From a virus, in IMG/VR virus record IMGVR_UViG_3300003690_000034, positions 1 through 32,954 of that record: a DNA stretch of 32,954 bases. One strand, given 5' to 3'. The first letter of the stretch is position 1; every line of letters starts with the position of its first letter. Position numbers and translations under genes: made by a program. Below the pieces are notes generated by a model. The model searched no databases, was not told where the DNA came from, and worked only from the letters and a program-made list of their open reading frames with translations. Positions 1 to 32,954 of the stretch are shown piece after piece.

Positions 1-1
1 T

Positions 2-1666
2 GCTTTAAGCGGCAGTGCCATATTCTTCGACGGAGAGGCAAAACTCACTCAAGGTGCGATAATATATGACGATCAGCAGCTTCTTTTTGGCAGCGATGAT
101 GATGCTTCTATAGAATACGATGAAGATGGAGAAGATATGTTGATCATTTCTGGCTCTCACGTAGGCGGCGACGGCGGCATCATATTGAAGGGCCCCGCCG
201 TCGACGTTCAGTGCGACTTGCTCATAATCGATGACAAAAAGCTTCTTTTTGGCTCAGATGATGATGCAGCCATAGAATATGACGAAGATGGAACCAACAG
301 GCTTATAATTTCCGGCTCTACAGCTGGTATTAATATTTCTGGCAGTCTTCATATAAATGAAATTGGCCCACATGGAATTCCAAGTGGCTCAGTTCCTGGC
401 CCTGGAAGTTATTTATGTCTTAATGCTAGCCGTCAAGTAGTTTTAACTACGCTTGTACACGGCGGCGGCGGCGGTAGCACCAATGCTGGCGGATCTGATA
501 CTCAATTACAATACAACAATGGAGGCACTGCATTTGGAGGAGTTGCATCTTTAACTTATAATGATGGCACGGGACACTTAACTATTATCGATGATAAATT
601 GCTTTATTTCGGCACAGGCAATGATGCTTCCATAGAATACGATGAAAATGGAGAAGATATGTTAATCATTTCTGGCTCCCATGGAGGCAGCTTTGGCGGC
701 ATTATATTGAAGGGCCCCGTCGTTGACGTTCAGTGCGACTTGCTCATAATCGATGACAAAAAGCTTCTTTTTGGCTCAGATGATGATGCTTCCATAGAAT
801 ACGATGAAAATGGAGATGATATGTTAATCATTTCTGGTTCCCACGGAGGCAGCTTTGGCGGCATTGTATTAAAGGGCCCCGTCGTTGATGTTGAGTGCAA
901 CTTGCTCATAATCGATGACAAAAAGCTTCTTTTTGGCTCAGATGATGATGCTTCTATGGAATATGATGAAGATGGAGAAGATATGTTGATCATTTCTGGC
1001 TCTCACGTAGGCGGAGATGGCGGTATTATATTGAAGGGCCCCGCCGTCGACGTTCAGTGCGACTTGCTCATAATCGATGACAAAAAGCTTCTTTTTGGCT
1101 CAGATGATGATGCTTCTATAGAATACGACGAAGACGGAACGAATAGGCTTATAATTGATGGTCCTACTGCGGGTATTGAAATTAGTGGCAGTGTACATAT
1201 GTCTGGTAATATTGTTTATGGTCAACCAACAATTTTACCTAATAACACTGGAACTGGTGAAGTTGTTTATTTCGGTACAGGATCCGGCCCTCTCGACGCT
1301 GGGGCGCTTTATTACTTAAATGCAGACGGCGGTTGGGCCAGCGCATCTGCGCACGCAACAGGTTCTGGCAATGATACAATGTTGGCAATATCTATTGGCG
1401 CGACTCCAGGGACAAATGGAATGTTAACTCGTGGATATTTTGATATAACAACACATTATCAAAGCGAGTTTAAAACAGGATCAGTTGTTTACATCGCTTC
1501 AGCATCTGATGGTCACCTGGGAGACATCGCCGCCACCAACGCGGGCGCCATGAGCGGAGCTGCACCAGCTGCATCTGATAGTTATGCACGCATTGTTGGC
1601 CACGCAACAGACACTGCTAACGTTATTTATTTTAACCCTTCAAGCGACTGGGTGGAAATTATATAA
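2..1666 (+). CDS. Tail fibre / adhesin with 54-aa repeats (5' end outside window)
   Basis: The frame is open from the left edge, so this is the C-terminal 554 residues of a longer protein; the first internal Met (137) is not a start. It contains 54-residue repeats built around LLFGSDDDASIEYDEDG, followed by a LIISGS strand and a KGP-VDVQC-LLII strand. The pattern suggests a beta-rich fibre shaft, probably trimeric. A Gly-rich hinge (about 465-480) precedes SDTQLQYNNGGTAFGG, a motif common in phage tail-fibre proteins. The last 140 residues are non-repetitive and Ala/Gly/Ser-rich, as in fibre tips or attachment domains. By family analogy it is a virion surface fibre for host recognition. The next gene starts one base after the stop. 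I cannot say whether it is a tail or a head fibre. Confidence 0.75.
   Translation, partial: ALSGSAIFFDGEAKLTQGAIIYDDQQLLFGSDDDASIEYDEDGEDMLIISGSHVGGDGGIILKGPAVDVQCDLLIIDDKKLLFGSDDDAAIEYDEDGTNRLIISGSTAGINISGSLHINEIGPHGIPSGSVPGPGSYLCLNASRQVVLTTLVHGGGGGSTNAGGSDTQLQYNNGGTAFGGVASLTYNDGTGHLTIIDDKLLYFGTGNDASIEYDENGEDMLIISGSHGGSFGGIILKGPVVDVQCDLLIIDDKKLLFGSDDDASIEYDENGDDMLIISGSHGGSFGGIVLKGPVVDVECNLLIIDDKKLLFGSDDDASMEYDEDGEDMLIISGSHVGGDGGIILKGPAVDVQCDLLIIDDKKLLFGSDDDASIEYDEDGTNRLIIDGPTAGIEISGSVHMSGNIVYGQPTILPNNTGTGEVVYFGTGSGPLDAGALYYLNADGGWASASAHATGSGNDTMLAISIGATPGTNGMLTRGYFDITTHYQSEFKTGSVVYIASASDGHLGDIAATNAGAMSGAAPAASDSYARIVGHATDTANVIYFNPSSDWVEII
68..229 (+). repeat. 162-bp coding repeat, isolated upstream copy
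   Basis: One 54-codon unit (DDQQLLFG to DLLII), followed at 230 by a terminal half unit ending in ISGS. Its DNA is close to identical to the unit at 914-1075 over most of its length, which suggests recent duplication or gene conversion within the fibre gene. Confidence 0.85.
590..1075 (+). repeat. Three tandem 162-bp coding repeats
   Basis: Units at 590-751, 752-913 and 914-1075, each 54 codons, followed by a terminal half unit from 1076. The stretch beginning CTCATAATCGATGAC recurs at 221, 743, 905 and 1067, an exact 162-bp period for the last three. The variable part is the loop between LIISGS and IILKGP (HVGGDGG or HGGSFGG). Unit number could change by unequal recombination and so alter shaft length. 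Confidence 0.9.
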
Positions 1667-1667
1667 T

Positions 1668-2096
1668 ATGAAAAAAACACAATTAAAGAAAGCACTTAAA
1701 CCTATCATAAGAGAATGTATACAAGAAGCATTAATTGAGGAAGGGCTTCTTTCTAAAATAATTTCTGAAGTTATTAAAGGCACTCAGCCATTACTTAACA
1801 ATAACTCTTATATAAAGGAAAATCAAAAAGCAAAAGAATCAGAACAAATAGAACAAAAAAGACTTCTAGAAGAAAGATGGGAAGAAGAAAGAGAAAGAAA
1901 GAGAAAGCTTTTAGATGCTACTGGGTTACAAGCAGATATTTTTGAAGGAACACAGCCGCTTTCTACGGCTGGAAATATTAACGAGTCTTCACTAGCTTCA
2001 GGACCACTGGCTGGTACAGATCCTAACGATGCAGGCGTAGACATATCTGGAATAATCGCTCTTGGTGGAAATCGCTGGAAACACCTTGTTGAGTAA
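1668..2096 (+). CDS. Small coiled-coil protein with N-terminal IIRE motif
   Basis: 142 aa. I start it at ATG 1668, one base after the fibre stop; an in-frame extension to 1584 would lie wholly inside the fibre gene. Residues 6-26 form an amphipathic helix (LKKALKPIIRECIQEALIEE) of the same type as two helices in the protein at 16426. Residues about 55-85 are a charged, probable coiled coil. GTQPL occurs twice (about 38 and 93). The C-terminus is low complexity and ends GNRWKHLVE. No family recognised. Its position next to a fibre suggests a virion or fibre-associated protein. I-x-E/A and I-x-E/G sites at residues 18-26 fit the T4 prohead-protease consensus. Fragments of the C-terminus recur at 2939-2974. 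Confidence 0.7.
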   Translation: MKKTQLKKALKPIIRECIQEALIEEGLLSKIISEVIKGTQPLLNNNSYIKENQKAKESEQIEQKRLLEERWEEERERKRKLLDATGLQADIFEGTQPLSTAGNINESSLASGPLAGTDPNDAGVDISGIIALGGNRWKHLVE

Positions 2097-2106
2097 GGAA
2101 CATAAT

Positions 2107-2343
2107 ATGCCAAAAAGACCAATTAATATTGAAATAACACCGAAATATAAAGACGAACCTCTTGATAAAATGATTAGGCGATTTTCTAAAAGAGTTAAAA
2201 AAGAAAGAATTATTGAAAAGTTTATTGAAAAAAGAAGATACGAAAAGCCTTCTGTTAAAAGAAAGCGCGAGAAACACAGAAAAAAAAGAGTTTTAGAAAA
2301 ATTACACATTGAAAGAAAAAATAAAGAAAAAACAAGAAAATAG
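2107..2343 (+). CDS. rpsU: Phage-encoded ribosomal protein bS21 homologue
   Basis: 78 aa, very basic. The core EPLDKMIRRF (17-26), then RRYEKPSVKRKREK (43-56) and a Lys/Arg-rich tail match the bS21 pattern (E. coli has EPFDVALRRF and YEKPTTERKRAK). Length also fits (bS21 is about 70 aa). ATG 2107 has AAGGA (2095-2099) in front; an in-frame extension to 2062 would overlap the previous gene and is unneeded. bS21 sits on the 30S platform near the anti-Shine-Dalgarno region, and phage copies reported in aquatic phages are thought to replace the host protein and bias initiation. Placement among virion genes implies late expression. Its first nine residues are repeated in the decayed copy at 2985. 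Confidence 0.85.
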   Translation: MPKRPINIEITPKYKDEPLDKMIRRFSKRVKKERIIEKFIEKRRYEKPSVKRKREKHRKKRVLEKLHIERKNKEKTRK

Positions 2344-2395
2344 ATAAAAAAAAAACTAATTAATAGTACAAATTGATTAATCTAAGGAGAGAAAT

Positions 2396-2806
2396 ATGTC
2401 ACATTATAAAACTGGTCTTCGAAATGTTGGCTCCTATCAAGTTTCGGGCCATCCATACGTAACAGGATCAGAGTTGTTGTATAATGGCGAGGAAATAAAA
2501 GTTTCCTTTCCTTTTGTTACCAAGGCAGTTACTATAATTAATTCAGGATCAGCAACGATATATACATATTTTAATTCAACTAGTTCAACCAATGACAATA
2601 CCGGTAGAATTATTGCTGGAAAACATTATATTTCTTTGGACGCTGATGAACAAAACGTAACATTTAACGTAAAATGCAAAGAAATTTATGTACAGCTGGC
2701 TCATGGCAAAGCGGGTACACTACAAGGATTTGAATGTTTTGCTGAATTAACTAACGTACCTACATCTAGTATGTATGTGCTGACTGGTTCTGGTTTAACA
2801 GACTAG
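2396..2806 (+). CDS. Small predicted virion protein
   Basis: 136 aa, strong AAGGAGAG site before ATG 2396. It begins MSHYKTGLRNVGSYQVSG and is rich in alternating beta-type segments (VTIINSGSATIYTYF, ITSLD-like strands, VKCKEIYVQLAHG), with Ser/Thr/Gly turns and no signal peptide or membrane segment. That composition and its position between a fibre gene and a lectin-fold gene suggest a small beta-sandwich structural protein such as a fibre accessory or decoration protein. I recognise no specific family, so the role is inferred from context only. Confidence 0.6.
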   Translation: MSHYKTGLRNVGSYQVSGHPYVTGSELLYNGEEIKVSFPFVTKAVTIINSGSATIYTYFNSTSSTNDNTGRIIAGKHYISLDADEQNVTFNVKCKEIYVQLAHGKAGTLQGFECFAELTNVPTSSMYVLTGSGLTD

Positions 2807-2819
2807 GAGATATACATAC

Positions 2820-2897
2820 ATGGGGTTTAAATCAAGTCCAAGCGATATAGCTGGGCCAGTGATGAACTTTCCCGATTACGTCATGGAAACAGAATAA
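2820..2897 (+). CDS. Possible 25-aa small ORF or truncated gene start
   Basis: ATG 2820 follows TAGGAGATATACATAC, a good Shine-Dalgarno site overlapping the stop of the previous gene. It encodes 25 residues beginning MGFKSSPSDIAGPVMNFPD and stops at 2895-2897. The strong initiation signal but very short product suggests the surviving 5' end of a gene whose body was lost, since decayed sequence follows directly. A functional micropeptide is possible but unsupported. Confidence 0.35.
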   Translation: MGFKSSPSDIAGPVMNFPDYVMETE

Positions 2898-2903
2898 ATA
2901 TAA

Positions 2904-2974
2904 ATGATTTAAGGAATATCCTTATAGAATAGATTAATATTAGCGGAAACCGCTGGAAACATCTAGTTAGATAA
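2904..2974 (+). pseudogene. Remnant of the 142-aa gene (C-terminal end)
   Basis: The reading 2939-2974 encodes ISGNRWKHLVR then a stop, matching the end GGNRWKHLVE of the gene at 1668-2096. DNA identity continues across the intergenic spacer into the bS21-like start at 2985. Just upstream, 2909-2932 reads LRNILIE and a stop, which resembles a degraded IIREEL-type helix. CTTATAGAATAGATTAATATTA (2921-2942) recurs at 4139-4160 with one mismatch. Confidence 0.7.
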
Positions 2975-2984
2975 GGGATATGAT

Positions 2985-3092
2985 ATGCCAAAAAGACCAA
3001 TTAATATTGAAGTAAAATCTTCAAAACCAGTTTCACATTATACATTTAAAAATATAGGCAATGGTGTTAATTTACGGAGAGATTCACAATGA
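2985..3092 (+). pseudogene. bS21 5' fragment fused to unrelated 35-aa reading frame
   Basis: ATG 2985 opens MPKRPINIE, identical to the first nine residues of bS21 at 2107, and then diverges to VKSSKPVSHYTFKN before stopping at 3090-3092. None of the bS21 core is present, so it cannot be ribosomal. Its stop overlaps the start of the LamG gene as ATGA, so ribosomes finishing this ORF could re-initiate there. It may therefore survive as a translational leader. Bases 3011-3047 recur at 4061-4097 at about 31 of 37 positions. Confidence 0.65.
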
Positions 3093-3994
3093 GTAATCTT
3101 CCTCGTAATATCAAAAAGATGGGAGCTGTTGCAGCTGATAATGTTAAAAAAATTATAACTGCAACACCGCTGAATACTAAAAGTGGTGGATGGCAAGGCA
3201 GCCGGATGCCAACTACCATCTCGTGTAAATATTGTGTTCAATTGGATGGTTCGAATGAATGGTTTAGTATAGATCACCACGCCGATTTTAATTTCGAGTA
3301 TAATAGTGCATTCAGTATGTCTGCTTGGCTATACACTAGTACCACTGTGCCAATGGGGGTTTTTGGCAAATATAACGATGGCGACGCCTACCCCGGCGGA
3401 AGCGATGATTACCGTGGTTGGGGTTTCCAGATAAAGAGCAATGTCTCCAAGAGCGTGGAACCAATGTGGTACATAGTTAGCGACTGGTCCAACCCGGCAG
3501 CCTGTTGCCGATCCAATCTTGGCATCACCTCTGGGTGGCATCACGTTGTGATGACCCGCAATACAGCCGCCAATGTAGCAGGTATGAATATCTATATGGA
3601 TGGCGCCGCTCAGACTGTCGTTGAGTATTTGAACGACAACTTGGGCACAAATTCGATAACCAATGACAATCCGCTGGCTATCGGTCGCGACGGCGACGAC
3701 GGGACGGCCGATTTTCTTGGCTACCTGACCGAATGCTCAATGTGGAACAAGGAGCTATCAGCCGCTGAAGTTTCTGAGATTTACAACGGGGGCGTGCCAA
3801 CTAATCTACTGGGACACTCTGCTCAAAGTGATTTGATTAGTTGGTGGCGTTTTGGCGACAACCCTAGCGATGATTCAACTTCATCTGATAGTGACGCCCG
3901 CGTTTATGACCTCAAAAACTCACACCATGCAGTACCAAAGAACACGGAAGTTGCAGATACCTGGGTGCCTGTCGGCTCAAGCCTTGGCAACTAA
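3089..3994 (+). CDS. LamG / concanavalin A-like jelly-roll protein (probable adhesin)
   Basis: 301 aa. After about 45 residues of AT-rich N-terminal sequence comes a LamG-like domain: VQLDGSNEWFSI, a SAFSMSAWLY strand, GWHHVVMTRN (about 152-161), NIYMDGAAQTV, PLAIGRDGDDGTADFLGYL, and the closing MWNKELSAAEVSEIYNGG with LISWWRFGD. This is the usual order of the Laminin_G_3 (jelly-roll) family, found in phage adhesins and glycan-binding proteins. The start overlaps the upstream ORF stop by ATGA; GGAGAG lies 8 bases before it. GC is much higher than the flanks (about 62% in 3661-3720, about 18% in 4141-4200, counted by hand), suggesting recent acquisition. Probably a surface receptor- or glycan-binding protein. 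Confidence 0.8.
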   Translation: MSNLPRNIKKMGAVAADNVKKIITATPLNTKSGGWQGSRMPTTISCKYCVQLDGSNEWFSIDHHADFNFEYNSAFSMSAWLYTSTTVPMGVFGKYNDGDAYPGGSDDYRGWGFQIKSNVSKSVEPMWYIVSDWSNPAACCRSNLGITSGWHHVVMTRNTAANVAGMNIYMDGAAQTVVEYLNDNLGTNSITNDNPLAIGRDGDDGTADFLGYLTECSMWNKELSAAEVSEIYNGGVPTNLLGHSAQSDLISWWRFGDNPSDDSTSSDSDARVYDLKNSHHAVPKNTEVADTWVPVGSSLGN

Positions 3995-4189
3995 TAGAAA
4001 CGGTCAAGTATCAGATATAGATATTTTGAAAAAAACCATAGGAGTTAATTAATAATAGCAAGTTGAATCCTCAAAACCAGTTTTATATTATACATTGGAG
4101 ATGATAAAACGACTTCAACTAATAATTCAAGAAATGTTCTTATGGAATAGATTAATATTATAGCTATTTAAGGGCTATTAATAAAAGTT
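3995..4189 (+). pseudogene. Gene debris: displaced C-terminus and degraded repeats
   Basis: No intact gene. Immediately after the LamG stop, another frame reads NGQVSDIDILKKTIGVN and ends at 4050-4052, looking like an orphan C-terminus. Bases 4061-4097 repeat 3011-3047. Bases 4101-4163 encode a 20-aa frame (MIKRLQLIIQEMFLW...) resembling the LQRIIKEELQIVLE helix of the protein at 16426. Bases 4139-4160 repeat 2921-2942. The stretch is therefore a second decayed copy of the cassette seen before the LamG gene. Confidence 0.6.
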
Positions 4190-4204
4190 AATACTATTTA
4201 TTTT
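4190..4204 (+). promoter_or_regulatory. Recurrent ACTATTTA element before scaffold gene
   Basis: AATACTATTTA, 33 bases before the scaffold start. The same core lies before several other late-type genes (7221, 11069, 14161, 15959, 27472). It is a candidate late promoter or processing element, with no direct functional evidence. Confidence 0.4.
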
Positions 4205-4233
4205 TGCAAGTTATGTCTTTTAAGGGGTTAATT

Positions 4234-5352
4234 ATGTCAAACATGCTCGAACAAGCCATTATCGATGCGCAAGCTTTAAAAGAAGCTGCAATTAAAAATG
4301 CCGAAACAGCAATTGTAGAGCATTATGCATTAGATATCAAAGAGGCAGTTGAAAGACTGCTTGAACAGCCAGAAGAAGAGCTGGGTCTGGAACCTGAAAC
4401 CGGCACAGAAGAAACTGAATTTACTAAACAAGTACCTCATGCAGCAGTTGAAGGCGAAGATTTTGCCCCTGGCGAAGATCAGCCACTTGAAATTGATTTC
4501 AACGAGTTGCAAGCAAGATTAGAAGAGGAAGAAGAAGAAATTGCTGTTAATGGCGCTGAAGAAATGGTCGACCGGGAAGAAGAATTAGCCTCTGAATTGG
4601 CTCCAGAAGAAGAAGGAGAGATGTCACTACAAGAAGCATCGCTTTATGAGATTATAAGTGAAATTAGCAAAGAAGACGGCTTCAATCTTAAAGAAGCAGA
4701 AATTGAAGCAATGCTAAAAGATATTTTAGCAGAAGACGAAGCAGAAGAGACTCTCGACGAAGCAGAAGAAACTCTTGATGGAGTAGAAGAGACTCTCGAC
4801 GAAGCAGAAGAAGCCGAAGAAGAAGACGAAGACCTTCCAGGTGAGCAAGAAAAAATAGATGTTGCAGAACCTAAAGGCAAAATTACTGCTGCAGATTTTA
4901 AAAAATTACGACAAAACGAATCCCTTATTAAAGAAAATAAACAACTTTTAAAATCAGCAGATACACATAAAGATCAAATTAAAACTCTTAAAGAACAAAA
5001 CAATAAATATCGATCACTAATGAATGTAATAAAAGAGAAACTTAACGAAGTTAATCTTTCAAATGCAAAATTATTATATACAAATCGTATTTTAACTAGC
5101 GACTCCTTAAATGAGCGGCAAAAAAATAAAATTGTCGAAGCAGTTACAAATACAAAAACCGTCGAAGAAACAAAAACTATCTTCGACACCCTTCAAAGTA
5201 CAGTGGGCAGCGTCTCAGCTAAGAGAGAGCCAAAATCGCTGAGCGAAGTGGTGAGTAAGCGTTCTGCAGCATTTTTACCTCGTAGAGAGGAAAAGAGGGA
5301 AGATCCCTTTGCTGCAAGAATGAAAATTTTAGCAGGGATTAAAAAGAATTAA
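4234..5352 (+). CDS. 22: Prohead core scaffold protein, gp22-like
   Basis: 372 aa from ATG 4234, which follows TAAGGGG by 6 bases; upstream TTG 4204 and ATG 4213 in frame lack such a site. The N-terminal helix (MLEQAIIDAQALKEAAIKN) is followed by about 170 very acidic residues, then a helical, coiled-coil C-terminal half (about 220-330) and a basic tail (FLPRREEKREDPFAARMKIL). Extreme Glu content, helical character and position directly before the capsid gene match T4 gp22, the internal scaffold cleaved by the prohead protease during maturation. Gene 21 protease is not beside it, unlike T4, and must lie elsewhere. Assignment rests on composition and synteny more than sequence similarity. Confidence 0.75.
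   Translation: MSNMLEQAIIDAQALKEAAIKNAETAIVEHYALDIKEAVERLLEQPEEELGLEPETGTEETEFTKQVPHAAVEGEDFAPGEDQPLEIDFNELQARLEEEEEEIAVNGAEEMVDREEELASELAPEEEGEMSLQEASLYEIISEISKEDGFNLKEAEIEAMLKDILAEDEAEETLDEAEETLDGVEETLDEAEEAEEEDEDLPGEQEKIDVAEPKGKITAADFKKLRQNESLIKENKQLLKSADTHKDQIKTLKEQNNKYRSLMNVIKEKLNEVNLSNAKLLYTNRILTSDSLNERQKNKIVEAVTNTKTVEETKTIFDTLQSTVGSVSAKREPKSLSEVVSKRSAAFLPRREEKREDPFAARMKILAGIKKN
4744..4806 (+). repeat. Three 21-bp coding repeats in acidic scaffold segment
   Basis: Three heptapeptide units EETLDEA, EETLDGV, EETLDEA; the first and third are identical in DNA (4744-4764 and 4786-4806). They extend the acidic helical region and probably arose by slippage. Confidence 0.8.
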
Positions 5353-5374
5353 ATTTTAAAAGGAGGAAAAAAAA

Positions 5375-7153
5375 ATGTCAATTCTTGATAAATTAACAGA
5401 AGGTATCGTTAATCGCGATATGAAAAAAGAAGGCGCTGCACTACTTAATAAATGGGAAAAAACAGGTCTTCTTGAAGGTTTAAATAATGAGCAACAACGC
5501 TATACTATGGCAAGATTGCTTGAAAACCAGGCAAAAGAACTTCTTCGTGAAGCTAGTACATTATCAACTGGTGGAGATGTTGAAGGTTTTGCCGCAGTAG
5601 CGTTCCCAATTGTCCGTCGTGTTTTCGGCGGCTTGATCGCTAATGATTTAGTCTCGGTACAGCCGATGAGTCTCCCTTCGGGTCTCATCTTCTTCCTTGA
5701 CTTCACTTTCTCCAGCCCACCTGGATCTAAGGGTGCTGCTGGTGCAGAAAATAATAAATCTCTATATGGTGGCCAACGAGTTGGTCAGGAGATAACTGGT
5801 GGTGTTAGCCTTGCCGACGCAGAGGGTAATAATACTTCTCGTCAGGATTCTGGCTTCTATAACCTTTCAAATGGTTATTCTTCAGCAACTGGTTCTTCAA
5901 CCGTTGATGTTACGCTTGTTGCGTCCGGTACCGCTGGTACAGACTATAGCGCTAAACTTGAGCGTCATAATTTCACTTCTGGTTACGAAGACTTAGGTCG
6001 GTTAACTCGTTGGGATCCAGATCTTTCTGGAACGGTTGTTGCAGTTGGTCGTATTTCTGCAACCGATTCTGGTTGGACCAACCTTAACACGGATAACTTG
6101 GTCACTCTTCACACTACTGGTGCTAGCGGTGACGGCAATGGAATGATGATTCGAAGGCTTAGTGTAAAAGATCCTGTTACTGCTGGTTATTACCTTGTTG
6201 TACATGCAGCTACTGGTTCTGAAAGTGCTGTAGTCCTTGGAGATCTATATAAAGGTGAAACCATATTTACGCATGCTATTGTAGATCCATTCAGCACGAC
6301 ACGACAAGCTGGTGGCACAAATGCTCTTGGTTCCGTTGTGGCTGATACTGGCTGGGGTCTTGAAAAAGCATCAGAAATTCCAGAAATCGATATCAAAGTC
6401 GATTCAGTATCTGTTACGGCGATGACTAAAAAGCTCAAAGCCAAGTGGACTCCGGAGTTGGGTCAAGACCTTAATGCTTATCACAACTTGGATGCCGAAG
6501 TTGAGCTTACGTCAATTCTTTCTGAGCAAATTGCTCTTGAGATTGATCGTGAGATTCTCGAAGATCTGCTTAAGGGCGCACAGGGTGCCACTTATTACTG
6601 GTCACGCTCTCCAGGACTATTTCTCCGAAGAGATACCGGTAAAGAGATTGGTGCTTCTTCTGCCGCGCCTGATTTCACGGGTACGGTTTCAGAGTGGTAC
6701 GAGACTCTTGCAGAAACTATTAATGATGTTTCTGCGGCGATTCACCGTAAAACTCTACGAGGTGGCGCAAACTTCCTTGTAACCAGCCCAGAAGTTGCTA
6801 ATATTCTTGAATTTACTAGCGGCTTCCGCGCTAATTTAACTCACGACGATGATCGTGGTACTGTTGGTGCAATTAAGGTTGGTAATGTAAGCAAGAAATG
6901 GGATGTTTATGTTGACCCATATTTCCCGCGTAATCTTGTTTTAGTTGGACGTAAGGGTAATAGCTTCCTTGAGAGTGGCTATGTTTACTCGCCTTATGTA
7001 CCGCTGCAAGTTACTCCCACTATCTTTGGTACGGAAGACTTCGTACCGCGTAAGGGTGTCATGACCCGTTACGCCAAGAAGATGGTACGACCTGACATGT
7101 ATGGTGTTGTCATTGTACGTGGCTTGCTTGGAGAAGCTGGCGCAACTAGCTAA
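5375..7153 (+). CDS. 23: Major capsid protein, gp23-like
   Basis: 592 aa (T4 gp23 is 521), with a very strong AGGAGG site before ATG 5375. Diagnostic gp23 segments are FAAVAFPIVRRVFGGLIAND (about 72-91), VSVQPMSLPSGLIFFLDF (about 93-110), the KLKAKWTPELGQDLNAYHNL helix near 355, and the C-terminal VDPYFPRNLVLVGRKG with VRPDMYGVVIVRGLLGE. Forms the HK97-fold shell. The first 60 residues look like a removable propeptide; LRE/A at 57-60 fits the L/I-x-E cleavage consensus of T4 prohead protease (inferred). A Gly/Thr/Ser-rich stretch at about 115-300 is the likely inserted surface domain and accounts for the extra length. A strong terminator follows, consistent with very high expression. Confidence 0.93.
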   Translation: MSILDKLTEGIVNRDMKKEGAALLNKWEKTGLLEGLNNEQQRYTMARLLENQAKELLREASTLSTGGDVEGFAAVAFPIVRRVFGGLIANDLVSVQPMSLPSGLIFFLDFTFSSPPGSKGAAGAENNKSLYGGQRVGQEITGGVSLADAEGNNTSRQDSGFYNLSNGYSSATGSSTVDVTLVASGTAGTDYSAKLERHNFTSGYEDLGRLTRWDPDLSGTVVAVGRISATDSGWTNLNTDNLVTLHTTGASGDGNGMMIRRLSVKDPVTAGYYLVVHAATGSESAVVLGDLYKGETIFTHAIVDPFSTTRQAGGTNALGSVVADTGWGLEKASEIPEIDIKVDSVSVTAMTKKLKAKWTPELGQDLNAYHNLDAEVELTSILSEQIALEIDREILEDLLKGAQGATYYWSRSPGLFLRRDTGKEIGASSAAPDFTGTVSEWYETLAETINDVSAAIHRKTLRGGANFLVTSPEVANILEFTSGFRANLTHDDDRGTVGAIKVGNVSKKWDVYVDPYFPRNLVLVGRKGNSFLESGYVYSPYVPLQVTPTIFGTEDFVPRKGVMTRYAKKMVRPDMYGVVIVRGLLGEAGATS

Positions 7154-7177
7154 ACCAAACTAACTTAGTTTAGTACT

Positions 7178-7215
7178 AAACCCCGATTTCTTTCGAGAGG
7201 TCGGGGTTTTCTTTT
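7178..7215 (+). terminator. Intrinsic terminator after capsid gene
   Basis: Perfect 9-bp stem AAACCCCGA (7178-7186) / TCGGGGTTT (7201-7209) with a 14-base loop, followed by a T-rich tract to 7215. The loop core TTTCTTTCGAGAGG resembles that of the terminator at 7909. Confidence 0.9.
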
Positions 7216-7220
7216 ATCTA

Positions 7221-7235
7221 AATACTATTTATAAG
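7221..7235 (+). promoter_or_regulatory. Recurrent ACTATTTA element after capsid terminator
   Basis: AATACTATTTATAAG lies directly after the terminator and at the head of the structured leader of the next gene, exactly where a new transcript would have to begin. This is the best positional support for the motif being a promoter. Confidence 0.45.
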
Positions 7236-7237
7236 CA

Positions 7238-7307
7238 GAATCGAAAGATTCGTTACCTTGTTATTGGGTGGGCATTATATGACCCATCTCCATTCTATAA
7301 CAGAATG
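7238..7307 (+). promoter_or_regulatory. Three-hairpin 5' leader of the decoration gene
   Basis: Three short hairpins in a row: GAATC-GAAA-GATTC (7238-7251, GNRA-type loop), TGGGT/ACCCA (7265-7286) and CATTCT-ATAAC-AGAATG (7291-7307). They fill the untranslated space between the capsid terminator and the next gene. Possible roles are mRNA stabilisation or translational control of an abundant virion protein. No known RNA family recognised. Confidence 0.45.
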
Positions 7308-7352
7308 AGAACATGATTATAAATGGCGAAAAGCCAAGGGAGGGTTTCTAAC

Positions 7353-7877
7353 ATGGGTACGAAAAGAATAGGTCTCGCGAGAATCGAGGCATTATTAGAG
7401 GCGCAAAATCGAGATTTGGCCATGGCCGGATCTACATTGAAATTTAGACGACCTGTTGTATTACTTGAAGATCAAGGAGGCGCGGGAGCAATCAGAACGG
7501 CACTAACAAAGGCCGAATCGGGAACTCTATTTACAGTGCCAGCGCTGACGTCCGGTACGCAGACACTCGCGATGCCAGCGTTGGAAGCTGCCATTGTGGG
7601 TTGTACATACACTTTTGTTATGGTTGGCACGGCTGGCCAAATTTTTAATGTAGAAACTGATGCATCAGCGACCAAAGTTGTCGCTGCTAAACCTGATGGC
7701 GCTGGTAATAACACAGCTATTTCGCAAGTATACAACTTAATTGGTTTTAAGGCTGCAGCTGTTATAGGTTCATCGTTTTCAATTACATGCGTTTCTGCCA
7801 CAGCCGCAACTGCGTGGTTGGCACATGATGTAATTGATGGTCTTGCAGCTAATGTAGGAAGTATTAATTTAGCTTAG
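7353..7877 (+). CDS. Probable head decoration / outer capsid protein
   Basis: 174 aa from ATG 7353, preceded by AAGGGAGGG; an alternative in-frame ATG at 7323 adds ten residues (MAKSQGRVSN) but has no good ribosome site. The N-terminus MGTKRIGLARIEALLEAQNRDL is a short helix of a type I associate with small capsid-linked proteins of marine T4-like phages; the remainder is Ala/Thr/Val/Gly-rich and beta-prone, with no charged core. It is insulated by terminators on both sides, directly after the capsid gene, and has a structured leader. These point to a highly expressed protein made in capsid-like amounts, such as a decoration protein. The family is not identified with certainty. Confidence 0.65.
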   Translation: MGTKRIGLARIEALLEAQNRDLAMAGSTLKFRRPVVLLEDQGGAGAIRTALTKAESGTLFTVPALTSGTQTLAMPALEAAIVGCTYTFVMVGTAGQIFNVETDASATKVVAAKPDGAGNNTAISQVYNLIGFKAAAVIGSSFSITCVSATAATAWLAHDVIDGLAANVGSINLA

Positions 7878-7908
7878 TCGAGTATTTAATTAAGCAGTAT
7901 GTTAAACT

Positions 7909-7944
7909 AAACTCCACTTCTTTCGGGAGGTGGAGTTTTTTTTT
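7909..7944 (+). terminator. Intrinsic terminator after decoration gene
   Basis: Perfect 9-bp stem AAACTCCAC (7909-7917) / GTGGAGTTT (7930-7938), a 12-base loop containing TTCTTTCGGGAG, and a run of nine T ending at 7944. Confidence 0.92.
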
Positions 7945-7993
7945 AAACTCTCCAATGCAATATTATATAATATTAACAAAAGAGGAGTTTATT

Positions 7994-8305
7994 ATGGGAA
8001 AGAAAAAACGTCGTATGTCTAGTCCAAAATTTGCAAAGAAATTTGCAGCAAAATTTGCAAAGTTTAAAGCAGCGTTAAAAGAGACTGTTGCTGCAGTTGC
8101 TGAAACCTATAAAGAGGTTATTGAAGAACAAGTATCTACAGGGGCACCTAAAGTCGTAGCAAAAGAAGTTGATGAATCTGCTACAACTGAGCCAAAACTA
8201 AAATGGGGATCCGCCAAAAATTTGCCTCGAAAAAAATCACTAGATTTAAAAAAGAAATTTACAGAAAAGAAGACTTTTAAAAGAAAGACCGTAAAGAAAA
8301 ACTAA
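7994..8305 (+). CDS. Small Lys-rich basic protein
   Basis: 103 aa from ATG 7994 (AGAGGAG 8-12 bases upstream); an extension to 7955 has no ribosome site. The N-terminus repeats a Lys-Phe-Ala pattern (FAKKFAAKFAKFKAAL, about residues 12-27), forming an amphipathic basic helix, then an Ala/Glu segment and a Lys-rich tail (KKKFTEKKTFKRKTVKKN). No family recognised. Location between capsid and neck genes and the strong positive charge would suit a nucleic-acid-binding or internal head protein, but this is inference. The preceding terminator means it needs its own promoter or readthrough. Confidence 0.65.
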   Translation: MGKKKRRMSSPKFAKKFAAKFAKFKAALKETVAAVAETYKEVIEEQVSTGAPKVVAKEVDESATTEPKLKWGSAKNLPRKKSLDLKKKFTEKKTFKRKTVKKN

Positions 8306-8328
8306 ATATGATTTTTTAAGGGCTTATT

Positions 8329-8343
8329 AACTAATTATAATAG
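8329..8343 (+). promoter_or_regulatory. AACTAATTATAATAG element before neck gene
   Basis: AACTAATTATAATAG differs at one of 15 positions from AACTATTTATAATAG at 15959-15973, and both stand a few bases before a Shine-Dalgarno site (here CGAGGAG). Confidence 0.4.
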
Positions 8344-8361
8344 CGAGGAGTCTTTAAAAGA

Positions 8362-9639
8362 ATGGCAGCACCAACTCTAACACCAAGACAAACAACAAGC
8401 GCCATTACATTACCACAAACTGGTAGTCATGGTAATGTAACTGGCTCCCTTCCTTTTGGAATAGGTATTTATACGGGATCGGCAGGATTTTTATCTGGAG
8501 CAGTAGATCAAGTTGCCTATACATACAAGAAATTAGGTGGTGATGTTTTAGACATTGAAATAACCGAAGGACAGGTATATGCTGCATACGAAGAAGGTGT
8601 TTTAGAATATTCATACATCGTTAACATACATCAAGCTAAAAATTCTCTTTCAAGTTTCTTGGGGGCATCAACTGGCTCATTTGATCAACATGGCCAGCTT
8701 GAAGTCGGACATACACTATCTGGTTCAAATGTAGAACTTAAGCTCCCCAGAGTCGACATTACGTATGCACAAAAAGTTGCAAGGGCAGTTTCTTCTCGTG
8801 CTGGATTTGGTGGAGAATTAAATATATATTCAGCATCGTTTGATACTACAATTAATCAGCAAGAATACGATTTACAACAATTATTATCTTCTTCTGCTGC
8901 TGATAGTGATAACTCTACTTTTCCATATTACAATAAAGTAAAAAATAAAAGAGTTCATATAACAAAAGTTTACTATAAAACTCCTCATGCAATGTGGAGA
9001 TTTTATGGATATTATGGCGGCTTGAATACGGTTGGAGATTTAGCCAGTTATGGACAGTATGCTGATGATTCAACCTTTGAATTAATTCCAGCTTGGCAAA
9101 ATAAAGCGCAAGCTATGGCCTTTGAAGATGCCATATGGACTAGAAATTCGCACTATTCTTACGAAATTAAAAATAATAAATTAAAAGTATTTCCAACTCC
9201 AGTAAATTCAAGTCCAGATAAATTTTGGGTAGAATTTTACGTTGAAGAAGATCCGTGGGACGCAGATACTTCGCGAGGCAATGCAGGCGTAGATGGCATT
9301 AATAATATGAACACCTTGCCTTTTGAAAATATTCCTTATAATAGAATTAATTCTATTGGCAAACAATGGATTCGTAGATTTACTTTAGCCTTATGTAAAG
9401 AAATGTTAGGAAACATTAGAAATAAATTTACTACCATTCCCATTCCAGGTGAATCTGTTACATTAAATGGAGCAGATTTAGTATCACAAGGAAAAGAAGA
9501 GCAAGAAAAACTAAGAGAAGAACTAAAAACTGTACTTGATGAGCTAACTTACTCAAAGCTTATGGAAACAGATGCATCAACAATGGAATCTGTAAACAAA
9601 ATTCAGGAACGCATACCTTTAAGCGTTTATGTGGGGTAG
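8362..9639 (+). CDS. 13: Neck protein, gp13-like
   Basis: 425 aa, GAGGAG 12 bases before the ATG. Segments such as VLDIEITEGQVYAAYEEGVL (about 61-80) and LPRVDITYAQKVARAV (about 130-145), with a C-terminal half of aromatic-rich strands (FWVEFYVEEDPW) and a closing helix, fit the neck or head-completion proteins that cap the portal in T4-like phages. T4 gp13 is 309 aa, so this is a longer version. The two following genes look like gp14 and gp15 and come before the sheath, preserving the T4 order 13-14-15-18-19 with genes 16 and 17 (terminase) absent from the expected place. The gp13 assignment depends on this synteny as well as sequence feel. Confidence 0.6.
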   Translation: MAAPTLTPRQTTSAITLPQTGSHGNVTGSLPFGIGIYTGSAGFLSGAVDQVAYTYKKLGGDVLDIEITEGQVYAAYEEGVLEYSYIVNIHQAKNSLSSFLGASTGSFDQHGQLEVGHTLSGSNVELKLPRVDITYAQKVARAVSSRAGFGGELNIYSASFDTTINQQEYDLQQLLSSSAADSDNSTFPYYNKVKNKRVHITKVYYKTPHAMWRFYGYYGGLNTVGDLASYGQYADDSTFELIPAWQNKAQAMAFEDAIWTRNSHYSYEIKNNKLKVFPTPVNSSPDKFWVEFYVEEDPWDADTSRGNAGVDGINNMNTLPFENIPYNRINSIGKQWIRRFTLALCKEMLGNIRNKFTTIPIPGESVTLNGADLVSQGKEEQEKLREELKTVLDELTYSKLMETDASTMESVNKIQERIPLSVYVG

Positions 9640-9645
9640 CAAACA

Positions 9646-10134
9646 ATGCCTTCTAATAAATGGTCACAACCTGATCAAGCCCCGCCACCTTTATTTCTTG
9701 GAAAAAAAGAACGAGATCTTGTTAAACAGGTAAATGATGAGCTTATTGAGCGCGTTATTGGTCAACAAATTGTTTATTATCCAATAGATATTACACATAC
9801 AAATTATCATTCTTTATATGGCGAGGCCATAGAAAAAACTTTTTTGCCTCCAATTCGCGTTTTTGTATTAGTTAATTGGGAAGGGCACCCTACAAACACG
9901 GAGAACTTTGGCGCTGATCATATATCATCTATAACTGTGCACTTTCACAAAAGGAGATTGACTGAGGATCAAGATTTATTTGTACGTGTTGGAGATTTTA
10001 TTAATTATGGAGAGCGATATTATGAAATTGTTTTGCTAGACGAGCCAAAACAATTGTTTGGACAATCTAGACACAAAATGGAAATACTTGCAAAGTGCCA
10101 ACAGGCGCGTACAGGTCTATTTAATAGTAAATAA
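9646..10134 (+). CDS. 14: Neck protein, gp14-like
   Basis: 162 aa (T4 gp14 is 256, so shorter). It starts six bases after the previous stop with no clear ribosome site of its own, suggesting coupled translation. The region LVKQVNDELIERVIGQQIVY (about 25-44) leading to YYPIDIT and YHSLYGEAIEKTFLPP (about 55-70) recalls the N-terminal part of gp14-type proteins, which join the neck to the tail. The C-terminal half (VGDFINYGERYYEIVLLDEP) is a small beta domain resembling head-tail joining proteins. Role: neck or head-tail connector; the exact gp number is tentative. Confidence 0.55.
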   Translation: MPSNKWSQPDQAPPPLFLGKKERDLVKQVNDELIERVIGQQIVYYPIDITHTNYHSLYGEAIEKTFLPPIRVFVLVNWEGHPTNTENFGADHISSITVHFHKRRLTEDQDLFVRVGDFINYGERYYEIVLLDEPKQLFGQSRHKMEILAKCQQARTGLFNSK

Positions 10135-10146
10135 GGAAAAAGCAAT

Positions 10147-11049
10147 ATGGTTGATGGATATAAAGTTGGAGAAACACCTAATATAAAGAGACAAAATCCT
10201 TACAAAGATATTCCAGTTCGTGAAATTTCTTTCATGCCCTCTACCATAGAAACAATAGACTTTGCTGTGCGCGACTGGGTTGATAATTTAGATATTTTTA
10301 CTATGACCAATGAAGGTTTTAAAAAAGTTCCAACACTATGGGTAACGCCTGAGCGTGCATATCAAGTAAAGCACAACAAAGAACTATATGATAAAACACA
10401 AACATTAATATTTCCATTAATCACAGTAGAGCGGATATCATTAGTGAAAAATCCAGCCAGTAAAGGCGCCGCATGGGGCAACATACCAAGTGCAAACGAT
10501 TATAAGGGTGGATCGATTGTGATTGCACGAAGAATTAAACAAGATAAAACTTCAAACTTTGTTAATGCCGATTCAAAGCGTCGACAAACAAACACCGGTA
10601 TTAATCAAGAAAACTTTATAAAACAAGGCAATAAAATTGTTTATGAAACAGTCACAATGCCAATGCCGGTATATATTGATGTTATGTACACAATAACTGT
10701 ACGTACTGAATATCAAGAACAAATGAATGATATTATAACTCCATTCATTACAAAACCTGGAGGCATTAATTTTGCTGTTGTAGAGAAAGATGATCATAGA
10801 TTTGATGCATTTATACAACAAGACTTTGTTCATGAAAATAATATTTCTTCTTTACAACAAGTTGAGACAATATATAAAACAAAAATAAACTTAAAAGTAT
10901 TAGGACACTTAATAGGTGAAGGAAAAAATCAAGAAAAGCCAAAAATTGTCATTAGAGAGAGCATAGCAGAATTCAAATTTCCTCGGGAACGAGTTGTTCA
11001 GGGAGATATTCCAATTGAAACTGATAAGAGAGGTTTTTATAGAGAATAA
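10147..11049 (+). CDS. 15: Tail-completion / sheath stabiliser protein, gp15-like
   Basis: 300 aa (T4 gp15 is 272), AAGGA 10 bases before ATG. The central and C-terminal parts correspond in order to T4 gp15: a TLIFPLITVERISLVKNP strand pair (about 86-103), a loop with GNIPSAND, then MPVYIDVMYTITVRTEYQEQ (about 177-196) and MNDIITPFITKPGG, where T4 has a similar MIYELSIFTRYEDDM then an ILPYF segment. gp15 forms the terminal ring that locks sheath and tube and binds the neck. Its place just before the sheath gene agrees. Confidence 0.7.
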   Translation: MVDGYKVGETPNIKRQNPYKDIPVREISFMPSTIETIDFAVRDWVDNLDIFTMTNEGFKKVPTLWVTPERAYQVKHNKELYDKTQTLIFPLITVERISLVKNPASKGAAWGNIPSANDYKGGSIVIARRIKQDKTSNFVNADSKRRQTNTGINQENFIKQGNKIVYETVTMPMPVYIDVMYTITVRTEYQEQMNDIITPFITKPGGINFAVVEKDDHRFDAFIQQDFVHENNISSLQQVETIYKTKINLKVLGHLIGEGKNQEKPKIVIRESIAEFKFPRERVVQGDIPIETDKRGFYRE

Positions 11050-11068
11050 AAGGAATTTGGTTTAATAT

Positions 11069-11085
11069 TCTACTATTTATTAAAG
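11069..11085 (+). promoter_or_regulatory. Recurrent ACTATTTA element before sheath gene
   Basis: TCTACTATTTATTAAAG in the 82-base gap before the sheath gene, 50 bases before its start. Confidence 0.4.
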
Positions 11086-11131
11086 ACAAGATAAATCTTT
11101 AGAAATCAAAAGTTAAAGGAGATAGTAGAAC

Positions 11132-14100
11132 ATGTCAGTCAAAAAATTTAAATTTGTATCACCTGGTGTTTTTATTGATGAAATTGATAATTCACAATTA
11201 CCTGCAGTTTCAGAAAAAATTGGACCTGTAGTTATTGGTCGTTCCCAACGCGGCCCCGCCCTTAAGCCTGTAAAAGTTAAATCATTTTCAGAGTTTGTTG
11301 ATGTTTTTGGTGCACCAGTACCAGGTGGCGATGTAAAAGACGTATGGAGAAATGGTAATTTATCTGCTCCAATGTACGCAACATACGCAGCTCAAGCTTG
11401 GTTAAAAAATAACCAACCTTTAACTTTTATTAGATTGCTAGGTAAAGCTTCCGATCAAGCTGGTACCACGCAAGACACCGGTATAGCTGGCTGGAAAACT
11501 TCAAATGACTTTACTGGCCTCAATTCTTCTAATGGCGGTGCGTATGGATTGTTTATCATTGCTTCCTCTTCTACGGACACGGCTAATTTCGGCACCCCAG
11601 CAAACACCGGCACTCTTGCCGCTATTTGGTATGTAGACAGTGGCCACATCCGCCTTACCGGTACATATCCCGAATCCGGCGCACCGGGCAGCTTCCAAGG
11701 CGTGGCAGAGTTCATCCCTCCTGCGGGAACAAAATATGAATTTAAAGCAATTGTTGCTAAAGCTGATGATACTGCAAACGGATACGGTAATCCCGTCATG
11801 ACTGCATCGTTTAACTTTGATGAAGCTTCAGATAAATATATTAGAAAAGTGTTTAACACAGATCCGACTTTAACAAACACCAACATAACTCAGACTCAAA
11901 ATAGAAAAACTTATTGGCTTGGTGAAACTTTTGAACGCAATTTAGAAACTACGTGTGGTGCTCTCTCAGATGCCACTGCTACTTCACATGCTGGCATAAT
12001 ATTACCACTTGGTGATTCTACCTACGCAAAGCATAAGATGTTACGAGATGCAGCAAATGCTCAGACAGGGTGGGTTTTTGCACAAGACACAACCAATGAT
12101 CCTACCCAGTATTCAGTATATTCTATGCAAAAATTATTTAGATTTTTTACGTTAGATTCTGGGGAATGGAATCAAAATAATCTCAAAATTTCCATTAAAG
12201 ACATTTCATATTCAAGAAATGAATTTTCTGATTATGGTACATTTTCAGTAATTATTAGAAGCTCAAAAGATAATGATAATCGTATAAAAGTTATAGAACA
12301 ATACAATAATGTCAATTTGAATCCCAATGACCCAAAATACATTGCAAGAGCTATTGGCGACACATATAGCACCTGGGACGATACAGAACGAAGGTGGATT
12401 ACTTATGGTGATTACCAAAATAATTCTGACTTTGTTAGAATTGAAATGGACGAAGGTGTGGCTGCTGGTCGCATGGATCCACAAACGCTTCCATTTGGAT
12501 TTTATGGTCCACCACGGATCAAGGGTTTTATGATAATGTCTGGATCGTCCTACGTTTATGATATAAAGGCCGACTTGAGTAACGTATACGAACTTGATGG
12601 CCACGTCGCAGGGCCACAATCTGCTTCCTTTGTTTCTGGAAGAAGCGCCAATGGGGCCATCGGCGCCCCTTCGGTAGGAACTAGTTCGCACGGCACGCGC
12701 ACGGGTATAAACCCAACGCTCACGTCCGGTGTTTTTGCAAGCTTATACGGCGGCGGTTTGGGCAACTGGACCGGTTCCTTCGAATTTCCAAAGGTTGCAA
12801 TGAGAAGTTCAAGCATAGAACAGAACGTTAAAAACGTCAAGAAGGCTTATTGGGGGTATGATAGTACAATATATGGTAGTGCAAATACTAGATATGAAAA
12901 AAGTAATGCTGATTTATTAAGAGCCCTACCTGGCGGCCTTAGCACTACAACAGCGATTGAAGGCGCCTCAGATTATGTAGAGTATATGGACATTTTTTCA
13001 TTAGATGATCTGCAAATGATGAATAGTAGAGTTGTATGGGTTTCTGGCTCGCGCAAGCTTGAAGCATCAGTTACTAGCGGATCTTGGAAAGAGGCAATAG
13101 ATGCAGGATATGCCAGATTTACTTTACCACTATATGGTGGTTTCGATGGCTTAGATATAACTGAGCAAGATCCATTCAATAATACTCGCGCTCTCAAAGC
13201 TGCCAATAATGCAACTAACCACTATGCTTATAACTCAGTTAAGCGAGCAATTGATGCTTTAGCAGATCCAGAAGAAGTTGAATTTAATTTAGCTACTATT
13301 CCTGGAATTGTTAATAGTAATCTCACAGAGCATCTTATTAATATTTGTGAGGATCGTGGTGATGCCATGGCCATTATTGATTTAGATGGTGGGTTCACTC
13401 CTCGACACGAGAGCACTGACTCGGTTGAGGACCGAATTGGTACCGTGGATGCTACAGTTAATAGTCTTCAATCTAGACAACTTAATTCAAGTTATGCAGC
13501 AGCATATTATCCTTGGGTATCAATTAGGGATACACTTAATGATAATACACTTTGGGTACCTCCTTCAGTAGTTGCTTTAGGTGTACTTTCTAATTCTGAA
13601 GATAAGACAGAACTTTGGTTCGCTCCTGCTGGCTTTACAAGAGGTGGCCTGAGCCATGGCGCTGCTGGTGTTCCAGTGTTGATGGCTAGAGAGAGATTAA
13701 CGTCGAACCAAAGAGATAAACTATATGAAGCAAATATTAACCCAATTGCAACTTTCCCAGCGGAAGGTATTGTAATATTTGGTCAAAAAACACTTCAAGT
13801 AACACAATCTGCACTTGATAGAATTAATGTTAGAAGGTTATTGATTCACGTTAAGAAAGAAATTTCAAGAATTGCATCAACGACATTGTTTGAACCTAAC
13901 CATAGAGTTACGTGGAATAAGTTTAGAAGTCGAGTAGACCCATTCCTTACAAGCGTTAGAGCCCGATTGGGGTTAGATGCTTGGAAGGTTATTCTCGATG
14001 AAACCACTACAACTCCTGAATTAATTGATAGAAATATCATGTATGCTAAGATCTTCTTGAAACCAACACGAGCAATTGAATTTATTGCTTTGGATTTCAC

Positions 14101-14134
14101 CATTACAAATAGTGGTGCTTCATTCGAGGATTAA
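11132..14134 (+). CDS. 18: Tail sheath protein, gp18-like, enlarged
   Basis: 1000 aa against 659 in T4. The N-terminus VSPGVFIDEIDNSQLPAVSE (about 9-28) and VIGRSQRGPALKPVKVKSFSEF are typical of contractile sheath proteins, as is the C-terminal domain: INPIATFPAEGIVIFGQKTL (about 869-888), a RRLLIHVKKEISRI helix, EPNHRVTWNKFRSRVDPFL, and the last strand AIEFIALDFTIT. These conserved ends form the inner, contracting layer. Residues about 105-640 hold large insertions, including two GC-rich patches (about 11560-11720 and 12590-12780) rich in Gly/Ser/Ala, likely exposed outer domains. AAGGAG lies 12 bases before ATG. Confidence 0.92.
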   Translation: MSVKKFKFVSPGVFIDEIDNSQLPAVSEKIGPVVIGRSQRGPALKPVKVKSFSEFVDVFGAPVPGGDVKDVWRNGNLSAPMYATYAAQAWLKNNQPLTFIRLLGKASDQAGTTQDTGIAGWKTSNDFTGLNSSNGGAYGLFIIASSSTDTANFGTPANTGTLAAIWYVDSGHIRLTGTYPESGAPGSFQGVAEFIPPAGTKYEFKAIVAKADDTANGYGNPVMTASFNFDEASDKYIRKVFNTDPTLTNTNITQTQNRKTYWLGETFERNLETTCGALSDATATSHAGIILPLGDSTYAKHKMLRDAANAQTGWVFAQDTTNDPTQYSVYSMQKLFRFFTLDSGEWNQNNLKISIKDISYSRNEFSDYGTFSVIIRSSKDNDNRIKVIEQYNNVNLNPNDPKYIARAIGDTYSTWDDTERRWITYGDYQNNSDFVRIEMDEGVAAGRMDPQTLPFGFYGPPRIKGFMIMSGSSYVYDIKADLSNVYELDGHVAGPQSASFVSGRSANGAIGAPSVGTSSHGTRTGINPTLTSGVFASLYGGGLGNWTGSFEFPKVAMRSSSIEQNVKNVKKAYWGYDSTIYGSANTRYEKSNADLLRALPGGLSTTTAIEGASDYVEYMDIFSLDDLQMMNSRVVWVSGSRKLEASVTSGSWKEAIDAGYARFTLPLYGGFDGLDITEQDPFNNTRALKAANNATNHYAYNSVKRAIDALADPEEVEFNLATIPGIVNSNLTEHLINICEDRGDAMAIIDLDGGFTPRHESTDSVEDRIGTVDATVNSLQSRQLNSSYAAAYYPWVSIRDTLNDNTLWVPPSVVALGVLSNSEDKTELWFAPAGFTRGGLSHGAAGVPVLMARERLTSNQRDKLYEANINPIATFPAEGIVIFGQKTLQVTQSALDRINVRRLLIHVKKEISRIASTTLFEPNHRVTWNKFRSRVDPFLTSVRARLGLDAWKVILDETTTTPELIDRNIMYAKIFLKPTRAIEFIALDFTITNSGASFED

Positions 14135-14160
14135 AAAAAAATAGTAAAAAAAGAAAAAAC

Positions 14161-14178
14161 AATACTATTTAATATTAG
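14161..14178 (+). promoter_or_regulatory. Recurrent ACTATTTA element before tube gene
   Basis: AATACTATTTAATATTAG in the 67-base gap between sheath and tube genes, about 24 bases before the tube start. It could give extra tube transcripts. Confidence 0.4.
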
Positions 14179-14201
14179 AACTTTTAAAAAGGAGAAAGAA
14201 A

Positions 14202-14810
14202 ATGCCCCCAATGAAATCAGCTTTTTGGAACGATCCTAACGTACAGGTAAAACGTGCTTATAGATGGTTAGTAAACTTTTCCGTAGTCGATCAATGGTTG
14301 GCTAAAAAAGTTACGTTACCTTCTTACACTATGTCTGAAACAAAACATGCTTTTTTAAATCATACTTTCTTCTATCCAGGCAGAGTAGAGTGGCAAACTA
14401 TTGACATTACTTTTGTTGATCCCGGCACTCCAGATACTACTGCCGCGTTGCTTAACACGCTACAAGCGTCCGGTTATGAACTTCCCACGAATCCGGAATC
14501 GCCATACGGAGGGACACTCTCAAAGAAGATGGCTGCTTTGCGGGCCGGATTGGGATCGTTAACGATTCAACAAATTAATGACTTGGGCAATCCCGTTTCA
14601 ACATGGGGACTAAAAAATGCATGGTTGAAAGATTTAAAACTTTCTGAACTATCATATGAATCAGATGATATAACAGATATCACTGCGACAATACGATATG
14701 ATTATGCTACGTATCAAGTCCATGGACCAGGTGGAGCTTCACCGTGGGGCGGCGGCAATGGTGAGAAGAGGTCGCCATCCAAGGGCTTTGGAGCTGGCCT
14801 ACCATTCTAG
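14202..14810 (+). CDS. 19: Tail tube protein, gp19-like
   Basis: 202 aa (T4 gp19 is 163), AAGGAG before ATG. Fits the tube family: YRWLVNFSVVDQWLAKKV (about 20-37), FFYPGRVEWQTIDITFVDPG (about 52-71), STWGLKNAWLKDLKLSELSY then SDDITDITATIRYDYATY (about 133-169). Residues about 72-125 form an extra loop (PDTTAALLNTLQASGYELP onward) whose DNA is near 53% GC against about 32% in the downstream core, so it looks like an insertion. A Gly-rich tail follows. It polymerises inside the sheath. Confidence 0.88.
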   Translation: MPPMKSAFWNDPNVQVKRAYRWLVNFSVVDQWLAKKVTLPSYTMSETKHAFLNHTFFYPGRVEWQTIDITFVDPGTPDTTAALLNTLQASGYELPTNPESPYGGTLSKKMAALRAGLGSLTIQQINDLGNPVSTWGLKNAWLKDLKLSELSYESDDITDITATIRYDYATYQVHGPGGASPWGGGNGEKRSPSKGFGAGLPF

Positions 14811-14852
14811 AACGGTAGATATAAAATACAATATTATGATTAGAGGTGATTA

Positions 14853-15731
14853 ATGAGAAATAATGAAGAGCGTTTAGGTGCGCGTCCAACTGCGGACGCA
14901 CCACCGCTTCCTTCCCTTCCTTCTGCTCCAGAAAAACAAAATATTACGGCACCAGATCCGGCGCCGCTGCACTTTGTTACACCTACGGAGTTTGTAGAGC
15001 TTCCAACAAAAGGCAAGTTTTATCCTGAAGGACATCCTTTACACAACGAGGAAGTTATAGAAATTAAATACATGACTGCAAAAGATGAAGATATTTTGAC
15101 TTCAAGGTCACTTTTGAGAAAGGGCCTGGCAATTGATAGATTTATTCAAAATGTTATAGTAAATAAAAATATTAAAATTGATGATTTATTTGTAGGTGAT
15201 AAAAATGCCATTATTGTTGCATCAAGAATAAATGGATATGGTCAAGAATATGAAACTCGTGTTACTTGTCCAGTTTGCAATGAATCTAGTGAAAACACTT
15301 TTGATCTAGGAGAAACGAAAACAAATTCTATAGATTTAGATAATTGTTCTCATAAACATGTTGGAAGTGGCCAATTTGTAATTAAACTACCAAAGATGAA
15401 AGTTGATGTAACAGTGCGTTTATTAACGAGTGCCGATGAAAGAAGGATAACACAAATTCAAGAGCGCGCACGAAAACAAAAACTTCCAGAAAAGAATTTA
15501 ACAACACAGTTTAAGTTATTTATTGTTAGTATTAATGAAAATAATGATTCTGCAGTTATTGATTCTTTAATTCAAAATATGCCTGCTGCAGATTCTCGCT
15601 ATTTAAGGGAAGAATACAAGAAATTCGTTCCAAACATAGACATGAAACAATGGTATAGCTGTGCCATATGTGGAAATGAAGCTGAAATGGAGGTTCCGTT
15701 TACGACGGACTTTTTTTGGCCTAAGTCTTGA
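14853..15731 (+). CDS. 26: T4 gp26-like baseplate protein with two CxxC knuckles
   Basis: 292 aa, AGAGGTGA before ATG. After a Pro/Ala-rich N-terminus (1-40) comes FVELPTKGKFYPEGHPLHNE (about 47-66), IKYMTAKDEDILTSRSLLRK (71-90) and FVGDKNAIIVASRINGYGQE, the signature of the T4 base plate protein family (Pfam T4_baseplate, named from memory). CPVC (139-142) and CAIC (270-273) can make one four-Cys zinc site, bracketing a small beta domain. In T4 gp26 acts in hub assembly; between tube and tape measure this gene may equally be a tail assembly chaperone. The 3' end carries a seven-T run, discussed with the next ORF. Confidence 0.8.
   Translation: MRNNEERLGARPTADAPPLPSLPSAPEKQNITAPDPAPLHFVTPTEFVELPTKGKFYPEGHPLHNEEVIEIKYMTAKDEDILTSRSLLRKGLAIDRFIQNVIVNKNIKIDDLFVGDKNAIIVASRINGYGQEYETRVTCPVCNESSENTFDLGETKTNSIDLDNCSHKHVGSGQFVIKLPKMKVDVTVRLLTSADERRITQIQERARKQKLPEKNLTTQFKLFIVSINENNDSAVIDSLIQNMPAADSRYLREEYKKFVPNIDMKQWYSCAICGNEAEMEVPFTTDFFWPKS
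15711..15717 (+). promoter_or_regulatory. Possible +1 ribosomal frameshift site (T7 run)
   Basis: In frame the gp26-like gene reads GAC TTT TTT TGG CCT and stops 12 bases later. A +1 slip on the seven T continues as GGC CTA AGT CTT GAT TAT ATG, entering the next ORF without a stop. A -1 slip would stop at once (TAA 15722). Read from sequence only; no stimulatory structure was established. Confidence 0.35.
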
Positions 15732-15735
15732 TTAT

Positions 15736-15906
15736 ATGGAACAGGTCTATGACCAGTTCTTTTTATTAAAATATCATGGTGGTTGGAGCTTTATTGAGGC
15801 TTATAATTTGCCAGTTGGGCTAAGACAGTGGTTCTTAAAACGCTTGGCAAAGCAATTTGAAAAAGAAAAAGAAGAATACGATAAAGTAAATAAAAAATCT
15901 AGATAA
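15736..15906 (+). CDS. Small tail assembly-associated ORF (possible frameshift extension)
   Basis: 56 aa from ATG 15736, four bases after the gp26-like stop, with no visible Shine-Dalgarno. The frame is open upstream to at least 15661, overlapping the previous gene. Sequence MEQVYDQFFLLKYHGGWSFI, then LPVGLRQWFLKRLAKQFEKE, is a compact helical protein like those encoded by second ORFs of tail chaperone pairs. Because it lies between tube and tape measure genes, where P2- and lambda-type phages make chaperones by frameshift, it is probably translated by coupling or as an extension of the 292-aa protein. A terminator follows 2 bases after its stop. Confidence 0.65.
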   Translation: MEQVYDQFFLLKYHGGWSFIEAYNLPVGLRQWFLKRLAKQFEKEKEEYDKVNKKSR

Positions 15907-15908
15907 TT

Positions 15909-15935
15909 AAGCCGGGAATTTTCCCGGCTTTTTTT
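15909..15935 (+). terminator. Intrinsic terminator before tape-measure module
   Basis: Perfect 10-bp stem AAGCCGGGAA / TTCCCGGCTT with a 2-base apex (effectively a 4-base loop after opening one pair) and seven T at 15929-15935. It separates the sheath/tube block from the tape-measure block. Confidence 0.95.
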
Positions 15936-15958
15936 GTTGGCTATTTAATGACTAATTA

Positions 15959-15973
15959 AACTATTTATAATAG
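15959..15973 (+). promoter_or_regulatory. AACTATTTATAATAG element after terminator
   Basis: AACTATTTATAATAG lies 24 bases after a strong terminator and before the next Shine-Dalgarno (GCAGGAG), so transcription plausibly restarts here. It contains TATAAT but has no clear -35. Nearly identical to 8329-8343. Confidence 0.45.
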
Positions 15974-15990
15974 TTGCAGGAGATTATAAT

Positions 15991-16413
15991 ATGTCTAATA
16001 AGCTAGTTCCTATAGTTATAGATTTAACTATCACAAAACAACAAGAATTAAATGAAAGTTTTTTAAGAATGTTTGGCGGCGCCATTAAGTGGATTCTTAA
16101 TGGTATGTTTGGCGAAGAAGCAGCTGCCATTGCCAAAACAATGAAAACAAAGGGTACATTACCCTTCATGCAAGAACAAAATGAAGAAGACGAAGAAGGT
16201 GAAGAAGAAAGCGAAGGGCCAAAACTTTTAGTAAGAGGTACAGAAGAAGAAATTGACTCATTTGTAAAAGTACTAGTTGGAGAAAAACAATATATTGAAA
16301 AATATTTAGAATATGGCATAGCCGATGAAAAGACACGAGATAAAAAATATCAACTAGATGGCGCAATTGAAAATTTTGAAAAAACTACAGGAATAATTTG
16401 GCCAGTTAAATAA
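15991..16413 (+). CDS. Unknown small acidic protein before tape measure
   Basis: 140 aa, GCAGGAG 8 bases before ATG. The N-terminal third is hydrophobic helix (ESFLRMFGGAIKWILNGMF, about 21-39), followed by an acidic linker of Glu/Asp (about 63-74) and a helical C-terminal half ending IIWPVK. No family recognised. First gene of the tape-measure transcript, which suggests a tail assembly or minor virion role. The hydrophobic stretch could be a membrane helix or an amphipathic surface helix. Confidence 0.65.
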   Translation: MSNKLVPIVIDLTITKQQELNESFLRMFGGAIKWILNGMFGEEAAAIAKTMKTKGTLPFMQEQNEEDEEGEEESEGPKLLVRGTEEEIDSFVKVLVGEKQYIEKYLEYGIADEKTRDKKYQLDGAIENFEKTTGIIWPVK

Positions 16414-16425
16414 GGTTTTTAATGA

Positions 16426-17310
16426 ATGATAATTACAAAAAAACAACTTCAAAGGATCATTAAAGAAGAACTACAAATAGTCCTAGAAAAGTGTCGTAAA
16501 GCAAAAAGTGGCGAAGCAAGCCTTTATATGGCTATTAAGCCGGGAAAAGCCATAAAGTTTGTGCACGGCAAAGAGGAAAAGACATTCAAGAAAGGAACAG
16601 ATCCAAATACAGGTGAGCCTATTCTGACTAAAAAAGTTGTCAAAACTGCTAAACCCGCAGGAAAAGGAGAAGTAGGCATTTGGGTTGCACAAAGTGCCAA
16701 AGGCAAGCTAGCAGTATGTGGCACTAGCAAAAACGACCAACAACAAGCAAAAAACTGGGCAGCTTGCCAGAGCACTGTTGTTTGTGATATTACTGGTCGC
16801 CAAGGCAGATTAGGTGATACAAGAGCAACACCATACGAAAAGCCCGATAATTTCTTTCTACAATTAAAACCCCTTCTTGATCAAACCTTAGCATCCATTA
16901 AAAATAAACCGGGCGATGCTACTGAAATTATAAATGTATTTAAAAATAGTTTATACGGCACATTAGGCACTAAATCTTTTAAAAAATATTTACAAGAAAC
17001 TTTTAAGAATTCAAAACTAAAACAGCTTATTAGAGAAGAGCTACAAATATTACTAGAAGCCAGACCAGATCGCTCGGCAATGGTTGATAGATATGCAGCA
17101 TCAGAGTTAGCATTTCAGGGTCAAATAGATAATAAACTTGACCAGCAAATAGACATTATCACAAGAGCCGCAGGAAGCGAAGAAGATGGCACCATAAAAA
17201 ATGCATACAATGAACTAATAAAGGCACTAAAAGCCTTTAAAGACGATCTTACCGCCACCGGCCTAGCGGCTGCCAAACAACAACTAAAAGGCATCAAATT
17301 TAAAGAATAG
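16426..17310 (+). CDS. Unknown protein with two IIREEL helices (probable fusion)
   Basis: 294 aa, weak TAAGG before ATG 16426. It opens with ITKKQLQRIIKEELQIVLEK (3-22); a close copy, KLKQLIREELQILLEA, is at 197-212. The motif normally sits at the N-terminus (as in the protein at 1668), so the internal copy suggests two ancestral proteins fused at about residue 195. Domain 1 (25-190) has four Cys and a basic middle; domain 2 (213-294) is helical. L-L-E/A at 209-212 fits the T4 prohead-protease L/I-x-E consensus. No function recognised; possibly a packaged internal protein. It is 15 bases before the tape measure gene. Confidence 0.65.
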   Translation: MIITKKQLQRIIKEELQIVLEKCRKAKSGEASLYMAIKPGKAIKFVHGKEEKTFKKGTDPNTGEPILTKKVVKTAKPAGKGEVGIWVAQSAKGKLAVCGTSKNDQQQAKNWAACQSTVVCDITGRQGRLGDTRATPYEKPDNFFLQLKPLLDQTLASIKNKPGDATEIINVFKNSLYGTLGTKSFKKYLQETFKNSKLKQLIREELQILLEARPDRSAMVDRYAASELAFQGQIDNKLDQQIDIITRAAGSEEDGTIKNAYNELIKALKAFKDDLTATGLAAAKQQLKGIKFKE

Positions 17311-17325
17311 GAAATTAATTAATAA

Positions 17326-20067
17326 ATGGCCAATATAACTGATGAACAAATTAAAGCAATTCTTGATTTAGAGGGCTTAGACGAAAAAGCCATTCAAAAG
17401 AAAATCACGGCCATAAAAGTCACAATTGGATCCTGGAGCGACGCCGTTGATGGTTTAGATGCAAAAACAAAATTACTTCTTACCACAATGAGCGACGATT
17501 CTTGGGTTAAGGCCTGGACAGAATCTTTAGAGAAACAAATATACGCAAAAGAAGTTTTAGGAGAAATAAGTGGTGAATTAGAAAAACAACAATATGTACG
17601 CGATCAAGCTATAGACACATTACAGCAAGAATTAGATACTTTAATTAAAACTCAAAAACAAAGGCAACAGGCAGTAAATACACAAAAAGAGCTTGTTGAG
17701 GGATTGGAAGCTCAAGGTGGTGAGTCCGATAAGGTAAACGCAGCCAAAGAAAAATTAATCAAACTTCAAAAAAGCTTAAAAACGGCAAATGAAGATACCT
17801 CTAAAGAAGATATAAAAACACTAGCTCTTAAGCTTAGACAATTGAAAGCCCAAAGCGATTTAGCCGATAGAGCTGAAGACATGATAGGCACGATTACAGG
17901 CATTGGCGATCAATGGAAAAGAAGTTTTATTGGCGCCATAGTAGAGTCTGGAGCAGCTGTAGAAGGATTTGGTGCAAAAATATCTGCCATAGGTACAGGG
18001 CTAGCAGAGGGATTTGCGAAAGCAATGACGCCAATGAATTTGTTTATGTCTGGTATACAAAAAATCATTGAAGTAACAATTGGTATGGTATTTGAGTTTG
18101 ACGAAGCAGAAAAAGAATTCAGACAAATACAAGGTGTCGGAGAAGAGTGGGATACATCAATAAGACACTTACACATGGTCAATAAAGAATATACATTGTC
18201 AGTCAAAGATAATGCTGAAGCTTTAGAAGCTGTAAGAAGCGGCATGACAACTCTTAGAACAAGAACACAAGAGTCAGCAACGTCAATAGCTGAGTTTATA
18301 GGGCCACTTAGAAATATAGGCATATCAGCCAAATTGGCCACTGAGGGAATGGATACGCTAATAAACACCCTAGGCCAAACACAGCCAGAAGCAGAAGCAA
18401 CAACACATAGGATAATATCTCTTGCACTTGCAATAGGAAGGCCGCCTGCAGAAATGATTAAAGAATTTAATGCGGCAATGCCAAAATTGGCAGTGCACGG
18501 CAAGAATGCTGAAAAGGTATTTAAAGGCATGCAAGCAACTGCTGCAGCAGTAGGTGTAGAAATGAGCCGACTTCTTGAGATTGCCGAAGGATTTGATACA
18601 TTTGAAGATGCAGGAAGAAAAGTGGGCTCATTAAATGCCGTTTTAGGCGGCGCATTTTTTAATAGTATGGAAATGCTAAAAGCCACCAACCCCGAAGAAA
18701 GAATTAAGTTAATGATGGAAGGATTTCAAGCTTCAGGAAAAAGTTTTGAACAATTAAGCTATTTCCAGCAAAAAGCAGTTGCTGCAGCAATGGGACTTAA
18801 AAATGTTGGGGAAGCAACCAGAATGCTTTCTGGCACAGCACTTCAAGCTGTTGAGGCAATGAAGAAAAAAGCAAAAGCGGACGAAGACGAAGCAAAAGCG
18901 CAAAAATTACACGAACAAACAATGAAAGATAATGTCAAATTGCAAAAAGAAATGATGGAAGGAATGAAAGAGTTTGGCCAAGCCGCTGCACCAGTTTTAG
19001 ATATAATCAGAGATCTCTTTAAAATTTTGAAGCCGTTTTTAATGATCATTGGAGCCGTCACAGGCGTCCTTGGCGACCTTGTAGCTGCTTTCACCCAACT
19101 CACTGCTCCAGTGGAGAAAGCGGCAGAAGCCGTTGGCGCACTTGACACCCTCTGGGCCAACTTCAGGAAGAGGCTCGAAGACGTACCAGACTGGGCTGTA
19201 TGGGTTGTTGGCATTGCTGCCATCACTGTAGGCCTTTATGCATTGGCTGTGGGTTTTGCAGTCATGTCCGCTCCAATGATTGCAATAACTTTGGCAGTTA
19301 TAGCGTTCGGCGCCGCCATTCTAGCAGCTATACATTCTCCTCCACTATATATTGGAATAGGTTTATTAGCTATCGAAATCATCGCTCTTGCTGCAGCATT
19401 GTTTCCATTAGCCCTAGGTATGGCTTCAGCTGCCGTAGGCGCTTTTGCATTGGGCTTAAGCTTATTTACTTTAGCTCTTGGCTTTGGCGCTCTTGCCGTC
19501 TCCTTAGCGTTTATTAAAACAGATGATTTAGTTGCACTTGGAAACATTTTTCAAGGCTTAGGAAATTTTGCAGCTGAAGGAGCAGTAAAAATTAGTAATT
19601 TACCTGGTGTAATTAAATCAATTGTTAAAGGATTAGACGATTTAGATATTGACAAACTAGATAGGCTTGCAGAGTCGCTGTGGACTCTATCTAATGCCGC
19701 CATGGCACTAAAAGCCGTTGGCACAATAGGTTTCGGCGCTGAAGGAACAATTGGCGCCAAAGCCCTAGTTGGTGCGCATACAAAAACTGCAGAAGAAATA
19801 ACTGGTCGCGTTGCATCGGCAGCAGAAATTCGCGAACAAACAAGAATACTAACAACAGCAACTATATCAGCAAAAGAATCAACAAAAATAATGAAGGAAA
19901 CAGGAGTAGGAGCAGCAACAGCAACAGCAACAGCACCTATAAAAGTAGAAATGCCAAAAGGTGTTTTAGTTACGCGGGATATTGTTGTTGATCTGGGTAG
20001 TGAATTTGATTTTGTGTTTGAAAGGAAAGTAAAAAAACTAGTAGAAGAGAAGTTAAATGAAAAATAG
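17326..20067 (+). CDS. Tail tape measure protein
   Basis: 913 aa (T4 gp29 is 590). Residues about 60-185 are coiled coil (LEKQQYVRDQAIDTLQQELD and onward). The middle (about 190-560) is Ala/Gly-rich helical repeats including KISAIGTGLAEGFAKAMTP and several GM..L segments. Residues about 621-735 (19190-19520) hold a run of hydrophobic helices, the classic membrane-active region of tape measures that may help DNA enter the host. The tail is helical with a TATATA run. Length, composition and placement after tube and chaperone-like genes support the call. Starts 15 bases after the previous stop. Confidence 0.88.
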   Translation: MANITDEQIKAILDLEGLDEKAIQKKITAIKVTIGSWSDAVDGLDAKTKLLLTTMSDDSWVKAWTESLEKQIYAKEVLGEISGELEKQQYVRDQAIDTLQQELDTLIKTQKQRQQAVNTQKELVEGLEAQGGESDKVNAAKEKLIKLQKSLKTANEDTSKEDIKTLALKLRQLKAQSDLADRAEDMIGTITGIGDQWKRSFIGAIVESGAAVEGFGAKISAIGTGLAEGFAKAMTPMNLFMSGIQKIIEVTIGMVFEFDEAEKEFRQIQGVGEEWDTSIRHLHMVNKEYTLSVKDNAEALEAVRSGMTTLRTRTQESATSIAEFIGPLRNIGISAKLATEGMDTLINTLGQTQPEAEATTHRIISLALAIGRPPAEMIKEFNAAMPKLAVHGKNAEKVFKGMQATAAAVGVEMSRLLEIAEGFDTFEDAGRKVGSLNAVLGGAFFNSMEMLKATNPEERIKLMMEGFQASGKSFEQLSYFQQKAVAAAMGLKNVGEATRMLSGTALQAVEAMKKKAKADEDEAKAQKLHEQTMKDNVKLQKEMMEGMKEFGQAAAPVLDIIRDLFKILKPFLMIIGAVTGVLGDLVAAFTQLTAPVEKAAEAVGALDTLWANFRKRLEDVPDWAVWVVGIAAITVGLYALAVGFAVMSAPMIAITLAVIAFGAAILAAIHSPPLYIGIGLLAIEIIALAAALFPLALGMASAAVGAFALGLSLFTLALGFGALAVSLAFIKTDDLVALGNIFQGLGNFAAEGAVKISNLPGVIKSIVKGLDDLDIDKLDRLAESLWTLSNAAMALKAVGTIGFGAEGTIGAKALVGAHTKTAEEITGRVASAAEIREQTRILTTATISAKESTKIMKETGVGAATATATAPIKVEMPKGVLVTRDIVVDLGSEFDFVFERKVKKLVEEKLNEK

Positions 20068-20112
20068 GTATAATTACTAGTACAGAAGAAGGCCTTAAGG
20101 AGTGTTTAGTAG

Positions 20113-20982
20113 ATGTCTATAGCAGATTTTATTCGTGATAAAAGTGGCGCACCTATCGAAGAGTCTGATCCGGAAGGCCCCGAAAAGCATGCTGATGCCA
20201 CTGATCTTATAAAAAATAGTGGCCCTGTAGGAAAAATTGTTTTTCAACCCATTTTTGGCGATCAAACTTTTAAAAGTTTTAATACAAAAATTGAGTTTAA
20301 AGCCTTTATTAAGACATTTAGAGATGAACATAAAACAAAATGGGACATGAGCGAGTTATTTGTAGGTACTGGAAAAGGTATAACTCATCGACAAGGACGA
20401 CAAAATAGAACACTTACTTTTAGTTTTGATGTGCCATCACATAGTCTTCACGAAGCGCGAATAAACTTAAAGAACTTAACTACATTAGTACAGATGATGT
20501 ATCCAACAAGAAATTGGACTGGGGATATGACATCTAGAAACGCAAAAGACGGAATGGTACAATGGAAAATTGATTTTGCAAATTTAATAAATAATTATAC
20601 TTGTATAGTAGAAACATTTGCTGTTGTACCCGATTTTAACGCAGGAGTGTACTATGTAGGAAATACAACTATGTTACCAAAATTATATACAGTAGATGTA
20701 ACTGCTGAGTATAATCCACCAAATCCCAACCTTTTCAACAAGTTGACGGAAGAAGGTACGATAACTTTTAATCACGGTGATCGTAGTAGGCCAACATATC
20801 CATACGGAGTTGGAAGTTATATGGCATCAACAACACCCAAAACTCAAATTGAACCAAGCCTAAAATCTGACACTATTCCAAGTCAAGAAGATGAACCTTT
20901 TGACCAAAGCTTGGGTCAGGGCCACCTCGGCACTGAACCTAAAGCACCGACCTCGTTGAATTTCTTCAAAGGATTCCGCTAG
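20113..20982 (+). CDS. Baseplate / tube-initiator-like protein
   Basis: 289 aa, TTAAGGAG 11 bases upstream. Central region: TKWDMSELFVGTGKGITHRQ (about 76-95), then RTLTFSFDVPSHSLHEARIN (about 99-118), LTTLVQMMYPTRNW, and WKIDFANLINNYTCIVETFAV. The order 'W-M-ELFVG, R-L-FSFDVPS-S--EA--NL, L---MYP, -I-FANLI' recalls baseplate proteins that connect hub and tube in contractile systems (role comparable to T4 gp48/gp54). The C-terminal 45 residues are Pro/Ser/Thr-rich and unstructured. Which T4 gene it replaces is uncertain. Confidence 0.55.
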   Translation: MSIADFIRDKSGAPIEESDPEGPEKHADATDLIKNSGPVGKIVFQPIFGDQTFKSFNTKIEFKAFIKTFRDEHKTKWDMSELFVGTGKGITHRQGRQNRTLTFSFDVPSHSLHEARINLKNLTTLVQMMYPTRNWTGDMTSRNAKDGMVQWKIDFANLINNYTCIVETFAVVPDFNAGVYYVGNTTMLPKLYTVDVTAEYNPPNPNLFNKLTEEGTITFNHGDRSRPTYPYGVGSYMASTTPKTQIEPSLKSDTIPSQEDEPFDQSLGQGHLGTEPKAPTSLNFFKGFR

Positions 20983-21043
20983 CCGCCACCCAACATGAGC
21001 TTTGAAATAAAGTGATTAATAAATAAGGAGATTAAAAAAATAA

Positions 21044-21397
21044 ATGCCTAAAAGAGAATCATTAAGATACGGCAGGAGACCAATGATTAAAAATGTATAT
21101 CCTCAATATTCACGCTTTTTAGATCGAAGGGGTCGTCTTTATATTGAGCAATATGCTACACCAACGCTAAAAAAAATTAATTATTATGATTTAGATCATT
21201 TAAGTGTAACTTCTCACATATGGACAATAGGAGACAGGTTTTATAAGTTAGCTCATCATTATTATGGCAATAGCACAGTATGGTGGATAATTGCCCATTT
21301 AAATCAAAAACCTACAGAAGCGCACTGCAAATTAGGAGATACCATTCAAATATATACGCCATTACAAGAGGTTTTAACTTATCTGGGAGTTTATTAA
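21044..21397 (+). CDS. 53: Baseplate wedge protein, gp53 / LysM-like
   Basis: 117 aa. The sequence HIWTIGDRFYKLAHHYYGNS (about 58-77), then VWWIIAHLNQKPTEAHCKLG and DTIQIYTPL, has the LysM-type pattern seen in gp53-like wedge proteins (W-x-x-G-D-R--KLA--YYG, WW-IA--N--PTE---K-GD-I-I). In T4 gp53 joins wedges to the hub. It is followed after 3 bases by the large baseplate gene, so the two are coupled. Confidence 0.8.
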   Translation: MPKRESLRYGRRPMIKNVYPQYSRFLDRRGRLYIEQYATPTLKKINYYDLDHLSVTSHIWTIGDRFYKLAHHYYGNSTVWWIIAHLNQKPTEAHCKLGDTIQIYTPLQEVLTYLGVY

Positions 21398-21400
21398 ACT

Positions 21401-24400
21401 ATGGCAAAACTTGATTTAAAAATGCAGTTTAATGACCAATGTTTTTTGGTCACTAATCCAGGTATTGTACATAAGGCAATTAAATTGCCCCGCCGCGCTA
21501 CTGCTCGTGGGTCTGTTGTAGAAGAATTTGTATTTTATACTGCTGCTAATGTAAGGTCTGAGGATGTAACAGAAAATATCGTTCCAACGGATAATGCGCA
21601 CATATTTCAAAACTATTTTGAAAACTATTTTAAATCTTCACAACGCCGGGGCCTAAATATGGCTCCCCCCGCAGATTTTACAATATTTAAAAGCTATCCT
21701 GCTAAAAAACAAGGAGGAAAACAAGTAGATGTTAAGCTTCCAATTAATGCAGATTTTCAAAACTTAACATATAGCGACACCATGTCGGGAATTAAGACTA
21801 ATTCGCACATAGAAGGATTTTCAGGTACTGGTCTCGGTCATGCGCAAGTGGTAAACTTTTCTATTGATTTTAACGGTAAAGATTTTGCCACTGCTGATAT
21901 AGCAGATTGTCGTATTGATTTAGAATTAGACAGTCTACAAGCATTAATGAGATATACGCGAATGAAAGGTACAGACGGAGAAACTTACCTTGTTAGTATA
22001 AGTGATTTAATACGTCTACCTTTAAAGGAGAAGGATAGTGCCGCAGATCCATGGGCATCCCTTAAAGAAAATATTGGAGGCCTATTGCAAGGTGACAAAG
22101 CAACGTCAGCTGATATTAGAAAGGTAGTTGGAGATTCAAAGCTTGGCGAGGAAGCTGCAGAAGCATTAGCTAGTTCCTATAATGAATCTAAAGGCCTACA
22201 GGGCGAGTACGGAGGCCTCGCCAATTTTCCGGGTGTCGATGGTATTTTGGATACCTACGGCACCTCCGGGTTTAAAAGCGCGGTTCCAGAATCAACTCAG
22301 AATGAAATAAAACGTCATTTCCTCGCCCTAGAGCAACAAAAACAACTAGGGCGCCTAGGCCTTAGTTGTCCAGCTGGACCGGACGACAGTTTGAACAAGC
22401 AAAAAGCGGCCAATTCTGGTTTTTATCAAATAAAAGTTGAATGGGGATATACAGAAGATTCGGAAGGTAAAGATATATGGGCGAACCCAGGTGCATATAA
22501 AGCACTAAGAAGTGCTCTGTATTTAACTTTATATTCACATGAAATTGATTATACAGCTGAAGGAGCAATATTGTTAAAATTAAAATATATTGGACACGTA
22601 CAAAACGTTTTAGACTCTGTGCAATCTAACATACTCAAATTAACTGAGGAAGAAAACCAGGCATTATCTGCCATGCATCAAATGCAAAAAATATTTGGCG
22701 ACTTAGGCGCGCAAGTTTCAGGAAAAGATTTTAACAATATTAGCTTTAAAGCTCGCAGAGCGGCGTCCTTGCTTGCAGGGATACCGGGTATCCACAGTGA
22801 CCCCGGCAAGAAAAAAGGTATTATGCCTACACAGTTCGCACTTTTGAAACCATTATGGAAACACCACAAGGGAGAAAGTGGTTGGCATAGCGGCGATACA
22901 GAGAACGTATTTAATATTCCTGATAGAATTCAAGATGCTAGTTATTGGAGCGGCTTAGCTAGTTTTATGAAAAGTTCTATTGATCAATTTTTAAGTATAA
23001 CTCGCCAAAGGCGATATGGTAAATTATATGATTTATTATTAAACGAACAAAGAATTTATACGTTAGATGTTCCTTACAATTACATAGGCTTTGATGAAAA
23101 TTTAATGGCCCTTATAGGGCCTGGAGGTACAATCAGCGAGACGATGGAGATACTCGACCGTTTTGGCGCGAATAATGAAGAAAGCAAAAAGCTAGTAGCA
23201 AGGAAAATTTCCGAGCAGCTCTCGAAGCAACAATACGCAAGGGCACATGCTGGAAGCGGTGCCAAAGGCGCGTTGCCAGCGCCGATAACAGATATAGAGG
23301 TTCCCTACTTTACCGCAGCCGAAGGTGAATATGCATCTGCAATGGATTTATTAAACTCAGTTAGAGTAGTTGAAGGTTCAGAAGAATATAGTTTCACCAA
23401 CACCGAAGTATTTGCGCAAGCGGCGGCGGATATCGGTGCATCAATTAAGAAATCTCGTCAAGAACTAGAAGCAAATAGTAAGACCCCAAAACCGAAGCCA
23501 GACGAACAGTCCGCAGAGTGGTGGGAGGGGGCCGCTCTTGATGTTTTTAAAGAAGATAGCCAACTAGGAAATAAAAGAAGAATTTATTTTACAACCATTG
23601 GTCATGTTTTTGAATGCATATGCCAAATAATTGGATTTAGATCAATGTCGACGCCATACAACGTTGGAGGTGGTTTAAATGTTAGAATTATATTTGGCCC
23701 TCTTGAAACGACTGGCATTTTTAGACAAGATGGCATAGACAAGACAAAAGAAATGACAAATTTTGAAATAGAAAATATTGGTGATATACCAATTGCATTG
23801 ACACTATTACAAGAATTCTGGAAGGAAAAAATTATTGGGAGAGGACGAGAAGTATATACATTAGATGAATTTATTAGAGATTTTACAAATTATTTTTTAG
23901 CGGTTGCTTTAGGAAAAGAGTGTAATATTTATAATGGAACTCGTACAAATAAAATAAGTGTAGATTATATACAAAGCAATTATCCAGCCAAAGCCTCTAA
24001 AAAAGTCATCGACGCCACCAAACAGGGCGAGAAGGAAATTAAAGAGAGAACGCCAACAGAAGAACTTAGTTGGCCAGCTCCATGGAAACGCGCAATCACC
24101 AAATCAAACTTGAAAAATGTATTCAAGGAATCGCGCCTTGAAAGATCTGATAATTCTACAGCTACAGATGATGTTATAACATATGTTATTGTTCGCGCTC
24201 GTAGCGATTCATTACCATATCTTAATCCTAGTGATTTATTTGGAAAAAATCCTAAAATAAAATTACCTGTTATAAGCCCTCCTAAGCGTGCTGATAATGC
24301 TAGTGGCAAAGTACGTAAATTAAAATTTAAAAGAGCAGAGCAAAAGTTTGTACGAGAGGCACGCCTTACTATAGACAGTAATTTACATAGCAATTATATA

Positions 24401-24910
24401 CGAGATATATATAATTGTGATGTTGAAATTCTTGGTATTCCTACGTTTCGTCCTGGAGCTATAGTATATATAGATCCAGTAATGCCTGTGGGTAAATATG
24501 CAGACGATCCTATAGTTAATATAAATATGATAAATAATGTTCTTGGAATGGGAGGTTTTTATAATATTATAAAAGTTAGACACACATTAGTTAGAGGTAA
24601 AAAAGTAGCATACACTACAGAGCTTGAAGGAATTTGGAATTCTTTTGGTGGCTGTAAACCTAAACCAATACGCCCGCTGAACCCCGCCGTACAAGAGCGC
24701 CTAATGTCCGAGGCGGAAAGCAAACGACTGACGGCCGAAAACGCAGAAGGATTTAAAAATGCTGGCAACGATCCCCCCGGATGGGCCGAGGAGGCCGCCG
24801 CCGCTGCAGCGGAGGTCTACGAAGGCGCAAAGAAGGGCGTGGCAGCTGGATTCGATGAAGTGCTCCCGGACAAAGGCACCTGGTTCGGCATCTTTGACCC
24901 CTTAGATTAG
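21401..24910 (+). CDS. Large baseplate (hub-region) structural protein
   Basis: 1169 aa, no strong ribosome site, so coupled to the gp53-like gene. N-terminal AKLDLKMQFNDQCFLVTNP; about 130-200 includes INADFQNLTYSDTMSGIKTN and VVNFSIDFNGKDFATADIAD. The C-terminal part (about 930-1090) includes FRPGAIVYIDPVMPVG and GMGGFYNIIKVRHTLVRGKK, then TTELEGIWNSFGG, a pattern of tail hub proteins (gp27/gpD-like beta barrel, where a G-Y-V--V-H----- segment ends the domain). No lysozyme motif seen. Three GC-rich patches: about 22190-22420, 23100-23300 and 24660-24905 (70% GC in 24781-24840 against 28% in 24541-24600, by hand). The last patch encodes an Ala/Glu-rich tail. Exact T4 equivalent unknown. Confidence 0.65.
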   Translation: MAKLDLKMQFNDQCFLVTNPGIVHKAIKLPRRATARGSVVEEFVFYTAANVRSEDVTENIVPTDNAHIFQNYFENYFKSSQRRGLNMAPPADFTIFKSYPAKKQGGKQVDVKLPINADFQNLTYSDTMSGIKTNSHIEGFSGTGLGHAQVVNFSIDFNGKDFATADIADCRIDLELDSLQALMRYTRMKGTDGETYLVSISDLIRLPLKEKDSAADPWASLKENIGGLLQGDKATSADIRKVVGDSKLGEEAAEALASSYNESKGLQGEYGGLANFPGVDGILDTYGTSGFKSAVPESTQNEIKRHFLALEQQKQLGRLGLSCPAGPDDSLNKQKAANSGFYQIKVEWGYTEDSEGKDIWANPGAYKALRSALYLTLYSHEIDYTAEGAILLKLKYIGHVQNVLDSVQSNILKLTEEENQALSAMHQMQKIFGDLGAQVSGKDFNNISFKARRAASLLAGIPGIHSDPGKKKGIMPTQFALLKPLWKHHKGESGWHSGDTENVFNIPDRIQDASYWSGLASFMKSSIDQFLSITRQRRYGKLYDLLLNEQRIYTLDVPYNYIGFDENLMALIGPGGTISETMEILDRFGANNEESKKLVARKISEQLSKQQYARAHAGSGAKGALPAPITDIEVPYFTAAEGEYASAMDLLNSVRVVEGSEEYSFTNTEVFAQAAADIGASIKKSRQELEANSKTPKPKPDEQSAEWWEGAALDVFKEDSQLGNKRRIYFTTIGHVFECICQIIGFRSMSTPYNVGGGLNVRIIFGPLETTGIFRQDGIDKTKEMTNFEIENIGDIPIALTLLQEFWKEKIIGRGREVYTLDEFIRDFTNYFLAVALGKECNIYNGTRTNKISVDYIQSNYPAKASKKVIDATKQGEKEIKERTPTEELSWPAPWKRAITKSNLKNVFKESRLERSDNSTATDDVITYVIVRARSDSLPYLNPSDLFGKNPKIKLPVISPPKRADNASGKVRKLKFKRAEQKFVREARLTIDSNLHSNYIRDIYNCDVEILGIPTFRPGAIVYIDPVMPVGKYADDPIVNINMINNVLGMGGFYNIIKVRHTLVRGKKVAYTTELEGIWNSFGGCKPKPIRPLNPAVQERLMSEAESKRLTAENAEGFKNAGNDPPGWAEEAAAAAAEVYEGAKKGVAAGFDEVLPDKGTWFGIFDPLD

Positions 24911-24923
24911 AGCTTCCTAAGAA

Positions 24924-24958
24924 ATAGTAAATATTTTTTTGTGAGCGATATTTACTAT
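24924..24958. promoter_or_regulatory. 11-bp perfect inverted repeat upstream of 429-aa gene
   Basis: ATAGTAAATAT (24924-24934) and ATATTTACTAT (24948-24958) separated by 13 bases that include six T. The right arm continues as ATAAAAGAAGG, aligning with the ACTATTTA element at 27472. The T run lies in the loop, so it is not a normal terminator; an operator, or two facing copies of the recurrent element, is more likely. Confidence 0.45.
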
Positions 24959-24979
24959 AAAAGAAGGATTTTATGAACG

Positions 24980-26269
24980 ATGCCAGATATAATAGCACAA
25001 GGAAATAATAAGCTAGAAAGCCAAGATTTATTTTTTTGGAGACAATATTATGATGCTTTTGCTATGCCAATGGCAACTAATAAACCCATACCTATAGATT
25101 TTAGAAATGAAAGACCACTATATGGAAGAGTAAATGCAAAAAACAATATTATATATACAATTAATAAAGAAGATTATTTTAGAACACTCCCAGCTAAATC
25201 TGGTGGTCATATAAAAATTATAAATTTTGTTGCAGATGCATTCGAAGATTTACAGCATGAAATAAATTTAAAAGTTGCTAGAGGGCACATGTCACGTAGA
25301 GGTGTTTTTACTGATATTGGAGCAGAATTTGGATATTTAAATGTACAAACCTATTATAATGATCATCTTGATACCTTGTACATCCGTTTTTTATCTCAAT
25401 ACTTAGAAGCTGAATGGGCATTAGCTAAGCGCATTACATCATTCGAGACTTTTATGTGGGTATTTTTGAAATTTATACATCGCGACGCCTCTAGATTTCC
25501 TTTTACTAGAACTGCTTTTTTATCTAGCACTGGCATGCCACCAACAATTAGTGGATTATGTATTGAAACACATGATGTTGATTTTTCTAAAGATCTTACT
25601 AAACATTTAAGGTTTATTAAAGATAGTAATTTTGAAGCTTATAGAGCTTTAGCGCGCAAATTTGGTTTTATGCTAGATCGGCATGCTCCTTGGCGATTGG
25701 TTGCTGATGTAACTTCTCCTTACATGAATAAAAAAATGTTTAAATATGGTTTATCTGGAGCTAATATATTTAATAAATATTTTACATCTTCGTATGTTTT
25801 CGACATTGACGTTATGAGAGTTGTACTGTATAATTGGTATAATCAGTATGTTACAACATATCCCAAGTTTAAAAAAATGAAAACTGCACAATGCAAGTCG
25901 GCAATTTTTAACAATTTGGCAACAAAACATCGCGTTGTTGCCAAATATACGCCTAGAGAAAAATTTATTTCTTCGGAAGAATATGATAATAATTTTGGAC
26001 CACGTTATTGGTTACGACAATATTTATATATTCGCCTTCGTGAAGTAAGTGCCCCAGTTGATGACTATGAATTTAATAAAATAATGAGAAAAGTCCTTAC
26101 ACTATATCGTGTCAAAAATTATCACAATGCATTAAAATATATTAATGCTAAAGTTAAAAGTTTCCAACCAAGTGCTATAATGCAGGAAGATCTTGGAGTT
26201 TATGCGGGAGTAAGCATGCCGCCGAAGTGGAAGAAGAAACTATTGAAGAAGAAAAAGATGGGGTACTAA
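24980..26269 (+). CDS. Conserved-looking protein of unknown role
   Basis: 429 aa. ATG 24980 lies 12 bases after GAAGGA; another ATG at 24973 opens only an 11-codon frame. Aromatic- and Arg-rich, globular throughout: FFWRQYYDAFAMPMATNKPI (about 18-37), the central FMLDRHAPWRLVADVTSPYM (about 233-252), and a C-terminal YWLRQYLYIRLREV. No signal peptide, membrane segment or catalytic motif seen. The central HAPWRLVADVTSPYM segment looks like a constrained core. I have a weak memory of similar proteins among virion-associated unknowns of marine T4-like phages. Last gene of the morphogenesis block; codon use is AT-rich. Confidence 0.6.
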   Translation: MPDIIAQGNNKLESQDLFFWRQYYDAFAMPMATNKPIPIDFRNERPLYGRVNAKNNIIYTINKEDYFRTLPAKSGGHIKIINFVADAFEDLQHEINLKVARGHMSRRGVFTDIGAEFGYLNVQTYYNDHLDTLYIRFLSQYLEAEWALAKRITSFETFMWVFLKFIHRDASRFPFTRTAFLSSTGMPPTISGLCIETHDVDFSKDLTKHLRFIKDSNFEAYRALARKFGFMLDRHAPWRLVADVTSPYMNKKMFKYGLSGANIFNKYFTSSYVFDIDVMRVVLYNWYNQYVTTYPKFKKMKTAQCKSAIFNNLATKHRVVAKYTPREKFISSEEYDNNFGPRYWLRQYLYIRLREVSAPVDDYEFNKIMRKVLTLYRVKNYHNALKYINAKVKSFQPSAIMQEDLGVYAGVSMPPKWKKKLLKKKKMGY

Positions 26270-26278
26270 GGATAAAAT

Positions 26279-27463
26279 TTGTTTTTTCAAACATTCGATG
26301 ATAAAGAAAAATGCATTTGTGTATACACGGAAAATAATTTATTCTTTGATAAGTTTCCAAAAAACTTAACTACAACTTGGTCGTATTCAGAATTCTTAAA
26401 AGATAAAGACGTTGAATACGCTAAATTATATTGTAATAATAAAACTTTAAATGAAGTTTGTCCAGATCACTTAAGAGAGCCTTGGGAAAGAGTCAATAAA
26501 AAAATAGAAGCTTTTTATCGCTCAGCTGCAGAAGTTAAATTAGATTTAAACGAACATTGTTTTTTTAATTTAGTTCCTCGAAAATTTTTGAAAGATTATG
26601 GCGAGATTAAAAATAGAATATCTCAACATGTAATCAACAACTATAAAAGGCCCGAAAATTATGATTTTCTGCTTTCCCTCACAAAGGTTTTAACAGAGAT
26701 CAAAAATAGAAAATTAAATATTGACACGTCAGAAATAAATAATCAGCTTTTTAAATTTAAAACAAGAAAATTTATACAACGAGTTAATTCGAAACCTCAC
26801 TATATTACGTATGATGCCTTTGGTACGAAAACTGGTCGACTATCAACTAAAAATTCTTTTCCTATTTTAACAATGGATAAAGACCATAGAAAAATACTCA
26901 AGCCTAATAATGATTGGTTTATAGAGTTTGATTATAACGCTGCAGAACTACGTGTACTGCTTGGGCTTTTGGGTAAAGAACAACCACAAGAAGATATTCA
27001 CGAATGGAATCTTAAAAACGTTTATAAAAACATAGGCATAAGAGACCAGATCAAAAAAAGGATATTTGCATGGCTTTATAATCCAAACTCAAAAGACCAT
27101 CTTTCGAACAAGGCTTATGATAGAAAAGCGGTGGTAGAAAAATATTACAACGGGACACAGGTAACTACTTTTTTTAACAGAGTTATTCCTGCTGATGAAC
27201 ATCACGCTTTAAATTATATAATTCAGTCAACTGCAGCAGATCTCTTTTTAAGACAAATGATTAAAGTTTGGAAGCTGCTAAAAAATAAAAAGTCTTATAT
27301 TGCATTTTGTTTACATGATTCACTAATAATTGATTTTTCAGAACAAGACATGAAAGTTTTAGTGAACTTGAAAAAAGAGTTTGCCAACACTGAGCTTGGA
27401 AATTTTCTTGTGAACGTAAGTGCTGGTGAAAACTTTGGAAATATGAAAAAATTAAATATTTAG
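26279..27463 (+). CDS. polA: Very short family A DNA polymerase
   Basis: 394 aa, TTG start at 26279 with AAGGA 6 bases upstream; I see no better ATG. Family A polymerase motifs are in order: TGRLS (185-189), motif A FIEFDYNAAELRV (214-226, catalytic D218, steric-gate E223), motif B/O helix R255-K259-F263-Y267, NYIIQSTAAD (312-321), and motif C CLHDSLII (344-351, catalytic D347). The usual HDE is HDS, so the second acidic residue is lost. There is no 3'-5' exonuclease domain: only about 180 residues precede TGRLS, against more than 350 in T7 gp5 and Pol I. Phe at the O-helix position equals the E. coli F762 type. T4-like phages normally use a family B polymerase. It may be a replicative enzyme relying on a separate exonuclease, or a repair enzyme. 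Confidence 0.88.
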   Translation: MFFQTFDDKEKCICVYTENNLFFDKFPKNLTTTWSYSEFLKDKDVEYAKLYCNNKTLNEVCPDHLREPWERVNKKIEAFYRSAAEVKLDLNEHCFFNLVPRKFLKDYGEIKNRISQHVINNYKRPENYDFLLSLTKVLTEIKNRKLNIDTSEINNQLFKFKTRKFIQRVNSKPHYITYDAFGTKTGRLSTKNSFPILTMDKDHRKILKPNNDWFIEFDYNAAELRVLLGLLGKEQPQEDIHEWNLKNVYKNIGIRDQIKKRIFAWLYNPNSKDHLSNKAYDRKAVVEKYYNGTQVTTFFNRVIPADEHHALNYIIQSTAADLFLRQMIKVWKLLKNKKSYIAFCLHDSLIIDFSEQDMKVLVNLKKEFANTELGNFLVNVSAGENFGNMKKLNI

Positions 27464-27471
27464 CATAAAAT

Positions 27472-27491
27472 AACTATTTACACTATAATAG
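27472..27491 (+). promoter_or_regulatory. AACTATTTACACTATAATAG element before FtsZ-like gene
   Basis: In the 36-base gap after polA. It matches 15959-15973 with a 3-base insertion (CAC) and is followed at once by GAGG, the ribosome site of the FtsZ-like gene. Confidence 0.4.
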
Positions 27492-27499
27492 AGGTATAA

Positions 27500-28348
27500 A
27501 TGCAGACAATTATAGGCCTAGGAAAAGCTGGCTGCAATATAGCAGATAAATTTAAACAATACCCACAATATAAAATATATAAAATAGATACTGGCTTGGC
27601 AAAACAAGCTAGATCATACGCATTGGAGCACCAGGACAACCCAGAGCAGTATGAGATAAACTATCCGCGTATTAAACAATTTTTCAAGGGGGTGAAGAAA
27701 GATGAAAATATATTGTTCATTACAAGCTGTGGACATGTTTCTGGTGCTTCATTGCGTATATTAGAGCAGCTTAAGAATAAATGTAAAATTAACATTTTAT
27801 ATGTTAAGCCTGATGAATCTTTTTTATCAGACATAAAAATATTACAGAACAATCTTATGTTTAATGTGCTGCAAGAATATGCTAGATCTGCAGTATTTGA
27901 AAAAATGTATGTCATCGACAATTTAAAAGTGTCGGAATTTTTAGGCGATGTTCCAATAAAAGAATATTATGATTGCTTAAATGAATTAATTACCTCAACA
28001 ATTCACATGATAAATGTATTTAACAATTCTAAATCAGTTGTAAATACTTTTTCTACCGCAGTAGAGCCAGCGAGAATATCCACCTATGGTTTAGTTAGCT
28101 TCGACAATGGAGAAGAAAAATTATTTTTTGATCTTGACATGCCGCGTAAAAAACGATATTATTATGCTATTCCAGAAAGTATTTTGGAATCTGATGGAAA
28201 ATTAATGAAAAAGGTTTCACAACAATTAAAAGAAAACAAAGAACATGATAAAATGAAGATGGATTATGGGATTTATACCACAAAATATGAACAACCCTAT
28301 GTTTATTGCGTGGCAGATAGTTCTAAAATTCAGAAAAAAAATACTTGA
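27500..28348 (+). CDS. Divergent FtsZ/tubulin-like protein
   Basis: 282 aa, AGAGG before ATG. Matches the tubulin/FtsZ GTPase fold in segment order: T1-like loop IIGLGKAGCNIADKF (4-18), KIDTG (28-32) at the T2 position, ILFITSCGHVSGASLRILEQ (71-90) where FtsZ has the GGGTGTG T4 loop, then INILYVKPDESF (98-109), helix and strand VFEKMYVIDNLKVS (132-145), a long helix 153-174, and VVNTFSTAVEPARISTYGLV (180-199) where the T7 loop should lie. The T4 glycines are mostly gone, and T7 lacks the catalytic Asp pair (NxDxxD), so it is probably a poor or dead GTPase. Phage tubulins (PhuZ, TubZ) position genomes, but this one resembles neither closely. Flanked by polA and gp32, it may be tied to replication. 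Confidence 0.7.
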   Translation: MQTIIGLGKAGCNIADKFKQYPQYKIYKIDTGLAKQARSYALEHQDNPEQYEINYPRIKQFFKGVKKDENILFITSCGHVSGASLRILEQLKNKCKINILYVKPDESFLSDIKILQNNLMFNVLQEYARSAVFEKMYVIDNLKVSEFLGDVPIKEYYDCLNELITSTIHMINVFNNSKSVVNTFSTAVEPARISTYGLVSFDNGEEKLFFDLDMPRKKRYYYAIPESILESDGKLMKKVSQQLKENKEHDKMKMDYGIYTTKYEQPYVYCVADSSKIQKKNT

Positions 28349-28373
28349 CAATCATAACTGTTTAAGTTATGAT
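28345..28373 (+). promoter_or_regulatory. Sigma70-like promoter for gp32
   Basis: TTGACA (28345-28350), 17-base spacer, TATGAT (28368-28373). The -35 overlaps the stop codon of the FtsZ-like gene (TGA 28346-28348). About 55 bases of leader follow. Fits host-polymerase transcription early or mid infection. Confidence 0.8.
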
Positions 28374-28383
28374 GTAAATTAGC

Positions 28384-28411
28384 AGTGTGAGAGAGTTATC
28401 ACATTGACTTT
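28384..28411 (+). promoter_or_regulatory. Leader hairpin of gp32 mRNA, possible pseudoknot
   Basis: Stem AGTGTGA / TCACATT (28384-28390 and 28399-28405, one G-U) with loop GAGAGTTA. The bases right after the stem, GACTTT, can pair with loop AGAGTT (two G-U pairs), though joining loops would be tight. An A-rich unstructured stretch with AAGGA then leads to ATG 28433. T4 gene 32 represses its own translation through a leader pseudoknot and a following unstructured stretch, so analogous control is plausible. Confidence 0.4.
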
Positions 28412-28432
28412 AAAAAAAAAGGAAAAAATACT

Positions 28433-29188
28433 ATGACAATTGATATGAAAGCAATGAGAGATCGGATGAAGACTCTCAAAAGCAAAAATGGCAATTCAGC
28501 TAATTTTTGGCGTCCCCAAGATGGAGAACAAACAATTCGCATTGTTCCAACTTCTGATGGCGATCCATTCAAAGACTATTGGTTTCACTACAACGTTGGA
28601 GACAATCCAGGTTTTCTAAGCCTAAAGCGAAACTTTGGCGAAGATTGTCCTCTAGACACTTTTGTTCGTGAGCTTTGGCAAGAAGGAACAGAAGAGAGTA
28701 AGCGTATGGCTAAAAAGCTTTCTGCGCGACAACGATTTTTTGCACCGGTTATTGTACGCGGTGAAGAAGATCAAGGAGTGCGCATTTGGGGCTTTGGAAA
28801 GCAGGTTTATGAAACCCTTCTAAACCTTGTCCTTAATCCTGAATATGGCGACATTACAGATCCAGATGCTGGAACTGATTTGCTCCTAACATATGGAAAA
28901 CCAGTAGGTGCTAGCTTTCCACAAACAAAGCTCACCCCCCGTCGCAAAAGCTCCCCGCTTTGTCAAGACGGCCCAGAGCGTTGTAAGGAGTTGCTAGAGG
29001 GCATACCCGACTTCGATCAACTCTTCGAAGGTAGTCGTAAAACTTACGATGAAGTTCGTGTAATGCTCGATGATTTCCTCCTTGGCGCAACTGAAGCGGA
29101 AGAAGGTTCAACTAAAGCCACCGATCCCGACAATAAAGAACCAAACAGTTCTGTTGATCGGGCCTTTGCAGACCTTCTAGGCGGTTAA
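28433..29188 (+). CDS. 32: Single-stranded DNA-binding protein, gp32-like
   Basis: 251 aa (T4 gp32 is 301). N-terminal basic segment (MKAMRDRMKTLKSKNG) for cooperative binding, OB-fold core from FWRPQDGEQTIRIVPTSDGD (25-44) to WGFGKQVYETLLNLVLNPEY (119-138), and acidic linker ending AFADLLGG, the typical gp32 tail that docks partner proteins. The T4 His-Cys3 zinc site is not intact: FHYNVG (51-56) and DCPLD (71-75) supply one His and one Cys, other Cys (177, 184) are far away, so it may not bind zinc. It coats single strands for replication and recombination with the adjacent UvsX. Own promoter and leader hairpin; terminator follows. Confidence 0.88.
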   Translation: MTIDMKAMRDRMKTLKSKNGNSANFWRPQDGEQTIRIVPTSDGDPFKDYWFHYNVGDNPGFLSLKRNFGEDCPLDTFVRELWQEGTEESKRMAKKLSARQRFFAPVIVRGEEDQGVRIWGFGKQVYETLLNLVLNPEYGDITDPDAGTDLLLTYGKPVGASFPQTKLTPRRKSSPLCQDGPERCKELLEGIPDFDQLFEGSRKTYDEVRVMLDDFLLGATEAEEGSTKATDPDNKEPNSSVDRAFADLLGG

Positions 29189-29202
29189 AGTTGATTGTAT
29201 TT

Positions 29203-29235
29203 AAGGAGAGGGAGATCCCCTCTCCTTAAACTTTT
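29203..29235 (+). terminator. Hairpin terminator between gp32 and uvsX
   Basis: Perfect 10-bp stem AAGGAGAGGG / CCCTCTCCTT with loop AGATC, followed by AAACTTTT. The T tract is weak, so termination may be partial, allowing readthrough into uvsX. The 5' arm contains a Shine-Dalgarno-like AAGGAG with no start codon at usable distance. Confidence 0.75.
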
Positions 29236-29279
29236 ACATTAAAAAAATATACAACAAACATTATCTTTAGGAGATTTTA

Positions 29280-30389
29280 ATGGCACGGACACATACAACC
29301 AAAACAGGAAAACTATCCATTGCAGACATGCGCAGCTTAATTAACAAAAAAGCAGGCATGAACGTTGCGCACAATTTAAACGAAGATAGCCCTACGATTG
29401 TAAAAGATTGGATCCCAACCGGCTCTCGCTGGCTTGATAGTATCATCTTCAGAGGAAAATTGGCTGGGATTCCCGTAGGTAAAATTATAGAAATTGCTGG
29501 TTTAGAATCTACTGGCAAATCTTATATGGCGGCACAAGTTGCCGCAAACGCTCAAAAGAAAGGAATTGATGTAATCTACTTTGATTCTGAATCAGCGATT
29601 GATCCATCTTTTTTGGAGAAAGCTGGTTGCAACGTAGATAATATTCTTTATGTGCAAGCTGCTTCTGTTGAGTTTGTATTAGAAACAATTGAAGAGCTAC
29701 TTGGGTCAAATGAAAATAGAATGTTATTTATTTGGGATTCTTTAGCCTTAACGCCTGCAGTCTCTGATATTGAAGGAGACTTTAACCCTCTTTCTTCAAT
29801 GGCAGTAAAAGCAAGAATTCTTGCAAAAGGGATGTCAAAACTAACAGTTCCAATTGCAAATAGTCAATCAACACTTTTGGTTTTAAACCAATTGAAAACA
29901 AATATCACTAGGAGCCCGTCAGAGGCTCTTACAACGCCTTTTATGACTCCTGGGGGTAAAGCTATGATTTACGCTTATTCGTTGCGCATATGGCTCACAG
30001 GGAGAAAAGCGAAGGCTTCTTTTGTTCTAGATGACAAAGGATTCAGAATTGGCTCTGAAGTCAAGGTAAAACTTGAAAAAAGCCGCTTTGGAACGCAAGG
30101 GCGACAATGTAATTTTAAGATTTTATGGGGAGACGAAATTGGCGTACAAGACGAAGAAAGTTGGCTGGATGCGATCAAAGGTTCGCAACATCTATCAAAC
30201 AGTGGCGCATGGTTTACTCTTGACTATGGCGATGGTACGTCCGACAAGTTCCAAAGTTCGGGTTGGAAAAAGAAACTTGAAGAACCTAAATTTAAACAAA
30301 GAGTTTTAGACGTTATGGACGAAGAAATTATCATGAAATTTGATAAGAGAATCGGTGATGCCGAAGATTTTTATGAAGAAGAAAATTAA
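29280..30389 (+). CDS. uvsX: RecA-family recombinase, UvsX-like
   Basis: 369 aa (T4 UvsX is 391), TAGGAG before ATG. Walker A GLESTGKS (74-81), VIYFDSESAI (98-107) holding the catalytic Glu region, Walker B MLFIWDSLA (148-156), the LVLNQLKTNI strand and loop leading to TPGGKAMIYAYSLRIWL (DNA-binding L2 region), and the C-terminal KVKLEKSRFG. UvsX makes the presynaptic filament on single strands, with gp32 and UvsY, for strand exchange and recombination-dependent replication. The order gp32-uvsX suggests shared expression through the leaky terminator. The acidic tail ends DFYEEEN. Confidence 0.92.
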   Translation: MARTHTTKTGKLSIADMRSLINKKAGMNVAHNLNEDSPTIVKDWIPTGSRWLDSIIFRGKLAGIPVGKIIEIAGLESTGKSYMAAQVAANAQKKGIDVIYFDSESAIDPSFLEKAGCNVDNILYVQAASVEFVLETIEELLGSNENRMLFIWDSLALTPAVSDIEGDFNPLSSMAVKARILAKGMSKLTVPIANSQSTLLVLNQLKTNITRSPSEALTTPFMTPGGKAMIYAYSLRIWLTGRKAKASFVLDDKGFRIGSEVKVKLEKSRFGTQGRQCNFKILWGDEIGVQDEESWLDAIKGSQHLSNSGAWFTLDYGDGTSDKFQSSGWKKKLEEPKFKQRVLDVMDEEIIMKFDKRIGDAEDFYEEEN

Positions 30390-30401
30390 ATAAATTTTTA
30401 C

Positions 30402-30430
30402 TTTACAAACACAAAATAGTTTGATATAGT
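30402..30430 (+). promoter_or_regulatory. Sigma70-like promoter for the 244-aa / GHKL pair
   Basis: TTTACA (30402-30407), 17-base spacer, TATAGT (30425-30430), in the 87-base gap after uvsX. Transcription would start about 40 bases before ATG 30477. Confidence 0.7.
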
Positions 30431-30476
30431 ATAAACAATAGCATGGAGCGTTTAGTTTCGTGCGAGGAGAAAAAAT

Positions 30477-31211
30477 ATGGCACAACGCCGACACAAAGAT
30501 ACCATTTGGCAATCTGCAAATAATATGTGGAATTATAAAAACCCCAATGGTACAAGACTCAAATACAACTCACACGAAGAGGTACTAGAAGCTCAAGAAA
30601 ATTGGCTGCCACGGCTCACTTACTTGATCAAAAATAAAATTATTGAACCGGGCGATTACATTAAGGTAAGGTGGGCCTGCTCTGGCCCACTGTGGGAAAG
30701 CCTCTCAAACGAAGTTAAAGAGGCCGCCACTCAGCTTAAGGTGGTCGGTTGTCTGGGCACCAGCGCCGCCGTAGAAGTAAATGGAAAAACTGTGCCTCTT
30801 CACAAAGTTGCCAAGTTTGTCGCAACAAAACTTAATATCAAGCACATTAAGCCAGATTATAAAAAAACAATTCACGTTTCCTCTCAAAAAACAATTCATC
30901 AAATGAAATGTGACGAAGCCGCTCGCTTTTCAGAAAAGAGGGAAGAACAGAATGTTTTTCAATTACTTCTTGAAGACCCAGAACTTGAAGAGGTTAAAAG
31001 AGACGCCGCCGAAAATATAAATGTTGAATCAAACGTCGAACAGTTGGACAAAAGTCTTGTTTATGATTATAGTGAGGGTTTTAGAAATTTAGAAGAAGGG
31101 CTAAGAAATGTGTTTTCTTCTGCATCTAAATCATTTTCATCTGAAAAGATGCTTAGTTGCTATAAAACTAGTTTAATTTCTGTGCTTGATGATTCTTTGG
31201 TGAAGGTGTAA
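30477..31211 (+). CDS. Unknown protein co-transcribed with GHKL ATPase
   Basis: 244 aa, GAGGAG before ATG. The N-terminus is basic and aromatic (WQSANNMWNYKNPNGTRLKY, about 11-30), followed by WLPRLTYLIKNKIIEPGDYI (43-62), VRWACSGPLWESL, and a small domain TVPLHKVAKFVATKLNIKHI. Residues about 165-190 are acidic and may be a linker; the C-terminus is helical and Ser-rich. No family recognised, no membrane segment. It ends 4 bases before the GHKL ATPase start, so the two are translated together and may act as partners. The early basic/aromatic part could bind nucleic acid, but this is only inference. Confidence 0.65.
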   Translation: MAQRRHKDTIWQSANNMWNYKNPNGTRLKYNSHEEVLEAQENWLPRLTYLIKNKIIEPGDYIKVRWACSGPLWESLSNEVKEAATQLKVVGCLGTSAAVEVNGKTVPLHKVAKFVATKLNIKHIKPDYKKTIHVSSQKTIHQMKCDEAARFSEKREEQNVFQLLLEDPELEEVKRDAAENINVESNVEQLDKSLVYDYSEGFRNLEEGLRNVFSSASKSFSSEKMLSCYKTSLISVLDDSLVKV

Positions 31212-31215
31212 GAAA

Positions 31216-32829
31216 ATGAAAAATAATATAGCTAAAAAAGAAACTATTAGTGTTCTTAAAAAGATTTTGATTCCGGGAGCCGCCAAAGTGGTGCAAGCTT
31301 GGAGATCGGTAGGGTATAATAATTACGATGCAATCAAAGACATTTTAGACAACTCAATCGACGCTAGCGCAACAGAAGTGCGAGTGACAATAGTTACTAA
31401 AAATCACCCTACAGAACTTAACACCACGGGTAAGCCAAAAAAGAGAATTGAGGCGATAATAATCGCTGATAATGGCCATGGCATGAACATGGATGAACTT
31501 ACTGAAGCGCTTAGATATGGCTCTAAAACTACCCACGATTGCGCAATTGATTTAGGCAAGTTTGGCATGGGATTAAATTCTGCCGGTACATCAATGGGCC
31601 GACGTGTGAGTGTTATAACTCGCAAGAAAGGTGGTTCTCTTATTACTGGCACACTTGATTTGGATGTAATTGTGGCAAACGATTCATTTGATTATGAGTT
31701 TAAGTATGTTAACGATCCAAAGCTTGTATCTTATTTTGATCAACAGGTTACTTCACCAAGCGGCACAGTTGTGGTAATTGATAAACTTGATCTACTACAG
31801 AATAAAGATCCGAATTCTTTTAAAGCGGCATTACGAGGAGAAAAACATCTAGGCAGAACATTTAGACACCTCCTGGCCGATCCAGAAAGATTAAAAATGT
31901 ATGTCAACGAGAAACTTGTTAAACCCTATGATCCCCTATGTTGGAATTCCAAGGGAACAATTAGGTTTACTGATAGTTGGGTAAGCGTCAAGGGGTTTGA
32001 AACCTTGGAATATAGAATAGCATGCATTAGAGATACTGAGGATTATAAAGGATCGACAGTTGCCAATCAGGGACTTAGCTGGTTGAGAAACGAGAGGGAG
32101 ATTAGTTATAATCGCACCGAACCTTTTTGGAATAAGTTTCCAGATTATCGAGGGTTTCTTGTAGAAATTAGGTTTGGTGGTCATGAACTTGATGAACTAG
32201 TTGGCGTTAATGTACAAAAAAAGTTAGCTGAAACCTTAGATCAGGGTCTAATTGACAAACTCAAAGAAGAAATAATGCCATATCACAAAAAGAATTATAA
32301 TGAGCTGCAGTCCGCAGCAAAAAAGAAGAAGAAAAACAATAACCAAGAAGCTCTAGAAGAGGAGTTAAAAAAGTATTGTAAAAAAGTTAAAAATATTTCT
32401 AAATCTTTATCTTTGCCGCCAATACCTGTGCTTACAGAATCTAACGACGGCCATGGCCGAGACAAACAACCTCGCAAAAAAAGAGGAAACAACGTGGTTG
32501 ATCTTCTTAAGAACGTTAGGTCTTCACATCTTGGTCGTGAATTTGAGTTCGAAATGAAAAGTTGGACCGCCCAAGGTCCAATGTTTGTCCCCAGATTGGG
32601 AGATAAAAACATTATCATCGAGATGAATGAGGACCATCCATCTGTATCACAGGGCTTTTTTGAGCCAGACGTATCTGGCCAAGGGCTATTGTTTACAAAC
32701 CTCATCATGGCCATGGCACTTTCAGAACTTCAGCTTCCAGAGGATACTGCCACTAAGGATGCGCATGAGAAATATAGAGATCTCTTTAGTAGAAACTGCA
32801 GGGCTCTCACAGAAAAAATTACCAATTAA
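31216..32829 (+). CDS. MORC-like GHKL (Bergerat-fold) ATPase
   Basis: 537 aa. N-box DAIKDILDNSIDASATEVRV (38-57), G1 DNGHGM (85-90), G2 GKFGMGLNSAGTSMG (114-128), then GRRVSVITRKKGG: the order of GHKL ATPases (gyrase B, Hsp90, MutL, MORC). The catalytic Glu position four before Asn46 is Asp42. The next part (about 185-300) resembles the S5-type transducer of MORC proteins (GTVVVIDKLDLLQNK, RHLLADPERLKMYVNEKLV). A Lys-rich run (about 368-375) precedes a coiled-coil linker and a C-terminal domain (about 430-537). ATP-driven dimerisation clamping DNA is the expected mode; its task here is unknown. It lacks gyrase or MutL C-terminal signatures I can recognise. Confidence 0.82.
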   Translation: MKNNIAKKETISVLKKILIPGAAKVVQAWRSVGYNNYDAIKDILDNSIDASATEVRVTIVTKNHPTELNTTGKPKKRIEAIIIADNGHGMNMDELTEALRYGSKTTHDCAIDLGKFGMGLNSAGTSMGRRVSVITRKKGGSLITGTLDLDVIVANDSFDYEFKYVNDPKLVSYFDQQVTSPSGTVVVIDKLDLLQNKDPNSFKAALRGEKHLGRTFRHLLADPERLKMYVNEKLVKPYDPLCWNSKGTIRFTDSWVSVKGFETLEYRIACIRDTEDYKGSTVANQGLSWLRNEREISYNRTEPFWNKFPDYRGFLVEIRFGGHELDELVGVNVQKKLAETLDQGLIDKLKEEIMPYHKKNYNELQSAAKKKKKNNNQEALEEELKKYCKKVKNISKSLSLPPIPVLTESNDGHGRDKQPRKKRGNNVVDLLKNVRSSHLGREFEFEMKSWTAQGPMFVPRLGDKNIIIEMNEDHPSVSQGFFEPDVSGQGLLFTNLIMAMALSELQLPEDTATKDAHEKYRDLFSRNCRALTEKITN

Positions 32830-32880
32830 GAAGTTGGCATCTTTATTGCAACATATATAGGTGCATAAGGAGATTATAAA

Positions 32881-32954
32881 ATGAATATATGTGTTTTGTT
32901 TATACTTTTTAGCGGTCATACGTACATTACAGATGGGTGCTATTATAATTATGA
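32881..32954 (+). CDS. Start of a further gene, cut by window end
   Basis: ATG 32881 follows ATAAGGAGATTATAAA, a strong ribosome site, and the frame stays open to the window end (24 residues: MNICVLFILFSGHTYITDGC and on). The hydrophobic start CVLFILF could be a signal or membrane anchor. Too short to identify. Confidence 0.55.
   Translation, partial: MNICVLFILFSGHTYITDGCYYNY

Follow-up and report, generated by a model that had tools for sequence, protein, structure and literature searches.

A predicted tubulin-fold protein encoded between the DNA polymerase and gp32 genes of uncultured T4-like phages

A phage protein of 282 residues, here called TUB, is by its predicted fold a member of the tubulin superfamily. 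Its gene lies between the genes for a family A DNA polymerase (polA) and a gp32-like single-strand DNA-binding protein, and this polA-TUB-gp32 synteny is strongly supported. To our knowledge, PhuZ and TubZ, the phage tubulins that have been studied, form filaments driven by GTP. The TUB family is large, core and slowly evolving; it combines a predicted tubulin fold having altered catalytic parts with a fixed place between the polymerase and single-strand-binding-protein genes. Our leading reading, put forward tentatively and with rather less than even confidence, is that TUB binds a nucleotide with little or no hydrolysis of it, and that it serves the replisome as an accessory or scaffold produced alongside the polymerase. 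If TUB is a part of the replisome, the tubulin fold serves beyond cytomotive filaments, in virus DNA replication. The family would also be a natural test of how the tubulin fold behaves without T7-driven hydrolysis.

Gene features and distribution

The DNA analyzed, called the window throughout, is the whole stretch of positions 1 to 32,954 (32,954 nucleotides) of IMG/VR virus record IMGVR_UViG_3300003690_000034. The window contains gp23, tail sheath and T4 baseplate genes, and the phage is therefore considered T4-like. Among gp23 proteins, the closest to the one in the window belong to Microcystis phage Mel-JY01 (37% identity) and Rhodothermus phage RM378 (34%). The phages that carry TUB are T4-like, with contigs of up to 193 kb. 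A cyanobacterial host was considered; it found no support from psbA/psbD-type genes in five large contigs, which does not by itself fix the host. The replication genes of the window are as follows.

26279-27463, + strand: polA, family A DNA polymerase, 394 aa, upstream of TUB (PF00476, E 1.9e-16; synteny)
27500-28348, + strand: TUB, tubulin-fold protein gene, 282 aa, ATG start (AlphaFold2, Foldseek and VIA)
28345-28373, + strand: sigma-70-like promoter TTGACA-17-TATGAT for gp32, beginning within the final codons of TUB (by pattern only, with 11 of 12 matches)
28433-29188, + strand: gp32-like single-strand DNA-binding protein, downstream of TUB (PF08804, E 4.2e-15; phrog_1192, E 4e-27)
29280-30389, + strand: UvsX/RecA-like recombinase (phrog_97, E 1.2e-53; PF00154, E 1.1e-36)

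Relatives of TUB were sought in IMG/VR viral contigs, where a single-sequence search found 20 and a profile search 334, 80 of which were retained. A gp32-based scan, independent of TUB, added 78 loci, including more divergent TUB members. The alignment used below contains 122 homologues, the lowest identity to the window protein being 31%, and residue conservation was weighted. Family members are 264-300 aa long. Purifying selection is strong (median dN/dS 0.10 in 65 close pairs). The gene is single-copy in each of six large contigs, and no locus carries a second paralogue, so that there is no alpha/beta-like pair. At one locus (L213:355-1185) TUB is read as two overlapping ORFs in different frames, from either a frameshift or a sequencing error.

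Three different members used as query had no match in 50,697 phage records. No named PHROG matches TUB; phrog_29734 (E 2.7e-4, TUB residues 181-256) was set aside, as it has no function and matches just 2 of 17 members. None of the isolates in the phage collection searched carries the gene. A scan of GTDB genome contigs with one pattern gave no relative, nor was one found in RM378, Mel-JY01, the Flavobacterium immuto phages or two huge uncultured phages. PDB sequences, searched with the single sequence and with a profile, gave no useful match, and nothing in Rfam matched in the window. Because the family is absent from the PHROG and isolate-phage resources searched, annotation misses it.

Predicted fold

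The AlphaFold2 model of the window protein has a pLDDT of 90.7 and a pTM of 0.90. In a Foldseek search against the PDB its top matches were all FtsZ or TubZ (E about 1e-12). VIA aligned the model with the archaeal tubulin-superfamily protein CetZ over 259 residues (Z 24.7, 2.9 Å), with TubZ over 277 residues (Z 23.9), with Aquifex FtsZ (Z 23.0) and with tubulin (Z 21.9). A second member, L242, is 39% identical, has altered pocket residues and was modelled with a pLDDT of 94.4; CetZ was again the top match (VIA Z 23.9 over 255 residues). In both models the whole chain aligns and consists of an N-terminal Rossmann-like domain, a long central helix H7 and a second alpha/beta domain, ending in a strand (residues 267-274 and 264-271) and a short tail. 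The models thus strongly support a complete two-domain tubulin/FtsZ fold; the first-pass annotation had proposed an FtsZ/tubulin-like protein from segment order. The contrary outcome named there, a plain Rossmann protein lacking H7 and a second domain, is not what is predicted: H7 is at residues 153-175, with the second domain after it.

This fold is invisible from sequence alone, and it is the predicted structure that decides it. The segments initially compared with FtsZ (GLGKAGCN, KIDTG, TSCGHVSGAS, KINILYVKPDE, VIDNLKVS and VVNTFST) are all present and in that order. A profile of the 122 homologues is collinear with FtsZ over 174 columns, from T1 into H7, with a score of 21.3; column-shuffled controls reached this score in 2 of 300 cases, and the score together with 150 columns in 0 of 300. 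The profile alignment is therefore suggestive, not significant. A single pair in hhalign gave E 0.03-0.07. Pfam Tubulin (PF00091) matched 3 of 17 members with an E of 0.053 at best, short of the curated cut-off; it had no match in the window or in four large contigs, with phiKZ as a positive control at 2.6e-8. The lack of a significant sequence match to tubulins would fit a chance fold match or a decaying gene. Against such a reading stand the Z values of 22-25 over 255-279 residues in two divergent members and the dN/dS of 0.10; it is extremely improbable, and already refuted unless both models are wrong.

Among known systems, CetZ (3zid, 4b45, 4b46) is the best structural match of both models, its Z exceeding that of TubZ by less than 1 for the window model. 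It shares 10-17% identity with TUB, which is shorter and stands in a phage replication operon. TubZ of Bacillus (2xka, 4ei7), which resembles TUB in fold, is encoded on a mobile element; it partitions DNA together with TubR and centromere iterons, and hydrolyzes GTP. In contrast, TUB neighbors polA and gp32 and has no conserved T7 acid; no tubR-like neighbor stands beside it in 99 loci, and no iterons were found around it in window positions 27300-28500. PhuZ and the TubZ of phiKZ, from jumbo phages, are phage-encoded from one gene and have the same fold (matches of this type in a viral structure library had E values of 1e-7 to 1e-5). They differ in that Pfam Tubulin detects phiKZ and not the TUB family, and in the C-terminal helix H11 and acidic tail of PhuZ, which neither TUB model has. 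FtsZ shares the collinear segment order with TUB, whose T1 is tubulin-type and which does not keep the T4 and T7 signatures of FtsZ. Since the defining features of FtsZ, PhuZ and TubZ were tested and are lacking, TUB is placed outside all three families. The nearest viral model, A0A6J5RW92 (E 3.8e-13, TM 0.76), is named 'FtsZ Cell division GTPase' and comes from an uncultured Caudovirales phage; it has 452 aa and 19% identity.

Nucleotide loops and catalytic parts

The elements of the predicted nucleotide site, together with one conserved motif on the opposite side, are located as follows.

27515-27535, + strand: T1 loop, residues 6-12 GLGKAGC, tubulin-type GxGxxGC (homologue alignment)
27587-27589, + strand: T2 loop Asp30, at the position presumably equivalent to Asp46 of S. 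aureus FtsZ (alignment)
27725-27745, + strand: T4 loop, residues 76-82 SCGHVSG, in place of GGGTGTG (alignment)
27872-27889, + strand: QEYARS motif, residues 125-130, where H5 ends and turns into S6, on the far side from the nucleotide (DSSP, helix 111-129)
27920-27922, + strand: T6 Asn141, putative guanine contact (paired by hhalign with the Asn of FtsZ PNxxL)
27956-28024, + strand: central helix H7, residues 153-175, including Y157 and N161 (putative guanine contacts) and HMINVF (DSSP)
28025-28075, + strand: T7/H8 region, residues 176-192, without predicted helix or conserved acid (DSSP, both models)

The T1 loop had at first been taken for degenerate; it is intact. G6, G8 and G11 are conserved in 100% of the 122 homologues, C12 in 95% and the pattern GxGxxG in 100%, in the GxGxAGC style of tubulin and CetZ. 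Position 30 in T2 is Asp in 89% of all homologues and in 100% of the closer 72. Guanine is contacted by N166, F183 and D187 in FtsZ and by N206, Y224 and N228 in beta-tubulin. Given these sites and the profile alignment, we take N141, position 157 and N161 of TUB to be the corresponding contacts. N141, which follows strand 6, is present in 94% of homologues and N161 in 94%; an aromatic residue or His occupies position 157 in 113 of 122.

The loops for hydrolysis are different. T4 reads SCGxxSG or GGSGxIS across the family, is about three residues shorter than GGGTGTG and does not carry the signature GGGTGTG or GGGTGSG (G78 84%, S81 84%). The candidate T7 acid at position 182 is Asp in just 27 of 122 homologues, and helix H8 is not predicted at residues 176-192 in either of the two models. 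The description of the nucleotide loops as degenerate thus holds for T4 and T7, while T1 is intact and the presumed base contacts (N, aromatic, N) are kept in most members. The TubZ of phiKZ has a catalytic aspartate in T7, and its subunits make contact through T7, the base of H8 and S9 (PMC3678025). With T4 short, H8 not predicted and no conserved acid in T7, hydrolysis at a shared site has probably been lost, and the label of pseudo-GTPase fits the predicted anatomy.

N141 and N161 were lost in two to four lineages; the tree permits two events, with long-branch warnings. The predicted nucleotide binding is accordingly not universal. The six sequences that lack both residues still have R129 and S130, which suggests, from the alignment, that nucleotide binding can disappear while the rest of TUB persists. 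The joint loss looked like covariation and is not taken as proof of it, as the tree permits only two events and some joins are possibly long-branch artefacts.

These lineages bear on the view that TUB is a sensor of nucleotides or an allosteric regulator (acting, for instance, on dGTP/GTP pools or on the synthesis of gp32 or the polymerase), for which the tubulin fold would be a monomeric binding domain. Such a protein would keep the presumed base-recognition positions and lose the parts for hydrolysis, and its coupling to polA would be in keeping. The lineages without the presumed base contacts nevertheless retain TUB at the same site, and we regard this view as quite improbable.

Conserved face opposite the nucleotide

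Besides T1, the strictest columns (99-100%) are Y24, L85, Q125 (99%), R129 and S130 (both 100%), the last three in QEYARS; next come H169 (93%), M170 and others in lower H7. Where a Rossmann-like sheet is parallel, the nucleotide is on one side, and the turns that follow H1 and H5, like the end of H7, are on the other. It is a fair inference that this far face forms a conserved contact with a partner or in a polymer, its exposure being deduced from topology; some of its strictly conserved residues may be buried and structural.

A polymer contact would be expected if TUB were a filament-forming phage tubulin, like PhuZ or TubZ, that organizes or positions phage DNA during replication, its longitudinal interface being altered and its hydrolysis slow or absent. 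The fold that it shares with TubZ and PhuZ-type viral proteins, T1 and the presumed guanine contacts in most members are consistent with a filament as well. The shortened T4, the unconserved T7 acid and the unpredicted H8 argue against one, as does the lack of a tubR-like neighbor, of iterons at the window gene and of a C-terminal H11 tail of the phiKZ TubZ type; the latter protein, besides having H11, has a GTPase site that is competent and forms canonical protofilaments (PMC3678025). A filament is on balance rather unlikely.

Gene neighborhood and coupling

Directly upstream of polA stands a 429-aa gene, u429 (window 24980-26269), which is conserved, fast evolving and without a Pfam hit; it is possibly the final structural gene ahead of the replication block. 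The order u429-polA-TUB-gp32-uvsX is found wherever the contig extends, in nearly all of 99 loci that were found via TUB, and argues that TUB is a core replication gene. The location between polA and gp32 first noted for the window recurs in the loci anchored on gp32: where polA is present, TUB lies between the two in 57 of 57. Only eight gp32-anchored loci are without TUB, and seven of these are contigs that end 3-129 nt upstream of gp32. The eighth, L271, is the sole gp32 locus with upstream sequence and no TUB; a 393-aa ORF found there (L271:138-1319) has, by eye, a ParB-like GLGGHHR.

The start of TUB is no more than 25 nt from the polA stop, or overlaps it, in 66 of 108 loci, with -4 the most frequent distance; in 36 of 108 TUB lies more than 250 nt from polA. 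The candidate gp32 promoter that starts in the end of TUB is consistent with polA and TUB forming one unit and gp32 a separate one. Median identity is 49% for TUB and 50% for polA, compared with 27% for the neighboring u429.

A further possibility is that TUB is a dominant-negative mimic of FtsZ which, by capping or poisoning the FtsZ of the host, keeps infected cells from dividing. A capping subunit would resemble the FtsZ fold minus its catalytic parts, and there is precedent in that lambda Kil (PMC3961180), T7 Gp0.4 (PMC4944311) and P1 Icd (PMC11897509), which are unrelated phage proteins, are described as blocking FtsZ. A universal core gene that is coupled to polA and diverges at its rate is unlike typical accessory host-takeover genes, and the sequence similarity to FtsZ is under significance. 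Poisoning of host FtsZ is possible but less likely, and as a reading we consider it improbable. Of the roles proposed in the first-pass annotation, the one in replication is favored by the polA-TUB-gp32 synteny and the coupling to the polA stop; no positive evidence was obtained for the FtsZ poison.

Proposed role

In the replisome reading that we favor, an uncultured lineage of T4-like phages would have the minimal TUB protein at the core of its replication apparatus, and coupled reading frames would yield it together with the family A DNA polymerase. A guanine nucleotide would most likely be held through T1, T2, T6 and H7. The usual shared-site hydrolysis would be blocked by the short T4 and by a T7/H8 region without a conserved acid. 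Nucleotide-bound TUB may then act as an accessory subunit or scaffold, docking on the polymerase, on gp32 or on its own copies via the far face (YPQY, QEYARS, HMINVF). A stronger version is a conjecture that could well be wrong: TUB would be a new class of phage tubulin-fold protein, with neither GTP hydrolysis nor a cytomotive filament, which the replisome of this lineage cannot do without as a subunit and which is produced alongside the DNA polymerase.

Gene position proves no replisome role. Against this role, the related Microcystis and Flavobacterium phages replicate without TUB and have other small genes at that site. Mel-JY01 and the immuto phages resemble the window phage in gp23, gp32 and polA and have a gp32-recA-exonuclease-helicase block, whereas their polA-gp32 junctions carry other small ORFs; two such ORFs of immuto were considered as kin of TUB and look unrelated by eye. 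In favor of the role, no T4-type clamp was found in three contigs of 185-193 kb (T4 control, 2.9e-35). Mel-JY01 and immuto, which are without TUB, also lack a T4-type clamp match, so that the missing clamp is not specific.

Other features of the loci

The polA of the window has motifs A, B and C by eye, and a 3'-5' exonuclease domain was not detected in it. A strong terminator-like hairpin of 13 pairs lies 3' of gp32 (window 29200-29230), consistent with gp32 as its own transcription unit. A 358-aa ORF of LR756508 between polA and gp32 was tried as a tubulin and rejected; by eye it is an acidic, low-complexity protein. In Mel-JY01 (L195, 3398-4624 and 8793-9833) the 'hypothetical' ORF 50397-51623 is polA-like (tblastn E 5e-10), and the annotated DNA polymerase I resembles a 5'-3' exonuclease by eye. 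A GHKL-type ATPase gene (HATPase_c_3, window 31216-32829, PF13589 E 9.9e-23) is located downstream of UvsX, and ORFs that look GHKL-like by eye stand between polA and TUB in L242 and between TUB and gp32 in L262. Near tRNA genes downstream of the replication block, one contig carries a cysteine-dioxygenase-like gene (L056:13321-13830; phrog_7851, E 9.2e-21).
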